Assembly (NCBI RefSeq): GCF_011634835.1
Contig: NZ_SIRP01000001.1
Span: 3,777,748 to 3,841,747 of the forward strand
Source: Isoptericola sp. BMS4
GTDB taxonomy: Bacteria > Actinomycetota > Actinomycetes > Actinomycetales > Cellulomonadaceae
Length of the DNA stretch: 64,000 bases
Reading direction: 5' to 3'
Shown here piece after piece: positions 1-64,000 of this stretch. Positions within the stretch are counted from its first letter, which is position 1. Each line of letters starts with the position of its first letter. The notes below the pieces were generated by a model. It saw nothing but the letters and a program-made list of their open reading frames with translations, did no database searches and had not been told where the DNA came from. Made by a program: the position numbers and the translations under genes.

Positions 1-827
1 ACGACCTCGCCGTCCACGGTCGTGACGCGGAAGACCTTGGTGCGCTCGCCGTCCTTGCCCTCCTGGCTGACGGTGCTGCCGAGGTCCGCGTACCGGTCGT
101 CGTCGGTCTCGGTGCGCGTCTTGTGCTCGACGACGGAGGTCTTGGTGACCTTCTTCGTCTCGACGCGCTCCACGACCACCCGGACGGTCGGGTCGCCGGG
201 CTCGTCGGCCTTCTGCTGCTCGACGTAGACGTTGTCGTCCTTGTCGACCGTCAGGTCGAGGCCGGTGAGGATCGCCTTGAGGCCGACGCTGCCGTCGTCC
301 ACCACGGAGGTGGTGCCGTCGGCGACGACGGCGACCGGCTGGTCGGTGTCGAGGCGCAGCGGGAGCGAGGCGCGGTCGCCGGAGCGCGAGGCCACCAGCG
401 AGACGTCCGAGCCCCGGGCGGCCAGGCCGGCGAGGGCCTCGTCGGCGTCGAGCGCCGTGACCCATACGTCGTCCTGCTTGCCGTCGACGTCCACGGTCAC
501 CTCGTTGCCGTAGCGCACGACGACGTCGGAGCCGTCGCGCAGCGCGGAGTCGGCGTTCGGGGTGACGGCGTCGCGGTCGCCCACGACGACGCCCTCGGAC
601 TCGAGCAGGCCCGCGACCGAGCCCGAGTAGGTGTCGACCGTGCGCATCTCGCCGTCCACGTCGAGGGTGACGGTCTTGTGGGCCTGCCCGTAGGCGGCCG
701 CTGCCCCTCCGGCGAGGACGATCGCGCCCGCCGTGAGACCGGCGACGAGGGGCCAGCGACGCCGGGTCGCCACCGCGGTGGTGGCTCCCGGCGTGACGGA
801 GCTCGGAGTGTCGTTCGTGGGGTTCAC
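1..827 (-). CDS. RpfB-like cell-wall protein with DUF348 repeats and G5 domain (3' end outside window)
   Basis: The frame is open to the window edge, so only the first 275 or so codons are visible. A membrane-anchor or signal segment (about residues 25-45, WPLVAGLTAGAIVLAGGAAA) is followed by three DUF348 ubiquitin-like repeats (about 50-90, 100-140 and 160-200) and the start of a G5 domain (VERVETKKVTKTS). This order is that of RpfB-type resuscitation-promoting factors or secreted transglycosylases, which act on peptidoglycan; the catalytic domain would lie beyond position 1 and is not seen. It follows a paralogue in the same direction and is probably co-transcribed with it. The GTG start used has no clear ribosome site; the frame stays open upstream to a TTG near 940, so the start is uncertain. 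Confidence 0.8.
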   Translation of the reverse strand, partial: MNPTNDTPSSVTPGATTAVATRRRWPLVAGLTAGAIVLAGGAAAAYGQAHKTVTLDVDGEMRTVDTYSGSVAGLLESEGVVVGDRDAVTPNADSALRDGSDVVVRYGNEVTVDVDGKQDDVWVTALDADEALAGLAARGSDVSLVASRSGDRASLPLRLDTDQPVAVVADGTTSVVDDGSVGLKAILTGLDLTVDKDDNVYVEQQKADEPGDPTVRVVVERVETKKVTKTSVVEHKTRTETDDDRYADLGSTVSQEGKDGERTKVFRVTTVDGEV

Positions 828-1016
828 ACGGATCCAGTCGTCGTGCTTCCCGGCTACGAGGGCGGGGTCCCGGCTGGCTGTCGGGTCCGGCGTCGATCCG
901 GCGGCTCCGAAGACCGTAACCGGATCGTGATCGTCCGCCAAGCATGACTGTGGTAGAGATGCCCGGTTCTGCCCCAGCGTGTCCCGAAAGTCGGGCAGTG
1001 ATCTGTGCTGCTTCTC

Positions 1017-2270
1017 TCAGTACCAGCCGACGCTCATGGAGTGGCTCCAGGCCCCGCAGGGCGTCCCGTACCGGCCCGCGATGTACCCGAGCCCCCAGCG
1101 GATCTGCGTGGACGGGTTGGTGCGCCAGTCGTCGCCGGCCGTCGCCATCTTGGAGCCCGGCAGGGCCTGCGGGATGCCGTACGCGCCGCTCGACGGGTTC
1201 TCGGCGTTCCAGCGCCAGCCCGACTCCTTGGTCCACAGGCTGTCCAGGCAGGAGAACTGGTCGTCACCCCACCCGCGCTCCGCCGCGAGGCCGCGGGCGA
1301 CCGCCTTGGCCGACCCGGGGTCGGGGTCCGCCTCCGCCACCTCGAGCGTGCCGACGACGATCACCTCGTCCACGGGCTCGCGGGTGACCTCCCGCGACTT
1401 CACGGTGCGCTCGATCTCGGTGCCGTCGAGGGTGCGCACCCGGTAGGTGGTGACCCGCTCCCCCGGCACGCCCGCCGTGCGGACCACCTCGTAGCCCTTC
1501 GGCAGCTCGTCGGACTCGATCGTCTCCGTCTCGAACGGGATGACCTCGGTCTTCGTGTCCGACTCCGACTCGCCCCGGCTCACCAGCACGACCATCCCGT
1601 CCACGGCCGCGGCGCCGAGCGGGACGGACGTCCGGTCGTGCTTGCCGAGCGTGATCCCCGCCGTGTCGAGCACGTCGCGGACCGTCGACTGCGACGTGCG
1701 GATCGGCAGCACCGAGCCGTCCACCGCCACCTGCACCGTCTTGACGGTCGAGACCCGCACCTCGCTCCGCCCGAGCACCGTGGAGCGGGACGCCGACGAC
1801 ACGGCGCCGTCGCCCCGCGGGCCCATCGCGGCGAGCAGCTCGCCGACGGTGTGCGCCGTCGTGGGGAACGTCGTGGTCTCGCCGTCGATCTCGACGGTCA
1901 CCTCGCGGCTGCTGCGCACGACCACCTCGCCGCCGTCGCGCACCGAGGCGGACACGGCCGGCTGCACCAGGTCGTCCGGCCCCAGGTCGATGTGGTGGTA
2001 GGCCAGCAGGTCGCCCACGGAGTCGCCGTAGCCGTCCACGGTGGCGACGTGCCCGTCGAGGTCGATCGTCACCGTGCGGTGCTCCTGCACCACGGAGACC
2101 GACCCGCCGACCAGCGCGAGCAGCACCATCCCCCGCACGGCGTGCCGGGCCGGTGCCGGCAGGGGTCCGCGCCGGCCTCGCCGGACGCGCGGTCGCGCCG
2201 CTCTCCTCGCACTCGCCACGGTCACCAGACCGTAGCGGAGCCTCGCCCACCGGGGAAGACGCGTCGGCAC
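1017..2270 (-). CDS. DUF348/G5 protein with C-terminal lytic-transglycosylase-like domain (RpfB-like)
   Basis: A 417-residue exported or anchored protein. After an Arg-rich N-terminus and a hydrophobic segment (about 48-60) come three DUF348 repeats, each beginning like VTIDLDG or VTVEIDG. A G5 domain follows (KTEVIPFETETIE...ELPKGYEVVRTAG), then a C-terminal muralytic-type domain (FSCLDSLWTKESGWRWNAEN, GAYGIPQALPGSKMA, ending SMSVGWY). The WTKESGW Glu is the expected catalytic acid of this lysozyme-like fold. The likely role is peptidoglycan remodelling at the cell surface. The GTG start lies 7 bases after the tatD stop with GGGAG in front, which indicates translational coupling. It is the complete paralogue of the next downstream gene; tandem copies may divide growth and resuscitation roles (inference). 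Confidence 0.82.
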   Translation of the reverse strand: MPTRLPRWARLRYGLVTVASARRAARPRVRRGRRGPLPAPARHAVRGMVLLALVGGSVSVVQEHRTVTIDLDGHVATVDGYGDSVGDLLAYHHIDLGPDDLVQPAVSASVRDGGEVVVRSSREVTVEIDGETTTFPTTAHTVGELLAAMGPRGDGAVSSASRSTVLGRSEVRVSTVKTVQVAVDGSVLPIRTSQSTVRDVLDTAGITLGKHDRTSVPLGAAAVDGMVVLVSRGESESDTKTEVIPFETETIESDELPKGYEVVRTAGVPGERVTTYRVRTLDGTEIERTVKSREVTREPVDEVIVVGTLEVAEADPDPGSAKAVARGLAAERGWGDDQFSCLDSLWTKESGWRWNAENPSSGAYGIPQALPGSKMATAGDDWRTNPSTQIRWGLGYIAGRYGTPCGAWSHSMSVGWY

Positions 2271-2277
2271 TCCCGTC

Positions 2278-3210
2278 TCACCAGGTGCCGTAGACGCGGG
2301 TGGAGGTGGCGGACAGCGTGGCGCACAGCTCGTCGAGCGGGCGCTCCAGCACGGCCGCCATCGCGCGCACGGTGTGCGCGGCCACGTACGGGGCGTTCGG
2401 CTGCCCCCGGTAGGGGTGCGGCGGCAGGTAGGGCGCGTCCGTCTCGACCAGCACCAGCTCGGCCGGCAGGGCGCGCAGCGCGGCGCGCAGGTGGTCGTTC
2501 TTCGGGTACGTCACCGGGCCGGCGAACGAGAGGTACCAGCCGTGGGCGGCGGCGAGCCTCGCCATCTCCTCGTCGCCGGAGTAGCAGTGGAAGACCGTGC
2601 GCTCGGGCGCGCCGTCCGCGAGCAGGACGTCGATCACCTGCGCGTGCGCGTCCCGGTCGTGGATCTGCAGCGCCAGGCCGAGCTCCTTGGCCAGCGCGAC
2701 GTGCGCGCGGAACGACTCGCGCTGCGCCTTCTCGCCCTGCGGCCCGGTGCGGTACAGGTCCATCCCCGTCTCGCCGATCGCCCGCACCCGCGGGTTGGCC
2801 CGGGCGACGTCGGCGACGCGCGCGATCGCGTCGTCGAGCGGCACGTCGTGGTGCGGCCGTGGGTCCGGCTCCAGCCCGTCGGGGCCGACCTCCCGGACCC
2901 CCGCGTGCAGCACCGCCTCGTTCGGGTGGATCGCCACCGCCCCGAGCAGGTTGCCGCGGTGCGCGTCGTCGGTCAGGAGCGTGTCCGTCCAGGCGATCGA
3001 CGGCAGGTCGCAGCCGACCTGCACGAGCCGGTCGACGCCGGCCGCCGCCGCGCGGGTGAGGTGGTCGGCGACGGTCGGCACGGGCGCCCCGCCGAGCGCA
3101 CGCTCGTCCAGCACGCCGGCGATGGCGTCCAGGTGGGTGTGGTTGTCGACGACGGGGACACCGAGCGGCTCCGGGTCGGCCGGGAAGCCGCGCTCGCGCT
3201 TGCGCCCCAC
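2278..3210 (-). CDS. tatD: TatD-family metal-dependent hydrolase/DNase
   Basis: A 310-residue TIM-barrel amidohydrolase. The N-terminal metal motif is VDNHTHLD (His24, His26). GETGMDLY carries the metal-binding Glu, and QIHDRDAH, VFHCYSG and ETDAPYLPP supply later ligands, the last being the family signature. Members are 3'-5' exonucleases or DNA-repair/quality-control nucleases in the cytoplasm. The frame is open further upstream inside metG, but the GTG chosen is 4 bases after the metG stop and gives the normal family length. The metG-tatD-rpf order is the one recalled from mycobacteria, which supports both the name and the operon. Confidence 0.93.
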   Translation of the reverse strand: MGRKRERGFPADPEPLGVPVVDNHTHLDAIAGVLDERALGGAPVPTVADHLTRAAAAGVDRLVQVGCDLPSIAWTDTLLTDDAHRGNLLGAVAIHPNEAVLHAGVREVGPDGLEPDPRPHHDVPLDDAIARVADVARANPRVRAIGETGMDLYRTGPQGEKAQRESFRAHVALAKELGLALQIHDRDAHAQVIDVLLADGAPERTVFHCYSGDEEMARLAAAHGWYLSFAGPVTYPKNDHLRAALRALPAELVLVETDAPYLPPHPYRGQPNAPYVAAHTVRAMAAVLERPLDELCATLSATSTRVYGTW

Positions 3211-3214
3211 CCCG

Positions 3215-5023
3215 TCAGGCCTTCTCGCGCAGCCGCTCGAGCTCGGAGTCCACGATCGAGTCGTCGAGCTTGGTGAACACCGGGGTCGGCTTGTCGATCG
3301 GGGTGCCCGCCGCGACGGGCCGCGACGTCCACGTCGGGAAGCCGTGCTCGCCATGCTGATCAGCCTGGTAGTCGCCGGTGATGACCGGGTAGTGCCGCGC
3401 GTCGTCGTCCAGGTCGGTGACCTCGTCGATGCGCGGCTGCGGCGCGAACGTCCCCGTCCCCCCGAGCGTCTCGTGCACCTTCTGGGCGGAGTGCGGCAGG
3501 AACGGGCTGAGCAGCGTGTTGCAGTCGCTCACCGCCTGCGTCACCGTGTGCAGCACCGTCGCGAGCCGGTCCGGGTCCGTCTTGAGCTTCCACGGCTGCG
3601 TCTCCGAGACGTACCGGTTGACGTCGCCGACCACCCGCATCGCCTCGGACACGGCGGCCCGCTGGCGGTTCGCCTCGACGAGGTCGCCGACCGTGCCGAA
3701 CGCCTTCGACGTCGTCGCGAGCACGTCGCGGTCCACGTCGGCCAGCTCGCCCGGCGTCGGGATCTGCCCGAAGTTCTTGTGCACCATGCTCGCCGTGCGG
3801 TTGACGAGGTTGCCCCAGCCCGCGACGAGCTCGTCGTTGGTGCGCCGCAGGAAGCTGTCCCACGTGAAGTCGACGTCCTGGCTCTCGGGCCCGGCCGCCG
3901 CCACGTAGTAGCGGAAGGCGTCCGTCTGGTAGCGGGCGAGCATGTCGCGCACGTAGATGACGACGCCGCGCGAGGACGAGAACTTCTGCCCCTCGACGTT
4001 GAGGAACTCGCTGCTCACGACCTCCGTGGGCAGCTGCAGCTCCCCGTACGGGCCGGGCGCGCCGCCCTTGGCCCCCCTGCCGTCGTAGCCGAGCAGCTCC
4101 GCCGGCCAGATCTGGGAGTGGAACGTGATGTTGTCCTTGCCCATGAAGTAGAACGACCGGGCGTCCGGGTTCGTCCACCAGGCGCGCCACGCCTCCGGGT
4201 CGCCGCTGCGGCGGGCCCACTCGATCGAGCTGGACAGGTAGCCGATGACGGCGTCGAACCACACGTACAGCCGCTTGTTCGGGTTGGACTCCCAGCCCTC
4301 GAGCGGCACGGGGATGCCCCAGTCGATGTCGCGCGTCATGGCGCGCGGGCGCACGTCGTCGAGCAGGTTGCGGCTGAAGTTCAGCACGTTCTGCCGCCAG
4401 CCCGTGCGGGTCTCCAGCCACGAGGCGAGCGCGTCGACGAACGCCGGCAGGTCGAGGAAGAAGTGGTTCGACTCGACGAACTTGGGCGTCTCGCCGTTGA
4501 TGCGGCTGCGCGGGTTCTTCAGGTCGATCGGGTCGAGCTGGTTGCCGCAGTTGTCGCACTGGTCGCCGCGGGCGCCGTCGTACCCGCAGATCGGGCAGGT
4601 GCCCTCGATGAAGCGGTCGGGCAGCGTGCGGCCGGTCGACGGCGAGATCGCGCCCATGGTCGTCTTCTCGACCATGTACCCGTTCTGGTGGACGGTGCGG
4701 AACATCTCCTGCACGACGGCGTAGTGGTTGCGCGTCGTGGTGCGGGTGAACAGGTCGTAGGACAGCCCGAGGGAGGTGAGGTCCTCGACGATGACGCGGT
4801 TGTACCGGTCCGCGAGCTCCTGCGGCGACACGCCCTCCTGCTCGGCCTGCACGAGGATCGGCGTCCCGTGCTCGTCCGTACCGGAGACCATCAGCACGTC
4901 GTGACCCGCCATCCGCATGTACCGGCTGAAGACGTCGGAGGGAACGCCGAAGCCGGCGACGTGGCCGATGTGCCGCGGGCCGTTGGCATAGGGCCATGCC
5001 ACGGCCGAGAGGATGTGGGTCAT
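3215..5023 (-). CDS. metG: methionine--tRNA ligase
   Basis: Class I aminoacyl-tRNA synthetase (602 residues) that charges tRNA-Met. The HIGH signature is HIGH at residues 18-21 in [13 protein letters not shown] zinc knuckle follows (CPIC...CDNC, Cys143/146/156/159), and the KMSKS-equivalent is KFSSSRG. The anticodon-binding helical domain makes up the C-terminal third; no C-terminal tRNA-binding EMAP domain is present. The ATG chosen is 8 codons inside the longest frame because a TAGGAT hexamer sits exactly 7 nt upstream, indicating a leaderless mRNA. First gene of the metG-tatD-rpf-rpf run. Confidence 0.97.
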
Positions 5024-5030
5024 GCGGGCA

Positions 5031-5036
5031 ATCCTA
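5031..5036 (-). promoter_or_regulatory. -10 box of leaderless metG promoter
   Basis: TAGGAT on the minus strand, 7 nt before the metG ATG. This places the transcription start at or next to the start codon. No convincing -35 is visible. Confidence 0.6.
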
Positions 5037-5083
5037 AGGGCCCGCACGGCGGCCCGGACGAGGCGTTCCGCCCACCGGCACGG

Positions 5084-6252
5084 TCACTCGATCTCGACCC
5101 GCACCAGCCGGTCGTCGCCGTCGCGCGGTTCGCCGCGCCCGTCGGTGTTGTTCGTCAGCAGCCACAGCCCGTCGGCGTCCGACGCGCCGACCGCGACGAC
5201 GTTGCGCAGCCGCCCGAGCTCGCCGGCCAGCAGCGCCTGCGGCGCCCCCAGCGCGTGCCTGCCGCCGGCCGACGACCCGGCGATCGGCACCCGCCACAGA
5301 CGCTCCCCGCGCAGGGCCGCGAGGTAGACGGCGTCGGAGGTCACGGCGAGCCCGGACGGCGACGCCTCGACCGTCGGCCACCACGCGACCGGGTCGGTGA
5401 ACCCGCTGTCCTCCGCGCCGCCCGGCCCCTCGACCTCGGGCCACCCGTAGTTGGCGCCCGCCTCGATCACGTTCAGCTCGTCGTAGGCGTTCTCCCCGAA
5501 CTCGCTCGCGTACATCGTCCCGTCGGCGTCCCAGCCGAACCCCTGCACGTTGCGGTGCCCCGACGTCCACACCGGCGACCCGGGGTCGGGGTTGCCCGGC
5601 GCGGGGGCACCCTCGGCCGTCATGCGCAGGATCTTGCCCTGGAGGGTGGCCGGGTCCTGCGCGGCCTCCCGGACGCCGGCGTCGCCCGTGCCGACGTACA
5701 GGTACCCGTCGGGGCCGAACGCGAGGGCGCCGCCGTCGTGGAAGTCGGCGCTCGGGACGCCCTCCAGCACCGTGGTGAGCTGCCCCAGCTCCGTGCCGTC
5801 GAGCGTGCCGCGCAGCACGGCGTTGCCGTCGGTGCCCGTGCGGTACACGAACACGTCCCCCGCGGCGTCCGACCCCCGCGGGCCGAGAGCGCCACGCCCA
5901 GCAGGCCGCCCTCGCCGTCCGGGTCCGTCCCCGCCGCGAGCTCCCGCGCACCGGGGCCCGTGACGTCCGTCGTCGTGCCGGCGTCCGGGTCGACGACGAC
6001 GAGCCGGCCGGCGTCGCGCAGCGACATCAGCAGCGTGCCGTCGGAGCGTTCCGCCAGGCCCCACGGGGCGTCGAGCCCGTCGACCACGGTGCCGACCGAA
6101 GTCCCCGGCGCGGGCGACGACTCCGGCGCCCGCGTGCCGGGGGCCGACACCTGCGGCTCCTGCGTCCCCGGCGAGCCGGTGCACGCACCGAGCAGCGCGG
6201 CGGCCAGCAGGGCGGACAGCACGCCGCCGCGGACGGGACGGATACGGCTCAT
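5084..6252 (-). pseudogene. frameshifted PQQ-dependent sugar dehydrogenase (GSDH/sorbosone dehydrogenase-like) lipoprotein
   Basis: The N-terminal half carries a lipoprotein signal (LLAAALLGAC lipobox) and the first beta-propeller blades (TVVDGLDAPWGLAE...GGLLGVALSARG). The second half is in another frame (AAGDVFVYRTGTDG...HRNVQGFGWDADGTMYASEFG...ELNVIEAGANYGWPEVEG), and the two halves match one GSDH-family protein of about 390 residues. The break lies at a run of five C (5873-5877); one more C would restore the frame. This may be a sequencing error or a genuine homopolymer frameshift. If intact, the product would be an extracellular sugar or alditol dehydrogenase. No PQQ synthesis genes are in the window. 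Confidence 0.8.
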
Positions 6253-6326
6253 CCCGCCATCCTGGGCGCAGACCGGGCGCCGCGCACCCCTGCCGAAGCA
6301 GGCCGGACGGTGGCAGGGTGGAGGAC

Positions 6327-6923
6327 ATGAGCGAGACCACGACGCCCCCGCCGCTCCCCCGGCGCGCCCTCATCGTCGTCGACGTGCAGCCGACGTTCTG
6401 CGAGGGCGGCGAGCTCGCCGTGGACGGCGGCAACCAGGTGGCCCACGACGTCGCCGGGTACGCGGCGGGCCACCGCGGCCGGTACGCCGTCGTCGTCACG
6501 ACGCAGGACTGGCACATCGACCCGGGCGAGCACTTCAGCTCTCGCCCGGACTTCGTGAACTCGTGGCCCGTGCACGGCGTCGCGGACAGCCCGAACGCCG
6601 CGCTGCACCCGGCGCTCTCCGAGCTCGACCCGGACGTCTCGGTGAAGAAGGGCCAGTACTCGCACGGCTACTCCGGCTTCGACGGCGCGGACGACGCCGG
6701 GCGGTCGCTCGAGCAGGTGCTGCGCGACGCCCACGTCTCCGCCGTCGACGTCGTCGGGCTGGCGGAGTCCCACTGCGTCAAGCACACCGCTCTGGACGCC
6801 GCCGCGAAGGGGTTCGCGACCCGGGTGCTGACCGACCTCACCGCGCCCGTCTCGGAGGAGCAGGGCGAGCAGGCCCGCCACGAGCTGGCCGCGGCCGGGG
6901 TCGAGCTGACGGCGTCCGTGTAG
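6327..6923 (+). CDS. pncA: nicotinamidase (isochorismatase-like hydrolase)
   Basis: A 198-residue cysteine hydrolase converting nicotinamide to nicotinate in NAD salvage. Catalytic triad candidates are Asp in IVVDVQ, Lys in VKKGQYS and Cys in ESHCVKHT. The metal-binding set of true nicotinamidases is present in TQDWHIDPGEHF (Asp, His, His), which argues against a generic isochorismatase. KGQYSHGYSGFDG and GFATRVLTDLTAPV are also typical. A GTG three codons upstream is possible, but the ATG has GGTGGAGG in front. It stands alone, facing away from the frameshifted lipoprotein gene. Confidence 0.92.
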   Translation: MSETTTPPPLPRRALIVVDVQPTFCEGGELAVDGGNQVAHDVAGYAAGHRGRYAVVVTTQDWHIDPGEHFSSRPDFVNSWPVHGVADSPNAALHPALSELDPDVSVKKGQYSHGYSGFDGADDAGRSLEQVLRDAHVSAVDVVGLAESHCVKHTALDAAAKGFATRVLTDLTAPVSEEQGEQARHELAAAGVELTASV

Positions 6924-6945
6924 CCGGTGGCGGCCGAGCCGTCCG

Positions 6946-7842
6946 CTACCGCGCGGCCAGCGCGGCGGCGTACAGGTCGCGCTTGGGCACGCCGGCCGCG
7001 GCAGCCACCTCGGCGACCGCCGCCTTCATGCGCTCGCCGGCCTCCACCCGGGACAGGACCTCGCCCACGAGGTCCTCGACGCTCGGCGTCGTGGTCGGCG
7101 CCCCGCCCACCACGACGCAGATCTCCCCCCGCAGCCCGTCGCCCGCCGCGGCACGCTCCTCGGCCTCCGCGGCGAGGTCGGCCAGGGGGCCGCGCAGCGT
7201 CTCCTCGAACGTCTTGGTGAGCTCGCGGCAGACGGCGGCCGGCCGGTCGCCGCCGAGCACGTCCGCCATCGCGCGCAGCGTGGCCGCGATCCGGTGCGGC
7301 GCCTCGAAGAGGACCATGGTGCGCGGCTCGGCCGCGAGCGCCCCGAGCCACCGCGACCGCTCCCCCGCCTTGCGGGGCACGAACCCCTCGAACGTGAACC
7401 GGTCGGTGGGGAGCCCGGAGAGCGCCAGGGCCGTGAGCACCGCGGACGGGCCGGGGGCCGACGTCACCCGCAGGCCCCGTTCGACCGCGCGCGCCACGAC
7501 CCGGTAGCCCGGGTCGGACACGGCGGGCATCCCCGCGTCGGACACCACGACGACGGTGCCGCCGCCGGCGACGACGTCGAGCAGCTCGTCGGCCCGGGCC
7601 GTCTCGTTGTGCTCGTGGTACGAGGTGACGCGGCCGCCGACGGTGACCCCCAGCCGGGCGGCGAGCGCGTGCAGGCGGCGCGTGTCCTCGGCGGCGACGA
7701 CGTCCGCGCGTGCGAGGAGCCGGAGCAGGCGGGGCGAGGCGTCCTCCGCGTTGCCGATCGGCGTCGCGGCCAGCACGACGGACCCCGCCTCGGGGAGCGG
7801 GGCGGCGTCAGGGGCGGGGGCGTCACGGGGGTCGGCGGTCAT
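6946..7842 (-). CDS. rsmI: 16S rRNA (cytidine(1402)-2'-O)-methyltransferase
   Basis: A 298-residue SAM-dependent methyltransferase of the tetrapyrrole-methylase fold that modifies C1402 in the ribosomal P site. Diagnostic segments: LAATPIGNAEDASPRLLRLL, DVVAAEDTRRL, SYHEHNE, VVVVSDAGMPAVSDPGYRVV and SAPGPSAVLTALALSGLPTD, then RELTKTFEE and a C-terminal HTH-like tail (GVPKRDLYAAAL). It is divergent from the mannosyltransferase gene, the arrangement recalled for mycobacteria (rsmI next to pmt). Confidence 0.96.
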   Translation of the reverse strand: MTADPRDAPAPDAAPLPEAGSVVLAATPIGNAEDASPRLLRLLARADVVAAEDTRRLHALAARLGVTVGGRVTSYHEHNETARADELLDVVAGGGTVVVVSDAGMPAVSDPGYRVVARAVERGLRVTSAPGPSAVLTALALSGLPTDRFTFEGFVPRKAGERSRWLGALAAEPRTMVLFEAPHRIAATLRAMADVLGGDRPAAVCRELTKTFEETLRGPLADLAAEAEERAAAGDGLRGEICVVVGGAPTTTPSVEDLVGEVLSRVEAGERMKAAVAEVAAAAGVPKRDLYAAALAAR

Positions 7843-7867
7843 GGTGACCAGCGTCCCACGGCGCCTC

Positions 7868-7873
7868 TACGAT
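7868..7873 (+). promoter_or_regulatory. -10 box of leaderless pmt promoter
   Basis: TACGAT lies exactly 7 nt before GTG 7881, so the mannosyltransferase mRNA is probably leaderless. This decides the start over the ATG three codons upstream, which overlaps the hexamer. Confidence 0.55.
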
Positions 7874-7880
7874 GACGCGG

Positions 7881-9665
7881 GTGACCGATCCCGACGCAGG
7901 CGCGACCGGAGAACCGACCGCCGACGGCGAGCCCCGCGACGGGGCCCGCGCGGCGAGCACCGGCACGCAGGCGGTCGTCGGCAGGCACGCCGCCGACCCG
8001 GAGCCCCCGCCGGACCCGTGGGCGCGTCCCGAGCCGCCGTTCACCTCCCCGGGGGACGAGCCCGCCGACGAGCCCTCGACGGAGCACCGGCTGACCCGCC
8101 GGCTGCTGGGCCGGCGGCGCCTGCAGCTCGACCTGCGCCGCCGCGACCGGTTCTGGGGCTGGTTCGGCACCCTGGCGGTGACGCTGCTGGCGGCCGTGGC
8201 GCGGCTGTGGCAGCTCGGCCGGCCGCACGCGCTCGTGTTCGACGAGACGTACTACGTCAAGGACGCGTTCACCCTCGGGGAGCTGGGGTACGAGGCGCAG
8301 TGGCCGGACGAGCCGAACGCCGCGTTCGAGGCGGGTGACGTGCACACGTTCCTCGACCAGGCCGCGTACGTCGTGCACCCGCCGGTCGGCAAGTGGATGA
8401 TCTGGCTCGGCATGGAGGCCGGGGGCGGCGCCACCAGCGCCTTCGCGTGGCGGCTCGCCAGCGCGGTCGTGGGGGTCCTCGCCGTGTTCCTGCTGGTGCG
8501 GATCGCCCGGCGACTGTTCTCGTCGTCGCTGGCGGGCGTCGTGGCAGGCCTGCTGCTGGCGGTCGACGGCGAGGCGATCGTGCACTCGCGCACCGCGCTG
8601 CTGGACCAGTTCGTCATGCTGTGGGTGCTCGTCGCGTTCGGCTGCCTCGTCGTCGACAGGGAACGGGCACGACGGCGGCTCGCGGCGCGGGTGGCCGCGA
8701 TCGTGGACGCCGGCGGCTCCGTCGCCCGGTACGGGCCGCGACTCGGCTTCCGCGGGTGGCGCCTCGCGGCCGGGGTGAGCCTCGGCCTGGCGTGCGGGAC
8801 CAAGTGGTCGGGGCTGTGGTTCGTCGCGGTGCTCGGCCTCCTCACCGTGCTGTGGGACCTGACCGCGCGGCGGGCGGTGGGCGTGGGCCGGTGGTGGGAG
8901 GACGGGCTGGTGGTGGACGCCGTGCCCGCCTTCCTCTCGATCGTCCCGACCGCCCTGGTGGTCTACGTGGCGTCGTGGTGGTCGTGGTTCGCCACCCAGG
9001 GGGCGTACCTGCGCGACTGGGCGGCCGCGCACCCCGGCGAAGGGCCCGGCTGGCTGCCCGGCCCCCTGCGCAGCCTGCTCGAGTACCACCGGCAGATGTG
9101 GGACTTCCACACCGGGCTGTCGTCGGACCACCCGTACGCCTCGCACCCGCTGGGCTGGATCGTGCAGTGGCGCCCCACCTCGTTCTTCTGGGAGAAGAAC
9201 GAGCCCGGGACGGCGGGCTGCCCGGCGGACGCGGCGGAGGCCTGCGTGCGCGCGGTGACGTCGCTCGGCAACCCGCTGCTGTGGCTGCTGGCCGCGCTGG
9301 CGATCGTCGTGACGGTGTGGCTCGGGGTCCGGCTGCGCGACTGGCGGGCCATCGCGGTGCTCAGCGGCACCGTGGCCGGCTGGCTGCCGTGGTTCGCCTA
9401 CGCGCCGCCGTTCGGCGAGCGGACCATCTTCACCTTCTACTCGATCGTGTTCACGCCCTGGGTGGTGCTCACCCTCGTGTACCCCATGGTCGTGGCGCTG
9501 GAGCGCACGGAGGGCCGGCCGGGACGACGGCGCGTGGTCGCGGTGATCGCCGTCGTCCTGGCGCTGGTCGTCGCCGTCTCGGCGGTGTTCTACCCGGTGT
9601 GGACGGCGACCGAGGTGCCGTACGGGTACTGGCAGCGGCTGATGCTGCTGCCGTCCTGGGTCTGA
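7881..9665 (+). CDS. pmt: dolichyl/polyprenyl-phosphate-mannose--protein mannosyltransferase
   Basis: A GT39 integral-membrane O-mannosyltransferase of 594 residues that transfers mannose from polyprenyl-phosphomannose to Sec-exported proteins. A polar, Pro-rich cytosolic N-terminus of about 90 residues precedes the first helix. The luminal loop 1 has the catalytic acidic motif FDETYYVKDAF, followed by VHPPVGKW. Later helices contain the family segments GLACGTKWSGLW, YHRQMWDFH, SHPLGWIVQWRP and GNPLLWLLA. Roughly ten membrane helices are seen. The start was chosen from the leaderless -10 spacing. The gene ends in a long hairpin shared with the converging GH20 gene. Confidence 0.95.
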   Translation: MTDPDAGATGEPTADGEPRDGARAASTGTQAVVGRHAADPEPPPDPWARPEPPFTSPGDEPADEPSTEHRLTRRLLGRRRLQLDLRRRDRFWGWFGTLAVTLLAAVARLWQLGRPHALVFDETYYVKDAFTLGELGYEAQWPDEPNAAFEAGDVHTFLDQAAYVVHPPVGKWMIWLGMEAGGGATSAFAWRLASAVVGVLAVFLLVRIARRLFSSSLAGVVAGLLLAVDGEAIVHSRTALLDQFVMLWVLVAFGCLVVDRERARRRLAARVAAIVDAGGSVARYGPRLGFRGWRLAAGVSLGLACGTKWSGLWFVAVLGLLTVLWDLTARRAVGVGRWWEDGLVVDAVPAFLSIVPTALVVYVASWWSWFATQGAYLRDWAAAHPGEGPGWLPGPLRSLLEYHRQMWDFHTGLSSDHPYASHPLGWIVQWRPTSFFWEKNEPGTAGCPADAAEACVRAVTSLGNPLLWLLAALAIVVTVWLGVRLRDWRAIAVLSGTVAGWLPWFAYAPPFGERTIFTFYSIVFTPWVVLTLVYPMVVALERTEGRPGRRRVVAVIAVVLALVVAVSAVFYPVWTATEVPYGYWQRLMLLPSWV

Positions 9666-9674
9666 CCCCAGCGT

Positions 9675-9734
9675 GTTGTGGGCGTGAGTTTGGCGCTATT
9701 CCTCGGAAGATAGCGCCAAACTCACGCCCACAAC
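9675..9734. terminator. long inverted repeat (family A), bidirectional terminator between convergent genes
   Basis: Two perfectly complementary 24-nt arms (left arm starts GTTGTGGGCGTGAGTT) enclose a loop of about 12 nt. There is no T-tract. It lies between the pmt and GH20 stop codons. The arm sequence recurs nearly unchanged at 43288-43347. Confidence 0.75.
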
Positions 9735-9737
9735 GTC

Positions 9738-11180
9738 TCAGTTGTGCCAGTCGACCTGGGGCGTGGGGTGGAACGCCCGGCCGGCGGCGGTCCAGGCGGG
9801 GGCCTGCGCGGCCGTCCGGGTGCGGAACGACTCCCAGTCCTTGCCGTCCGGTGCCGTCCACGCCACCTCGGCGACGGCGCCCAGGCGGGGCAGCAGCATG
9901 GAGAACAGCTCGTCGCGGGTGGTGAGGGTCTCGGTCCAGATCGCGGCGCTCACGCCCTCGACGGCGTCCGCGGGCAGCCCGGCGATCACCGCCGTCGGCT
10001 CCCAGTCGTAGGCGTCGCGCAGCTCCACGTGACCCGCCCAGTCCAGGCCGAGCGGGTGCTCCGGCGTGTACTTCATGTCCAGGTAGGCGTGGTTGCCGGG
10101 CGACATGACGAAGCGCGCGCCGGCGCGGGCGGCGGCGACGAAGCGGTCGACGTCCTCGCCCTTCGGGTCCCAGTACTGCAGCAGGGTGCCGGGCTCGACG
10201 GGGCCGCGGGCGCCCTCCTGCCAGAAGATCGGCGTCTTGCCGTGCTCGCGGACGATCCGCGCGGCGAGCTCGACGAACCGCGCGAACTCCTCGACCTCCA
10301 TGGTGTGCACCTCGTCGCCGCCGACGTGCACCCACGCGCCGTCGGTCATGCGGGCGACGTCGCCGATGACGTCGCGCAGGAACGGCTCGGTGGCGGGGTT
10401 GTCGAACCAGAGCCGGGAGAACCCGACGTCGATGCCGTCGTAGGCGTCGGTGGGCAGGCCGTCGGCGTTCAGCCCGCCGTAGACGTGCGTCGCGGCGTTG
10501 ACGTGTCCGGGCATGTCGAACTCGGGCACGATCGTCACGAAGCGGGCGGCGGCGTACTCCTGCAGCGCGCGGTAGTCGTCCACCGTGAGGAAGCCGGCCG
10601 TGCCGCCGCCCACCTGGTTGTCGGACGCCTTCTCCAGCTCGGGGCGCGACGGGATCTCGAGGCGCCAGCCCTGGTCGTCGGTGAGGTGCAGGTGCAGCAC
10701 GCGCAGCTTGAGCGAGGCCACGAGGTCCACCACGGCGCGGATGTCCTCGGGGCCGAACCAGTGCCGCACCACGTCGAACGACAGGCCCCGCCACCGGTAG
10801 CGCGGCGCGTCGCGCACGACGACGCCGGGCAGCGCGCCGTCGTCGTCGCGGGCGGCGGCGAGCTGGGCCAGGGTGCGCACGGCGTGCGCGAGCCCGACCC
10901 GCTCGGGGGCGGTCGCGGTGATCCCGTCGCCGGCCACCCGCAGCGTGTACCGCTCGGGGTCGTCCGAGCCGACGGGGCCGGCGTCCTCGCCGAGCGCGAG
11001 CGTGAGGTCGACGACGCCCGGGGCGGTGGCGTCGGCGAGCGGCAGGCCGGCGGCGGACAGCGCCTCCGCGGCCAGGTCCGCCAGGGCGTCGTCGGGGGCG
11101 AGGACGCGGAGGCCGGGCACGGGGACGGCCGGCGCGTCGGTCCCCTCGACGTCGGTGGGCCAGGGGATCAGCGGAAGCAA
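9738..11180 (-). CDS. beta-N-acetylhexosaminidase (GH20)
   Basis: A 480-residue glycoside hydrolase acting on terminal GlcNAc/GalNAc residues, for example of chitin oligomers. An N-terminal GH20b domain precedes the TIM barrel. Landmarks: YRWRGLSFDVVRHWF, LHLHLTDDQGWR, VPEFDMPGH and the catalytic Asp-Glu pair in WVHVGGDEVH, then IFWQEG and WTETL. No signal peptide is seen, so it is probably cytosolic and takes imported oligosaccharides. The start is TTG, supported by GGAGA 9 nt upstream. A LacI-type palindrome lies about 40 nt upstream, so catabolic control is likely. Confidence 0.93.
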   Translation of the reverse strand: MLPLIPWPTDVEGTDAPAVPVPGLRVLAPDDALADLAAEALSAAGLPLADATAPGVVDLTLALGEDAGPVGSDDPERYTLRVAGDGITATAPERVGLAHAVRTLAQLAAARDDDGALPGVVVRDAPRYRWRGLSFDVVRHWFGPEDIRAVVDLVASLKLRVLHLHLTDDQGWRLEIPSRPELEKASDNQVGGGTAGFLTVDDYRALQEYAAARFVTIVPEFDMPGHVNAATHVYGGLNADGLPTDAYDGIDVGFSRLWFDNPATEPFLRDVIGDVARMTDGAWVHVGGDEVHTMEVEEFARFVELAARIVREHGKTPIFWQEGARGPVEPGTLLQYWDPKGEDVDRFVAAARAGARFVMSPGNHAYLDMKYTPEHPLGLDWAGHVELRDAYDWEPTAVIAGLPADAVEGVSAAIWTETLTTRDELFSMLLPRLGAVAEVAWTAPDGKDWESFRTRTAAQAPAWTAAGRAFHPTPQVDWHN

Positions 11181-11215
11181 CGGGATCAGTCTCCAGACGG
11201 CTCGTCCTTGGGCGT

Positions 11216-11229
11216 AGGCAAAACGTTAA
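11216..11229 (-). promoter_or_regulatory. LacI-family-type operator upstream of GH20 gene
   Basis: AAAACGTTAA, with a central AACGTT palindrome, is an AT-rich island in a GC-rich intergenic region just upstream of the hexosaminidase gene. The form (A/T-flanked CG centre) is typical of LacI/GalR sites. No regulator gene is adjacent. Confidence 0.5.
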
Positions 11230-11269
11230 TGATCCTGCCGAATCCCGTCAACGGGCCGGGCGACCGCCG

Positions 11270-12937
11270 TCAGGAGGCCGCGACCAGCACCGGCGCCGGG
11301 TCCTCGGGGACCGTCTCGCCGGCCCCCGGGTACGGGGCGGCCAGCCCGGACCACCCGAGGTGCACGCCGTCGGGCACGTCCGCGCTCACGTGGTCCCACA
11401 CCCACTCCCCGGTGGTCGCTCCCCCGGTCCGGTCCGCGGCCAGCACGACCTCCACCTGCGGCACCGGGCGCAGCTCCTCACGCTCCGACACCGACTCGGG
11501 CCGCGTCTGGTGGACGACGAGCATCGCCGGGGGCAGCCCCTCGCCCGCGACGAGGGCGGCGAGGTGGTCGACGACGCCCTGCAGCTCGGCGGCGCTCATC
11601 TCGTGCGACGTGGTGGCCACGCCGTCGCCCAGCCGCTGCTCGGGGTGCACGGCGAGGCCGACCCCGGGCCGCTGCAGCAGCGGGTCCAGGGCCGCCACCT
11701 GCTCGACCAGCGGCTCGGGCCCCGCGACCGGCAGGTCGAGCAGCACGTAGGCACCGGCGTCCTGCGCGGCGGCGACGAGGGGGCGCACGGCGTCCACGTC
11801 GTCGTCGCTCACGCCCGCGCCCGTACCGGTGCCCACGGTGACCTCGAGGGCGGGGACGACGGGTCCGCCCTCCCCGCCGGCGTCGTCGTCCTCGTACGCG
11901 GCGGCGGCGGTGCGCGCCTGCTCGACGGCGGCCTGCGGGTCGTCCCATCGGTCCGCCGCCGTCGTCACGTACCGCCCCGGCAGCAGGTGCTGGGTCCCGG
12001 TGGGCAGCAGGGCGGCACGCTCCGCGGCGGCCACCCGCCAGGCGAACTCCTCGGGCGTGCCGAAGGTGGGCCCGAGGCCCACGACGGCGAGCGCCTGTGC
12101 CTCGTCGAGCGTCCGCACGGCGGCGGGGGCACCGAGGTCGCCGTCCGGGACCTCGACGGCGACGGCGCCCGCGGCGCGCAGCGACGCGATCGCCGCCGTC
12201 TGCCCGGGTCGGGGGTCGACGACGGCGAGCACCTCGCGCAGCAGGCCGGCATCGGCCGTCGCGTCCTCGCGACCGTCCCCGGTCGGCACCGGCGTCCCCG
12301 CCTCCTCGAGGTCGGCGGCCAGGTCGTCCAGGTCCCTGGGGTCCAGCGCCGGGTACCCGTGCTCGCCCTCGACCGTCTCCGGCTCCACGCTCACCACCTG
12401 GACGCCTGCCGCCTCCGCGGCCTGCAGCGCGGCGCCCTCGTCGCTCGTCTCGCCCTGCCCGGACCCAGGGGCCGCACCGTCGTCCGCGCTGCCGTCCGCA
12501 CCGTCGCCGGCCGGGGCGTCGGTGCCCTCGACGACGACCGCGGAACGCACGCCGAGCCGCTCCAGCTCGTCGCCGAGGCCGCCGTCGGCCACGCCGCCGC
12601 GGGCGAGGAGGGCGGGGGCTCTCGCGGCCACCGCGACCGCGGCCAGCCCGGGCCAGGAGCTCTCGTCGGCGGCGTCGGCCAGGACGACCGTCTCGGCCCG
12701 CTCGTAGACGGTCTGGCTCACCGTCAGCGCGAGCTCGGCGGGGTCCGTGGAGTCGAGCAGGACCGTGTGCTCCTCGAGCTCGTGCACCGAGATCGCCGGC
12801 GCCGACGCCGGGTCGTCCTGCACGTCGGGGGCCGGCGGGGACCCGCATCCGGCGAGCGCCGCGACACCGCTCGAGACCAGGAGGACAGGCAGGACGAATC
12901 GGACGTTCCGAAGGGGCACGTCCACATCTTCGCGCAT
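11270..12937 (-). CDS. putative lipoprotein with cell-wall-binding-repeat-2-like N-terminal half, function unknown
   Basis: About 555 residues. The signal [18 protein letters not shown] ends in a lipobox, so it should be lipid-anchored outside the membrane. The N-terminal half ([33 protein letters not shown]) resembles the repeat of CWB2 proteins, which bind cell-wall polymers. The rest ([55 protein letters not shown]) has the look of a TIM-barrel-like fold I cannot name. Low-complexity acidic stretches interrupt the middle. Start choice is open between ATG 12937 and GTG 12919. It lies between GH20 and VanZ genes, all leftward. Confidence 0.7.
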
Positions 12938-12994
12938 GGACCGCCCCGCGGTCGACACCCGTCCGTGCGCCGTCGTCGTCCCCGCCGCCGGGCC

Positions 12995-13516
12995 TCACCG
13001 GGCGAGGTCGCGGCCCGGCCCCCGACGCCCCACCACGAGCGCCACGCCGGCGGCCACGAGGGCTCCGGCCACGACGCCCACCGTGTTGGTGAGCCAGTCG
13101 TCGGTGTCGCAGGCGCGCCCGAGGACGGGCAGCACCGCCTGCAGCGCCTCGACCCCGGCCGACAGGGCCGTGCCCGCCAGGGCGGCCAGGGCCGGGCGGC
13201 GGCTCGCGAGGGCGGCGAAGTAGGCCGGCACGAAGAACAGCGCCATGTTGGCCAGGTCGATCGGATGGAGCGTGGGGACCGAGAACTGCACGGTGCAGCC
13301 GACGGGGCCCGGCGCCTCGCCGAGGGACTTGAGGTCCGGGACGAGGGTGAGGGCGAGCACGGGGAGCACCCACACCGCCGTCAGCACCCACAGCGCGCGG
13401 CGCCCGCGCCGTGGGCGGCGGGCCAGCACGGCGCCGAGGACGACGCAGACCAGGACCAGCAGGGACAGCGCCAGCTCCGCGACGGTGCGGTGGAAGACGA
13501 GGACGTCGTAGATCAC
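12995..13516 (-). CDS. VanZ-like membrane protein
   Basis: A 173-residue protein with about five hydrophobic helices. The VanZ-family hallmarks are HPIDLANMALFFVPAYFAA, SAGVEALQAVLPVLGRACDT and DDWLTNTVGVVAGALV; the Glu of the VEALQ helix and the D-x-x-x-N-T motif are conserved in this family. VanZ confers low-level teicoplanin resistance in enterococci, but most actinobacterial homologues have no proven function. The start codon is GTG; TAGGAT lies 9 nt before it. Confidence 0.88.
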   Translation of the reverse strand: MIYDVLVFHRTVAELALSLLVLVCVVLGAVLARRPRRGRRALWVLTAVWVLPVLALTLVPDLKSLGEAPGPVGCTVQFSVPTLHPIDLANMALFFVPAYFAALASRRPALAALAGTALSAGVEALQAVLPVLGRACDTDDWLTNTVGVVAGALVAAGVALVVGRRGPGRDLAR

Positions 13517-13556
13517 GACGACGGGATCCTAGCGCCGGTCGCGCCGACGGCGGGTC

Positions 13557-13587
13557 TTGACGCCATCACCCATGTCCCAACTATTGT
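13557..13587 (+). promoter_or_regulatory. leaderless promoter of Mn/Zn ABC importer operon
   Basis: TTGACG (13557-13562) and TATTGT (13582-13587) are separated by 19 nt, and the -10 is 7 nt before the ATG. The AT-rich stretch CTATTGTTTTCAGTATGCC is unusual here and may also hold a metal-repressor site (GTTTTC...CGAAAC half-sites), which I could not assign to DtxR/MntR or Zur. Confidence 0.5.
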
Positions 13588-13594
13588 TTTCAGT

Positions 13595-14524
13595 ATGCCG
13601 AAACCTCGTCGTGCGCTCGCCTCGCTCCTGCTCGTCGCCCTGGCCGCGGTGCCGGCGGCGTGCGCGGTCCCCGGCGCCGCGGGCTCGCGGACCGGGGACG
13701 ACCGTCCGGTGGTGCTGACCACGTTCACGGTGCTCGCGGACATCGCGGAGAACGTCGCGGGCGAGCACCTGCGGGTGGAGTCGATCACCAAGGTCGGCGC
13801 GGAGATCCACGGGTACGAGCCCACCCCGGGCGACGTGCGCAAGGCCGCCGAGGCGGACCTGATCCTCGACAACGGCCTCAACCTCGAGGCATGGTTCGCG
13901 CAGTTCGTCGAGAGCGCCGACGCCCGGCACGTCGTGGTCTCCGAGGGCGTCGAGCCGATCGACATCACCGCGGACGCGTACGCAGGCACGCCCAACCCGC
14001 ACGCGTGGATGAGCCCGCTGAACGTGCAGCGCTACGTGGACACCATGGCCGAGGCGTTCGCCGACCTGGACCCCGAGCACGCCGACGAGTTCGCGGCCAA
14101 CGCGACGGCGTACCGGGCCGAGCTGCAGCAGGTGCAGGACGAGCTCGTCGACGAGCTCGCGGCGCTGCCGGAGAACCAGCGCGCCCTCGTCACGTGCGAG
14201 GGCGCGTTCTCCTACCTGGCGCGCGACGCCGGGCTCACCGAGCGGTACATCTGGCCGGTCAACGCCGAGCAGCAGGCCACGCCGCGGCAGATCACGTCCG
14301 CCATCGAGTTCGTCGAGGCGAACGACGTCCCGGCCGTGTTCTGCGAGTCGACCGTCTCGGACCGGCCCATGCGGCAGGTCGTCGAGGCGACCGGCGCCCG
14401 CTTCGGCGGCGTCCTGTACGTCGATTCCCTGTCCGAGGCCGACGGGCCGGTGCCGACGTACCTCGACCTGATCCGCCACGACGCCCGCACGATCGTCGAC
14501 GGCCTCACCGGGCAGGGGTCGTGA
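13595..14524 (+). CDS. metal ABC transporter substrate-binding lipoprotein (Mn/Zn, cluster A-I)
   Basis: A 309-residue lipoprotein (lipobox near VPAACAV) of the ZnuA/PsaA/MntA family that captures Mn2+ or Zn2+ outside the membrane. The four expected metal ligands are visible: His in VGAEIHGYEPTPGD, His in NPHAWMSP, Glu in VTCEGAFSYLARD and Asp in LYVDSLS. A Glu/Asp-containing site without a His-rich loop favours Mn over Zn (inference). It overlaps the ATPase gene by 4 bases (GTGA). Confidence 0.93.
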   Translation: MPKPRRALASLLLVALAAVPAACAVPGAAGSRTGDDRPVVLTTFTVLADIAENVAGEHLRVESITKVGAEIHGYEPTPGDVRKAAEADLILDNGLNLEAWFAQFVESADARHVVVSEGVEPIDITADAYAGTPNPHAWMSPLNVQRYVDTMAEAFADLDPEHADEFAANATAYRAELQQVQDELVDELAALPENQRALVTCEGAFSYLARDAGLTERYIWPVNAEQQATPRQITSAIEFVEANDVPAVFCESTVSDRPMRQVVEATGARFGGVLYVDSLSEADGPVPTYLDLIRHDARTIVDGLTGQGS

Positions 14525-15261
14525 GCGCGGCGATCGCCGTCGACGACCTGACGGTACGGTACGGCGAGGTCGTGGCCCTCGAGGAGGTGCGGCTGCGCGT
14601 GGAGCCCGGACGCGTGTGCGGGCTCGTCGGGATGAACGGGTCGGGCAAGTCGACCCTGTTCAAGGCCCTCACCGGCATGGTGCGGCCCGAGCGGGGCACG
14701 GTGCGCGTCGCGGGCCTGGACCCGGCGCGGGCCCGACGTCGCGCCCTGCTCGGGTACGTCCCGCAGTCGGAGGCCGTGGACTGGCAGTTCCCCGTGAGCG
14801 TCCGGGACGTCGTGACGATGGGCCGCTACGCGGGCATGGGCCCCACCCGCAGGCCGAGGGCGGCCGACCGTGCCGCCGTCGACGACGCCCTGGACCGCGT
14901 CGAGCTCACGGAGCTCGCCGGCCGCCAGATCGGGCAGCTCTCCGGCGGCCAGCGCAAGCGCGCGTTCGTCGCGCGCGGCATCGCCCAGGGGGCGCGGGTC
15001 CTGCTGCTCGACGAGCCCTTCGCCGGCGTGGACAAGCGGTCCGAGGCCACGATCGTGCGGCTGCTGCGCGGGCTCGCCGACGACGGGTGCACCGTGCTGG
15101 TCTCCTCCCACGACCTGCACGCCCTGCCGCGCCTCGCCGACGAGGCCGTCCTGCTGCGGCGGCGTGTGCTGTTCCACGGGCCGGTCGGGCGCGCCCTCGA
15201 GCCCTCCCACCTCGCCCGGGCGTTCGGGCTCGACGTGCTGGACCGGGAGGCCGCCGGATGA
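14521..15261 (+). CDS. metal ABC transporter ATP-binding protein
   Basis: A 246-residue cytosolic ATPase energising the Mn/Zn importer. Walker A is GMNGSGKST (37-45), the Q-loop is YVPQSEAVDWQFP, the signature is LSGGQRKRAF, Walker B is VLLLDEPFAGVD and the H-loop is SSHDLHAL. The sequence AVDWQFPVSVRDVV is typical of the MntB/SitB group. GTG start overlaps the upstream stop as GTGA, and its own stop overlaps the permease ATG as ATGA, so the three genes are translationally coupled. Confidence 0.95.
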   Translation: MSAAIAVDDLTVRYGEVVALEEVRLRVEPGRVCGLVGMNGSGKSTLFKALTGMVRPERGTVRVAGLDPARARRRALLGYVPQSEAVDWQFPVSVRDVVTMGRYAGMGPTRRPRAADRAAVDDALDRVELTELAGRQIGQLSGGQRKRAFVARGIAQGARVLLLDEPFAGVDKRSEATIVRLLRGLADDGCTVLVSSHDLHALPRLADEAVLLRRRVLFHGPVGRALEPSHLARAFGLDVLDREAAG

Positions 15262-16139
15262 GCCCGGTCGACCTGCTGCTCGAACCGCTGTCGTACGACT
15301 TCATGGTCCGGGCCCTGATCACCACCACCCTCGCCGCGGTGGTCTGCGGGCTGCTCTCGTGCTGGCTCGTGCTGATCGGCTGGTCGCTCATGGGCGACGC
15401 CGTCTCCCACGCCGTCCTGCCCGGGGTCGTCCTCGCCTACGTGCTCGGCGCGCCGTTCGCCCTCGGGGCCCTCGCCTTCGGGGTGCTCGCCGTCGCGCTC
15501 ATCGGCGCCGTGCGCGACACGAGCCGGCTCAAGGAGGACGCCGCGATCGGGATCGTGTTCACCACGCTGTTCGCGCTCGGCCTCGTGCTGATCTCCGTGA
15601 CGCCCAGCCAGACCGACCTCAACCACATCATCTTCGGCAACGTCCTCGGCGTCTCCACCACCGAGCTGCTGCAGGTCACGGGCCTCGCGGCGGTCGCGAT
15701 GGCCGTCCTGCTGGCCAAGCGCCGCGACCTCGTGCTGTTCGCCTTCGACCCCGTCCACGCGCACGCCATCGGCCTCTCGCCCCGCCGGCTCGGCGCCCTC
15801 CTGCTCGGGCTGCTCGCCCTGACCACGGTCGTCGCGCTGCAGGTGGTGGGCGTGATCCTCGTGGTGGCGATGCTCATCATCCCCGGTGCCACCGCCTTCC
15901 TGCTCACCGACCGGTTCGGGCGCATGCTCGTCGTGGCGCCCGTGGTGGCCGCGGCCGCCTCCGTCACCGGCATCTACCTGTCGTACTGGTTCGACGCCGC
16001 GTCCGGCGGGCTCGTGGTGCTCGTGCAGGGCGCCGTCTTCGCCGTCGTGTACCTCGCGAGCCCGCGCCACGGCCTGCTGGGCCGGCAGCTCACGGCGCGA
16101 CGACGACGCCGGCAGCTCAGCCGCTCAGCCGCCGCCTGA
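15258..16139 (+). CDS. metal ABC transporter permease
   Basis: A 293-residue ABC-3-family membrane protein with about eight to nine helices forming the importer channel. Family segments include CWLVLIGWSLMGDAVSHAVLPGV... (in shortened form LMGDAVSHAVLPG), DTSRLKEDAAIGIVFTTLFALG, LNHIIFGNVLGVS and VALQVVGVILVVAMLIIPGA. Its 3' end overlaps the converging downstream gene by 23 bp. Only one permease is encoded, so the channel is presumably a homodimer. Confidence 0.94.
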   Translation: MSPVDLLLEPLSYDFMVRALITTTLAAVVCGLLSCWLVLIGWSLMGDAVSHAVLPGVVLAYVLGAPFALGALAFGVLAVALIGAVRDTSRLKEDAAIGIVFTTLFALGLVLISVTPSQTDLNHIIFGNVLGVSTTELLQVTGLAAVAMAVLLAKRRDLVLFAFDPVHAHAIGLSPRRLGALLLGLLALTTVVALQVVGVILVVAMLIIPGATAFLLTDRFGRMLVVAPVVAAAASVTGIYLSYWFDAASGGLVVLVQGAVFAVVYLASPRHGLLGRQLTARRRRRQLSRSAAA

Positions 16140-16743
16140 GCTCCGGGACGCCGTCGCCGGAGAGGTCCGCCAGGGGCGCGCGGCGGCCGGCCATCGTCAT
16201 CACCAGCCCGAGCAGCGGGCCGCGGACCTCGGGCCCGCTGCCGTGCCGGAAGGTGGCGTCGTCGGCCGCAAGGCTCAGCCCGCGGACCAGGGACCGGCTG
16301 TTCACCGCGAAGTCGCGGCTCGCGAAGAACCGCGCGACGGCGAGCAGCCCGTCGGGGTCGGGCGTGTGCGCAAGCCCGAGCGGCCGGCGGACGTCCTCGG
16401 CGTGCACCACGAGCTCCCCGAGCCCGGCCGGGCTGTTCGCGAACGGCAGCGCGATCGTGCCCGCGGCGGCGAACCGGTCCAGGGTCTGCTCCGGGGTGGC
16501 GCCGCGGAACGCCTCGAGCCGACGCCGGTTGTGCAGGTCGGTGTCGAACCGGGCGCCGACCATGCTCCGGACCCACCGCCACAGGGTCGACGTGGCGGCC
16601 GCGCCCAGGTGGGCGACGACCTCCTCCACGTCCCACCCGTCGCAGAGCGTCGGACCGCGCCACTGCTCCGGGGCGAGCCCGCGCAGGTCCGCGACCAGCG
16701 CCGCCCGCTCGCGTTCCTGGATGCCTGTCAGCGAGGTCGTCAC
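16117..16743 (-). CDS. maleylpyruvate isomerase/DinB-like family protein (mycothiol-dependent enzyme fold)
   Basis: A 208-residue protein of the TIGR03083-type actinobacterial family. The N-terminal four-helix DinB-like part has RERAALVADLRGL, EQWRGPTLCDGWDVEEVVAHL (WTGxS-like region followed by a conserved V.HL His) and ends in GELVVHAEDVRRPLG, where the second metal-site His normally sits. A C-terminal SCP2-like portion follows. Family members use mycothiol or bind divalent metal; the substrate here is unknown. GTG start is fixed by TACGCT 7 nt upstream. Confidence 0.82.
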   Translation of the reverse strand: MTTSLTGIQERERAALVADLRGLAPEQWRGPTLCDGWDVEEVVAHLGAAATSTLWRWVRSMVGARFDTDLHNRRRLEAFRGATPEQTLDRFAAAGTIALPFANSPAGLGELVVHAEDVRRPLGLAHTPDPDGLLAVARFFASRDFAVNSRSLVRGLSLAADDATFRHGSGPEVRGPLLGLVMTMAGRRAPLADLSGDGVPELRRRLSG

Positions 16744-16750
16744 GACCGCG

Positions 16751-16756
16751 AGCGTA
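16751..16756 (-). promoter_or_regulatory. -10 box of leaderless promoter
   Basis: TACGCT on the minus strand, 7 nt before GTG 16743. Confidence 0.5.
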
Positions 16757-16849
16757 GCCCGCCGACGGCGCGGGAGGACGACGGGTCGCCCGCCGTCGGG
16801 CGGTCCGCCCCGTGCTCGTCTCCGTGCCACGACTCCCGGACGGCCCATG

Positions 16850-16873
16850 AAAACAAATGCGATAGTCTGTTTT
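16850..16873. promoter_or_regulatory. operator of TetR/monooxygenase operon
   Basis: AAAACA (16850-16855) and TGTTTT (16868-16873) form an inverted repeat with a 12-nt spacer, an A/T-rich island in GC-rich DNA. GATAGT inside the spacer could be the -10. The position 20 nt before the TetR start suggests autorepression. Confidence 0.55.
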
Positions 16874-16893
16874 TAGCGGCGAGAGGAGACACG

Positions 16894-17514
16894 GTGCCCC
16901 GAGGGTTCACTGCCGAGGAACGCGCCCGCATCACCCGGGCGCTGCTCGACGCGGGCCGGAGCCTGTTCACCGACCGAGGCCTGCGCAAGACCTCCCTGGA
17001 CGAGCTGGTGGCCCCCGCCGGCATCGTGAAGAGCACGTTCTACCAGTTCTTCGACTCCAAGGAGTCGCTGTACCTGCAGCTCATGCTGGACGAGGCCGGT
17101 GCGGTCAAGGCCCAGGTCGTCGACCGTGCGCTGCTGTCCACCGACGACACCCGCGAGGCGCTGCGCCGGTTCCTGCACGCGACCGTGGACGTGCTGGAGA
17201 ACAACTCGCTGTGGCGACGGCTCGTCACCGACCCGGAGGAGCTGGGGGCGGTCGCCGCGCGCCTCGACCCGGAGCAGGTGGCCGCGCTGGGCGCCGACGA
17301 CCCGTCCGCCGCGCTCGTCGACTACGTGGCGGACCGGCAGCGGCGCGGCGAGCTGGTCGGCGACGACCCCGCCGTCGTCGTGGGCGCGCTGCAGTCCGTG
17401 CTGCTGCTCCCGCTGAACACGCAGCACCTGTCAGACACGTACCGCCAGAGCCTCGACCTGCTCGTCGACCTCGTCGCGACAGGACTCACCACCACCGAGG
17501 GAGACCGGACATGA
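16894..17514 (+). CDS. TetR/AcrR-family transcriptional regulator
   Basis: A 206-residue repressor. The N-terminal HTH is ITRALLDAGRSLFTDRGLRKTSLDELVAPAGIVKSTFYQFF (shown here by its ends ITRALLDAG and STFYQFFDSKESLY). The C-terminal helical ligand domain is unassigned. GTG start has GAGAGGAG upstream. The gene overlaps the monooxygenase gene by ATGA, so regulator and enzyme form one operon; the ligand may be the enzyme's substrate (inference). Confidence 0.92.
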   Translation: MPRGFTAEERARITRALLDAGRSLFTDRGLRKTSLDELVAPAGIVKSTFYQFFDSKESLYLQLMLDEAGAVKAQVVDRALLSTDDTREALRRFLHATVDVLENNSLWRRLVTDPEELGAVAARLDPEQVAALGADDPSAALVDYVADRQRRGELVGDDPAVVVGALQSVLLLPLNTQHLSDTYRQSLDLLVDLVATGLTTTEGDRT

Positions 17515-18692
17515 CCACGCACCACCGCCGGGCCGTCGTCGTCGGGGCCGGCATCGCCGGTCTGGCCACGGCGCTGCGCCTGGACCGCGCCGACTGGGAG
17601 GTCCTCGTCGTCGAGCGCGCCGCGGGGCGCCGCTCCGGCGGCTACGCCGTGACGTTCGCCGGGCAGGGGTACGACGCCGCCGAGCGCCTCGGCGTGCTCC
17701 CCCGGCTCGCCGAGCGGCACATCACCCCCGACCGCATGGACTACGTGCGGCCCGACGGCCGCACCCGCTTCTCGGTGCCGGGCCCCACCGTGCGGGCGAT
17801 GATGGGCAGCAGGTCGCTCAACATCCTCCGCGGGGACATCGAGGACGTGCTGTACACGGCCGTGACGGACGCCGCGTCCGGCCGCGTCGAGATCCGGTTC
17901 GGCAGCGGCATCGCCGACGTCCGGCAGGACCCGGACGGCGTGGACGTCACGCTGGACGACGGCACCGTCGAACGGGCGGCCCTGCTCGTCGGCGCGGACG
18001 GCCTCCACTCGACGACCCGGCGGCTCGTGTTCGGCCCCGAGGAGGACGTGCGCCTCGACCTGGACCACATGGTGGGCGTGTTCATGCTGGACCAGGTGCC
18101 CGACGGCGTCGAGCCGGGCGTGACGGCGTCGCTCACCGACACCGGGCGCACCCTGGCGGTCGTGAGCGTGGGGCCGGAGCGCGCCGTCGCGTTCTTCGGC
18201 TACCGGACCGACCACCCCCAGGACGAGCTCGCCGAGGGGCCGCGGGTGGCCCTCCCCCGCGCGTACGGCGACATGGGCTGGGTCGCACCTCAGGTGCTCG
18301 CCCAGCTCGACGGCGCCGAGTCCGTCTACTTCGACACCATCAGCCAGATGGTGGTCGACCGCTGGAGCCGTGGCCGGGTCGTGCTGCTGGGGGACGCCGC
18401 ATGGTGCGTCACCCTGTTCGCCGGGTACGGCTCGTCGCTGGCCGTCGCCGGCGCCGACGCCCTCGGCTCCGCGCTCGAACGCCACCCCGACGACCTGCCC
18501 ACCGCCCTGCACGAGTGGGAGGCCGAGATCCGCCCCGAGGCCGAGCGCAAGCAGCAGCTCGGCCGCCAGGTCAAGGGCCTGTACGCCCCCGCCGACCCCT
18601 TCCGGCTCTGGCTGCGCGACCTGCCGCTGCGCCTGGCGTCGTTCCGGCCCGTCTCCGCCCTGCTCCAGCGCCGCCTCCAGCTCACCTCATGA
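17511..18692 (+). CDS. FAD-dependent monooxygenase (PHBH-type)
   Basis: A 393-residue flavoprotein of the UbiH/TetX/aromatic hydroxylase family. The dinucleotide-binding motif is VVGAGIAGLATALRL (residues 11-25). The NAD(P)H/FAD motif is ALLVGADGLHSTTR, and the ribityl-binding GD motif is GRVVLLGDAAWCVTLFAGYGSS. NADPH-dependent hydroxylation of an aromatic or polyketide-like compound is likely; the substrate is unknown. It is bracketed by overlapping starts with its TetR regulator and a small zinc-finger gene. Confidence 0.9.
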   Translation: MTTHHRRAVVVGAGIAGLATALRLDRADWEVLVVERAAGRRSGGYAVTFAGQGYDAAERLGVLPRLAERHITPDRMDYVRPDGRTRFSVPGPTVRAMMGSRSLNILRGDIEDVLYTAVTDAASGRVEIRFGSGIADVRQDPDGVDVTLDDGTVERAALLVGADGLHSTTRRLVFGPEEDVRLDLDHMVGVFMLDQVPDGVEPGVTASLTDTGRTLAVVSVGPERAVAFFGYRTDHPQDELAEGPRVALPRAYGDMGWVAPQVLAQLDGAESVYFDTISQMVVDRWSRGRVVLLGDAAWCVTLFAGYGSSLAVAGADALGSALERHPDDLPTALHEWEAEIRPEAERKQQLGRQVKGLYAPADPFRLWLRDLPLRLASFRPVSALLQRRLQLTS

Positions 18693-19039
18693 GCCCCGCA
18701 CGCCCGCACAGACCGGCCCGCGCGACCGGGCCGGTCGTCCACGGCCCGACGGTCGACGAGCACACCCGCTGCGTCCACTACCGGACCGACCTGGACATCG
18801 TCGCGATCCGCGCCGCGTGCTGCGACACCTACTACCCCTGTCACCTGTGCCACGACCAGACCGCCGACCACGCCCTCCGGCCCTGGCCGGCCGGGGCGAG
18901 CGGCGAGCACGCCGTCCTCTGCGGCGCCTGCTGGACCGAGCTGACGATCGCCGCCTACACGAGCACCGACGCCTGCCCCCGCTGCGGCGCGGGCTTCAAC
19001 CCGCGCTGCGCCCTGCACCACCCCGTCTACTTCGGGTGA
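18689..19039 (+). CDS. CHY zinc-finger protein
   Basis: A 116-residue protein with the CHY-finger layout: RCVHYRTDLDIVAIRAACC, then CHLCHDQTADH, CGACWTEL and CPRCGAGFNPRCALHHPVYF. At least eight Cys/His are positioned for two or three zinc ions. The family occurs in eukaryotic PIRH2 and as stand-alone bacterial proteins; the bacterial role is unknown. It is the third gene of the TetR-monooxygenase operon (ATGA overlap), which suggests co-regulation, although CHY genes are also found alone. Confidence 0.88.
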   Translation: MSPARPHRPARATGPVVHGPTVDEHTRCVHYRTDLDIVAIRAACCDTYYPCHLCHDQTADHALRPWPAGASGEHAVLCGACWTELTIAAYTSTDACPRCGAGFNPRCALHHPVYFG

Positions 19040-19070
19040 GCTCCCGCGTCGGAGCATCGTGTCCGGGGGC

Positions 19071-19676
19071 TCAGCCGGTCGGGCGAAGTCCGGCGATGGC
19101 GGCGTCGACGGCCGCCGAGGCCAGCTCGGGGTCGGTGCCCGTCCTCGCCAGGAGCGCCGTCCCCTCGGCCAGGACGAGGAGCATGTGCGCCTGCGCCTCG
19201 GGGGACGACGCCACGGTGATCTCGCCGCGCTCCTGAGCCTGTCGGAGCGCCTCCGCCGTCAACCGGGCGAACCGGGAGAACGACTCCGCGACCAGCGCGG
19301 TCGCTTCGGCGTCCTGCGGCACGAGCTCGGCGACGGTGTTGCCCATCATGCAGCCGTGCGGGGCCCGGGGGTCGGAGGCCACCGCTCCGAGCTGCGCGGG
19401 CATGACCAGCACGTCGCGCAGCGCGGGGAGCAGCGGGACGCGCGCGAGCGCCGACCGCAGCGACTCCTCGTACTCGGACCAGTACAGCTTCACGGCCTCG
19501 AAGTAGAGCCGGCGCTTGTCCCCGAAGGCCGCATAGAGGCTCCCGCGCTCCAGGCCGACCTCGTCCACGAGCGCCTGGATCGACGTGCTGCCGTAGCCGG
19601 AGGCCCAGAAGACGTCGCGCGCGCTCCTGAGCGCGGCGGCCGGGTCGAATCCTCTGGGCCGTCCAGTCCTCGCCAT
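19071..19676 (-). CDS. TetR/AcrR-family transcriptional regulator
   Basis: A 201-residue repressor. HTH region: RGFDPAAALRSARDVFWASG, then SIQALVDEVGLERGSLYAAFGDKRRLY. The C-terminal domain (HGCMMGNTVAELVPQD, EARALRQAQERGEI-like segment) is of the TetR_C group found in YxaF/AcrR-like regulators of stress-responsive oxidoreductases. It is divergent from an SDR-quinone oxidoreductase pair, and a 46-bp palindrome begins 5 nt before its start codon, so it probably represses itself and that pair. Confidence 0.92.
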   Translation of the reverse strand: MARTGRPRGFDPAAALRSARDVFWASGYGSTSIQALVDEVGLERGSLYAAFGDKRRLYFEAVKLYWSEYEESLRSALARVPLLPALRDVLVMPAQLGAVASDPRAPHGCMMGNTVAELVPQDAEATALVAESFSRFARLTAEALRQAQERGEITVASSPEAQAHMLLVLAEGTALLARTGTDPELASAAVDAAIAGLRPTG

Positions 19677-19680
19677 GTGA

Positions 19681-19741
19681 CGACAGTACGGCTTCTTGAA
19701 TCGCCGTTCAAGAAGTCGTACTGTCGTACCGACTTCTTGAA
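19681..19741. promoter_or_regulatory. 46-bp palindromic operator plus third half-site in divergent promoter
   Basis: Positions 19681-19726 form a nearly perfect palindrome: CGACAGTACG outer arms, CTTCTTGAA/TTCAAGAAG inner arms and a 6-nt centre, with only one mismatch. A third CTTCTTGAA lies at 19733-19741. This arrangement suggests two or more TetR dimers binding cooperatively between the divergent TetR and SDR genes. Confidence 0.8.
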
Positions 19742-19844
19742 CGCCTGCATGGAAATCCGTGCGGGCGCCGCCGGGGAGCCACCGACCCGGTCATCGGGCT
19801 GCTCGCTCACGCCCGACGCCGCCACACCAGAGGGGACCGACAGC

Positions 19845-20660
19845 ATGAGAGACCTCCGCGCCTACGGCGCACACGCGATCGTCACCGGGGCGTCGTCCGG
19901 TATCGGCCGGCAGTTCGCCGAGCAGCTCGCCGCCGCTGGAATGAACGTCGTCCTGGTCGCCCGCAGGAAGGACCGCCTCGACGAGCTCGCCGCCGAGATC
20001 TCGGGCGAGCACGGCGTCGAGTGCCGGACCGTCGCGCTGGACCTGCTCGCCCACGGGGCGATCGACCAGCTCTCGCAGGAGGTCGCCGGACTCGATGTCG
20101 GGATCGTCGTCGCGAACGCCGGCATCTACTACGCCGGGCCCCTCGTGGACAACGCACTGGCGGACGAGCTGGACGTTCTCTCCCTCGACGCGGCGATACC
20201 GCTCCAGCTGGCGCACCGCTTCGGGCGCGAGTTCGTCCGCCGCCGGCGCGGCGCCCTCGTCCTCGTGTCCTCCAGCATCGCGGCCAGCCCGGTGCCGTAC
20301 GAGGCGAACTACGCGGCGGCGAAGGCGTACGTCCTCTCGCTCGGCCAGGCCCTGAGCCACGAGTGGAAGAAGGATGGCGTGGACGTGCTGGTGGTCTCCC
20401 CGGGGCCGACCCGGACCGAGGGGCTGGACAACGCCGTCGGCATCGACTTCAGCAAGCTGGGCGGAGCCACGATGGACCCCGCACAGGTCGCGCGCACCGC
20501 CCTCGACAACCTCGGCAGGCGCGTCCACGTCATCCCTGGCCTCAGGAACAAGCTTGCCGACGTCGCCGGTAAGTACCTCCTCCCGCGGTCGAGCTCGGTA
20601 TGGATGTACGGCCGGATCATCGAGCGGGCACTCACCGGCGGCACGGGCGGTGCCGCGTGA
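19845..20660 (+). CDS. short-chain dehydrogenase/reductase (SDR)
   Basis: A 271-residue classical SDR. Cofactor motif TGASSGIG (14-21), NAG motif at VVANAGIYY, catalytic Ser in VSSSIA and Tyr156/Lys160 in YAAAK. VVSPGPTRTEG is the post-catalytic PG motif. Sequence style (KDRLDELAAEIS, HVIPGLRNKLADVAGKYLLP) matches the membrane-associated DltE/YdfG-like subgroup often acting on acyl or keto substrates. ATG has GAGGGGACC upstream. It overlaps the next gene by GTGA; both lie behind the TetR palindrome. Confidence 0.93.
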   Translation: MRDLRAYGAHAIVTGASSGIGRQFAEQLAAAGMNVVLVARRKDRLDELAAEISGEHGVECRTVALDLLAHGAIDQLSQEVAGLDVGIVVANAGIYYAGPLVDNALADELDVLSLDAAIPLQLAHRFGREFVRRRRGALVLVSSSIAASPVPYEANYAAAKAYVLSLGQALSHEWKKDGVDVLVVSPGPTRTEGLDNAVGIDFSKLGGATMDPAQVARTALDNLGRRVHVIPGLRNKLADVAGKYLLPRSSSVWMYGRIIERALTGGTGGAA

Positions 20661-21583
20661 GCCGCGTCGTCCACCGGTCCGCCTTCGGCGGCCCGGAGGT
20701 GCTCGACGTGCGCGAGGTCCCCGACCCGCACGCCGGCCCCGGAGAGATCCGTCTCGCCGTCGGTGCGATCGGGCTGAACCCGATGGACCGGCAGATCGCG
20801 GCCTCGGCGCACCACGCGGCCAGGTTCGGCATCACCGGCCCGTCCGGCTTCGGCTGCGACCTCGCCGGCGTGGTCGACGAGGTCGGGCACGGGGTCACCG
20901 AGTTCGCGGAGGGCGACCGCGTCCACGGCGGCGTGCTCGTCGGCGCCGCCGCCGACCACGTGGTCCTGCGCGTGCCGCCGGCACCACCGCACCTGCTCGT
21001 GCCCACCCCGGACGGCATCGACGACGCCACCGCCGCGGCCCTGCCCACGCCAGGTCTGACGGCCCTCGCTGCCGTCGAGGCGATCCGGCCGGGACCTTCC
21101 GACGTCGTGCTGATCGGTGGCGCCGCCGGAGGCGTGGGTGTCCTCGCGGTCCAGCTCGCCCGGCTCGCCGGAGCCGAGGTGATCGGCACGGGCGCGCCAG
21201 GCACCTTCGACTTCCTGCGACGGCTCGGTGCGGCACCGGTCGCCTACGGCCCCGGCCTGTCGGAGCGGGTCCGCGAGACCGCGTCCGGCGGCATCACCGC
21301 CGCGATCGACCTGCACGGTGCGGAGACCGCCGAGGCCGCCCTCGCTCTGGGTGTTCCTGCGGCGCGCATCGCCACCGTCGCCTCCGAGCACCACCTGCCC
21401 GGCGTGCACGCCACCGGTGCTTGCGCGGCCGACCCCGCGTCTCTCGGGCGCCTCGCCGAGGCGGTCATCCGGGGCGACGTGACCGTTCCGATCGCCGCCC
21501 GGTTCCCCCTCAGCGAGATCCGCGACGCGGTCACCTTGCAGTCGTCTGGTCATGTCCATGGGAAGGTGATCGTCACACGCTGA
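20657..21583 (+). CDS. zinc-independent MDR/quinone oxidoreductase-like NADPH dehydrogenase
   Basis: A 308-residue medium-chain dehydrogenase. The GroES-like N-terminal domain (GGPEVLDVREVPDPHAGPGE, AIGLNPMDRQIA) precedes the Rossmann domain (VVLIGGAAGGVGVLAVQLARLAGA) and the C-terminal PIAARFPLSEIRDAV. The catalytic-zinc Cys/His set is absent, so it is a QOR-type reductase of quinones or enones. Co-expressed with the SDR; a role in electrophile or quinone detoxification under TetR control is inference. Confidence 0.9.
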   Translation: MSRVVHRSAFGGPEVLDVREVPDPHAGPGEIRLAVGAIGLNPMDRQIAASAHHAARFGITGPSGFGCDLAGVVDEVGHGVTEFAEGDRVHGGVLVGAAADHVVLRVPPAPPHLLVPTPDGIDDATAAALPTPGLTALAAVEAIRPGPSDVVLIGGAAGGVGVLAVQLARLAGAEVIGTGAPGTFDFLRRLGAAPVAYGPGLSERVRETASGGITAAIDLHGAETAEAALALGVPAARIATVASEHHLPGVHATGACAADPASLGRLAEAVIRGDVTVPIAARFPLSEIRDAVTLQSSGHVHGKVIVTR

Positions 21584-21599
21584 ACCGTCCCGACCCGAT

Positions 21600-21800
21600 G
21601 AGCTCCAGCTGATCGAGAGCTTCTGGTCGCGCATGCAGGCCGAGCTCCTGGACCGTCGCCGGTGGCGCACCTGTCTGGAACTTGCCAACACGATCGTCGA
21701 GCACCTCGAGATCTTCCACCACCGCCAGCGCCGGCACTCCGCGCTCGGATGGCTGACACCCGTAGAGTTCGAGGACACAGCAACGATCACCGTGGCCTAA
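21600..21800 (+). pseudogene. IS3-family transposase (OrfB) C-terminal remnant
   Basis: The frame reads ELQLIESFWSRMQAELLDR, RWRTCLELANTIVEHLEIFH and RQRRHSALGWLTPVEFE before TAA. This is the end of the integrase core of IS3-type transposases, with the catalytic-site Glu region (ESFWSRMQ) and the NRxRRHSALG tail. Nothing of the N-terminal part, OrfA or a clear left inverted repeat remains, and the fragment follows directly on the oxidoreductase stop codon. It marks an old insertion or recombination at the edge of the accessory stretch. Confidence 0.85.
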
Positions 21801-22019
21801 GTGTACTGACCCAGCAGTCTGGCTCCACGGAAGCCGGGGGCAGACCACGAGTCTCCAAGAGACCCAGGGCGATTCACGGCGCGCCCGGTCAACAGCTGGT
21901 TGTCCACCTTGCGGAAGCTGGGCCTCCCGATGCCGACGCTCTCACCCTGCTGGGCACCTGGGCATCGACGCCGACCGGGTGATCGCTGGGCCTGGGAAGT
22001 GGACCCGCCCTTCGAGGAC
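21801..22019. other. intergenic remnant without recognisable gene
   Basis: Between the transposase remnant and the next TetR gene I find no supported coding frame, RNA or repeat. The rightward frame SWLSTLRKLGLPMPTL...RWAWEVDPPFEDS is open but lacks a start and is not assigned. It probably belongs to material left by the insertion. Confidence 0.4.
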
Positions 22020-22703
22020 TCAGCCGCGCTGGCGGGCGATCGCAATACCGCTCGCACTGCCGCTTGTCGGGTGGGGTGACGCGTTGAGCAGGGGCAGCCA
22101 GATCAGGTCGACGATCTCGACGATGACGTCGACGGTGGTTCGGCCGGATCGCATCATCATCTCGTGGCGAAGCAGGTCGAGAGGGAGGCTCGCGATTCGG
22201 GGAGCTGCGGGAGGATGCCGCAGCTCGCCACGATCCAGCGCCCGTGCGAGCACGGCGTCGAAGGGCGCTTCCCGGCCGGCCATGCCGATCTTGTCACGGA
22301 GCTCGGTGAGGGTCGCGCCCGTGTCGCGGTAGTAGTCGGCGAGCTTCGCCCCCAGCACGGCGATGAGATCAGCGCGTTCGTCGTTGATCCGCTCCAGCAG
22401 CGTGATCGCGTCCGCGCGTAGCGAACCGGTATCGGGGACCTCGATCGGGGCCCAGAAACGGCGCAGCGCAGCTTCCAGCAGGAGGTGCCGTTGCGGCCAG
22501 CGTCGATACAGCACGGCGCGCGCCGTGCCCGCCGCCTTGGCGACTGCCTCGTAGGTCAGCCCCGAGTAGCCGTCGCGGACCACGATCGCCCATGCGGCCT
22601 GCAGCAGCGCCTCCTCCAGCTCGGCACCCCTTCGCCGGGTGGCCGGCCGGCCTTCCGCGCCTGCGGCGGCCTCGCCCGGCGACGGCGATCGATCAAGAGT
22701 CAC
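22020..22703 (-). CDS. TetR-family transcriptional regulator
   Basis: A 227-residue repressor. An N-terminal extension precedes the HTH (LLQAAWAIVVRDGYSGLTYE, AVAKAAGTARAVLYRRWPQR), and the C-terminal helix LIWLPLLN ends the ligand domain, as in TetR_C_11/16 members. GTG start has TAAGAT 6 nt upstream, consistent with a leaderless message. It is divergent from an alcohol-dehydrogenase-like gene and shares a palindromic intergenic site with it. Codon use here is visibly less GC-biased than in the flanks. Confidence 0.92.
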   Translation of the reverse strand: MTLDRSPSPGEAAAGAEGRPATRRRGAELEEALLQAAWAIVVRDGYSGLTYEAVAKAAGTARAVLYRRWPQRHLLLEAALRRFWAPIEVPDTGSLRADAITLLERINDERADLIAVLGAKLADYYRDTGATLTELRDKIGMAGREAPFDAVLARALDRGELRHPPAAPRIASLPLDLLRHEMMMRSGRTTVDVIVEIVDLIWLPLLNASPHPTSGSASGIAIARQRG

Positions 22704-22735
22704 TTGTGCATCTTATCGTCAGCGAGTACCGTGTT

Positions 22736-22759
22736 TTTAGATACACCTGTGTCTCTTAA
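22736..22759. promoter_or_regulatory. palindromic operator in divergent TetR/dehydrogenase promoter
   Basis: The sequence TTTAGATACACCTGTGTCTC and its flank are an imperfect palindrome: AGAtACAC and GTGTcTCT arms around a 2-nt centre. It ends just before the AAGGAG ribosome site of the dehydrogenase gene. Confidence 0.65.
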
Positions 22760-22767
22760 GGAGAATC

Positions 22768-23724
22768 ATGCCTCTCATCACCGCCGCCGTCGTGACGTCG
22801 TTCGACGAACCGCCTCGCCCCGCCCCGATCGAGGCTCCCGTCGCCGCAGCAGGGCAGGAGCTCGTCGACGTTCTCGCCGTCGGCATCCATCCCGCCACGC
22901 GCGGCACCGCGGCCGGAAAGCACTACACGAACACCAAGCGACCGCCCATCGTCGCCGGCATCGACGCAGTCGTGCGGCGCGGCGATGACAGTCTCGCCAT
23001 GGTGATGGCGCCTGAGAGCGGCACCCTGGCAGAACGCATCGCCGTCGATCCGAGCACCCTGATCCCCCTCCCGCAGCACGCCGATCCGGCGACTGTCGCA
23101 GCCACCATGAACCCGGCCCTGTCGCCATGGGTCGCCCTGCACGCCCGCGCCGGATTCCAACCGGGCCAGACGCTGATGGTGATCGGGGCAACCGGAAACG
23201 CCGGAGGAATGGCGGTGAAGGTCGGAAAGCTCATGGGAGCGTCTCGCGTCATCGCGGCCGGTCGCAACCAGAAGCGACTCGAGCAGCTCCTGGCCGAGGG
23301 CGCGGACGACATCGTCACGCTCACCGAGGACGCCGAGCAGACCGCCGCGTCCTTCGCGGCCACCGCGGCCGATGTCGACGTCGTCCTGGACTACGTCTGG
23401 GGAGCGACGACCGAGAACGCCATCGCGGCGATCGACGCGGCGCGCACCGACCATGTGAAGGTACTCGACTGGCTGCAGATGGGCGGCATGGGCGGCACGG
23501 CGATCACGCTGGACGGGCATCTGTTCCGCCATAACGCTCTTCGCATCAGTGGCAGCGGGTTCGGCTCGGTCCCGATGGGACGAGCCGACCTCGCCGGGTT
23601 GGCCGCCGCGATCACGCGCGGCGATCTCGTCGTCAGGCCGCGCCCCGTCCCCCTCGCCGATGTCGAAGCCGCGTGGGCGCACGACGACGCCCGGGGCGAA
23701 CGCACCGTGATCATGGTCGCGTAG
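22768..23724 (+). CDS. zinc-independent alcohol dehydrogenase-like NADP oxidoreductase (MDR superfamily)
   Basis: A 318-residue MDR protein. GroES-like N-terminus (VGIHPATRGTAAGKHYTN, PPIVAGIDAVVRR), Rossmann fold with GATGNAGGMAVKVGKLMG, AAGRNQKRLEQLLAEGADDI, and the C-terminus PRPVPLADVEAAW. No zinc ligands are evident, so it is a QOR/enoyl-reductase-like enzyme of unknown substrate. AAGGAG lies 4 nt before the ATG. Controlled, by position, by the divergent TetR gene. Confidence 0.9.
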   Translation: MPLITAAVVTSFDEPPRPAPIEAPVAAAGQELVDVLAVGIHPATRGTAAGKHYTNTKRPPIVAGIDAVVRRGDDSLAMVMAPESGTLAERIAVDPSTLIPLPQHADPATVAATMNPALSPWVALHARAGFQPGQTLMVIGATGNAGGMAVKVGKLMGASRVIAAGRNQKRLEQLLAEGADDIVTLTEDAEQTAASFAATAADVDVVLDYVWGATTENAIAAIDAARTDHVKVLDWLQMGGMGGTAITLDGHLFRHNALRISGSGFGSVPMGRADLAGLAAAITRGDLVVRPRPVPLADVEAAWAHDDARGERTVIMVA

Positions 23725-23837
23725 AACGACGGGAAGCGCGCGGCGCGTCACTGCCGCGGCGAGGACGCAGCCGCGGAAATCGGCGATCGGAGACCGACGT
23801 GCGGCCCCATCCCACGAGCAGCGGCCGGCCGCTACCT

Positions 23838-23868
23838 GAAGCGGAACCGGATAATCAGATTCCGCTTC
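23838..23868. promoter_or_regulatory. operator upstream of third TetR gene
   Basis: GAAGCGGAA and TTCCGCTTC are perfect 9-nt arms separated by 13 nt and lie 18 nt before the TetR start. This is probably an autoregulatory site. Confidence 0.7.
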
Positions 23869-23885
23869 GTAGTAGTCTCGTCTCC

Positions 23886-24530
23886 GTGAGCACACAGTCA
23901 CCACGCGGGCCGCGCGCCGATGCCGAGCGCAATCGTCTCCGCATCATCGGCGCCGCTGCTCGCGTCTTCGCCGAACGCGGATCAGAAGCCGGACTGAACC
24001 ACATCGCCCGGGCTGCCGGGGTCGGCGTCGGCACGGTGTACCGGAACTTCTCGGACAAGGACGCGATTCTCGACGTGCTGCTCGACGAGAAGCTCGACGC
24101 TCTCGTCGCGCTCGCCCATGGCGCGGCCAAGGTCGAGGACGCTGGCGCGGCGGTCCGAGACCTGATGTTCGGCGTCATGACGATGCGCGCCTCCGACCGT
24201 GGGCTCGACGCCGTTCTTGCCGAACCCGGGCGGAGGAGTCGCTTCAGCGCAGCCCTGGAGGAGCACTTCGTCCCCCTGGCGCGCGCGCTCGTTGAGCAGG
24301 CGATCGCGGCCGGCGAGCTCCGGCCGGACTTCCGCGCGGAGGAGATCTGCCTCCTGGGCTACATGGTGGGCGCGGTCGCCGACATCACCCGCGACTCAGA
24401 TCCCGGCGTCTGGGAACGCTACGCCCGGCTGATCATCGACGGCACCCGCCCCGGTGCGCACAACCTCCCGCTCACCCCGGCAGCGCTGTCCTTCGCCGAC
24501 AGCATGACGGCTCTCGGCCGCGCCGGCTGA
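23886..24530 (+). CDS. TetR-family transcriptional regulator
   Basis: A 214-residue repressor of the SACE_7040-like C-domain type. HTH: RLRIIGAAARVFAERGSEAG, then IARAAGVGVGTVYRNFSDKD. The effector domain contains HFVPLARALVEQAIAAGELR and CLLGYMVGAVADI. GTG was chosen because it immediately follows the palindromic operator and gives the normal family length. It is followed, 38 nt on, by a metallo-beta-lactamase-fold gene in the same direction, which is its likely target. Confidence 0.92.
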   Translation: MSTQSPRGPRADAERNRLRIIGAAARVFAERGSEAGLNHIARAAGVGVGTVYRNFSDKDAILDVLLDEKLDALVALAHGAAKVEDAGAAVRDLMFGVMTMRASDRGLDAVLAEPGRRSRFSAALEEHFVPLARALVEQAIAAGELRPDFRAEEICLLGYMVGAVADITRDSDPGVWERYARLIIDGTRPGAHNLPLTPAALSFADSMTALGRAG

Positions 24531-24568
24531 CAAGACCCTTCACCCGGGCTCCCCCGCATCGAAGAGCC

Positions 24569-25252
24569 ATGAGAACGGATCGGACGATGAACACTCCCCA
24601 CAGCCGCCCGCTGACCACCCTTACCGCAGGCCTGCTCGCCACCCCGACGGCGCGTCTGCCGTACCAGCACGACGTGCTGCTGCGGTCGTTCATCCTCGAA
24701 CGTCCCACCGGCAACGTCGTCGTCTACAACTCCCCGGGCGTGACCGAATCAGCCGACTCCATCCGCGCCCTCGGCGGTGCGAGCCGGCTGCTGGTCAATC
24801 ACGCCCATGAAGCCATGTACGGCGCACCAGAGCTCGATGTTCCCGTCTACGTCCACGAGCGCGACCACGCTGAGGTCAGTCGATCGCTGCCGGTGGCGGG
24901 GACCTTCGCCGAGCGACACATGATCGGAGACGATCTCCAAGTCATCCCTACCCCGGGCCACACGCCCGGCACCACCAGCTACCTGTGGAACAACGGCGAC
25001 CGACGGTTTCTGTTCACCGGAGACTTCATCTGGATCGAACACGGCGAGTGGAAGGCCGTCGTCCTCGACGAGACTCTCCGCCCCACCTACCTCGAGAGCC
25101 TTCGACTCGTTCGAGATCTCGACTTCGACGTCCTGGTGCCGTGGGGTGCCACGGAGGACAGTCCCCCGTACGGGCTCATCAACTCGCGCGACGAGATCCG
25201 TCAACGCGTCGGCGCGATCATCGCCCGGGTACAGGCCGGCGACAACCGCTGA
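24569..25252 (+). CDS. metallo-beta-lactamase-fold hydrolase with incomplete metal motif
   Basis: A 227-residue protein. The MBL fold is shown by ERPTGNVVVYNSPGVTESA, IPTPGHTPGTTSYLWNNG, FLFTGDFIW and the closing DFDVLVPWGATEDSPPYG. The first metal motif is NHAHEAMYG (residues 77-85) instead of HxHxDH: the two His are present but the Asp-His pair is not, so a binuclear zinc site is doubtful. The third His (PGHTPG) and bridging Asp (TGDF) remain. The start may be ATG 24569 or 24587. Function is unknown; co-regulation with the TetR gene is inferred. Confidence 0.82.
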   Translation: MRTDRTMNTPHSRPLTTLTAGLLATPTARLPYQHDVLLRSFILERPTGNVVVYNSPGVTESADSIRALGGASRLLVNHAHEAMYGAPELDVPVYVHERDHAEVSRSLPVAGTFAERHMIGDDLQVIPTPGHTPGTTSYLWNNGDRRFLFTGDFIWIEHGEWKAVVLDETLRPTYLESLRLVRDLDFDVLVPWGATEDSPPYGLINSRDEIRQRVGAIIARVQAGDNR

Positions 25253-25542
25253 CACCCACAGCCAGCTGCTGCCTCCGTCTCAGGTAGGCGCGATCGCGCT
25301 CCGGAGATGCTGCTCGCGCGTCGCCCGCTCCACGGCTTCGACGTCGCGCATGGCACCGCGGTCGGCCGAGGACGCCATCGCGGCACAGGCGCGCATCGAC
25401 GCGGAGGCGGGCCGCTCGCGGTTGCTGCGGTCGGTAGCCGGCGGCGTCCAGCGTGCGCACGCTCCTCGAGCACCGACTCGTCGACGCGCAGGCTCATGCT
25501 CCGCGACGGATTGTCGATGTCGATCATCATCGCCGTCCTCGA
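25253..25542. other. decayed intergenic DNA
   Basis: This stretch has no frame with family resemblance on either strand. Short Arg- and Ser-rich frames are the usual product of GC-rich noncoding DNA. It lies directly before a transposase fragment and probably derives from the same element. Confidence 0.4.
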
Positions 25543-25710
25543 CGGGGGGCGATCACGCCGCCCGAGATCGCCTCGGGCGAGACCTGGCCGATCGACGGCG
25601 CCGCCTGGGTCGCTCTTCTCGAACGCATCCCGCCGCCGAGGGTCGTCGTGACAGACGGCGGTTCCGGCCTCGCCACCGCCCTGAAGACATGCTGGCCCGA
25701 CACTCTCGTA
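25543..25710 (+). pseudogene. transposase fragment (IS1249/IS256-like DDE)
   Basis: The frame reads GAITPPEIASGETWPIDGA, AWVALLERIPPPRVVVTDGG and SGLATALKTCWPDTLV. The VVVTDGGSGLATALKTCWP block is the second catalytic Asp region of IS1249-like transposases. No start or end is present, and the frame runs into antisense Nudix-gene DNA at about 25710. Confidence 0.7.
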
Positions 25711-25998
25711 CGCGACGTAGCCCATGAGGCGGTCGGTCTTCGGGTGGACGCGCTCGCCGAGCATCTTGACGGCCTCGACGACGAGGCCGGCCTCTTCAGC
25801 GGTCTCACGCACAGCGGCCTGCCGAACGTCTCCCCCGGCTCGACCGCCCCGGCGGGGAACTGCCACGAGAGCGAGCACTTCGAGGATCGGCGGGTCGACG
25901 ACGAATCGCTATCTCGGGCGAGGGCCGACAGCCCCGGCCTGAACCACCACGACGACGCCCCGGAGCACCCGGGACGGGGACGACGACTCCTGCGCAAC
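25711..25998 (-). pseudogene. decayed Nudix hydrolase gene
   Basis: Pieces of a Nudix protein are spread over at least two frames: RVLRGVVVVVQAGAV at the 5' end, then SWQFPAGAVEPGET, then QAAVRETAEEAGLVVEAVKM and ERVHPKTDRLMGYVAYESV. The Nudix box GX5EX7REUXEEXGU can be rebuilt only by shifting frame between GET and QAA. The 3' end is cut off by the transposase fragment. Non-functional as it stands. Confidence 0.8.
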
Positions 25999-26001
25999 GA
26001 C

Positions 26002-26048
26002 GAAACCCCGTCCGACCGTAAGCATCTGCTCTGGTCGAACGGGGTTTC
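26002..26048 (-). terminator. terminator of tRNA-Ala transcript
   Basis: An inverted repeat with arms GAAACCCCGT(C/T)CGACC and its complement and a 15-nt loop lies just after the encoded CCA end. On the minus strand the stem ends in GGGGTTTC, a weak T-tract. Confidence 0.7.
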
Positions 26049-26057
26049 CCCTGGTGG

Positions 26058-26130
26058 TGGAGCTAGGGGGATTCGAACCCCCGACCTTCTCATTGCGAAC
26101 GAGACGCGCTACCAACTGCGCCATAGCCCC
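26058..26130 (-). tRNA. tRNA-Ala (anticodon CGC)
   Basis: A 73-nt cloverleaf. The acceptor GGGGCTA/TAGCTCC contains the G3-U70 pair that identifies alanine tRNAs. The anticodon loop TTCGCAA gives CGC, and the T arm is GGGGGTTCGAATCCCCC. CCA is encoded immediately after. It reads GCG codons, abundant in this GC-rich genome, and flanks the accessory stretch. Confidence 0.97.
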
Positions 26131-26143
26131 TTGAGCGGGTCCA

Positions 26144-26173
26144 ACATTAGCTCCCGCCCCTGAGACTGGGCAA
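26144..26173 (-). promoter_or_regulatory. promoter of tRNA-Ala
   Basis: On the minus strand TTGCCC (-35) and TAATGT (-10) are 18 nt apart, with the tRNA 5' end 13 nt after the -10. A short 5' leader is thus predicted. Confidence 0.65.
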
Positions 26174-26181
26174 ATCGAGGG

Positions 26182-27363
26182 TCAGCCGGCGGCGCGGCGG
26201 CGGGCGAGAATCTCGTCCAGGGGCAGGCCGAGCGTCTCGGTGCGGGGGCGCGGCTCGTCGCCGGCGGTCCGCGTCGCCTGGTCGCCCGGCTGCCCGTCGT
26301 CGGCCCGGGCGCCGGTCCCCGGGGCATCGTCCCGGGCAGGGGCCGAGCTCGGGGCGCCGTTCCCGGTGCCCGGGAACGGACCGCGCGCCGCCGGGCGGGA
26401 CACCGCGGGGGTGGCGCCGGTCATCGGGCGCGGCGACTGGCGCGGTGCGGGCGGCTTGGTGACGTACGTCGGCAGGGGCACGGGCACGGGCTCCCACGGC
26501 TCCCCGCCCACCGGAGGCGGGGACGGCGCCACGGCGCTCGGCGTCTCGGCGTCGGGCCGCGCCGGCGCCTCGTCCTCGAGCGCGCGGGGGCGGGGGCGGG
26601 GTGCGGGCTCCTGACCGGCGTTCGCGTCGCCGGGGCCGTCGTCGGCGCCGGGACGCGGTGCGCGACCGGCTGCCTGCGGGCCGGGGTCCGTCACGGTGAC
26701 GCGCGGGATCATCTGCGTGTGCGTCGTCGACCCGTGCACGGCGTGGCCGGTGACGCGGGCACGGTTGCGGGGCGCGTACGGGCCGCCGTTCGCGAGGGCG
26801 CGGGCCTGCGTCGCCCGGCGCTCGGCGCTGCGGCGCTCCGCCAGCCAGCGGGCGTCCGCGCGGCGGGCCGACCGTGCCGCGACCCGGCCGGCGGCCAGCA
26901 CGGCGAGCAGCAGAGCCGACGGCGCCGCCCCGACCGGCCAGGCGACGAGCCCGACCGCGACCAGCATCCAGCCGACCGCCGTCGCCAGCCCGAGGAGCAG
27001 GGTGAGCAGCAGTCGGCGGCGGGCGCGCGCGGCCCGCTGCTCGAGCTGGGCGAGGCGGGACGCGCGAGCGGCCGGGCTGACGGCCCCACGACGGGGCCCG
27101 CTGTCGTCGTGACCCATCCGTCGCTCCTCTCCTGTCCCGCCCGCCGGGCCGAGCGCCGGGCGAGGGGCCGGACCACCGTGCGAGGCGGCCGGACGCCCCG
27201 CACCGCCGTCGGCCACCGCCAGGACACGCAGCCCGGTGGAGAACCTGTCGTCCACGCGGGAGTCGGCGACCTGCTGGCGGAGCCGCATCCGCTGCGGCAC
27301 CCAGAACCCCAGGCACAGGACCGCCAGCGCGAGGGCTGCGAGACCTGATGCCGAATACTCCAC
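26182..27363 (-). CDS. GlpR/SepX-like membrane protein (DivIVA/FtsZ-associated family), putative
   Basis: A 393-residue protein. An N-terminal helix ends in a motif (ALAVLCLGFWVPQRMRLRQQ, then DSRVDDRFSTGLRVL) like that of actinobacterial GlpR/SepX. A polar linker, two closely spaced helices (about 117-160, LLLTLLLGLATAVGWMLVAV and LLLAVLAAGRVA) and a long disordered Pro/Ala tail of more than 200 residues follow. GlpR (Corynebacterium) and SepX (Streptomyces) link cell division to the membrane. Position downstream of a RimJ-like acetyltransferase gene matches the recalled glp-rimJ-glpR order, but no glp/moeA gene is here. GTG start has TACCGT 6 nt upstream. Confidence 0.7.
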   Translation of the reverse strand: MEYSASGLAALALAVLCLGFWVPQRMRLRQQVADSRVDDRFSTGLRVLAVADGGAGRPAASHGGPAPRPALGPAGGTGEERRMGHDDSGPRRGAVSPAARASRLAQLEQRAARARRRLLLTLLLGLATAVGWMLVAVGLVAWPVGAAPSALLLAVLAAGRVAARSARRADARWLAERRSAERRATQARALANGGPYAPRNRARVTGHAVHGSTTHTQMIPRVTVTDPGPQAAGRAPRPGADDGPGDANAGQEPAPRPRPRALEDEAPARPDAETPSAVAPSPPPVGGEPWEPVPVPLPTYVTKPPAPRQSPRPMTGATPAVSRPAARGPFPGTGNGAPSSAPARDDAPGTGARADDGQPGDQATRTAGDEPRPRTETLGLPLDEILARRRAAG

Positions 27364-27452
27364 GTCACGACGGTAGGGGAACCCGCGACCTCAGGGTCGG
27401 CACCGGCGCGGCGTGTCCGGCGACCCGGAGTCGGCCGGGCCGCACGAGCGGC

Positions 27453-28094
27453 CTACGCGGAGTCGCGGGTGCGCTGCCAGCGCGCGAGCAGCCCCTCGGG
27501 CACGTCCTCCGTGGTGAGCGCGAACGTGCGGTGGTCCCGCCAGGCACCCTGGATGTGCAGGTAGCGGCGCCGCACCCCCTCGTCGCGGAAGCCGAGCTTG
27601 GCGACCACGCGCAGGCTCGCGGCGTTCTCGGGCCGGATGTTCACCTCCACGCGGTGCAGCCCGAGCACCGTGAGGCAGTAGTCTCCCGCCATCGCGACCG
27701 CCGTCGGGATGACGCCCCGACCGGCGACGTGCTCCGACACCCAGTACCCGATGCTCGCCGAGCACAGCGAGCCGAACACGATCTGCGACACCGTGAGCTG
27801 GCCGACCAGCGCGCAGTCCAGCTCCACGACGAACGGCAGCGACGTGCCCGCCCGCGCCTGGGCCGACAGCAGGCGCACGTACTCCCCGAAGGACGCCGCC
27901 CCGACCTGCTCGCCGGGCGCCGTCGCCTCCCACGGCTCCAGCCAGCGCGCGTTCTCCGCCCTCAGCTGCAGCCACCGGGGCCCGTCACGACGGCGCAGCG
28001 GTCGCAGCACCACCGCCCCGTGCGGCCCGTCCTCACGCAGGGTCACCGGCCACGGCCGGGACAGGGACCACCCCCTGGCGAGCCTGTGCGTCAT
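27453..28094 (-). CDS. GNAT-family N-acetyltransferase (RimJ/RimL-like)
   Basis: A 213-residue GNAT enzyme that would acetylate a protein N-terminus or small amine using acetyl-CoA. Features: AVVLRPLRRRDGPRWLQLRA, CALVGQLTVSQIVFGSLCSA, the acetyl-CoA loop IGYWVSEHVAGRGVIPTAV and the RimJ hallmark HRVEVNIRPENAASLRVVAK, then LGFRDEGVRRRYLHI. ATG has GAGG 5 nt upstream. Ninety bases separate it from the GlpR/SepX-like gene, and the pair is conserved in actinobacteria as recalled. Confidence 0.92.
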   Translation of the reverse strand: MTHRLARGWSLSRPWPVTLREDGPHGAVVLRPLRRRDGPRWLQLRAENARWLEPWEATAPGEQVGAASFGEYVRLLSAQARAGTSLPFVVELDCALVGQLTVSQIVFGSLCSASIGYWVSEHVAGRGVIPTAVAMAGDYCLTVLGLHRVEVNIRPENAASLRVVAKLGFRDEGVRRRYLHIQGAWRDHRTFALTTEDVPEGLLARWQRTRDSA

Positions 28095-28219
28095 GCCACC
28101 TCGATCCGAGCACCGTTGCGGGCTCTCTTCTCCGAGCCGTCCCCTCCGGGTCGCCGACGAGCGGCACCGTCCGGCGCACGCCGGACCCCCTCGGCATCGG
28201 ACCCTGCCACAATGTCTCC

Positions 28220-28909
28220 ATGCGCGGCGACCGCAAGGGATCCTCGACCCATCAGCCCTACCCGCTCGTCGCGGGGATGGGCCCCTCGGAGGCGAAGGAG
28301 GAACTGCGCAGAGCCATCCGCGCGCACCGCGACGAGCGCTCGTCCCGGCTGCGCGCGGAGGCCGCCGTCGCCGTCGCCGACGTCCTCGACACCATGCCCG
28401 CCGTCCGCGAGGCCCGCACCGTGGCGACGTACGCGTCACGGCCCGCCGAGCCGGGCACCGGCGAGCTGCTGAACCGCCTGTCGGCGCGCGGCGTGCGGGT
28501 GCTGCTGCCCGTGCTCGGCGCGGGGCTGGCCCGCGACTGGGCCGAGTACGCCGGCCCCGACGACCTCCTCGAACGAGCCCCGGGCCGGCCGCCCGAGCCG
28601 TCCGGCCCGACGCTCGGCGCCGACGCGATCGCGCAGGCCGACGTGGTCGTGGCCCCGGCGCTCGCCGTCGACGGACGCGGCGTCCGGCTGGGCCAGGGCG
28701 GCGGCTGGTACGACCGGCTGCTGACGAAGGTGCGCCCGGGCGTGCCGGTCGTCGCGATCGTCTTCCCGGAGGAGGTGTACGACGGGGACGAGCACCCCCT
28801 GCCCTCCGAGGAGCACGACGTGCCCGTCGATGCCGTGGTGACGCCCGAGGGCTGGCGCCCGTTGCCGGCACCGGCGGGTGACCCCGTCAGGGCGTCAGCG
28901 TCGCTCTGA
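28220..28909 (+). CDS. 5-formyltetrahydrofolate cyclo-ligase
   Basis: A 229-residue enzyme (YgfA/FAU1 type) that converts 5-formyl-THF to 5,10-methenyl-THF with ATP. The N-terminal part EAKEELRRAIRAHRDERSSR binds nucleotide, VATYASRPAEPGTGELLNRL and LPVLGAG follow, and the signature RLGQGGGWYDRLL is followed by VFPEEV and HDVPVDAVVTP. A second start, ATG 28277, would give the usual 190-210 residues; the first ATG is preceded by CACAAT 6 nt upstream, weakly suggesting a leaderless message. Its end overlaps the converging acylase gene by 23 bp. Confidence 0.92.
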   Translation: MRGDRKGSSTHQPYPLVAGMGPSEAKEELRRAIRAHRDERSSRLRAEAAVAVADVLDTMPAVREARTVATYASRPAEPGTGELLNRLSARGVRVLLPVLGAGLARDWAEYAGPDDLLERAPGRPPEPSGPTLGADAIAQADVVVAPALAVDGRGVRLGQGGGWYDRLLTKVRPGVPVVAIVFPEEVYDGDEHPLPSEEHDVPVDAVVTPEGWRPLPAPAGDPVRASASL

Positions 28910-31577
28910 CCTCGGTCGCCTGCTCCACGGCCTCGCGGGAGAACGGCCACGCGAACGTCTCGCCCGTGGCCCACTCGTCGAGCTGGTCGTCGTAGTGCGG
29001 CGACGCCGGGTGCGCGGACGTGCCCGTGACGGTCACCCAGGTGGACGCGTCCAGGTCCGCGAGGTCGACGACCATCCGCATCGACGGCCCGGTCGTGACC
29101 TCGAAGCTCCTCGAGCCGGCGTCCCACCCCGTGGCGTTGACGATCGACGAGCCGCCGGGCATGCGCACCGGCGAGGGGTTCATGTAGTCGCGCACCAGCG
29201 CGGGCACGGTCGGCCCCCCGAGCACGGGGTGCTCCAGGCGCAGCGTGTGCAGGGTGCCCCAGTCCCACTGCTCCGGATCCTTGGAGAGCTCGACGGTGAG
29301 GTCGCGCCGCGCCGTCGTCAGCGCGCGCGTGAGGATCTCGTCGCGGGTCTCGACGACGTTCACGGTGGTGCGGTCGTCCCAGAACGGGTCGTCGGGGCGC
29401 TCGAGCATCCGGGTCACCACGGCGAGCCACCGCGACCCGCCGTCCGGGCGCATGCCCTCGGGCAGGTCGTCCCAGAACGTCTCGGCCAGCAGGTTGCGCC
29501 AGACGGCGGCGAAGTACGCGGCCGCGGGCGAGTCGACGCCGGTGCGGTAGTCCCAGTCCGCCAGCACCTCCTGGCCGGCTGCGTCGTACGAGCCGTCGAT
29601 CTCGACGTCGAGCAGCGTCGGCACGAGCGCCTCGGCGAACGGTGACCAGTCGTCGTTCTGGATGCGGTTCATGTCCGCGGCGGTGAACGGCCGGCCGGTG
29701 GCGATCTGGTCGGTCAGGAGCGTGCGGATCCGCTCGGAGCGGTAGCCGTAGTCCCAGTCGCGGGTGAGGAAGGGGCCGGTGCCGGACGGCAGCACCTCCT
29801 GGTTCGCCGCCACGACGAACCCGTCCTCGGGGTCGAGGGCGCGCGGCATCCGCTCGGCCGGCACCCACCCCTGCCAGTCGTAGTCCGGGTCCCAGCCGGG
29901 CCGCGGCCAGCTCCCGTCGGACGGCACGGGGCCGTCGACGTCGGCGCGCTCGGGCACACGGCCGGGCGCCTGGTAGCCGATGTGCCCGTCGGTGGTCGCG
30001 AACACGATGTTCTGCGCCGGGACGTCGAACAGGGCAGCCGCGTCCCGCACGTCGTCGGCGTCCCGCGCCGTGTCGAAGGCGAAGACGGCGTCGGCGGTGC
30101 GCCCGGGCTGGAGCGCCGTCCAGGACAGCGCGACGGCGTACTCGCCGAACTCGGTGCCGGTCTCGGTGGGCGAGCCCACGACCTCGTCGACGTCCTCCAG
30201 GACGGACGACACGATCGGGCCGTGGTCCGTGCTGCGGACGGTGATGTCGACGGGACTGGCGCCGGCCACGCGGATGGTCTCCGTCCGCGTCTCGATCGGG
30301 TCCCACTCCTCGGCCTCGGCGTCCCGCAGCCACGTGTCGCCCCGGACCCGCTCGATGAAGAAGTCGGTGACGTCGGCGCCCATGTTGGTCAGGCCCCAGG
30401 CCAGGTCACCGTTGTGCCCGATGACGACGCCGGGGAAGCCCGCGAACGAGAAGCCCGCGACGTCGAACGGGCACGCCTCGGTGACCTCCGAACAGTGCAG
30501 CCCCACCTGCGACCAGATGCCGGGCGCCGACAGCGACAGGTGGGGGTCGTTGGCGAGCAGCGGCTCGCCCGACGCCGTGTGCTCCCCGGACACGACCCAG
30601 GAGTTGGACCCCGCGGCGTCGCCGCGGCCCACGAGGACGGGGATCGCGTCGAGCGCGGAGCGGGCCGACGAGACGGCGGCGGCCGCGGCGGGCGCCTGCC
30701 CGGCGACGAGCGCCGAGGACACCTGCTCGTCGGACCCGCCGGTGGCGTCGTCGCCGTCGTCCGTGGGCTCGAGGTCGCCGGACTGCAGGATCGGGGAGTT
30801 GCCGGCGGTGTCGAACGCGGGGAAGAGCTCGTCGACGAGGTCGGTGTCCCCGAGGGTGCTGTAAGCGAGGGCGCGGTCCAGCTCGTCGTCGTAGTTGCCG
30901 CGCAGGTCCCAGGCCATGGCCTTGAGCCAGGCGAGGGAATCGACGGGGTCCCAGGGCTCCGGCTGGTCGACCTCGACGGTGGCGCCGAGCACCGTGTACT
31001 CCACGGCGAGCTCCTCCGGGTCCCGGTCCGCGATGTAGGAGTTGACGCCCTGGGCGTACGCCTGCAGGTAGGCGCGGGTCTCGTCGGAGACGAGGTGCCA
31101 CTCCTCCTCGGCGACCTGGCGCCAGCCGAAGGTGCGGATCACCTTGTCCGCCTCGATCGCCTCCGGGACGTCGCCCACGAGCTCCGCGAGCCGCCCGGAG
31201 GTGACGTGGCGGCGGTAGTCCATCTCGAAGAAGCGGTCCTGCGCCTGCAGGTACCCCTGGGCGCGGAAGAGGTCCTCGGCGTCGTCCGCGTACACGTGCG
31301 GGACGCCCTGGGCGTCGCGCCGCACGTCGACCGAGGCGGACAGGCCGGGGACGCTCTGCGTGCCGTCGTGCTCCGGCAGCGGCCGGCGCACGGTGACGAC
31401 GGCGAACACGGTGCTCGCGACGAGGGCCAGCACCACCACGACCGCCAGGCCCACGACGACCCGACGCAGCCGGGAGCGCTGCCGACGGGGCTTGCCCCCG
31501 GTCCGGTCGGGGGCGTCCGACGACGGGTCGTCTCCGGGCGGGTTTCCGGGTGCGGCGGGGGTCGCGGTCGCTGACAC
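28887..31577 (-). CDS. penicillin acylase-family Ntn-hydrolase
   Basis: An 896-residue precursor with an N-terminal membrane segment (about 39-62) that anchors or exports it. The alpha part begins VRRDAQGVPHVYADDAEDLF and RFFEMDYRRHVTSGRLAEL. The autocleavage site and nucleophile lie near residue 300 in RGDAAGSNSWVVSGEHTASG: Ser of GSNSW becomes the beta-subunit N-terminus. Oxyanion/Asn elements follow (ANDPHLSLSAPGIW, HNGDLAWGLTN). Members hydrolyse acyl amides, including acyl-homoserine lactones; the substrate here is unknown. GTG start is fixed by TAGTCT 7 nt upstream. It is divergent from the FmdB gene across a CIRCE element. Confidence 0.93.
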   Translation of the reverse strand: MSATATPAAPGNPPGDDPSSDAPDRTGGKPRRQRSRLRRVVVGLAVVVVLALVASTVFAVVTVRRPLPEHDGTQSVPGLSASVDVRRDAQGVPHVYADDAEDLFRAQGYLQAQDRFFEMDYRRHVTSGRLAELVGDVPEAIEADKVIRTFGWRQVAEEEWHLVSDETRAYLQAYAQGVNSYIADRDPEELAVEYTVLGATVEVDQPEPWDPVDSLAWLKAMAWDLRGNYDDELDRALAYSTLGDTDLVDELFPAFDTAGNSPILQSGDLEPTDDGDDATGGSDEQVSSALVAGQAPAAAAAVSSARSALDAIPVLVGRGDAAGSNSWVVSGEHTASGEPLLANDPHLSLSAPGIWSQVGLHCSEVTEACPFDVAGFSFAGFPGVVIGHNGDLAWGLTNMGADVTDFFIERVRGDTWLRDAEAEEWDPIETRTETIRVAGASPVDITVRSTDHGPIVSSVLEDVDEVVGSPTETGTEFGEYAVALSWTALQPGRTADAVFAFDTARDADDVRDAAALFDVPAQNIVFATTDGHIGYQAPGRVPERADVDGPVPSDGSWPRPGWDPDYDWQGWVPAERMPRALDPEDGFVVAANQEVLPSGTGPFLTRDWDYGYRSERIRTLLTDQIATGRPFTAADMNRIQNDDWSPFAEALVPTLLDVEIDGSYDAAGQEVLADWDYRTGVDSPAAAYFAAVWRNLLAETFWDDLPEGMRPDGGSRWLAVVTRMLERPDDPFWDDRTTVNVVETRDEILTRALTTARRDLTVELSKDPEQWDWGTLHTLRLEHPVLGGPTVPALVRDYMNPSPVRMPGGSSIVNATGWDAGSRSFEVTTGPSMRMVVDLADLDASTWVTVTGTSAHPASPHYDDQLDEWATGETFAWPFSREAVEQATEVRATLTP

Positions 31578-31584
31578 GGAGGCG

Positions 31585-31590
31585 AGACTA
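31585..31590 (-). promoter_or_regulatory. -10 box of leaderless penicillin acylase promoter
   Basis: TAGTCT on the minus strand lies 7 nt before GTG 31577. The corresponding -35 region falls inside the CIRCE palindrome. Confidence 0.55.
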
Positions 31591-31600
31591 CAGCCCGGCG

Positions 31601-31631
31601 TATGATTGGCACTCACACGACTTGAGTGCCA
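31601..31631. promoter_or_regulatory. -10 box and CIRCE (HrcA) operator of FmdB gene
   Basis: TATGAT (31601-31606) is followed at once by TGGCACTC-N9-GAGTGCCA (31607-31631 including spacer). The GCACTC-N9-GAGTGC core matches the CIRCE consensus bound by the heat-shock repressor HrcA. It covers the expected transcription start of the FmdB gene and the -35 region of the divergent acylase gene. Confidence 0.82.
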
Positions 31632-31674
31632 GCCGTCCCGGCCGGGGCGGCGGTGTCAGCCCCGAGGAGAACAC

Positions 31675-32010
31675 GTGCCCACCTACGCGTACCGGTGCGC
31701 CGACTGCGGCCACGCCTTCGACGTCCACCAGGCGTTCACCGACGACTCGCTGACCGTCTGCCCCGAGTGCGGCGGGCGGCTGCGCAAGCAGTTCGGCTCC
31801 GTCGGCGTCACCTTCAAGGGGTCGGGCTTCTACCGCAACGACTCCCGCAAGAGCACGTCGACCTCGTCTTCCGGCAGCTCGTCGTCCGGCAGCTCCTCCG
31901 GGGGTTCCGGGTCGGGGTCCTCGGGCGGCTCGGGCTCGTCGTCCTCGGGGGCGTCGTCGTCGAGCTCGTCGAGCTCGTCCTCCGGTTCGTCCAAGGCCGC
32001 CTCCGCCTGA
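31675..32010 (+). CDS. FmdB-family zinc-ribbon protein, Ruc-like redox chaperone candidate
   Basis: A 111-residue protein. The N-terminal zinc ribbon MPTYAYRCADCGHAFDVHQA has Cys8/11 and, after ten residues, Cys29/32 in CPECGG. GVTFKGSGFYRNDSR ends the folded part, and the last 55 residues are nearly pure Ser/Gly and so disordered. This layout matches M. tuberculosis Rv0991c (Ruc), a redox-regulated chaperone whose heat induction involves HrcA (recalled). The CIRCE site upstream and neighbouring FTHF cyclo-ligase support orthology. GTG start has GAGGAG 6 nt upstream. Confidence 0.88.
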   Translation: MPTYAYRCADCGHAFDVHQAFTDDSLTVCPECGGRLRKQFGSVGVTFKGSGFYRNDSRKSTSTSSSGSSSSGSSSGGSGSGSSGGSGSSSSGASSSSSSSSSSGSSKAASA

Positions 32011-32090
32011 CGTCTCCGGACGAGCCTGCCCCCCGCACGGCTCCGTCCACCGTTCTGGCCCGGCCCGGCGAGGGCCCGGCACCGGCGACC

Positions 32091-32096
32091 TAGCGT
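32091..32096 (+). promoter_or_regulatory. -10 box of leaderless promoter of SAF-domain gene
   Basis: TAGCGT lies exactly 7 nt before the ATG. Confidence 0.5.
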
Positions 32097-32103
32097 CGCC
32101 GCC

Positions 32104-32862
32104 ATGCCCCAGAACCCGAGACCCTCGCCTGCCCGGGGCGGACCACCCGACGCCGAGGCCGCCGCGGCACGACGGCGCGTGGCCCGCCGGGCGCGCGGAC
32201 TGCTGTGGCGCGGCCGGTACGTGGTGGCGGCGGCCTGCTGCGCCCTCGCCGCCGCCCTCGTCGTCCAGGCGTTGCGCCCCGCTCCCCCGCCCACGGTCGA
32301 GGTCGTCGTCCCCGCCCACCGGCTCGTCGCGGGAAAGAAGGCCGGCGCCTCGGACCTGGAGACGCGCACGGTCCCCGCCGCGCTCGCGCCCGACGGCGTC
32401 CTCACCGACCCGCGCGACGCCGTGGGGCGGGCGCCCGCGGTGGCGCTGCCCGCGGGCCTCCCACTGCACGCCGCCCTGCTCTCGGGCGGCGAGGTGGCCG
32501 CCCAGGCGCCCGAGGGGACGGTGGTCGTCCCCGTCCGCCTCGACGACACCGCCGCCGGCTGGCTGCGGCCCGGCGACCGCGTCGACCTGCTCAGCCGCGT
32601 GGACGACGCAGCCTCCGGGCGCGACGGTGGGGCTCGCGCGCCGGCGGAGCGCGACTACCTCGCCCGCCGGGCGCTGGTGCTCCCGCGCCCCGCGACCGCG
32701 AACGGCGAGACCGGGGTGGCGGGCGGCCTTCTCGGTACCGGTGGCACGGGCGGCGCCGCGGGCGACGGCGGGATCACCCTCGTGGCGGTCTCCCCCGAGG
32801 ACGCGCCCGGCCTGTCAGCCGCCTCCGGCTGGGGCACGGTCGGCGCCGTCCTCGTCCCCTGA
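32104..32862 (+). CDS. SAF-domain (CpaB/RcpC-like) membrane-anchored protein
   Basis: A 252-residue protein. A basic cytosolic N-terminus precedes one helix (YVVAAACCALAAALVVQAL, about 39-58). The SAF domain follows (VEVVVPAHRLVAGKKAGASD, AVGRAPAVALPAGLPLHAAL), and a RcpC-like beta domain comes after it (GTVVVPVRLDDTAAGWLRPG, DRVDLLS). CpaB/RcpC proteins assemble Flp/Tad pili, but no other pilus gene is near, and actinobacterial stand-alone copies beside mscL are common as I recall. Function therefore uncertain. Confidence 0.82.
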   Translation: MPQNPRPSPARGGPPDAEAAAARRRVARRARGLLWRGRYVVAAACCALAAALVVQALRPAPPPTVEVVVPAHRLVAGKKAGASDLETRTVPAALAPDGVLTDPRDAVGRAPAVALPAGLPLHAALLSGGEVAAQAPEGTVVVPVRLDDTAAGWLRPGDRVDLLSRVDDAASGRDGGARAPAERDYLARRALVLPRPATANGETGVAGGLLGTGGTGGAAGDGGITLVAVSPEDAPGLSAASGWGTVGAVLVP

Positions 32863-32965
32863 CCGCGCGCCACGTTTGCACCGTGCGCGGGGCGCCGTGA
32901 GAATCGTCCACCGGCAGAAGTCACCGTCCCGCGGCGTGCCCGGGACCCACTGATCTGGGGGAACA

Positions 32966-33367
32966 ATGCTGGCTGGGTTCAAGGCCTTCATCATGCGCGG
33001 CAACGTCGTCGACCTCGCCGTCGGCATCGTCATCGGCACCGCGTTCGCGGCCGTCGTCACGGGGCTCCTCGACGGGATCATCAACCCGCTCATCGCGGCG
33101 ATCTTCGGGAAGCCCGACATCTCGGACGTGTGGTCGTTCGAGATCAACGAGTCCCTCTTCAGCATCGGTGTCTTCCTCAACGCGGTGCTGAACTTCCTCA
33201 TCGTCGCCGCGGCGCTGTACTTCGTCGTCGTCATGCCGCTGAACAAGCTCGCCGAGCGGCGCGCACGCGGCCAGGAGCCGGAGCCGGAGGAGATTCCGCA
33301 GGACGTCGCCCTGCTCACCGAGATCCGCGACCTGCTCGCCACGCAGTCGGACCGCCCGCGGTCCTGA
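32966..33367 (+). CDS. mscL: large-conductance mechanosensitive channel
   Basis: A 133-residue homopentameric tension-gated channel that releases solutes on osmotic downshock. The N-terminal helix and TM1 are FKAFIMRGNVVDLAVGIVIG (pore-lining), the periplasmic loop follows, and TM2 is FLNAVLNFLIVAAALYFVVV, with the LNKLAERRARG cytoplasmic charged cluster and a C-terminal helix. Length and motifs are standard. GGGGGAAC lies before the ATG. Confidence 0.97.
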   Translation: MLAGFKAFIMRGNVVDLAVGIVIGTAFAAVVTGLLDGIINPLIAAIFGKPDISDVWSFEINESLFSIGVFLNAVLNFLIVAAALYFVVVMPLNKLAERRARGQEPEPEEIPQDVALLTEIRDLLATQSDRPRS

Positions 33368-33473
33368 CCGGCGCACGACCCGCGGGCACGCGCTCTCGGC
33401 GCGCCGCGGGCCCACGGCATCGGCGCGTCGACGGCATCGGCGCGTCGACGGCGGCTGCGCCGGGGCGTCCCCC

Positions 33474-33767
33474 TCACCAGTGCGGGGGGACGTCCCGGCG
33501 CAGCCGCTCGTCGTTGGAGTCGTGGCCGCCCCGCTCGTCCTCGGTGACGCCGAGGACCGCCTCGCGCTCCGCGCCGCGGCGCACGGCACGCCGGGGGCCA
33601 CGGCGGCCCGGAGATCTCCCGCTGTCGGTGCCGCTGCCTCGGGTCTCGTCGTCGCCGGTGCTCCGGACGCCGGACCCGCTGACGCGGCGCCCGCCGGCCT
33701 CAGCTTCCGGCGACCGGGCAGGGGGCTCGTCGGGCACGTCCACGTCGTGCGGCCCTGATGTCCTCAT
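33474..33767 (-). CDS. small hydrophilic protein of unknown function
   Basis: A 97-residue, strongly charged and probably disordered protein ending in SNDERLRRDVPPHW. The C-terminal DxRLRxDVPPHW style recurs in small actinobacterial proteins as I recall, which is the main reason to keep it. No domain, signal or membrane segment is visible. It follows the helicase gene across a strong hairpin and converges on mscL. Confidence 0.55.
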   Translation of the reverse strand: MRTSGPHDVDVPDEPPARSPEAEAGGRRVSGSGVRSTGDDETRGSGTDSGRSPGRRGPRRAVRRGAEREAVLGVTEDERGGHDSNDERLRRDVPPHW

Positions 33768-33807
33768 CCCACCATTCTGGCTCCTCGGCGCCGCCCTTTC
33801 CGCGAGA

Positions 33808-33853
33808 ACGACGAGGGGGCCGCTACCCCGTCAGGTAGCGACCCCCACGTCGT
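33808..33853. terminator. hairpin terminator after helicase-like gene
   Basis: A stem of about 18 pairs with two mismatches (arms ACGACGAGGGGGCCGCTACC and its complement) and a 6-nt loop lies 18 nt past the helicase stop codon. Confidence 0.72.
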
Positions 33854-33871
33854 TGTCGTGACGGTGCGCCC

Positions 33872-36800
33872 TCAGTCCTGCGCCGCCGTCGAGTCCTTCT
33901 CCACGGCATCGTCCTCCGCCGGCCCTGCGTCCGCGAGGTGCTCGTCCGGGGAGCCCTCACCCGCGCGCTCCTCGTCTGCAGCGCCCGCACGGGGGTCGGC
34001 TCCCTCCGCGACCTGCACGGCCTCGCCCTCGACCTGGTCGGTGGCGTCCTCCATCGCGGCCTGCGCCGTGTCGTCCGGCGGCGCGACGTCGTCGTCCCCG
34101 GGATGCGTGGGGGCGTCGTCCTCCTCGGGGAGCACGGGCACCACGACCTCGCGGGGCGGCACCACGCCGCCGGGCGTGCCGAGCCGGGCGTCCCGCACCT
34201 GCTGCACCAGGCGGCGCACCCGGTCCGCCTCGCCGTCGGGGTCGAGGAACGCGGCCGCCGACCACACCTGCGTCACGACCCATCCCACGCGCTCGAGCCG
34301 CTCGGCGAGCTGGCGGTCGCGCACCCGCACGGACGGCTCCGCGACGTACGCGACGTCGTCCGTGAGCACCGCGACGAGCAGCTCGCCGGGCAGGTCGGGA
34401 TGCCCGACGGCGAGCGGGATGCGGTCGCCGTCCTCGGCGCCGTAGTCCGTCTCCACCAGGTACCCGAGGCGCCACAGCCGCTCCCCCAGGTCGACGAGCA
34501 GCCGGTCGGGCGCCCGCCCGACGTCCACGCCGTTGCCGAGCAGCACCTGGTCCGCGACGCCGGACCGGCGCTCGGCGAGCGCGAGCACGTCAGCGAGCAG
34601 CCGGGGCCCGGCGCCGCGCAGCCGCTCGGGGTCCAGGGCGTCGGCGCGGAAGCAGGAGACCACCTGGAGGCGCTTGCGGGTGGCGCCCAGCGCCCCCAGC
34701 AGCATCGCGCCCCCGCCGGCCTCGCCGAGCACGCCGAAGCGGTGCAGCACCCGGCCGTGCGGCGTCCGGCCGAAGCCGACAGACAGCAGGATCGTGTCCC
34801 GGGACAGGCCGGCAACGCCCGTGATGTCGGCGACGACGACCGGCTCCGGCCGAGAACCGGAGAAGAACGGGGCGAGGGCCGGGTTCGCCCGCACCTCGGC
34901 CAGCAGCGCCTCGCGGACGCGGTCCGCGTGCGCCGCCGTCACGGTGACGATCGCGAAGGTCTCCTCCGGCCGCGTGAGCGCGTGCTCGATCGACGCCTCG
35001 ACGACGCGGTCCACCTCCGCCTGCGTGCTCTCCACGCTGCCCGAGGCCGGGTCGGGCATCCCGGTGCCGTCCACGACGTCCAGGTGCACCAGGGCCTCCG
35101 CGCGGGGCAGCGGGGCCGGACGCAGCAGGCCCTCGTAGCCGTGCGCCGCCAGCAGCCGCGTCAGCTCGGGGTCCCGGCGGTTGTCGTGGGGCTGCAGGGT
35201 GACGGTGGGCAGCAGGGCGGCCAGCTCGTGCACGCTCGACCCGGACGCCGAGCGCGGGTCGCCCACCACGACGACCTGGCGTCCGCGCGCCAGCGCCGGG
35301 ACGACGACCTCGGTCGGCACGTGCTGCACCGCGTCGAGGACGACCAGGTCCGCGGTGCGGTGCGCCGGGAGCAGGTGGGGCACCAGCGTGGGCGTGGCGA
35401 CGAGCGCGGGGCGCAGCCGGCGCAGCACGTCGCCGTGCCGCTCGGCCAGGTCGCGCAATGTCGTCATCCGGCCCTCGATGAGCTCGGTGAACAGCGCCTC
35501 GGCGCCGTCGCGGTCCTCGCGCATCGCCGCGCCGAGGTGGGCGCGGGCGGCGATCCGGACCGGCTGCGACAGGGCGGCGAGGTGCTCCCGGTCCAGGCGA
35601 CGGAACCGGCGCGCGAGCGCGTCCAGACCGGCGCCGTCCTGCCCGGCCAGCGCGGGGTCGGCGGCCAGCAGCTGCTCGAACACCGACGACCACCAGGCCA
35701 GCTCGACCTCGGCGCCGACGAGGGAGGCCGGGGCCCGGCGGTCGGCGAGGTCGTCGACCAGGTCCCCGACGCCCGCGGCTCGCGCGTCGCGCAGCAGCCG
35801 GGTGCGCTCGGGCAGGGAGCCCAGCGCCTCGGCGTCGCCCGCGAGGCGCTGCAGCCGCTCCGCAAGCCCGTCCAGGTCGAGGTCGAGCAGGCCCCCCGCC
35901 ATGGGGGTGGACGCGAGCACCGGCTCGAGCGCCTCGAGGTCGATGCGCACCGCCTCGTACGTGTCCTCGATCGACGCGAGCCCCTCCGGCAGGGTGGGCC
36001 AGCCGCCGCGCTGCGCGTGCTGGGCCCACACCTCCCGCTGCTCCGACACCTGCACCAAGGCGGCGTGCAGGTCGGGCACCCGCATCCCCGGGCGCACCAT
36101 GTCCTTGGCGCGCTTGCGCAGGCGGCGGCGGGCGAACCAGCCCATCTCGACGCCGTGCTCGGCGCGCCACCGCCGCGAGGCCGTCGCCTGCACGAGGTCG
36201 GCCGCCGTGCGCTCGAACACCATCGGGTGGAACACGTCGAGCGTGCTGCGCATCCCGCCGAGCATCGCGAGCTGCTCGCCCCACCGGCGCACGGTGGTCG
36301 GCGTGGTCAGGCCGGTGACCTCGCCCGTGTAGGCGAGCTGGCGGCGCAGCTGCGGCAGCGTCACGTCGCGCAGCCGCTCCACGCGCACGAGCGCCTGGCG
36401 GGCGTCGTCGTCGGTGAGCAGGTGGGCGCCGAACCACGGCGTCGACGACGGCCGCAGCGTGAACGCGCCCAGCTCCGCCGCCCGCTCCAGGTTCGCCGCG
36501 AGCTCGCGCCGCCGCCCGGAGTCGAGCCTGCCCACGGCCTCCGACGGCAGCCGTACCGCCGTCGACGGCGCCGGGCGCTCGGACGTGAGGCGCGCCAGGG
36601 CCTGCAGCGCGTCGTACGCGGACACCTGCCACGGGGCCCGCCGCTCGTGCAGCGCGTCGATGTACGCGGACAGCTGGGCGCGGGTGCCGATCAGCGCGTC
36701 GCGGACCCGTGCGGGGGCGTCGGCGTCGACCTGCTCCGGCTCGCTCGCCATCGCCGACAGCAGCCGCCGCGTCACGTCCTCGCGCCAGGTCGGCTGCGGG

Positions 36801-38311
36801 GAGACGTCGAGCAGCAGGGAGTCGAGCTCGAGGTCCGCGAGCCGCAGCGAGAGCCGGTCCGCGGCGCGGCGGTGCCCCGTCACGTACAGCACGGAGCGCC
36901 CCGCCGACGCCGCCTCGGCGACGACCGCCGCGAGGGTGCCGGCGACGTCCGATCCCACGGGGGCGTCCACGAAGAAGTGCCCACCGGTCGACAGGGCGTC
37001 GAGGACGTGCCGCTGCTGCGGGTCCAGGTCGCCGACGCCGCGCTCCCGTGTCGGGTCGGCGTCACCGCGGCGGAGCTCCGGCAGCTCGAGCGCGCCGAGT
37101 CGGCCCGCGGCCTCGTCGACGCCCGCGAGCGCCGCGACGATCTCGTGCCGGTGCAGCGACGGCGCGAGCTCGTCGAGGTCGTCGACGAGCGACTGGCCGG
37201 GGTGCACGAACGTGCCGACGAGCACCCGGCGGTCGAGCTGGAAGTCGTCCAGCACGGCCTCGCCGAGGGACGTGATCCGCGCGAGGACGTCCGCCGGGTC
37301 GAACCCGGCGAGGGTGAACGTGGCCTTCGCGAGCGACGCGGGGTCGAGCAGCGCGCCGCGGGCGCGCAGGGTGCGCGCCACCACCGGGTTGATCTCGACG
37401 GTGGGCTCGAGCGTGAGGTCGTAGTCGGTGCCGCCGTCGCCGCGCGGGGTGATCGTCACGGGCCGCAGCACCACCGGGGCGTGCACGACGCGGCCCGGTG
37501 CGGGTGCCTCGGGCGCGTCGTCGGCCGGGTCCTGGGGGCGTGCCGGCGGGAGCTCGGCCGCCTCCCGCGACGCCATGGTCACCACGGGGATCGAGCTCGT
37601 CAGGGCGGGCGCCTCGTCGTCGGGCGCGGGCAGCGGGGCGCCGGCGTCGCCGTCGTCCGGCGCCGGGCCGTCCGCCGCGCCCTCCCCGGGGCCGGAGGCG
37701 ACGCGCGCGAGCGCGGCGACGTCGTGGCGCTGCGGGCCACCGCCGCCGAACGGCACCTCGGGTCCGTCGCCGTGCTCCACCCAGGTGGCGACGCCGATCG
37801 CGAGGTAGGTGGGCGCGATGCCGTAGCGCGACGCGTACTCGGCGGAGCGGGACGCCACGGCGCGGGCCCGACGGCGGGCGGTGGGCAGGGCGTCGGCCTC
37901 GCGCACCAGGTTGGACAGCCGGGTGGGCCTGCCGGCGAAGAGCTGCGCCACCCCGGACGGGTGCGCCGCGGACAGGTCGATGACGGCCTCGCCGAGCAGC
38001 CCGACGTCGGACAGCGACGACCCGCCGACCATCTCGACGAGGGAGGTGCGCCATCCGCGGACCGCCGACTCGACGGTGTCGGCCGGCGTGGGGGCGCTGC
38101 GCGGCGCACCGGCGCCCGGGCCCTGGTCGGCGCCGGGGTCCCCGGGCGACGACGGGCGGGAACCCTGCGGGGGACGCTCCTGACGCCGGCCGTCGTTCCC
38201 GTCGCGGCTCGGGGCGCTCCGGTCCCCGGCCGGGCGCGCGCCCGGCTCGGCGGGCGCCCCGTCGGGGGCGGCGACCGCGGTCGTGGCGGTGGATCGTCGG
38301 ACGGCTCTCAC
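33872..38311 (-). CDS. giant SF1 helicase-like protein with degenerate ATP site and C-terminal restriction-endonuclease-like domain
   Basis: A 1479-residue protein. After a disordered N-terminus come a helical domain, then an SF1-like core. The Walker A position (about residue 445) reads HFFVDAPVGSDVAGTLAAVV, without GxGKT. The Walker B position (about 990) reads TADLVVLDAVQHVPTEVVVP, without DE. Motifs surrounding them are recognisable (GRQVVVVGDPRSAS, VVVADITGVAGLSRDTILLS). The C-terminal domain (LGERLWRLGYLVETDYG, ELLVAVLTDD, RLERVGWVVTQVWSAAAF) resembles the Vsr-like nuclease found behind DUF4011 helicases (MTES_1575 type). Acidic tail. Function unknown. GTG start is fixed by TACCGT 7 nt upstream. 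Confidence 0.82.
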   Translation of the reverse strand: MRAVRRSTATTAVAAPDGAPAEPGARPAGDRSAPSRDGNDGRRQERPPQGSRPSSPGDPGADQGPGAGAPRSAPTPADTVESAVRGWRTSLVEMVGGSSLSDVGLLGEAVIDLSAAHPSGVAQLFAGRPTRLSNLVREADALPTARRRARAVASRSAEYASRYGIAPTYLAIGVATWVEHGDGPEVPFGGGGPQRHDVAALARVASGPGEGAADGPAPDDGDAGAPLPAPDDEAPALTSSIPVVTMASREAAELPPARPQDPADDAPEAPAPGRVVHAPVVLRPVTITPRGDGGTDYDLTLEPTVEINPVVARTLRARGALLDPASLAKATFTLAGFDPADVLARITSLGEAVLDDFQLDRRVLVGTFVHPGQSLVDDLDELAPSLHRHEIVAALAGVDEAAGRLGALELPELRRGDADPTRERGVGDLDPQQRHVLDALSTGGHFFVDAPVGSDVAGTLAAVVAEAASAGRSVLYVTGHRRAADRLSLRLADLELDSLLLDVSPQPTWREDVTRRLLSAMASEPEQVDADAPARVRDALIGTRAQLSAYIDALHERRAPWQVSAYDALQALARLTSERPAPSTAVRLPSEAVGRLDSGRRRELAANLERAAELGAFTLRPSSTPWFGAHLLTDDDARQALVRVERLRDVTLPQLRRQLAYTGEVTGLTTPTTVRRWGEQLAMLGGMRSTLDVFHPMVFERTAADLVQATASRRWRAEHGVEMGWFARRRLRKRAKDMVRPGMRVPDLHAALVQVSEQREVWAQHAQRGGWPTLPEGLASIEDTYEAVRIDLEALEPVLASTPMAGGLLDLDLDGLAERLQRLAGDAEALGSLPERTRLLRDARAAGVGDLVDDLADRRAPASLVGAEVELAWWSSVFEQLLAADPALAGQDGAGLDALARRFRRLDREHLAALSQPVRIAARAHLGAAMREDRDGAEALFTELIEGRMTTLRDLAERHGDVLRRLRPALVATPTLVPHLLPAHRTADLVVLDAVQHVPTEVVVPALARGRQVVVVGDPRSASGSSVHELAALLPTVTLQPHDNRRDPELTRLLAAHGYEGLLRPAPLPRAEALVHLDVVDGTGMPDPASGSVESTQAEVDRVVEASIEHALTRPEETFAIVTVTAAHADRVREALLAEVRANPALAPFFSGSRPEPVVVADITGVAGLSRDTILLSVGFGRTPHGRVLHRFGVLGEAGGGAMLLGALGATRKRLQVVSCFRADALDPERLRGAGPRLLADVLALAERRSGVADQVLLGNGVDVGRAPDRLLVDLGERLWRLGYLVETDYGAEDGDRIPLAVGHPDLPGELLVAVLTDDVAYVAEPSVRVRDRQLAERLERVGWVVTQVWSAAAFLDPDGEADRVRRLVQQVRDARLGTPGGVVPPREVVVPVLPEEDDAPTHPGDDDVAPPDDTAQAAMEDATDQVEGEAVQVAEGADPRAGAADEERAGEGSPDEHLADAGPAEDDAVEKDSTAAQD

Positions 38312-38318
38312 GCCAAGC

Positions 38319-38324
38319 ACGGTA
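38319..38324 (-). promoter_or_regulatory. -10 box of leaderless promoter of helicase-like gene
   Basis: TACCGT on the minus strand lies 7 nt before GTG 38311. Confidence 0.55.
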
Positions 38325-38390
38325 GAACGGCGCGGGCGCCCCGCGGGCGTCGGCACGCCGACGACGGCCGCACCGGTCGCGACGTCGGGG

Positions 38391-38495
38391 CAAAGCCGAC
38401 GCCCCTCCGGCGGGGGGTCCGAAGGGGCGTCGAGGCCGGGCTGACCCGGCACCTGACAGCGCGCACCGCGCAGGGGGCGGGCGATGCGCGCTGAC
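38391..38495 (-). ncRNA. candidate 6C small RNA with own promoter and terminator
   Basis: Read on the minus strand, TTGACG (38531-38526) and CACACT (38507-38502), 18 nt apart, precede a GC-rich structured stretch without coding frame. Hairpin 1 has arms CAGCGCGCA/TGCGCGCTG (38457-38493) with a C-rich loop. A short GCCGGG/CCCGGC hairpin follows (38435-38450). The last stem, CGACGCCCC/GGGGCGTCG (38397-38432), carries six consecutive C in its loop and ends in GGCTTTGCC. Two C-rich hairpins, the second acting as terminator, are the hallmark of actinobacterial 6C RNA. It accounts for most of the 300-nt gap between the helicase-like and MFS genes. Confidence 0.65.
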
Positions 38496-38614
38496 ACCGG
38501 CAGTGTGACCGCTCGACAAGCCCCGCGTCAATATCTGGGACGTGGCGTTCTCGCAACCCGAAGTCCGACATTTGCCCATGCCAGGGACGCAACGGGCGCC
38601 TAGGCTGCCGTTTC

Positions 38615-39943
38615 GTGACGAGCATGACAGGCGCCGGGCCCGGCCGCGAGCCGGCGAGACCCGGCCCGGCGGCGCGGCTCGTCGAGGCCGTCGTGCCGGC
38701 GCGGATGGGCACGGGGTTCCGCTGGCTCGTGTCGGCGTCCTGGACCAGCAACATCGGCGACGGCGTCGCCCTGGCCGCAGGTCCCCTGCTCGTGGCGTCC
38801 CAGACCGACTCGGCCTTCCTCGTGGCGCTCGCCGCGATGCTGCAGCGCCTGCCGTGGCTGGTCTTCGGCCTCTGGGCGGGGGTCCTCGCCGACCGCCTGG
38901 ACCGGCGACGCCTCGTGGTCGTCGCCAACCTGCTGCGCACCGCCGTCGTGGCCGCGCTGTGCGTCGTCATCGTCACCGGGCACGTGAGCATCGGCGTCGT
39001 GCTCGGCGCCATGCTGCTCATGGGCGTGGCCGAGGTGTTCGCCGACACCACGTCGCAGACGCTGCTGCCGATGCTCGTGCGGCCAGCCGATCTCGGCATG
39101 GGCAACGCCCGCCTGCAGGCGGGCTTCCTCACCGCGAACCAGCTCGTGGGCCCGCCGCTGGGCGCGTTCCTGTTCGCGGCCGGGATGGCGTGGCCGTTCG
39201 TCGTGCAGGTGCTGTGCGTCGTGCTCGCCGTGCTGCTGGTGAGCCGGATCGTGCTGCCGGCGCCGACCCGAGGCGCCGGACGCGGGGGCGACGCTGACGG
39301 CCGGCGACGGCGTCACGCGCGGCAGGAGGTCGCCGAGGGGCTGCGCTGGCTCTGGAACCACCCGCCCGTGCGGACGCTCGCGCTGGTCATCCTGGTCTTC
39401 AACGCCACCTGGGCCGCGCCGTGGGGGATCCTCGTCGCGTACTCCCTCGACCACCTGCACATGGGCGAGGTGGGGTTCGGCCTGCTGACGACGTCGGCGG
39501 CGCTCGGCGGGCTCGTGGGCACCGTGGTGTACGGGCGGCTGGAGCGGCGGTTCTCCCTGGCCACGCTGATGAAGGCCTGCCTGAGCCTGGAGGTGCTGTT
39601 CCACCTCGCGCTGGCCCTCGCCCCTGCCGGCTGGGCGGCGATGGCGACCCTGTTCGTGTTCGGCCTGTACGGCTTCGTGTGGGGCACGGTGTCCAACACC
39701 GTCCGCCAGCGCGCCGTGCCGGAAAGGTTCCAGGGACGCGTGGCCTCCGTCTACATGATGGGGCTGTTCGGCGGCATCGTGGTCGGGAACGCGCTCGGCG
39801 GGGTGCTGGCCGAGCACTGGGGCCTCACCGCGCCGATGTGGTTCGGCTTCGTCGGCGCCGGCCTCACGCTCGTGCTCGTGTGGCCGCAGCTGGCGCACAT
39901 CGCGCACACGGAGGCCATCGGGCCCGACGACGCCGCCGGCTGA
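38615..39943 (+). CDS. MFS transporter
   Basis: A 442-residue permease with twelve predicted helices, MFS_3 (macrolide-efflux-like/enterobactin-exporter-like) type. The start of TM1 is WLVSASWTSNIGDGVALAAG; the loop 2-3 motif is GVLADRLDRRRLVVVANLLR. A long charged central loop (PTRGAGRGGDADGRRRRHAR) separates the halves, and QRAVPERFQGRVASVYMM is typical. Export of a drug-like compound is the usual guess; substrate unknown. GTG start has TAGGCT 8 nt upstream, and ATG 38624 is an alternative. Confidence 0.9.
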   Translation: MTSMTGAGPGREPARPGPAARLVEAVVPARMGTGFRWLVSASWTSNIGDGVALAAGPLLVASQTDSAFLVALAAMLQRLPWLVFGLWAGVLADRLDRRRLVVVANLLRTAVVAALCVVIVTGHVSIGVVLGAMLLMGVAEVFADTTSQTLLPMLVRPADLGMGNARLQAGFLTANQLVGPPLGAFLFAAGMAWPFVVQVLCVVLAVLLVSRIVLPAPTRGAGRGGDADGRRRRHARQEVAEGLRWLWNHPPVRTLALVILVFNATWAAPWGILVAYSLDHLHMGEVGFGLLTTSAALGGLVGTVVYGRLERRFSLATLMKACLSLEVLFHLALALAPAGWAAMATLFVFGLYGFVWGTVSNTVRQRAVPERFQGRVASVYMMGLFGGIVVGNALGGVLAEHWGLTAPMWFGFVGAGLTLVLVWPQLAHIAHTEAIGPDDAAG

Positions 39944-39946
39944 CGG

Positions 39947-40471
39947 CTACTCCCCCGTCGCGCCGTCCGCGAGCTCGCGCGCGACGTCCAGGTGGCCCGC
40001 GTGCCGGGCGTACTCCTGCAGCACGTGGAAGCAGATCCACAGCAGCGTGGGCGGCGTCGTCCCGGCGTCGAAACGGCCCCCGACGGCGGCTCGGCCGCCC
40101 AGGGCGTGCGCGGCCAGGATCTCGCCGGTGCGCTCGCCGCCGGCCCGCAGCCGGTCCAGCAGGTCGGTGACGGTGGCACCGTCCGGCACCCGCCACGGAC
40201 GCTCCGGGTCGCCGTCGGCGTGGTCGCCCCAGGGCTCCGCGACCTGCTCACCCAGGTAGCCCCACACGAACCAGCGGCGCTCCATGTGCACCAGGTGGGC
40301 GAGCAGCTCCAGCGGCGTCCAGCCGCTCGGCAGCCGGCTCGTGGTGAGCTGCGCGTCGGTCAGCCCCTCGAGCTTCCGCGCCACCGCGACGCGGTAGTAG
40401 TCGAGGTAGGCGGCGAACTGCGCGGCCGGGTCGGGAGAGTCCAGGCGTGGCTCGACGTCGGAGAGCGGCAT
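39947..40471 (-). CDS. DinB/DUF664-family protein (putative mycothiol-dependent transferase)
   Basis: A 174-residue four-helix metalloprotein. The three metal-binding His of the fold are represented by LELLAHLVHMERRWF and FHVLQEYARHAGHLDVAREL. RLPSGWTPLELLAHL is the usual WT-P/S start of helix 2. DUF664 members are linked to thiol (mycothiol/bacillithiol) transfer; substrate unknown. ATG has TACGCT 6 nt upstream. It converges on the MFS gene with 3 bp between. Confidence 0.87.
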   Translation of the reverse strand: MPLSDVEPRLDSPDPAAQFAAYLDYYRVAVARKLEGLTDAQLTTSRLPSGWTPLELLAHLVHMERRWFVWGYLGEQVAEPWGDHADGDPERPWRVPDGATVTDLLDRLRAGGERTGEILAAHALGGRAAVGGRFDAGTTPPTLLWICFHVLQEYARHAGHLDVARELADGATGE

Positions 40472-40516
40472 GGCGCCAGCGTACGGCCGCCCGCTGACCG
40501 CCCGCCGCGCATCGTG

Positions 40517-40565
40517 CGTCTCTGTTCGTCAGGATCGGTCGTCGCAATCCTGACGAACAGAGACG
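40517..40565 (-). terminator. long inverted repeat, terminator of tRNA-Arg
   Basis: Perfect 19-nt arms (CGTCTCTGTTCGTCAGGAT and its complement) enclose an 11-nt loop, 29 nt past the tRNA 3' end. There is no T-tract. Confidence 0.72.
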
Positions 40566-40593
40566 GACGCCGGGCAGGAAGGTGCCTGAGATG

Positions 40594-40666
40594 TGCGCCT
40601 GAGAGGACTCGAACCTCCGACACCGGCTTTAGGAGAGCCGTGCTCTATCCACTGAGCTACAGGCGC
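40594..40666 (-). tRNA. tRNA-Arg (anticodon CCT)
   Basis: A 73-nt cloverleaf: acceptor GCGCCTG/CAGGCGC, D arm GCTC-AGTGGATA-GAGC, anticodon stem CGGCT/AGCCG with loop CTCCTAA giving CCU, and T arm GGAGGTTCGAGTCCTCT with one G-U pair. Discriminator A; CCA is not encoded. It reads AGG, a rare codon in such genomes. Confidence 0.97.
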
Positions 40667-40750
40667 GCGTCGCCGTACGGCGACGGGCCGACGGCGAGCG
40701 AGCACCGCGGACCTCCCACAGGGTAGCGCCCGCGGGCATCCGCCGGGCAA

Positions 40751-42010
40751 TCACACCCAGACGGCGGGGTCGGCGACGACCTCGCGCAGCACCTCGCGCG
40801 CCCCGCCGTCCAGCGCCGCACGCTCGCCCGCCCGGGCGGCGCGCAGGTCGAGGTCGACGAAAGGCGCCGCGAGGACCCGCTCACCCAGCACGTCGACGAC
40901 GTCGCCGCGCAGCCAGGGCACCAGCTCGGTGTAGACGCCCCCGAGCACGACGGTCGACACGCCGACGAGGTTGACCAGGTCGGCGAGGGCCGAGCCGAGG
41001 GCGCGCCCGGCCCGGTGCAGCGCCTCCCGCGCCGCGCCGTCGCCACCCTCCAGCGCCGCGAGCAGGTCGCCGGGCGAAGCGTCGGCGGGCAGGCCCGCGG
41101 CCCGCAGCAGCACCTCCTTGCCGGCGTACTGCTCCAGGCAGCCGGCGGCACCGCAGGAGCAGCGGGGCCCGGCGGGATCGACGACGACGTGCCCGATCTC
41201 GCCGTTCCACCCGCGCTCGCCGAGGAAGAGCTGCCGCTCCACGACGATGCCCGCGCCCACGCCGACGTCGCCGGAGACGTAGAGGAACGACGGCGGCACG
41301 TCGCCGGCGAGCTCGGCGAGCGCGGCGAGCTTCGCCTCGTTCGCCACCTCGACGGGCAGGTCGTCCAGCCCGAGCAGGGCGACGGGGTCGAGGGCGGACC
41401 AGCCGAGGTTGGGCGCCACCTCGAGCTCGCCGGTGCGGGTGTCGACGAGGCCGGGCAGGGCGAGCCGGGCGCCGGCGACCCGCATCCCCTCGGCCTCGAG
41501 CCGGGCGACGACGCGCGCGGCGTGCTCGCCGAGGCGGGCGAGCACGACGGCGGGGTCGGAGTCGTGGAACGTCCCCTGCTCGACGACGTCGGCCACGCGC
41601 TCGCCGGCGAGGTCGAGGGCCCGCACGCCCAGGTAGTCCACGTTCACCTCGATGCCGAGGCCGACGACGGTGCGCGCGGCGGGCACGAGGGGCACGGCCG
41701 GGCGGCCGGCGCGCTGGGCGGCGACGGGCGGGAGCTCGGCGACGAGCCCGCCCCGGACGAGCCGGTCGACGAGCGTGGAGACGGTGGCGCGGGTGAGCCC
41801 GGTGGCGGCGGCGACGTCGGCGCGGGACGGTGGTGGCGTCACCGCCGGGGCGGCCTCCGGGGCCGTCGTGCCCGCGCCGGACGGGGAGAAGACCTCGCGG
41901 GCGACGAGCCGCAGGTTGCGTTCGCGCAGGGTGTGCTGGCGGGACGCCCGGGCGCCGTCGGGCGCGGCCCGTCCGGGCTCGCGCTGCGTCGTCGTCGCCT
42001 CGGCACTCAC
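40751..42010 (-). CDS. ROK-family transcriptional regulator, likely xylose repressor XylR
   Basis: A 419-residue protein: N-terminal winged HTH ([17 protein letters not shown]-like segment, then [20 protein letters not shown]) and a ROK sugar-kinase-like domain. The latter has [36 protein letters not shown], the zinc motif [12 protein letters not shown] with GHVVVD, and [11 protein letters not shown]. It is divergent from xylA with a palindrome across both promoters, so it should repress xylAB and release on xylose. GTG start is fixed by TAGAGT 7 nt upstream. Confidence 0.92.
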
Positions 42011-42014
42011 GATC

Positions 42015-42058
42015 TTGACTCTAGCCCAGCGGCACGCAATAGTTCAGCCATACAACAA
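42015..42058. promoter_or_regulatory. divergent ROK/xylA promoters with XylR-type operator
   Basis: For xylA, TTGACT (42015-42020) and AATAGT (42038-42043) are 17 nt apart. On the other strand TAGAGT (42023-42018) is the leaderless -10 of the regulator gene. An imperfect palindrome TAGTT-N9-AACAA (42040-42058) covers the xylA -10/start and the regulator -35. Confidence 0.6.
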
Positions 42059-42102
42059 ACAGCCGTGGCCGTGCCCGGCTAACGACTCGACGAGGAGAAG
42101 CC

Positions 42103-43269
42103 GTGAGCGACATCAAGTACTCCTTCGGACTGTGGACCGTCGGCTGGCCGGCCAACGACCCGTTCGGCACCGCGACCCGACCGGAGCTCGACCCGGCCGA
42201 GTCGGTGCGCAGGCTCGCCGACCTCGGCGCGTGGGGCTTCACGTTCCACGACAACGACGTGTTCCCGTTCGGCGCCGAGGGCGACGAGCGGCAGAAGCAC
42301 ATCGACGCGGTGAAGAAGGCGTCCGAGGAGACCGGCCTCGTCTGCGAGATGGTCACCACGAACACCTTCACGCACCCGATCTTCAAGGACGGCGCGTTCA
42401 CCTCGAACAACCGCGAGGTGCGCCGCTACGGCCTGCGCAAGGTGCTGCGCAACGTGGACCTGGCCGCCGAGATGGGCGCCTCCACGTTCGTCATGTGGGG
42501 TGGCCGCGAGGGCACCGAGTACGACAACTCCAAGGACCTGCACGCCGCGCACGCGCGGTACGCGGAGGGCATCGACACCGTCGCGGCCTACATCAAGTCC
42601 AAGGGCTACGGCCTGCGCATCGGCCTGGAGCCGAAGCCGAACGAGCCCCGCGGCGACATCTTCCTGCCGAGCATCGGCCACGCGATCGCCCTCATCGACT
42701 CGCTCGACCACGGCGACATCGTCGGCCTCAACCCGGAGACGGGCCACGAGCAGATGGCCGGCCTCAACTACACGCACGGCCTCGCCCTCGCCCTGTACCG
42801 CGAGAAGCTGTTCCACATCGACCTCAACGGCCAGCACGGCCCGCGCTACGACCAGGACCTCGTCTTCGGCCACGGCGACCTGCTCTCCGCGTTCTTCACG
42901 GTCGACCTGCTGGAGAACGGGTTCCCGAACGGCGGCCCGCGCTACGAGGGTCCGCGGCACTTCGACTACAAGCCGAGCCGCACCGAGCACCTCGACGGCG
43001 TCTGGGAGTCGGCGAAGGCCAACATGGCCACCTACGACATGCTGGCCGCCAAGGCGAAGGCCTACCGGGAGGACCCGGAGGTCACCAAGGCCTTCGAGCA
43101 CGCCGGGATCTTCGAGCTCGGGCAGCCGACCCTGGCCGCGGGCGAGTCGTTCGACGACTTCCTCGCGGACACCTCGGCCTACGAGGACGTGGACGTCGAC
43201 GCGGTGGCCGAGCGCGACTACGGTCTGGTGCGGCTGCACCAGCTCGCGCTGCAGCACCTCATCGGCTGA
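42103..43269 (+). CDS. xylA: xylose isomerase
   Basis: A 388-residue class I (actinobacterial) xylose isomerase converting D-xylose to D-xylulose. TIM-barrel landmarks: [16 protein letters not shown] with the catalytic His, [54 protein letters not shown] (metal-binding Glu and Lys), [35 protein letters not shown] and KPSRTEH. GTG start has GAGGAG 6 nt upstream. First gene of the xyl operon. Confidence 0.97.
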
Positions 43270-43287
43270 CCCAGCCACCCGCCCGGT

Positions 43288-43347
43288 GTTGTGGGCGCGA
43301 GTTTGGCGCTATTTCCGACGAAATAGCGCCAAACTCGCGCCCGCAAC
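43288..43347. repeat. long inverted repeat (family A) inside the xylA-xylB operon
   Basis: Arms of 27 nt (left arm starts GTTGTGGGCGCGAGTTTGG) pair with one G-U wobble around a 6-nt loop CCGACG. The arms match those at 9675-9734 at nearly every position. It lies 18 nt after xylA and 29 nt before xylB; it may stabilise the xylA message or lower xylB expression. Confidence 0.8.
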
Positions 43348-43376
43348 CATCCGACAGATCCTCGAAGGAAGCAACG

Positions 43377-44861
43377 ATGCCCCTCGTCGCCGGCGTGGAC
43401 ACGTCCACGCAGTCCTGCAAGATCGTCGTGCGCGACGCCGAGACCGGGCGGCTGGTCCGGTCCGGGTCGGCGAAGCACCCCGACGGCACCGCTGTCGACC
43501 CGCGGCACTGGTGGGACGCGTTCCTCGCCGCGGCGGACGACGCCGGCGGGCTGGACGACGTCGCCGCGATCTCTGTCGGTGGCCAGCAGCACGGCCTGGT
43601 CGCGCTCGACGCCGAGGGGCGCGTGGTCCGGGACGCGATCCTGTGGAACGACACGCGCTCCGCGGACGCCGCCGAGGACCTGGTCCGCGAGCTCGGCGAC
43701 GGCGACCGCGCCACCGGCGCCCAGGCCTGGGCCGACGCCGTCGGTTCCGTGCTCGTCGCCTCGCTCACCGTGACGAAGCTGCGCTGGCTGCGCGACGCCG
43801 AGCCCGAGAACGCCGCGCGCGTGGCCGCCGTCGCGCTCCCCCACGACTGGCTGACCTGGCGCATCGCCGGGTACGGCCCCGAGGGCGAGTCGCCGCTCGG
43901 TCCGCGGCTCGACGCGCTCGTCACCGACCGCTCCGACGCGTCGGGCACCGGCTACTACGACGCGGAGGCGGACGGCGGCGCGGGCGCGTACCGCCGCGAC
44001 CTGCTGCGCCTGGCGTTCGGCCGCGACGACGTCGTGCTGCCCCGCGTCCTGGCGCCGACCGAGCCGGGCGGCGTCGCGCACCCGGGCGTCGCCGGGGCCG
44101 GCGTCGGCGGCGGAGCGCTGCTCGGCCCCGGCGCCGGGGACAACGCCGGGGCATCGCTCGGCCTCGGCATGGGCCCGGGCGACATCGCCATCTCCATCGG
44201 CACCTCCGGCGTGGTGTCCGCGGTGGCGCCGCGCCGGACGGCGGACGGGTCGGGCGCGATCAACGGGTTCGCCGACGCGACGGGCAACGCCCTCATGCTC
44301 GCGGTGACGCTCAACGCGGCCCGCGTGCTCGACGCCGCCCGGTCCGTGCTGGGCGTGGACGTCGACGAGCTCGCCCGGCTCGCGCTGGCCGCGCCGCCCG
44401 GGGCGGACGGGCTCGTGCTCGTGCCTTATCTCGAGGGCGAGCGCACCCCGAACCGGCCCGACGCCACGGGCACGCTTCACGGCATCCGGCTCGCGACGTC
44501 CACCCGCGAGCACCTGGCCCGCGCGTACGTGGAGGGCATGCTGTGCGGGCTCGCCGACGGGCTCGACGCGCTGCGCGCCCAGGGCGTGCCCGTGGAGAGG
44601 GTGCTGCTCATCGGCGGGGCCGCCCAGTCTCCCGCGGTGCAGCGGATCGCGCCGCAGGTGCTCGGCGTGCCGATCTCCGTCCCCGAGCCGGGCGAGTACG
44701 TGGCCGACGGTGCCGCCCGCCAGGCGGCGACGGTGCTGGCCGTGGCGGCCGACGCCGGGGCCGGGGCGCCGTCGTGGTCCACCGACGTGGTCGCCACGCT
44801 GGACGCCGACCCGCAGCCCGTGGTGCGCGAGCAGTACGCCGCGGTCCGCGACCTGGCCTGA
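43377..44861 (+). CDS. xylB: xylulokinase
   Basis: A 494-residue FGGY carbohydrate kinase phosphorylating D-xylulose to xylulose-5-P. Features: [20 protein letters not shown] (ATP phosphate-1 loop), [18 protein letters not shown] (substrate His), [56 protein letters not shown] (catalytic Asp), [11 protein letters not shown], and the FGGY signature region [14 protein letters not shown] with [18 protein letters not shown] has GAAGGAAG upstream. Completes the two-gene xylose route into the pentose phosphate pathway. Confidence 0.96.
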
Positions 44862-44875
44862 CCCCGCCCGGGGTC

Positions 44876-44931
44876 GTGGGTACGACGATGGCGAGGATCC
44901 GTGCCCGGATCCTCGCCATCGTCGTACCCAC
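44876..44931. terminator. long inverted repeat (family B), end of xyl operon
   Basis: Perfect 25-nt arms (left arm GTGGGTACGACGATGGCGAG...) enclose a 6-nt loop, 14 nt past the xylB stop. The arms resemble those at 62312-62369. Confidence 0.75.
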
Positions 44932-44956
44932 AGTTCTTCCCGGCGGCGCTGGTCAT

Positions 44957-44972
44957 CCGAGAAACCGGTTAC
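44957..44972 (+). promoter_or_regulatory. LacI-type operator at left edge of pectin locus
   Basis: CCGAGAAACCGGTTAC, with the AACCGGTT palindrome, lies 13 nt before the CE8/CE12 start. The identical 16 bases occur on the opposite strand at 54132-54147. Confidence 0.75.
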
Positions 44973-44985
44973 TAGGGTGGGCGGC

Positions 44986-46545
44986 ATGCCCACGCTCCAC
45001 GTCGGCGACGACGCCGACCTCCTGCCCGGCCTGAGCGAAGCTCTCGCGGATCCCGACGTCACCGAGGTGGTGCTGCACCCCGGGGAGTACGTGGGCCAGG
45101 TGGTGGTCGCCCCGCGCGCCGCCCCGCTGCTGGTCCGCTCGTCCACGGGCGACCCGCGCGACGTCGTGCTCACCCACGACCTGCGCCAGGGCGACGCCGA
45201 CCCCACCGGGATGCCGCTCGTGCAGCGGTGCGCAACCGTCACGGTCGACGCCGACGACGTCACGCTGCGCGGCCTGACGATCCGCAACACCTTCGACAAG
45301 GGCGCGAACCCCGGGCTGCCCGACTCGCAGGCGATCGCGCTGCGCACGCGCGGCACCCGCGTCCGGGTCGAGGACTGCCACCTGCTCGGGCAGCAGGACA
45401 CGCTGATGCTCGACACCCCGTCCTGGTCCTCCGTCAGCCACGTCCACCTGCGCGACTGCCTCGTGGTGGGCGACGTCGACTTCGTCTACGGACGCGCGAC
45501 CGCCCTCGTCGAGGGCGGCGAGGTGCGCAGCGTCGGCCCCGGGTACGTCGCGGCGCCGAGCACGCCCGTCGAGAACCCCCGCGGCCTGTGCTTCCACCGG
45601 GTCGCCCTCACCGCCGGCGACGGCGTCCCCGACGGCGGCGTCCGGCTCGCCCGGCCCTGGCACGTCGGCGGCCGCCCCGACGCCGTCGGCCAGGCCATGT
45701 TCGTGGCCTGCGAGGTCGGCCCGCACGTCGCCGCGGACCGGTGGGACGACATGGGCGGGTACTCCTGGCGGGACGACGCACGGTTCGCCGAGGCCGGGTC
45801 GCGTCTCGCGCCAGGCGCGGCCGAGGCCTCGCCGGGACACGACCTGCCCCTGGCGGACGCCACCGACGCCGGCCCCGCGCCGGCGGACGTCGTCGCCGCG
45901 CACCTGGCGGGGTGGGACGGCCCGCCGCACACGGACGGGCGCCTGCACGTGCTGGCCGACCGGACGGCGGGCGGCCCGACCGGCGGCCCGCGCCGCGGCT
46001 GGGCCGCCGCGCTGGCCGGGACCACGGGGCGCGACGTCGTCGCCCACCCGGCCGGCGGCTCGCTCGCCGCGTGGGTGGCCTCCGGTGGCCTGCTCACCGC
46101 CCTGGCCGCCGTCCGGCCCGGCGACGTCGTCCTCCTGGGCAGCGGCGACGACGCCCCTACCGACCCGCCCGACCCCTACCGGGAGGTGCCGGCCCTGCTG
46201 CGCCGCGCCGTCGTCGGCGTCCGGGCCCGGGGCGCGACGCCCGTGCTGCTCACCCCCGTCAGCGGCCGGCGGTTCGCCGGCGGCCGCGCCCGGGCCACCC
46301 ACCGCCCCCTGGCGCAGGCGGTCCGCGACGTGGCGCGAGCGGACGACGTCCGGCTGCTCGACGTCGCCCACCGCACCCTGGGGCTGTGGCAGGCGCAGGG
46401 CGAGGCGGGCAGCCTGCGCTCGTCCGCCGACGACGGCACCCTTTCCCGGTCCGGCGCTGCCGCCGTCGCCCGGGAGGTCGCCGCGGGCCTCGACGACCTG
46501 GGGATCGCGTGTGCCACCGCCGCGGCACGGGAGGTGGTCGCGTGA
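44986..46545 (+). CDS. pectinesterase (CE8) fused to a catalytically degenerate CE12-like domain
   Basis: A 519-residue protein without signal peptide. Residues 1-290 are a pectin methylesterase beta-helix: GQQDTLMLD (Gln137, Asp138), CLVVGDVDFVYG with nucleophile Asp165 and RLARPW with Arg223. Residues from about 300 follow the rhamnogalacturonan acetylesterase (SGNH) outline, but all catalytic blocks are altered: LADRTAG for GDST, AHPAGGS for the Asn block, GSGDD for GHND, and DGTLSRSGA without the C-terminal His. The esterase half should be active on imported methylated oligogalacturonides; the second half may be structural or sugar-binding. Its stop overlaps the next start (GTGA). Confidence 0.85.
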   Translation: MPTLHVGDDADLLPGLSEALADPDVTEVVLHPGEYVGQVVVAPRAAPLLVRSSTGDPRDVVLTHDLRQGDADPTGMPLVQRCATVTVDADDVTLRGLTIRNTFDKGANPGLPDSQAIALRTRGTRVRVEDCHLLGQQDTLMLDTPSWSSVSHVHLRDCLVVGDVDFVYGRATALVEGGEVRSVGPGYVAAPSTPVENPRGLCFHRVALTAGDGVPDGGVRLARPWHVGGRPDAVGQAMFVACEVGPHVAADRWDDMGGYSWRDDARFAEAGSRLAPGAAEASPGHDLPLADATDAGPAPADVVAAHLAGWDGPPHTDGRLHVLADRTAGGPTGGPRRGWAAALAGTTGRDVVAHPAGGSLAAWVASGGLLTALAAVRPGDVVLLGSGDDAPTDPPDPYREVPALLRRAVVGVRARGATPVLLTPVSGRRFAGGRARATHRPLAQAVRDVARADDVRLLDVAHRTLGLWQAQGEAGSLRSSADDGTLSRSGAAAVAREVAAGLDDLGIACATAAAREVVA

Positions 46546-47921
46546 TCGACCTGACCCCCCTCGCCGCCCGCGCCGCCCGGCTCGACATCGCACTGCACAC
46601 CGTCCACGTGGGCGTGCGGGGCCGCGAGGTCGCGAGCGCCGCCTGCGACCCCCTCGGCCCGGACACCCCGCAACGCATGTACTCCGTGTCCAAGACGCTG
46701 ACCGGGCTGGCGGTGGGACTGCTGGCCGACGAGGGGGCCCTGAGCCTCGACGACCCCGTCGTGCGCCACTTCCCCGAGCTGGTCACCGGGACGGAGCCGG
46801 CGCACCCGTGGCTCGAGGCCACCACGCTGCGCCACGTGCTGGCGATGCGCGGCCCGCACCGCGCCACCACGTACAAGCGGTACGACGGGACCTGGCTCGA
46901 GTCGTACTTCCGGGTCGAGCCCACGCACCCGCCGGGCACGCTGTTCACCTACGACACGAGCGGGTCGTACGTGCTCGCGGCGCTGGTGGAGCGGCTCGCC
47001 GGCACGAGCGTCGCCGGGTACCTGCGCCCGCGGCTGCTCGACCCGCTCGGCGTCGATCCCGGGCTGCGGTACCTCACCGGACCGGAGGGGGTCAGCAGCG
47101 GGGGGTCGGGGCTGATCTGCACCCCGCGCGACCTGCGGCGGCTCGCCGAGGTCATGGTCGCGGGCGGCGTGCACGACGGCGTCCGGCTGCTGCCGGAGGA
47201 CTACCTCGCGGCCGCCACCGGTCGCCGGGCGGACACCGCCACCCAGACGTGGGGCGCGTCGCTGCGGGCCGGGTACGGCTACCAGCTGTGGCTGCCCGCG
47301 CGCGGCGGCTGGCTGATGTTCGGCCTCGGCGGGCAGATCGTGTACGGCGACCCCGCGACCGGCGTCGTCGTGGTCGTGACGGCGGACACCCAGGCGTGCG
47401 CGAGCGGGGACCAGCGGCTCCTCGACGACGTGCTCGACCTGGTCGTCGACCCGCTGGCGGCCGCCGTCGGTGCCGGGGCGGACGTCGACGCGGCGGAGCA
47501 CCTGCCGCTGGAGTGGCCGGCCCCGGGTCGGGCCGGCGCGGTACCCCGCGCCGTCGACGCGCGCCTGACCAGCCTGACGCCGGGGCGAGGGCCCGGAAGG
47601 CTCGACCTGACCCTCGACGCCGACGGCGGCCGGCTGCGGACCGACGGCGGGTGGGACGCCACCGGCGGCTGGGACGTGCCGCTGCGGTTCGACGGGCCGG
47701 TGGCGACGCGCGTCGGGGGCGTCCCGGCCGTCGTCACCGCCGGCTGGAGCGACGACGACGTGCTGGACGTGCGCTGCGCGCTGCACGGCGACGACCTGGC
47801 CACGCTGCGACTTCGGCTCGCACGGGCCGCCGACGGGACGCTCGCGGTGCAGTCGCAGGCGTTCTGCGAGGCGGCCGACCCGGCGTGGACGTTCCACGCG
47901 GCCTACGGCGAGGCGCAGTAA
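46542..47921 (+). CDS. beta-lactamase-fold serine hydrolase (class C-like)
   Basis: A 459-residue protein. The serine-hydrolase domain has the SxxK motif SVSK (Ser48, Lys51), a YDTSGSY segment in the place of Y-x-N and LMFGLGGQIVYGDP in the HxG/KTG region; a C-terminal beta domain of about 130 residues follows. Such esterases are common in plant-polysaccharide loci and may remove acetyl or feruloyl groups (inference). No signal peptide. GTG overlaps the CE8/CE12 stop, so the two are translated together. Confidence 0.85.
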   Translation: MIDLTPLAARAARLDIALHTVHVGVRGREVASAACDPLGPDTPQRMYSVSKTLTGLAVGLLADEGALSLDDPVVRHFPELVTGTEPAHPWLEATTLRHVLAMRGPHRATTYKRYDGTWLESYFRVEPTHPPGTLFTYDTSGSYVLAALVERLAGTSVAGYLRPRLLDPLGVDPGLRYLTGPEGVSSGGSGLICTPRDLRRLAEVMVAGGVHDGVRLLPEDYLAAATGRRADTATQTWGASLRAGYGYQLWLPARGGWLMFGLGGQIVYGDPATGVVVVVTADTQACASGDQRLLDDVLDLVVDPLAAAVGAGADVDAAEHLPLEWPAPGRAGAVPRAVDARLTSLTPGRGPGRLDLTLDADGGRLRTDGGWDATGGWDVPLRFDGPVATRVGGVPAVVTAGWSDDDVLDVRCALHGDDLATLRLRLARAADGTLAVQSQAFCEAADPAWTFHAAYGEAQ

Positions 47922-47923
47922 GC

Positions 47924-47983
47924 ATCGAGCGTCCGGTCCGGACCTCGTCCCTGAGGTGTGGGGTCCGGATCGGGACGCTCGAT
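47924..47983. terminator. inverted repeat between convergent serine hydrolase and permease genes
   Basis: Outer arms ATCGAGCGTCC/GGACGCTCGAT (11 bp) and inner arms GGTCCGGACC/GGTCCGGATC pair with a single bulge and a 17-nt loop. Likely bidirectional terminator. Confidence 0.7.
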
Positions 47984-47989
47984 TCCCGG

Positions 47990-48913
47990 TCAGCCCTTGA
48001 CCGAGCCGATCAGCGCGCCCTTGACGAAGAAGCGCTGGATGAACGGGTAGACCAGCAGCATCGGGAGCGTCGCCACGAAGATGACGGCCATCTTCACCGA
48101 CTGGGCGGGCGGCACGATGTCCACCGAGCTCTCGTCGGCGTTCATGCCCGAGGCGACGATGACGATCTGGCGCAGCAGCACCTGGATGGGCCACTTCTCC
48201 GAGTCGTTGATGTAGAGGATCGCGTGCTGGTACGTGTTCCAGTAGAAGACCGCGTAGAACAGGCCGATCGTCGCGATCGACGCCAGCGACAGCGGCAGCA
48301 CGATCCGCCAGAACACGCCGAGCTCGGAGCACCCGTCGATGCGGGCCGCCTCCTCGAGGCTGTCGGGGATGCCCTGGAAGAAGCTGCGCATGATGACGAA
48401 GTTGAACGCGTTGACCAGCACCGGGAGGATCAGTGCCCACAGCGAGTCGATGAGCCCCAGCTTCTGCACCACGATGAACGTGGGGATCATGCCGCCGCTG
48501 AACAGCATGGTGAACACGACCATGAAGTTGATGACCCGGCGTCCGCGCAGGTAGCGCTTGGACAGCGCGTACGCCATCAGTGCGGTGACCAGCAGGCTGA
48601 GGAACGTGCCGCCCACCGTGACGACGACGGACACCCCCATCGCCTGGAAGATCGTCGACGTCGACAGGATGTACCGGTAGGCGTCGAGGGTGAAGGTCTG
48701 CGGGATCAGCACGAACGGGCGCGTCGCGAGCTCGCCGGGGGTGGCGAGCGAGCTGCCGAGCACGTTGAGGAACGGGATCAGGCACATCAGCGCGAAGCCC
48801 GTCAGGACGACGACGTTGACCACCTGGAAGACGCGCACCCCGAGCGTGGGCCGGCGGGGCCGGCCCGTGCTGCTCGTGGGTCGGGCGGGCGCTGCCGCGA
48901 CATTCTTGCTCAT
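47990..48913 (-). CDS. carbohydrate ABC transporter permease (LplC/YtcP-type)
   Basis: A 307-residue MalG-like inner-membrane permease with six helices. The coupling EAA loop reads SLEEAARIDGCSELGVFWRI. IVLPLSLASIATIGLFYAVF and the closing FIQRFFVKGALIGSVKG are typical of the YtcP/LplC group that imports oligo-galacturonides or similar. ATG overlaps the upstream small membrane protein stop by 4 bases. No ATPase gene is present, so a shared MsmX-type ATPase is implied. Confidence 0.94.
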   Translation of the reverse strand: MSKNVAAAPARPTSSTGRPRRPTLGVRVFQVVNVVVLTGFALMCLIPFLNVLGSSLATPGELATRPFVLIPQTFTLDAYRYILSTSTIFQAMGVSVVVTVGGTFLSLLVTALMAYALSKRYLRGRRVINFMVVFTMLFSGGMIPTFIVVQKLGLIDSLWALILPVLVNAFNFVIMRSFFQGIPDSLEEAARIDGCSELGVFWRIVLPLSLASIATIGLFYAVFYWNTYQHAILYINDSEKWPIQVLLRQIVIVASGMNADESSVDIVPPAQSVKMAVIFVATLPMLLVYPFIQRFFVKGALIGSVKG

Positions 48914-49425
48914 CTGGAACTCCCGGTCTCGGACTGCTGGTCGGGCTTGCGCAGGGCGAACAGCCCCGCCGTGACGAAGAAGCCGAAGGCGATCGGATAG
49001 AGGAGGAGCTGGCTGCCGACGAGGCAGGCGAGCCCCGCGGCGAGGAACCACCACCCGGTCGTCCTGCGGGCAGGACGCCGGCGGGCGAGGGCGACGCCGG
49101 CGACGGTGAGGCCGAGGACGACCACGACCGTCAGGCCGAACCACGCCGCGAGCGTGCGTGCCGCCTCGTAGGCGGCGTCGACCGGGACGCCCTCGGCCAG
49201 CGCACCCGCCCCGGTGAGCGCCGGGTAGAGCGTGTCGGCGAACGTCGCTGCGTCGACGCCGTTCACCACGAGGGTGAACGCCCCGAGGAGCAGGGTCGTC
49301 AGGCCGGCGGCGACGGCGGCGACCCAGATCTCGGCGGTGCGCCGGATCGTGGGCGTCGCCGGGGGGTCGGGCCACCGCGGCGGCGAGCCGCCGCGGCGGG
49401 GTGCGGGCGTCCCGGTCATGGCCAT
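48910..49425 (-). CDS. small integral membrane protein of unknown function in pectin locus
   Basis: A 171-residue protein with four hydrophobic segments: IWVAAVAAGLTTLLLGAFTL, WFGLTVVVVLGLTVAGVALA, WWFLAAGLACLVGSQLLLYP and IAFGFFVTAGLFAL. No family was recognised. It lies between the GH28 and permease genes with 1-4 bp junctions, so it must be co-transcribed with them; a transporter accessory role is inference. Confidence 0.75.
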   Translation of the reverse strand: MAMTGTPAPRRGGSPPRWPDPPATPTIRRTAEIWVAAVAAGLTTLLLGAFTLVVNGVDAATFADTLYPALTGAGALAEGVPVDAAYEAARTLAAWFGLTVVVVLGLTVAGVALARRRPARRTTGWWFLAAGLACLVGSQLLLYPIAFGFFVTAGLFALRKPDQQSETGSSR

Positions 49426-49426
49426 C

Positions 49427-49466
49427 TCAGCCGTTCACCTCGGCGTCGGCGTCCGTGAACTCCTGC
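49427..49466. repeat. copy 1 of duplicated 40-nt gene end (GH28)
   Basis: The last 13 codons of the GH28 gene, including the stop, match 38 of 40 bases at 50847-50886, the end of the solute-binding-protein gene, in the same orientation and frame. Confidence 0.85.
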
Positions 49467-50773
49467 GTGACCTCGTCGAGCTCGACGTCGCCGGCCACGT
49501 CCGTCAGGCGCAGGGTGGGGCTGTGCTCCGCGCGCAGCTCCGGGCCCTCGGCCCCGACCACGCGGATCCGCGTGAACTCGGAGTCGGCCAGGTACCCGAC
49601 GCGGAAGCCGGCACGGGCCACGGGGTCGACGCCGTCCGCCATGGCGGGCACGCCCGCGACGGCGTCGTCGGCGAACGACACGGCGACGTCGTCGACCGTG
49701 ATCTCGGCGAGCGGCTGCTCCGGCAGGCCGTACAGGTGGGCGGCCGCGGCGTGCACGCCCCGGGCGGTGACGTGCGCGAGGTGGATCCGGCGGAACGCGG
49801 GCGTCCGCTCGTCCACCGGGTGCGGGGCACGGTCGCCGACCCATGGCTCCTTGCCGTCCGGGCCGCAGAAGTAGAAGGGGTTGATGACGAACGGGCACAG
49901 CACCCCGTCCATGATCACGTTGGTGACGCGCACGTCCTCGACGACGCCACCTCGGCCGCGACGGGACTTGAACCGGATCCCGCGGTCGGTGCCGGAGAAC
50001 ACGCACCCGGTGATGACGACGTTGCGGATGCCGCCGCTCATCTCGCTGCCGAGCACCACGCCGCCGTGCCCGTGGACCATCGTGCAGCCGGTGACGGTGA
50101 TGTTCTCGCACGGCACCCGCTCCGCCGTGCGCTCGGTGCCGGCCTTGATCGCGATGCAGTCGTCACCGACGTCGATGTGGCAGTCGCTGATGCGCACGTT
50201 GCGGCACGACTCGGGGTTGATGCCGTCGGTGTTGGGCGAGTCGGCGGGGTTGACGATCCGCACGCCGGAGATGCTCACGTCCTCGCAGAGCAGCGGGTGC
50301 ACCGTCCAGGCCGGGGAGTTCGTCAGGGTGACGTCGCGGACGGTGACCCGGGCGCACTCGTGGATCCCGAGCAGCGTCGGGCGCGGGTGGTCGAGCTCCG
50401 CACGACGCTCACGGAACGTGGTCCACCAGGCCTGGCCGCCGCCGTCGATCGTCCCGAGCCCCGTGATCGCGACGCCCGTCTCGCCGTGGGCGTACAGGCA
50501 CGGCTGGTGGATCACGGACGTCGCGCCCTCCCAGCGGGCGTCCACCGCGGGGTACAGCGCCGGGTCGGGCACGAACTCCAGCCGTGCGCCCGCCTCGAGG
50601 TGCAGCTCGACGCCGCTGCGCAGCCGGAGTGCGCCGGTGCGGTGCCGGCCGGCGGCCACGACGACGCGCCCTCCCCCGGCGTCCGCGGCCGCGTCGATGG
50701 CCGCCTGGAGCGCCGCGGTCTCGAGCCCGTGCGCGTCGGTGGTACCGGGCTGGTCGAGCGGGGTGGTCTGCAC
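49427..50773 (-). CDS. polygalacturonase/exo-galacturonidase (GH28)
   Basis: A 448-residue right-handed beta-helix hydrolase without signal peptide, so probably a cytosolic exo-acting galacturonidase. The four GH28 catalytic motifs are present: SPNTDGIN, VGDDCIAIK, GHGGVVLGSE and DRGIRFKSR. The N-terminus (DAHGLETAALQAAIDAAADA, GGGRVVVAAG) is the usual Pectate_lyase_3 part. The last residues, QEFTDADAEVNG, do not belong to GH28 and nearly copy the C-terminus of the neighbouring solute-binding protein. Confidence 0.93.
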   Translation of the reverse strand: MQTTPLDQPGTTDAHGLETAALQAAIDAAADAGGGRVVVAAGRHRTGALRLRSGVELHLEAGARLEFVPDPALYPAVDARWEGATSVIHQPCLYAHGETGVAITGLGTIDGGGQAWWTTFRERRAELDHPRPTLLGIHECARVTVRDVTLTNSPAWTVHPLLCEDVSISGVRIVNPADSPNTDGINPESCRNVRISDCHIDVGDDCIAIKAGTERTAERVPCENITVTGCTMVHGHGGVVLGSEMSGGIRNVVITGCVFSGTDRGIRFKSRRGRGGVVEDVRVTNVIMDGVLCPFVINPFYFCGPDGKEPWVGDRAPHPVDERTPAFRRIHLAHVTARGVHAAAAHLYGLPEQPLAEITVDDVAVSFADDAVAGVPAMADGVDPVARAGFRVGYLADSEFTRIRVVGAEGPELRAEHSPTLRLTDVAGDVELDEVTQEFTDADAEVNG

Positions 50774-50846
50774 TGGTCGCCCTCTCTGGGTCGGTAGGGG
50801 CGGTGGGGCGCCGGGCGTGCCGGCACCCCACCGGGTCGTGCCTGGG

Positions 50847-50886
50847 TCAGCCGTTCACCTCGGCGTAGGCGTCGGTGAACTCCTGC
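50847..50886. repeat. copy 2 of duplicated 40-nt gene end (solute-binding protein)
   Basis: Encodes the native C-terminus QEFTDAYAEVNG of the solute-binding protein, in the same frame as the copy ending the GH28 gene. Confidence 0.85.
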
Positions 50887-52355
50887 TCGATGTCGTCCAG
50901 GCCCTGGCCGCGCAGGTCCTCGACGACGGCCTCGTAGTCGGCCATCTCGATCTGCCCGGTGAGGTACCGGTTGTAGGCGTCCATGGCCCGGTCCTCGAGG
51001 GTCGACCACTGGCGGTCGAAGGTCTCGGAGGTGAGCGACTGTGTCGGGTTGACGACGGCGTCCGGCTCCTGCTCGGCCATCTTCTCGTTGGCCTCGTCGA
51101 CGTACGGCGTGGAGCTCTTGAAGGTCTTCACCTTCTCCGAGGGGCGCGAGGAGGAGTAGGGCTGGACGTCCTGCTCCCAGGCCGTCTGGTCGGTGATCGT
51201 GACGACGCCCTCGGCGTCCTCCTCGTAATGGGTGCCCTCGATGCCGTTCGTCATCAGCGTGTAGGGCTCCTCGTCGATCAGCTTGTCGATGAAGCCGAGC
51301 ACCTTGCGCACCTCGTCCTCGTTCTTGACCTCGGACTTCGGCAGGGCCAGCCACCCGCCCATGCCGCCACCGGTGTCGGAGATGATGCGGTGCGGCTGTC
51401 CGTCGTAGGTGATGTCGTTGACCAGCGCCCACTTCATGGGGGTCTTCGGGTCGGCGCTCTCGGCGAGGGCCAGGTAGTTCTTGGCCTCGAACAGCCCCGT
51501 GACCACGATGCCGCCCTTGCCCTGGGCGATGGCGTCCTGCTGGTTCGTCTTCTGCACGGTGACGAACTCCTGGTTCACGGCGCCCTGCTCGTAGACGCCG
51601 CGGTACCACTCCATGGCGTCCTTGAACTCGTCCGTCGTGAACGCGGCGTGCACCTGGCCCGAGTCGTCCACGGAGAACTTGTCGCCGGCGCCGAAGTATC
51701 CGGTCAGGGAGCGGAACCCGACGAGGAAGCTCTCCTCGCGGTCGATGAACCCGGTCGTGTCGTCCTTGCCGTTGCCGTCCGGGTCGTCGTTCGTGAAGGC
51801 GACCGCGACCTTCTCCAGGTCCTCGATCGTGTGCGGCACCTCCAGGCCCAGGTTGTCCAGCCAGTCCTGCCGCACCACGACGCCGTAGCGCGTCTTGATC
51901 TTCTGGAACGGGACCCCGTAGAGCGTGCCGTCCAGCTTGGCGGCCTCGATGGTCTGCGGGTCGATCTTCGACAGGTTCGGGAACTCGGAGAGGAACGGCT
52001 CGACGTCCCAGAACTGGCCGGCGCCGAGCGCCTGGCGCACCGTCGTGCTGTCCGTGACGGTGAGGGACACGATGTCGGCGAGCTCGCCGGACGCCAGGGC
52101 GGAGTTGATCTTCTCCTCCTTGGACGCGTCCGGCACCCACTGGATGTCGAACTCCTGGCCGGTGTACTCCTCCAGCGCCGTGTGGATCGGGCCGTCGGCG
52201 TCCGGGGTCACCGGCGTGTGGAGCATCGCCATCCAGGTGATCGGGCCGTCGTCGGCCTCGCCGCCGCCGTCGCCGGACCCACCGCTGCACGCGGTGAGTG
52301 CGAGCGCCGTCACCGCCGCAGCGGCGGCGCCCTTGACGAACGTCTGCTTGCTCAT
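50847..52355 (-). CDS. extracellular solute-binding lipoprotein of carbohydrate ABC transporter (LplA/YtcQ-like)
   Basis: A 502-residue lipoprotein (signal AAAAAVTALALTACSGG). Typical segments: WVPDASKEEKINSALASGEL, KIDPQTIEAAKLDGTLYGVP, YGVVVRQDWLDNLGLEVPHT, NDDPDGNGKDDTTGF and GGMGGWLALPKSE. It would capture pectin-derived oligosaccharides outside the cell and deliver them to the two permeases of this locus. ATG has GAGGAGC upstream. Confidence 0.94.
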   Translation of the reverse strand: MSKQTFVKGAAAAAVTALALTACSGGSGDGGGEADDGPITWMAMLHTPVTPDADGPIHTALEEYTGQEFDIQWVPDASKEEKINSALASGELADIVSLTVTDSTTVRQALGAGQFWDVEPFLSEFPNLSKIDPQTIEAAKLDGTLYGVPFQKIKTRYGVVVRQDWLDNLGLEVPHTIEDLEKVAVAFTNDDPDGNGKDDTTGFIDREESFLVGFRSLTGYFGAGDKFSVDDSGQVHAAFTTDEFKDAMEWYRGVYEQGAVNQEFVTVQKTNQQDAIAQGKGGIVVTGLFEAKNYLALAESADPKTPMKWALVNDITYDGQPHRIISDTGGGMGGWLALPKSEVKNEDEVRKVLGFIDKLIDEEPYTLMTNGIEGTHYEEDAEGVVTITDQTAWEQDVQPYSSSRPSEKVKTFKSSTPYVDEANEKMAEQEPDAVVNPTQSLTSETFDRQWSTLEDRAMDAYNRYLTGQIEMADYEAVVEDLRGQGLDDIEQEFTDAYAEVNG

Positions 52356-52369
52356 GGGTGTAGCTCCTC

Positions 52370-53032
52370 TCATGACGCCTGCTCCGTCACAGGCGCGTTC
52401 GGGTGCACGGCGGAGCGGAGCGGGACCTCCGGGGACTCCACCAACGGACGAAAGACGATGCGGGTGACCAGGGCGACGGCGAACGCGGGCAGCGACGCCC
52501 CGAAGAGCAGGAGCAGCGGCGTCGCGTACTGCCACAGCAGCCACTCGACGAGCCCGACGGCGGTCGCGCCGAGGATGGTCCAGTGCAGCGACCCGAAGCC
52601 GAGCAGCAGCGCTGCGGCGAGCTGCCGCCCCGCCGTCGGGAGGTCGGTGGCCGTCATCACCGGGAACACGTACGCGGCGGCCACGCCGAGCACGACCAGC
52701 GCGACGACGTTGAGCGCCTGCACGATCCAGACCGGGGCGAGGAAGACGTTGGTGACGATGACGGCGCCCGCGCCGAGGAGGACCGCGCCGACGAGCATGG
52801 ACCGGCCGGTCGCCTCGCGGACGGCGGCCACGAACGTGCGGGTGGGCGGCGGGGTCTCCCCGTGGCGCAGCCACCCGTCGAGGTACGTCGCCATGGCGTA
52901 CGACGCCGGGCCGAACCCGAGCACCACCAGGCCGAGCAGCGTCGTCGCGAGCCAGAGCAGGTTCAGGTAGGCGAGCCGGAACAGGCCGCGGCAGATGGCG
53001 TCGATGCGGACGAAGCCCTCGAAGGAGAACAC
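52370..53032 (-). CDS. DUF624/YesL-family membrane protein
   Basis: A 220-residue protein with about five helices. ICRGLFRLAYLNLLWLATTL, FGPASYAMATYLDGWLRHGE and YVFPVMTATDLPTAGRQLAA are the DUF624 hallmarks. YesL-type proteins regularly accompany YtcP/LplB transporters and rhamnogalacturonan genes, but their role is unknown. GTG start lies 12 nt after the upstream permease stop with GAGGA before it. Confidence 0.88.
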   Translation of the reverse strand: MFSFEGFVRIDAICRGLFRLAYLNLLWLATTLLGLVVLGFGPASYAMATYLDGWLRHGETPPPTRTFVAAVREATGRSMLVGAVLLGAGAVIVTNVFLAPVWIVQALNVVALVVLGVAAAYVFPVMTATDLPTAGRQLAAALLLGFGSLHWTILGATAVGLVEWLLWQYATPLLLLFGASLPAFAVALVTRIVFRPLVESPEVPLRSAVHPNAPVTEQAS

Positions 53033-53043
53033 GCCGGCCGTCC

Positions 53044-54063
53044 TCAGTAGACGCCCTCTTCGCCGAACCGCTTGGCGAGCCGGTTCGCGAAGACGACGAG
53101 GACGAGGCCGACGAGGCCCTTGAACAGTCCGACGGCGGCGGCGTAGCTGAGCTGCCCGTTCTCGATGCCCGCCGTGTACACGTAGGTGTCGAAGATGTCG
53201 GCGACCTCGCGGTTCAGGGAGTTCATCACGAGGAACATGTGCTCGAAGCCGAGCTCGAGGAAGTCCCCGATGGCGAGGATGAACATGACGATGATGGTGG
53301 GGCGGATGGCCGGCAGCGTGATGTGCCAGGCCTGCCGCAGCCGGCCCGCGCCGTCGAGCTCGGACGCCTCGTAGAGCTGCATGTCGACCGCCGTCATCGC
53401 GGCGAGGTAGACGATCGTCCCCCAGCCGGCGCCCTTCCAGATCTCCTGGAAGATGTACATCGGCCGCAGCCAGTCCGGGTCGGTGAGGAACGGGATCGGG
53501 TCGAGGCCCCAGGACACGATCAGGTTGTTGATCGAGCCGCCGTCGGTGGTGAGCAGCACGTAGAAGATCGACACGACGATCACCCACGAGAGGAAGTGCG
53601 GCAGGTAGACGACCGACTGGATGCTGCGCTTGAACCACCGGGTCCGGACCTCGTTGAGGAGCAGCGCCAGGACGATCGGGACCGGGAAGGCGAAGACGAG
53701 CATCCCCAGCGAGATCATCAGCGTGTTGCGCAGCAGCACGTAGAACGTGTCCTCGGAGAAGAAGCGCACGAAGTGGTCGAACCCGACCCAGGGGCTGCCG
53801 GTGATGCCGAGGAACGGCAGGTAGTCCTGGAACGCGATCACCAGGCCGCCCATCGGGGCGTACTTGAAGATCAGGAAGTAGACGATCCCGGGGACCGCCA
53901 TCAGGTACAGCGTGCGGTGCCGCCAGAACGTCGAGCGGCGCTTGCGGGGCGCGGGCGGCGCCGTCACCGACGCCGACGCCGGCGTCGGCGTGCGGGGGTC
54001 GGTCGCGGTCGCGGTCGCCGCCGCCGCGCTCACCGCGTCTCCCGCGCTCGTCACTCCCACCAT
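53044..54063 (-). CDS. carbohydrate ABC transporter permease (LplB-type)
   Basis: A 339-residue MalF-like permease. A polar N-terminus precedes the first helix (LYLMAVPGIVYFLIFKYAPM), then GLVIAFQDYLPFLGI, VVYLPHFLSWVIVVSIFYVL and the EAA loop QLYEASELDGAGRLRQAWHI. First gene of the leftward pectin operon. ATG has GAGGAGCAC upstream, and the LacI-type operator lies about 70 nt before the start. Confidence 0.94.
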   Translation of the reverse strand: MVGVTSAGDAVSAAAATATATDPRTPTPASASVTAPPAPRKRRSTFWRHRTLYLMAVPGIVYFLIFKYAPMGGLVIAFQDYLPFLGITGSPWVGFDHFVRFFSEDTFYVLLRNTLMISLGMLVFAFPVPIVLALLLNEVRTRWFKRSIQSVVYLPHFLSWVIVVSIFYVLLTTDGGSINNLIVSWGLDPIPFLTDPDWLRPMYIFQEIWKGAGWGTIVYLAAMTAVDMQLYEASELDGAGRLRQAWHITLPAIRPTIIVMFILAIGDFLELGFEHMFLVMNSLNREVADIFDTYVYTAGIENGQLSYAAAVGLFKGLVGLVLVVFANRLAKRFGEEGVY

Positions 54064-54131
54064 CGGTGTGCTCCTCTGCTCGTCCTCGAGCCGATCAGCG
54101 GGATGCCCGACCGCGTCGTCAGCAACCCTCG

Positions 54132-54147
54132 GTAACCGGTTTCTCGG
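54132..54147 (-). promoter_or_regulatory. LacI-type operator at right edge of pectin locus
   Basis: The minus strand reads CCGAGAAACCGGTTAC, identical to the site before the CE8/CE12 gene, so the two divergent-facing ends of the locus should answer to one repressor that is encoded elsewhere. Confidence 0.75.
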
Positions 54148-54261
54148 ACGGTACATGACGCGCACCACACTGGGCAAGCGCCTTCCGCGGATCGGTGTCG
54201 AGATCGTGATGTGAGCGTCGGCTCCCCCGCCGGAGGAGGCGGCCGAGCGACCTCTCCGCCG

Positions 54262-54792
54262 TCAGAGGGCGGGTCGGCTCCCCGGTGTCGGGCGGTAGGT
54301 GCGCACGCGGTGGCGCAGCCCGCCCGGCCCCGACGACGTCGCCCACGCGCCGTCGTCGGCGACCTCCCACGCGGTCCCGTCGACGGCGGGGGCGAAGGCG
54401 TCGCCCTCGACGGCGAGGTCGATCTCGGTGATGACGAGCCGGTCCGCGAGCGGCAGGACCGCGGCGTAGACCTCACCGCCGCCCATCACCCAGACCTCCT
54501 CGCCGCCGGGGGCGGCGGCCGCGATCGCCAGGGCGTCCTCCACGGACGTCGCCGGCACGGCGCCGTCGTCCGACCAGCCGGGACGGCGCGTCACGACGAC
54601 GTTGGTCCGCCCGGGCAGCGGGCGGCGCGGCAGCGACTCCCAGGTGCGGCGACCCATGACCACGGGGTGGCCGGCGGTGGTCGCCTTGAAGTGCGCGAAG
54701 TCCTCGGGCACGCGCCACGGGATCGTGTTCCCGACGCCGATGACGGGCCGTCCGGCGCCGTCGCGCGCCTGCGCCCAGATCAGCCCGATCAC
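54262..54792 (-). CDS. folA: dihydrofolate reductase
   Basis: A 176-residue NADPH-dependent enzyme regenerating tetrahydrofolate. Motifs: IGLIWAQARDGAGRPVIGVG, NTIPWRVPEDFAHFKATT (catalytic Asp in VPEDF), GHPVVMGRRTWESLP, NVVVTR and VWVMGGGEVYAAVLPLADRL. GTG start has GGGAGG 6 nt upstream and lies 31 nt after thyA, its functional partner. Confidence 0.95.
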   Translation of the reverse strand: MIGLIWAQARDGAGRPVIGVGNTIPWRVPEDFAHFKATTAGHPVVMGRRTWESLPRRPLPGRTNVVVTRRPGWSDDGAVPATSVEDALAIAAAAPGGEEVWVMGGGEVYAAVLPLADRLVITEIDLAVEGDAFAPAVDGTAWEVADDGAWATSSGPGGLRHRVRTYRPTPGSRPAL

Positions 54793-54823
54793 CCGGCACC
54801 TCCCGCGCTGCCCACCGGTGTCC

Positions 54824-55627
<804 letters not shown>

Positions 55628-55634
55628 GGGCGCC

Positions 55635-55640
55635 AGTCTA
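55635..55640 (-). promoter_or_regulatory. -10 box of leaderless thyA-folA promoter
   Basis: TAGACT on the minus strand lies 7 nt before the thyA ATG. Confidence 0.6.
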
Positions 55641-55760
55641 GGGTCGCGCCTCCTCCGGACGGAGGAAGCGACGGACGTCACTCCCCCGGGCGTCACGCCG
55701 GGCCCGGCCTCTCGGTCGACATGGTGAGAGCGCCCGACGGGCGCGGCACAGGAGGTAGTG

Positions 55761-57134
55761 ATGCGACGCATCGTGATCGTCGGTGGCGGGTACGCGGGGT
55801 TCACGGCGGCCCGGGAGCTGGAGAAGCGGCTGCGCCGCGAACTGCGCCGCGGGGACGTCGAGCTGGTGCTGGTGGACCCACGCCCGTACATGACCTACCA
55901 GCCGTTCCTGCCGGAGGTGGTGGCCGGGTCGGTCGAGGCGCGCCACGCCGCGGTGGCGCACCGCCGCCACCTGCGCCGCACGCGGCTCGTCGACGGGTCG
56001 GTCGTGCGGATCGACCACGCGGACCACGCCGTCGTCGTGCGACCGCGCGACGGCGCCCCCTACCGGCTGCACTACGACGACGTGGTGGTCACGGCGGGCG
56101 CGGTCACGCGCGTCTTCCCCGTACCGGGCGTGGCCGGGCACACGATCGGGATGAAGCACGTCGAGGAGGCCGTGGCGATCCGCGACCGGCTGCTCACGTC
56201 GTTCGACCGGGCGGCGGGGCTGCCGCGCGGACCGGAGCGGGAACGCCTGCTCACCGTGACGTTTGTCGGCGGCGGGTTCTCCGGCGTGGAGGGCTTCGCC
56301 GAGCTGCTGTCGCTCGCGCACGACCTCCTGCGCCGCTACCCGGAGATCGACGCCGGCGAGCTCGCGTTCCACCTCGTCGAGCGCGGCCCGCGCATCCTGC
56401 CCGAGGTGACGGAGCGGCCAGGCCGCTGGGTGGTCGATCAGCTCCGGCGCCGCGGTGCGCACGTGCACCTGGGCACGGCGCTGGAGTCCGCCGAGGGCGG
56501 TGTCGTCACCCTCTCGTCCGGCGAGTCGTTCCCCTCCGGGCTGCTCGTCTGGACCGCGGGGAACGCCGCGAACCCCTTCGTCGCGACGCACACCGACCTG
56601 CCGGTCGACGCCCGCGGGTACGTCGTCGTGCGGCCCGACCTGCGCGTCGGCACCGACGACGCCCCCGTGGAGGGCGCGTGGGCCGCCGGGGACGGCGCGG
56701 CCGTGCCCGACCTCGCCGTCCCGCGTGCGGGGGCGCTCGCCGTCCCCAACGCGCAGCACGCCGTCCGGCAGGGGCGTCGTCTGGCGCGCAACCTCGCGGC
56801 CGCGCTCCGTGGCCGACCCACCAGGCCCTACGTGCACGGCAGCCTCGGTGTGGTCGCGACGCTGGGGCTGGGCTCCGGGATCTTCCAGTACCGGCGGCTG
56901 GTCGTGCGCGGCCTCCTCGCGTGGCTCATGCACCGCGGGTACCACGTGCTCGCCATCCCGACCTGGGAGCGCAAGGCTCGCGTGCTCGCCGTGTGGCTCA
57001 CCGCCGGGGTCTTCGGGCGCGACGTCGTCTCCCTCGCCTCGGTCCAGACGCCTCGGGCCGCGTTCACCGCGGCGACGACGCCCGCGGAGCCCACGGCACC
57101 CGAGGAGGCTGCCGATCACGCCGCGGCGGCGTAG
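55761..57134 (+). CDS. NAD(P)/FAD-dependent oxidoreductase (NDH-2-like)
   Basis: A 457-residue flavoprotein of the type II NADH dehydrogenase group. The FAD fold is [20 protein letters not shown], the NADH fold [20 protein letters not shown], with [15 protein letters not shown] and [16 protein letters not shown]-terminal amphipathic/hydrophobic part ([20 protein letters not shown]) is like the membrane anchor of NDH-2. It would pass electrons from NADH to quinone without pumping protons. AGGAGG stands 9 nt before the ATG. Its end overlaps the converging sigma-factor gene by 19 bp. Confidence 0.9.
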
Positions 57135-58033
57135 CCCCTCAGCTTGTCCGGGTTGACCTGGATGTACACGTGCTCGACCCGGCCGTCCACGACGTCGAGG
57201 GACACCAGCGCGAACGGTGCGCCCTCGACGTCCACGACGATCGCCGGCAGCCCGTTGGCCTCGACGGCCCGGACCTCGCCGGCGTCCCAGTACTTGCGCC
57301 ACACGTTGTCGAGGAAGAGGGAGACACGCGCCAGGCCGACGAGCTCGACGCGCGACGCGTGCACGCGTCCACCGCCGTCGGGACGGGCGACGACGTCGTC
57401 GGCCAGGTAGCGCTCGAAGCGGGGCAGGTCGCCCTCGTGCGCGGCCGCGACGAGCTCGTCGAGGAGACGCCGGCGCTCGCCGGGGTCGACGGGCACGGCC
57501 TCACGGGTGCCGAGGCGTTCCCGGGCCCGCCGGGCGAGCTGGCGCGCGCCCGCCTCGGTGACGTCGAGGATGTCGGCGATCCGGCGGTACGGGTAGCCGA
57601 ACGCCTCCCGGAGCACGTACACGGCGCGCTCGACCGGGCTCAGCCGCTCCATGAGCAGCAGGGTCGCCAGCTCGAGGGCCTCGGCGCGCTCGGCGCCGAG
57701 CGCCGGGTCCCCGGAGGTGTCGACGGGCTCCGGGAGCCACGGGCCCACGTACGTCTCGCGCCGCGCGCGGGCCGACGTCGCGGCGTTGATCGCGAGCCGC
57801 GTCGTCACGGTGGTGAGGAAGGCCGCCGGGTTCCGGACGGCGGCGCGGTCCGTGCCCTGCCACCGGATCCAGGCCTCCTGCACGACGTCCTCCGCCTCCG
57901 CCACGTCGCCGAGCATGCGGTAGGCGATGCCGAACAGCTGGGGCCGGACCGCGAGGAACGCGTCGAGCGCCCCGGCACCCTCGGGGTCGTCGAGGGCGCC
58001 GGGGTTCCGGGGCACGCGCCCGCCTGCCGTCAT
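57116..58033 (-). CDS. ECF41-group RNA polymerase sigma factor (SigJ-like)
   Basis: A 305-residue sigma-70 factor. Region 2 (LFGIAYRMLGDVAEAEDVVQ) and region 4 (SPVERAVYVLREAFGYPYRR, IADILDVTEAGARQLARRAR) are followed by a SnoaL-like C-terminal domain (LLDELVAAAHEGDLPRFERY) that ends in the ECF41 motif NPDKL. In this group the fused domain, not an anti-sigma factor, controls activity, and targets are usually a neighbouring oxidoreductase, epimerase or carboxymuconolactone decarboxylase. The adjacent NAD(P)-binding gene fits. ATG has TACCGT 6 nt upstream. Confidence 0.93.
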   Translation of the reverse strand: MTAGGRVPRNPGALDDPEGAGALDAFLAVRPQLFGIAYRMLGDVAEAEDVVQEAWIRWQGTDRAAVRNPAAFLTTVTTRLAINAATSARARRETYVGPWLPEPVDTSGDPALGAERAEALELATLLLMERLSPVERAVYVLREAFGYPYRRIADILDVTEAGARQLARRARERLGTREAVPVDPGERRRLLDELVAAAHEGDLPRFERYLADDVVARPDGGGRVHASRVELVGLARVSLFLDNVWRKYWDAGEVRAVEANGLPAIVVDVEGAPFALVSLDVVDGRVEHVYIQVNPDKLRGYAAAA

Positions 58034-58072
58034 GCGGTCACGGTACGACGAGTCCGTCCGGGGCGTCGGCGT

Positions 58073-58819
58073 TCAGTCCGTCGCACGTGCCGCCGCGAAG
58101 TCCGCGTAGGTGACCCCGCCGAGCCGCGAGTCGCCCTGCGGGACGATCGAGTCCTCGGCGAGGACGGCGCCGAAGTAGGGTGCGGCCGGGTCGGCCACGA
58201 CGTCGCGCCCGGCGTCGGCGGTCGCCGTGCGGATGAACTCGTCGAACCGGACCCGCTCCGGGCCCGCGATCTCCACCACGTCCCCGCGCGGCTCCCCCGT
58301 GGCGGCGTCGGCCACGCACCGCGCCACGTCCGCCGAGGCGATCGGCTGGAACGCGACCGGCGGGATGCGCACCACGCCGTCGACCGCGGCCCCGTCGGCG
58401 ATCCGCGGCGCGAACTCGAAGAACTGGGTGGCCCGCACGACGGTCCAGCCGACGCCGCCGGAGCGCACCAGCTCCTCCTGGGCGACCTTCGCGCGCAGGT
58501 ACCCCGAGCCCGGGTTGCGGTCCGTCCCGACGATCGACAGCACGACGTGGTGGCCCACCCCGGCGCGCCTCTCCGCCTCGAGCAGCGTGCGCGTCGACGT
58601 CGTGAAGAAGCGCAGCACGTCGTCGTCCGCGAACGACGGCGAGTTCGACACGTCCACGACGACGTCCGCTCCCGCGAGCGCCTCGTCCACCCCGTTCGCG
58701 GTCAGCGTGTCCACTCCGGTGCTGGGCGCGGCCGCGACGGCCTCGTGCCCCGCCTCCGTGAGAAGCCCGATCACCTGCGTGCCGATGAGCCCCGTCCCAC
58801 CGACGACCACGATCTTCAT
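58073..58819 (-). CDS. NAD(P)-binding NmrA/SDR-like protein, ECF41 partner
   Basis: A 248-residue atypical SDR. The cofactor site is IVVVGGTGLIGTQVIGLLTE; SIVGTDRNPGSGYLRAKVAQ, VVRATQFFEFAPRIAD and VAFQPIASADVARCVADAAT are NmrA/epimerase-like. Catalytic Tyr/Lys is present in YLRAKVAQ. In ECF41 systems such a gene is the sigma factor's target; an ECF41-type promoter lies upstream. It precedes the sigma gene in the same direction with 39 bp between. Confidence 0.9.
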   Translation of the reverse strand: MKIVVVGGTGLIGTQVIGLLTEAGHEAVAAAPSTGVDTLTANGVDEALAGADVVVDVSNSPSFADDDVLRFFTTSTRTLLEAERRAGVGHHVVLSIVGTDRNPGSGYLRAKVAQEELVRSGGVGWTVVRATQFFEFAPRIADGAAVDGVVRIPPVAFQPIASADVARCVADAATGEPRGDVVEIAGPERVRFDEFIRTATADAGRDVVADPAAPYFGAVLAEDSIVPQGDSRLGGVTYADFAAARATD

Positions 58820-58870
58820 GAGCCTGTCCTCTCTGCGGTGCGCGGTCCCGACGACCGCACGACACCCTCT

Positions 58871-58898
58871 TGACCGTGCGCACCGCCGTCGCGTGACA
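58871..58898 (-). promoter_or_regulatory. putative ECF41-type promoter
   Basis: On the minus strand TGTCAC and CGGTC are about 16 nt apart, close to the ECF41 consensus TGTCACA/CGTC, and lie about 50 nt before the NmrA/SDR-like start. Confidence 0.45.
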
Positions 58899-58944
58899 GG
58901 TGACGGTGTGTGACGTGGCGCACGCGACGATCGTCCGGGTGTCA

Positions 58945-59006
58945 CTGCGGCAGTTCGGGATCGGGTCGGCAGTCGCGGCTGCCGATCTGATCCCGAACTG
59001 CCGCAG
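58945..59006. repeat. long inverted repeat between divergent genes
   Basis: Outer arms CTGCGGCAGTTCGGGATC and complement are perfect (18 bp), inner TCGGCAG/CTGCCGA extends the stem to about 28 bp with G-U pairs, and the loop is 6 nt. Neither flanking gene ends here, so it is not an ordinary terminator. Confidence 0.75.
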
Positions 59007-59114
59007 AGAACGGTGGGAGGATCACTCGGTTCTTTCCTCGAGGAGGGCGGCATGTCCCGACGTTGACGCCGGGACCGCCCGGACACGCCGGGCGAGCAGT
59101 GGGAGGATCACCTC

Positions 59115-59606
59115 ATGACGGACCAGACCACCTCCGAGACCGTGCCCGCCGACACCGCGGCCCCCGTGACGCCGTCGCCCACGGACCCGCTGTGGGTCGA
59201 GCGGACCGGCACCCGCACGTACCGCGGCCACAGCGCGCGCGGCGCGAGCGTGGAGATCGGTCCCGCCGAGGCGGGCGCCGTCTTCACCCCGGGCGAGCTG
59301 CTGAAGATCGCGCTGGCGGCGTGCGCCGGCATGAGCAGCGACACCAAGTTCGCGCGGGTGCTCGGCGACGACTACAAGGTGATCGTCCGGGTCGAGGACC
59401 CCAAGGACATGGACGACGACCGCTACCCGGTGCTCACGGAGAAGTTCGAGATCGACCTGTCCGGGCTCGACGAGAAGACGCGCGAGAAGACCCTCCTGCT
59501 CGCCCAGCGGTCCATCGACCGGGCCTGCACGGTCGGCCGCACCCTCAAGGCCGGCGCGGCGGTCCCGCCCGCCGAGTTCCTCGCCCCGGAGGACGACCCG
59601 TCGTGA
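59115..59606 (+). CDS. OsmC/Ohr-family peroxide-reducing protein
   Basis: A 163-residue OsmC-family protein that reduces organic hydroperoxides. The two redox Cys are in LKIALAACAGMSSDTKFA and SIDRACTVGRTLKAG; the catalytic Arg lies in the N-terminal RTYRGHSARGASVEIG stretch. It is the first gene of a three-gene overlapping run. The ATG is preceded by GTGGGAGGATCACCTC; the same GTGGGAGGATCAC also occurs 88 nt upstream. Confidence 0.9.
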   Translation: MTDQTTSETVPADTAAPVTPSPTDPLWVERTGTRTYRGHSARGASVEIGPAEAGAVFTPGELLKIALAACAGMSSDTKFARVLGDDYKVIVRVEDPKDMDDDRYPVLTEKFEIDLSGLDEKTREKTLLLAQRSIDRACTVGRTLKAGAAVPPAEFLAPEDDPS

Positions 59607-60481
59607 CCGGCCGGGACGACCTCGGGTCGGCGTCGGACGCCGTCGTGGTGCCGCGAGCGCCGGGCGACGCACCCACCCACGACGAGGCGACGCGCCGCGA
59701 GGACTGGACCCGCTACCGGCCGACGCCGCTGCTGGACGCCCTCCTCGACCGGGCGGTCACGATCCCGTCCGCGCAGATCCGCCGGCACGTGGACCGCGTC
59801 CGGGCCCGCAACCCCGAGGCCGACCCGGCGCAGGTGGTGCGCATCCTGGAGCGCGAGTACCTGGCCGTCCTCACCACGGCGGGCGGGGCCGTCGGCGCGG
59901 CGGCCGCGACGCCCGCGGTCGGGACGGCCGCCGCGACGGCGCTGACCACCGGCGACGTGCTGACCTACTTCGCGGCCTCCTCGGCGTTCGCCCTGGCGGT
60001 GGCGGACGTGCACGCGATCCCCATCGACGACGTGGCCCGGCGCCGCACACTCCTCCTCGCGACCGTCCTCGGCGAGCGCGGGGCCCGCGACGTCGAGCAC
60101 GCGATCGGCGGGTCCACGACCGCGTGGGGCAAGGTGCTGCTGACGTCCATGCCGCAGACCACGCTGAAGCGGGTCAACAGGACCCTGGCCCGGCAGTTCC
60201 TGCGCCGCCAGGTGGCCAAGCAGGGTTCCTTGGCGCTGGGGCGGCTGCTGCCGTTCGGTGTGGGCCTCGTCGTCGGCGTCGCCGGCGGACGAGCGCTCGG
60301 GCACGGCGTCGTGGCGCAGTCGCGCCGGGCGTTCGGCCCGCCCCCCGAGCACTTCCCGCGCGTCGTGGAGGTCTCCGCCCACGACGCCGCGACCGCGACC
60401 GACGTCCTCCCCCTGCGGGCGGAGGCCGCCGGCACCGGGCGGTGGCGGCCCCGGCTCCGCACCTCGCGGAGCCGGCGGTGA
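59603..60481 (+). CDS. EcsC-like/unknown membrane-associated protein
   Basis: A 292-residue protein. Hydrophobic stretches occur at TTAGGAVGAAAATPAVGTAA, YFAASSAFALAVADVHAI and LLPFGVGLVVGVAGGRALG. The pattern RRTLLLATVLGERGARDVEH and RFARQFLRRQ-like LARQFLRRQVAKQG resembles EcsC-family proteins, but I am not certain. GTG overlaps the OsmC stop, and its own stop overlaps the next start, so it belongs to that operon. Function unknown. Confidence 0.75.
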   Translation: MTGRDDLGSASDAVVVPRAPGDAPTHDEATRREDWTRYRPTPLLDALLDRAVTIPSAQIRRHVDRVRARNPEADPAQVVRILEREYLAVLTTAGGAVGAAAATPAVGTAAATALTTGDVLTYFAASSAFALAVADVHAIPIDDVARRRTLLLATVLGERGARDVEHAIGGSTTAWGKVLLTSMPQTTLKRVNRTLARQFLRRQVAKQGSLALGRLLPFGVGLVVGVAGGRALGHGVVAQSRRAFGPPPEHFPRVVEVSAHDAATATDVLPLRAEAAGTGRWRPRLRTSRSRR

Positions 60482-60978
60482 GCGCGGCGCGCCCGGTCCG
60501 GGTGGAGGTGTCCCGGCTCGTGCCGGTCGAGGCCTCGGTCGCGTACGCCTGGGTCGCCGACCCGCGGACGCACCCCCGCTTCGTCCCCCTGACGAGGCTC
60601 GACGACGGTGCGCGCGACGGCCCGCGGGTCGGCGACGTCGTGACCATGGTCAGCGGCCCCGGAGCGCGTCGCGGCGCGCGCGGGATCGTCGACCGTATGC
60701 GGGTCGAGGCGCTCGAGCGACCGTCGACGGCGACGGCGCGCGTGGGGCGCACCCGGATGCGCAAGCTGGGTCCGGTGCTGCTGGGCGAGGCCGGGTTCGA
60801 TGTAGTCCCGGTGGACACGGCCCGCTGCCGCGTCGTGTGGTGGGAGGAGGCCCACCTGGCGCGGGTGCGTGCCGCCGACCCGCTGGTCCGCGTCGCGCTG
60901 CGGGCGATGCTCCACGTGTCGCTCGACCGTCTCGTGCGGGCGCTCGTCCGCACGGCGGGCGCCGCAGACGGGCGGTGA
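60478..60978 (+). CDS. SRPBCC/START-like polyketide cyclase-dehydrase family protein
   Basis: A 166-residue hydrophobic-pocket protein: VEVSRLVPVEASVAYAWVAD, THPRFVPLTRLDDGARDGPR and VGDVVTMVSGPGARR form the first strands and helix, with C-terminal helix LRAMLHVSLDRLVRALV. Such proteins bind lipids or ring compounds. Third gene of the OsmC run (GTGA overlap). Ligand unknown. Confidence 0.82.
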   Translation: MSAARPVRVEVSRLVPVEASVAYAWVADPRTHPRFVPLTRLDDGARDGPRVGDVVTMVSGPGARRGARGIVDRMRVEALERPSTATARVGRTRMRKLGPVLLGEAGFDVVPVDTARCRVVWWEEAHLARVRAADPLVRVALRAMLHVSLDRLVRALVRTAGAADGR

Positions 60979-60987
60979 CGGGGCCGG

Positions 60988-60993
60988 TAGAGT
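60988..60993 (+). promoter_or_regulatory. -10 box of leaderless aminotransferase promoter
   Basis: TAGAGT lies exactly 7 nt before GTG 61001, so the aminotransferase has its own leaderless message despite following the OsmC run by 22 nt. Confidence 0.6.
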
Positions 60994-61000
60994 CGCGGGG

Positions 61001-62293
61001 GTGAGCACCGTGCCCGAGCCCGCCTCCGCCCCTGCCACCGACAGCGACGTCACGTCCCGCCTGGACGAGCTGCGCCGCGCGTACGCCGACCTCCAGGCTC
61101 GCGGCCTGTCGCTCGACCTCACGCGCGGCAAGCCGTCCGCCGAGCAGCTCGACCTCGCCGAGCCGCTGCTCGCGCTCCCCGGGCAGGGCCACCACCTCGA
61201 CGCCGACGGCACCGACACCCGCAACTACGGGGGCCTGGCGGGGCTGCCGCAGCTGCGCCGCATCTTCGCCGAGCTGCTCGACGTCCCCGTCGACCAGCTC
61301 TTGGCCCAGGGCAACGCCTCGCTGACCCTCATGTACGACACCATCGTGCAGGCGCTGCTGTTCGGCGTCCCCGGGTCGGAGCGGCCGTGGTCCGCCGAGG
61401 AGCAGGTCACGTTCGTCTGCCCGGTGCCGGGGTACGACCGGCACTTCGCCGTCTGCGAGGAGCTCGGCATCCGCATGGTCACCGTGCCGATGACGCCGGA
61501 CGGCCCCGACGCCGAGGCTGTCGCCGCGCTCGTGGCCGACGACCCGACGATCAAGGGCCTGTGGGTCGTACCCACGTACGCGAACCCGGACGGCGCCGTG
61601 GTGTCCGAGGCCGTGGCGCGCCGCCTCGTGTCGATGCCGACGGCCGCGCCGGACTTCCGCATCTTCTGGGACAACGCGTACGCCGTGCACCACCTCACCG
61701 AGCACGAGACCAAGAGCGCGAACGCGATCGAGCTGGCCGAGGCCGCCGGCAACCCCGACCGGGTAGTGATGTACGCCTCGACGTCGAAGATCTCGTTCGC
61801 CGGGGCGGGCGTGTCGTTCTTCGCGTCGTCGCCGGCGAACGTCGCCTGGTTCACGAAGCACCTCAAGATCCGGTCGATCGGCCCGGACAAGGTCAACCAG
61901 CTGCGGCACGCCCTGTTCTTCCGCGACGCCGACGGCGTGCGCGCGCACATGGCCAAGCACCGCGCGATCCTGGCGCCGAAGTTCTCCGCCGTCGTCGACA
62001 TCCTCGACACGCGCCTCGGCGACGCCGGGGTCGCCACCTGGACGCGCCCGGACGGCGGCTACTTCGTGTCCGTCGACGTCGTCCCGGGCACCGCGTCGCG
62101 GGTCGTGGAGCTCGCGAAGGAGGCCGGCATCGCGCTGACGCCTGCGGGCGCCACCTACCCCTACGGCGAGGACCCGCAGGACCGGAACATCCGTCTCGCG
62201 CCGTCCATGCCGCCGCTGGAGGAGGTCCGCGTGGCGATGGACGGCGTCGCCACGTGCATCCTGCTCGCCGCGGCGGAGGCCGCCGCCTCCTGA
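61001..62293 (+). CDS. aspartate aminotransferase, AspT-type (MocR-like aminotransferase fold)
   Basis: A 430-residue PLP enzyme interconverting aspartate/2-oxoglutarate and oxaloacetate/glutamate. It belongs to the Aminotran_MocR group known from Corynebacterium AspT (recalled). Diagnostic segments: LSLDLTRGKPSAEQLDLAEP, DTRNYGGLAGLPQLRRIFAE, GNASLTLMYD, CPVPGYDRHF, PTYANPDGAVVSEAV, FWDNAYAVHHL and the PLP lysine in YASTSKISFAGAGVSFF. Length and motifs are complete. Confidence 0.93.
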   Translation: MSTVPEPASAPATDSDVTSRLDELRRAYADLQARGLSLDLTRGKPSAEQLDLAEPLLALPGQGHHLDADGTDTRNYGGLAGLPQLRRIFAELLDVPVDQLLAQGNASLTLMYDTIVQALLFGVPGSERPWSAEEQVTFVCPVPGYDRHFAVCEELGIRMVTVPMTPDGPDAEAVAALVADDPTIKGLWVVPTYANPDGAVVSEAVARRLVSMPTAAPDFRIFWDNAYAVHHLTEHETKSANAIELAEAAGNPDRVVMYASTSKISFAGAGVSFFASSPANVAWFTKHLKIRSIGPDKVNQLRHALFFRDADGVRAHMAKHRAILAPKFSAVVDILDTRLGDAGVATWTRPDGGYFVSVDVVPGTASRVVELAKEAGIALTPAGATYPYGEDPQDRNIRLAPSMPPLEEVRVAMDGVATCILLAAAEAAAS

Positions 62294-62311
62294 GCGCTCC
62301 CGCCCACGTGT

Positions 62312-62369
62312 TGTGGGTACGAAGATGACGTGGGATGCGGGCGGATCCCACGCCATCTTCGTACCCACA
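62312..62369. terminator. long inverted repeat (family B) after aminotransferase gene
   Basis: Arms of about 25 nt (left arm TGTGGGTACGAAGATGACG...) pair with one mismatch around an 8-nt loop, 19 nt past the stop. The arms resemble those at 44876-44931. Confidence 0.75.
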
Positions 62370-62560
62370 GCAGCCCTGCGGCGCCGCGCACAAGATCTCC
62401 CCGGTTCCTCACGGGAGGGCTCACCGAGGCCCGCTGAGGTGCGCACACGGCGCGTCTAGGCTGCTCGGACGCCCGCGGCCCAAGGCCGGACCCGCGGAGC
62501 GCGGCGACGTGCGCCGGCGGGATCTGCGGGCGCACGTTCCCCCGAACCGAGGACGCCGCC

Positions 62561-63778
62561 GTGACGACTCTGCACCACCGACCCATCCCTCGTGACGCCG
62601 CCGAGCAGCGCCCTTCCGACCCCGGCGAGACGCGAGTCTCCCCCGCGGCGGACGCCGAGAAGGAGAGCCGCAAGGAACCCGCGCGCCTCTCCCTGACACA
62701 GGTCGTCGCGAGCGGCCTCGCCGCCGTGAGCACCACGGTGCTGCTGTCCGTCTTCGGCGTGGCCGGCACGATCATCGGCGCGGGGCTGGCGAGCGTCCTC
62801 ACCGTCGTCGCGAACTTCCTCTACACGCGGTCGATCGAGAAGACGCACGCACAGCTCAAGCCCGTCGTCGGCACCATCCAGGCCAAGACCGCGACCGCTC
62901 GCCTGGCGCCGCAGTCCGGCCGGCGCCGCGACACCGCGGTGCTCGGGACGGCGGTGCTCGACCCCGTCGGGCCCGGTACCGCGACGGCCTCGCCGTCCGG
63001 GCCCGCGACCGAGCCCCTGGTCTCGGCTCCGCCCCAGGGCGCCGGTGGTCCGGCCGTACGTCCGTCAGACGAGACCAGGAGCGAGCAGGAGGCACCGCTC
63101 CCGCGCAACGCGTGGCTGCGGCTGATCGAGAAGCACGGCAGGGGCCGCGTGCTCACCGTGTCCGCGCTCGCGGTGTTCCTCGTGGTCATGGGGGTCGTGC
63201 TCGTCGTCGAGCTCGCCCTCGGCAAGCCGATCTCCGACGCGGTCCGCGGCCAGGAGGGCACCGGCACCAGCATCAGCCAGCTGCGTCACAGCACGCCGAC
63301 CGGGTCCGGCACGTCCGACCAGGAGCAGGTCGGGTCCACCCAGGACGTGCCCGCGCAGGACGCCGGCGAGCAGGGCACGACGTCGGGCGGCGCCGGCGGG
63401 CAGACGGAGGATCCCACCACGGGCGGAGCCGCAGGCGCGGAGACGGAGGACACCACGACGTCCGACCCCACCGGCACCACGACGCAGGAGCCCACCACCG
63501 ACCCGACGACGGAGCCCACCGACCCGGCCACGGGCGGCACCGACGGCACCGGCACCGACGGCACCGCGACCGACGGCACCGACACCGGGACGGGCACGGA
63601 CGACGACACCGACGCGAGCACCGGGACCGGCACGGAGGACGACGCGTCCACGGGCGACGTCCAACCCGGGAGCGGCGGAGGAACGTCGGGCGGGACCTCG
63701 GGCGACACGTCAGGCGACACCGAGTCGTCGGGCGGGTCCACCCCCGCCCCGGAGACCACCGGATCCACGACCGGCTGA
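62561..63778 (+). CDS. membrane protein with long Thr/Gly/Asp-rich extracellular tail, function unknown
   Basis: A 405-residue protein. Two hydrophobic segments (VVASGLAAVSTTVLLSVFGV... running into AGTIIGAGLASVLTVVANFL) form a hairpin, a polar stretch follows, and a third helix (VLTVSALAVFLVVMGVVLVV) precedes some 170 residues of low-complexity sequence (repeats like TTQEPTTDPTTEPTDP, GTDGTGTDGTATDG). The tail is a likely site of O-mannosylation by the pmt product encoded in this window (inference). GTG start has GAGGACG upstream. Confidence 0.8.
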   Translation: MTTLHHRPIPRDAAEQRPSDPGETRVSPAADAEKESRKEPARLSLTQVVASGLAAVSTTVLLSVFGVAGTIIGAGLASVLTVVANFLYTRSIEKTHAQLKPVVGTIQAKTATARLAPQSGRRRDTAVLGTAVLDPVGPGTATASPSGPATEPLVSAPPQGAGGPAVRPSDETRSEQEAPLPRNAWLRLIEKHGRGRVLTVSALAVFLVVMGVVLVVELALGKPISDAVRGQEGTGTSISQLRHSTPTGSGTSDQEQVGSTQDVPAQDAGEQGTTSGGAGGQTEDPTTGGAAGAETEDTTTSDPTGTTTQEPTTDPTTEPTDPATGGTDGTGTDGTATDGTDTGTGTDDDTDASTGTGTEDDASTGDVQPGSGGGTSGGTSGDTSGDTESSGGSTPAPETTGSTTG

Positions 63779-63836
63779 GCGCTCCGGCGCGGCCGCGGCA
63801 CCGGACCCCGGAGGAGTATCACGGGCTCACGCACGA

Positions 63837-63872
63837 CGACGGCGGCCACCTCCGTGGAGATGGCCGCCGTCG
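63837..63872 (+). terminator. hairpin terminator of membrane-protein gene
   Basis: CGACGGCGGCCA and TGGCCGCCGTCG form a perfect 12-bp stem with a 12-nt loop, 58 nt past the stop codon. Confidence 0.65.
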
Positions 63873-64000
63873 GTCGTCCCGCCAGGACCACGAGGAAGTC
63901 CTCAGGCACGCCGTTCTCCGGCTGAACCTGCGGCTCCGCGACGGGGCGGGCGCGCGTCCCTCGATCCTCCGGCCGCGCCCTGCGCTGCTCCTCAGCCGAG
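63873..64000. other. window end without recognisable feature
   Basis: No supported frame or RNA is visible on either strand in the last 128 bases. A gene may begin or end just outside. Confidence 0.3.

Follow-up and report, generated by a model that had tools for sequence, protein, structure and literature searches.

Gene content of the locus and its shared gene ends

The window, a stretch of 64,000 nucleotides from Isoptericola sp. BMS4, carries a transporter locus on its minus strand with the gene order DUF624-SBP1-GH28-TM171-perm1. The features are listed below in this order; QY 916 is the related strain Isoptericola sp. QY 916, and SBP2 is a second solute-binding protein (SBP) gene found there.

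52370..53044, minus strand: DUF624 membrane protein gene with putative start, syntenic upstream anchor (Pfam PF04854; 75% identical in QY 916)
50847..52355, minus strand: SBP1, extracellular solute-binding protein, presumably the surviving copy (Pfam PF13416, SBP_bac_8)
50847..50886, minus strand: native SBP 3' end matching the GH28 tail (38/40 identity)
50774..50846, minus strand: SBP1-GH28 spacer with a strong hairpin, outside the repeat (fold of 50774-50886)
49427..50773, minus strand: GH28 glycoside hydrolase, polygalacturonase-like, 448 codons plus stop (Pfam PF00295, E 9.6e-43)
49467..49487, minus strand: zone with the proposed deletion junction, read by eye from the sequences
49427..49466, minus strand: probable SBP2 3'-end remnant, forming the last 12 residues of GH28 plus stop (37/40 to SBP2 of QY 916)
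48910..49425, minus strand: TM171, small membrane protein gene (weak DUF4064 match under the cut-off)
47990..48913, minus strand: perm1, ABC permease, syntenic downstream anchor (Pfam PF00528; 93% identical in QY 916)

The GH28 protein scores 146.9 bits against PF00295 (curated cut-off 22.9), and its best NCBIfam model is polygalacturonase PglA, with a score under the cut-off of that model. SBP1 scores 43.4 bits against PF13416 (curated cut-off 27). The two proteins thus fall into different Pfam families, in line with the preliminary description of this DNA, which had called the families unrelated. The same description had reported that the two genes agree at 38 of their last 40 bases, in frame and including the stop, and our recount gives the same figure, with one codon register and TGA included. 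Accordingly, the GH28 protein ends in QEFTDADAEVNG and SBP1 in QEFTDAYAEVNG, each followed by the stop. Similarity is lost past the stop codon. Counted back from the stop, identity amounts to 44/50, 48/60, and 59/90, which gives a shared piece of about 40-54 bases; self-BLAST of the window aligns 49427-49480 with 50847-50900 (54 bases at 87%).

All stop-ended 40-mers of the window, 579 on the minus strand and 623 on the other, were compared pairwise. The ends of GH28 and SBP1 form the top pair (38/40), the two runner-up pairs (34 and 33) come from the same repeat read in a shifted or complementary register, and among unrelated pairs the highest agreement, 32/40, is that of a palindromic repeat. 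A search of the 4.43 Mb genome with the 36-base ending, allowing up to three mismatches, returned exactly two sites, those of GH28 and SBP1. Being both the best pair of the window and confined to two sites in the genome, the match is not due to chance. Judged from its sequence, the C-terminus of GH28 is of foreign origin.

The window also holds other repeats. The palindromic element, about 60 bases long with a variable loop, occurs at 9675-9734 and 43286-43347, and its inner stem consists of an exact 14 bases (GAGTTTGGCGCTAT/ATAGCGCCAAACTC). The genome of the strain has seven copies, of which five lie in a region of about 77 kb that surrounds the window, and no copy of the exact 14-base stem was found in the 17 other genus genomes searched; the element resembles a REP- or MITE-like repeat specific to this strain. 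Near the left end of the window, positions 411-547 and 1812-1948 form a direct repeat of about 138 bases with 72% identity. The GC-rich hairpin in the spacer between SBP1 and GH28 (z -3.07, fold of 50774-50886) possibly stabilises the end of the SBP mRNA.

The locus in related genomes

Three collections of related genomes were surveyed. In the genus search, which covered 18 genomes including the strain's own, this GH28 was found in 10, and nine other loci were read. In seven of these nine (L012-L018) the order is SBP-GH28-TM171-perm1, and TM171 follows GH28 without anything in between; L018, among these seven, has one more SBP behind perm1. A further locus (L019) contains GH28 without the operon, and the ninth is that of QY 916. 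A wider contig scan yielded 90 relatives, of which 80 were retained as loci; one of these (L134) ends before the stop can be read. With QY 916 set aside, 79 named loci remained, and 34 of them have an SBP gene directly upstream of GH28 and perm1 downstream; TM171 was recognised between GH28 and perm1 in 32 of the 34. None of these 34 loci has an SBP gene between GH28 and perm1. The family search covered 150 genomes, with GH28 matches in 32; 14 further loci were read, ten with an SBP upstream and perm1 downstream, and none with an SBP between. Two to four tandem SBP genes stand upstream of GH28 in loci of Brachybacterium and Microbacterium (L073, L074, L077, L085, L086, and L087), where SBP genes of this operon have been duplicated repeatedly.

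The SBP tail was found on none of the 102 other GH28 records (9 + 79 + 14; several genomes are present twice), in which the best BLOSUM62 score to the tail is 22, compared with 53 in the window. A GH28 without the tail is therefore the common state. The preliminary description had held that the same tail on GH28 proteins elsewhere would speak against a capture; among the records read, it was seen in the window strain only. Since 34 of the 79 loci hold GH28 between an SBP gene and the permease without any downstream SBP gene, GH28 looks like an old resident of the operon. This counts against another proposal of that description, that GH28 had been inserted into an SBP gene; an insertion with target duplication was rejected, as no SBP gene stands between GH28 and the permease in 34 of 34 such loci.

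The closest genome among the relatives searched is that of Isoptericola sp. QY 916 (G011), assembled in 440 contigs, with the locus (L011) on contig JADHZE010000070.1 of 19,059 bases. Here SBP2 sits exactly between GH28 and TM171, giving the order DUF624-SBP1-GH28-SBP2-TM171-perm1 (SBP1 at about 6922-8430, SBP2 at 9855-11363). The start of SBP2 overlaps the GH28 stop (ATGA), and its own stop is followed by one base and then by the TM171 start ATGGCCATGACC. In the window, the GH28 stop is likewise followed by one base and ATGGCCATGACC, so that TM171 begins directly after GH28 as it does after SBP2 in QY 916, and the sequence after the SBP1 stop is different. Protein identity between the two strains is 88% for SBP1, 84% for GH28, 74% for TM171, and 93% for perm1. 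Among the sampled genomes, the proposed pre-deletion gene order was seen only in QY 916.

Origin of the GH28 tail

The last 40 bases of the window GH28 match SBP2 of QY 916 at 37 positions, SBP1 of the same strain at 38, and SBP1 of QY 916 at 33. In blastn, bases 1470-1509 of SBP2 match window positions 49466-49427 (92.5%, E 1.7e-10), and this match ends at the last base of SBP2. SBP1 of the window is matched over the whole length of SBP2 (82%), and further matches of SBP2 in the window are weaker (next best E 4e-5, 44 bases). SBP2 was not found elsewhere in the window genome, and relocation to another genomic site was rejected: after SBP1, the next best SBP hit in the entire assembly has 38% identity. 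Because SBP2 is intact at this spot in QY 916 and absent here, with a tail agreeing at 37/40 and the same flank, a deletion of SBP2 is the most likely origin of the GH28 tail. We put the probability at about 0.9 that SBP2 was lost in a deletion of about 1.5 kb, by which its 3' end became fused in frame to GH28. The preliminary description had suggested, as one option, a deletion across a duplicated SBP gene, and the second SBP gene kept intact in QY 916 lends support to it.

In the proposed course of events, the ancestral locus would have had the order DUF624-SBP1-GH28-SBP2-TM171-perm1, with SBP2 present in the common ancestor. The deletion would have run from just before the GH28 stop to 13-18 codons before the end of SBP2 (stop included), taking the own last residues of GH28 and nearly all of SBP2. 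On QY 916, the distance between the aligned patches puts the lost segment at 1530 bp, which is divisible by three. The reading frames would thereby have been joined, and GH28 would now end with the SBP2 tail and stop; its tail would resemble SBP1 because SBP1 and SBP2 are paralogues. In the junction zone, the protein is GH28-like to about GDVE or GDVELDE and SBP-like onward from LDEVTQ or QEF, and the SBP-like stretch may extend to 49480.

The break perhaps occurred at short similarity patches such as GACGA, a patch that two GH28 relatives and several SBP genes carry close to their 3' ends. The word GGACGACA is common to GH28 and SBP1 of QY 916. SBP2 has GGGCGACA at this place, so a short-homology event at GACGA or GGACGACA is only suggestive. 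No long exact microhomology was seen at the junction when the GH28 end of QY 916 was compared with the SBP2 tail: the longest exact words are four of 7 bases, none of them at the placed junction. One of 7 bases, ATCGAGC, stands in the same frame in GH28 and SBP2 of QY 916, some codons before the junction.

The letters of the tail alone do not prove an origin from SBP2, because the sites that vary among the four ends (n=8) are split: -28 joins the remnant with SBP2, -33 and -26 join it with the strain's own SBP1, and the remaining five are uninformative between these two. Position, stop, and flank carry the case for SBP2. The only serious rival is that the SBP1 end was copied onto GH28, by gene conversion or template switch, and that the window lineage never had SBP2 at this place. 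The slightly higher identity to own SBP1 (38/40 against 37/40), the two sites in common with SBP1 against one with SBP2, and the occurrence of SBP2 at this place in one relative only would all fit such copying. However, self-BLAST gave no similarity between GH28 and SBP1 past the 54-base end, so nothing upstream could start a conversion, and the stop, the one-base gap, and the TM171 start, arranged as after SBP2 in QY 916, would have to be a coincidence. We therefore regard the copying as improbable.

An assembly artefact, in which SBP2 exists and was lost during assembly, appears less probable still. In QY 916 the two SBP genes are repeats of similar sequence, and assemblies tend to fail at such repeats. 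Had they collapsed, however, SBP1 should have been joined to SBP2 and GH28 lost; here GH28 is intact, and the observed junction joins unrelated sequences. In addition, the contig is 4.32 Mb long, and the search of the whole assembly for a second SBP speaks against a lost copy. The least credible explanation, with hardly any probability left to it, is the alternative of the preliminary description, a short 3' element in mRNA processing or translation termination that selects for identical ends. The two ends are very alike and their likeness stops at the stop codon, as such an element might demand, but the tail is absent from the 102 other GH28 records and from any third site in the genome, the predicted fold of the tail region is no more stable than that of shuffled sequences (z +1.03), and the strong hairpin after SBP1 lies outside the repeat.

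The deletion of SBP2 presupposes that this gene is old enough. As loci L012-L018 have no SBP between GH28 and TM171, SBP2 might conceivably have been gained by QY 916 alone. A tree was built from 22 SBP proteins selected among the loci; 7 of its 19 inner branches are weak. In it, SBP1 of the window and SBP1 of QY 916 form a clade (support 100/100) that excludes SBP2, indicating that SBP2 was not copied in QY 916 after the strains split; SBP2 looks older than that split. It pairs, with support 98/95, with the second SBP of Krasilnikoviella flava (L018/L129). This SBP2-type copy stands behind the permease and not between GH28 and TM171, suggesting that SBP2 either moved or was gained twice. A transfer of SBP2 into QY 916 alone would also fit the tree but would leave the window tail unexplained. 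From one genome and the SBP tree, we infer that SBP2 was present in the common ancestor of the window strain and QY 916.

The two SBP genes of QY 916, which flank GH28, are identical over two tracts, one of 150 and one of 77 bases; in the other 75-column blocks they agree at 56-71 of 75. At the 77-base tract, SBP1 of the window agrees with either QY 916 copy at only 60-61 of 75, which makes this tract the better sign of conversion; the region of the 150-base tract is also close to SBP1 of the window (72/75 in one block), and part of its identity may thus reflect slow evolution. Gene conversion between SBP1 and SBP2 of QY 916 is thus probable from the alignments, most clearly at the 77-base tract. 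Such conversion would explain the likeness between the SBP1 end of the window and the SBP2 remnant: recombination between SBP copies, seen as tracts in QY 916 only, may have kept their ends alike.

The new C-terminus and comparable cases

The structure of GH28 was predicted by AlphaFold2 with 21 sequences. The model is confident and consists mostly of strands (mean pLDDT 90.8), with the last strand ending at residue 432, and residues 435-448 have pLDDT below 50 and are predicted to be disordered; the Pfam Beta_helix match to GH28 is under the cut-off. Because the tail lies beyond the putative right-handed beta-helix and is predicted disordered, the model suggests that it is probably neutral for the enzyme.

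The tail also holds GAGGTG, a motif like a ribosome-binding site, ten bases ahead of the TM171 start, with a computed anti-SD pairing of -7.2 kcal/mol, the same in QY 916. As GAGGTG lies inside the SBP2 tail, the deletion would have kept this part of the TM171 start region. That the tail was kept by selection for the ribosome-binding site of TM171 and for stop-start coupling, with the loss of the second SBP stabilising the operon, is a speculative and rather doubtful proposal; if true, the loss would have prevented recombination between direct SBP repeats on either side of GH28, by which the enzyme gene would be deleted.

Fusion genes born by deletion have been screened in 2.4 million genomes (Kaul, Rossine, Brinda, Baym, preprint 2026, PMC12803068). 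In such fusions a deletion joins the start of one ORF to the end of another, both states occur in related genomes, and the screen requires exact 27-mers at both gene ends. We would expect such a screen to miss the present pair, since exact 27-mers are needed and the two genomes are far apart. As in those fusions, a GH28 body and an SBP 3' end lie in one frame here, and QY 916 shows the unfused GH28-SBP2-TM171. Unlike them, GH28 remains almost complete, with only 12 to 17 residues of foreign origin added, so the case is better described as the replacement of a C-terminus than as a new gene, and it consists of one genome pair with one genome per species. Recent C-terminal extensions via loss of the stop codon have been described as well (Andreatta et al. 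2015, PMC4494051), also in a 2011 study cited in PMC4161906. In both situations the stop moves and the protein gains a new C-terminus; unlike these extensions, the new end of GH28 would have been coding sequence before, still read in its native frame, and would have arrived by deletion and not by readthrough into non-coding sequence. In a literature search on Isoptericola with pectin and polygalacturonase, no paper concerned this locus by title and abstract, though one may exist.

The mechanism is thus of a known kind, and the GH28 case adds an example with an unfused relative. With both a before-like and an after state available, it would show cleanly how in nature the deletion of a neighbour can give an enzyme a new in-frame C-terminus; otherwise it is ordinary genome evolution. 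Where two genes share a short identical end, this can be the scar of a deleted paralogue and is not necessarily a regulatory element or a captured domain.
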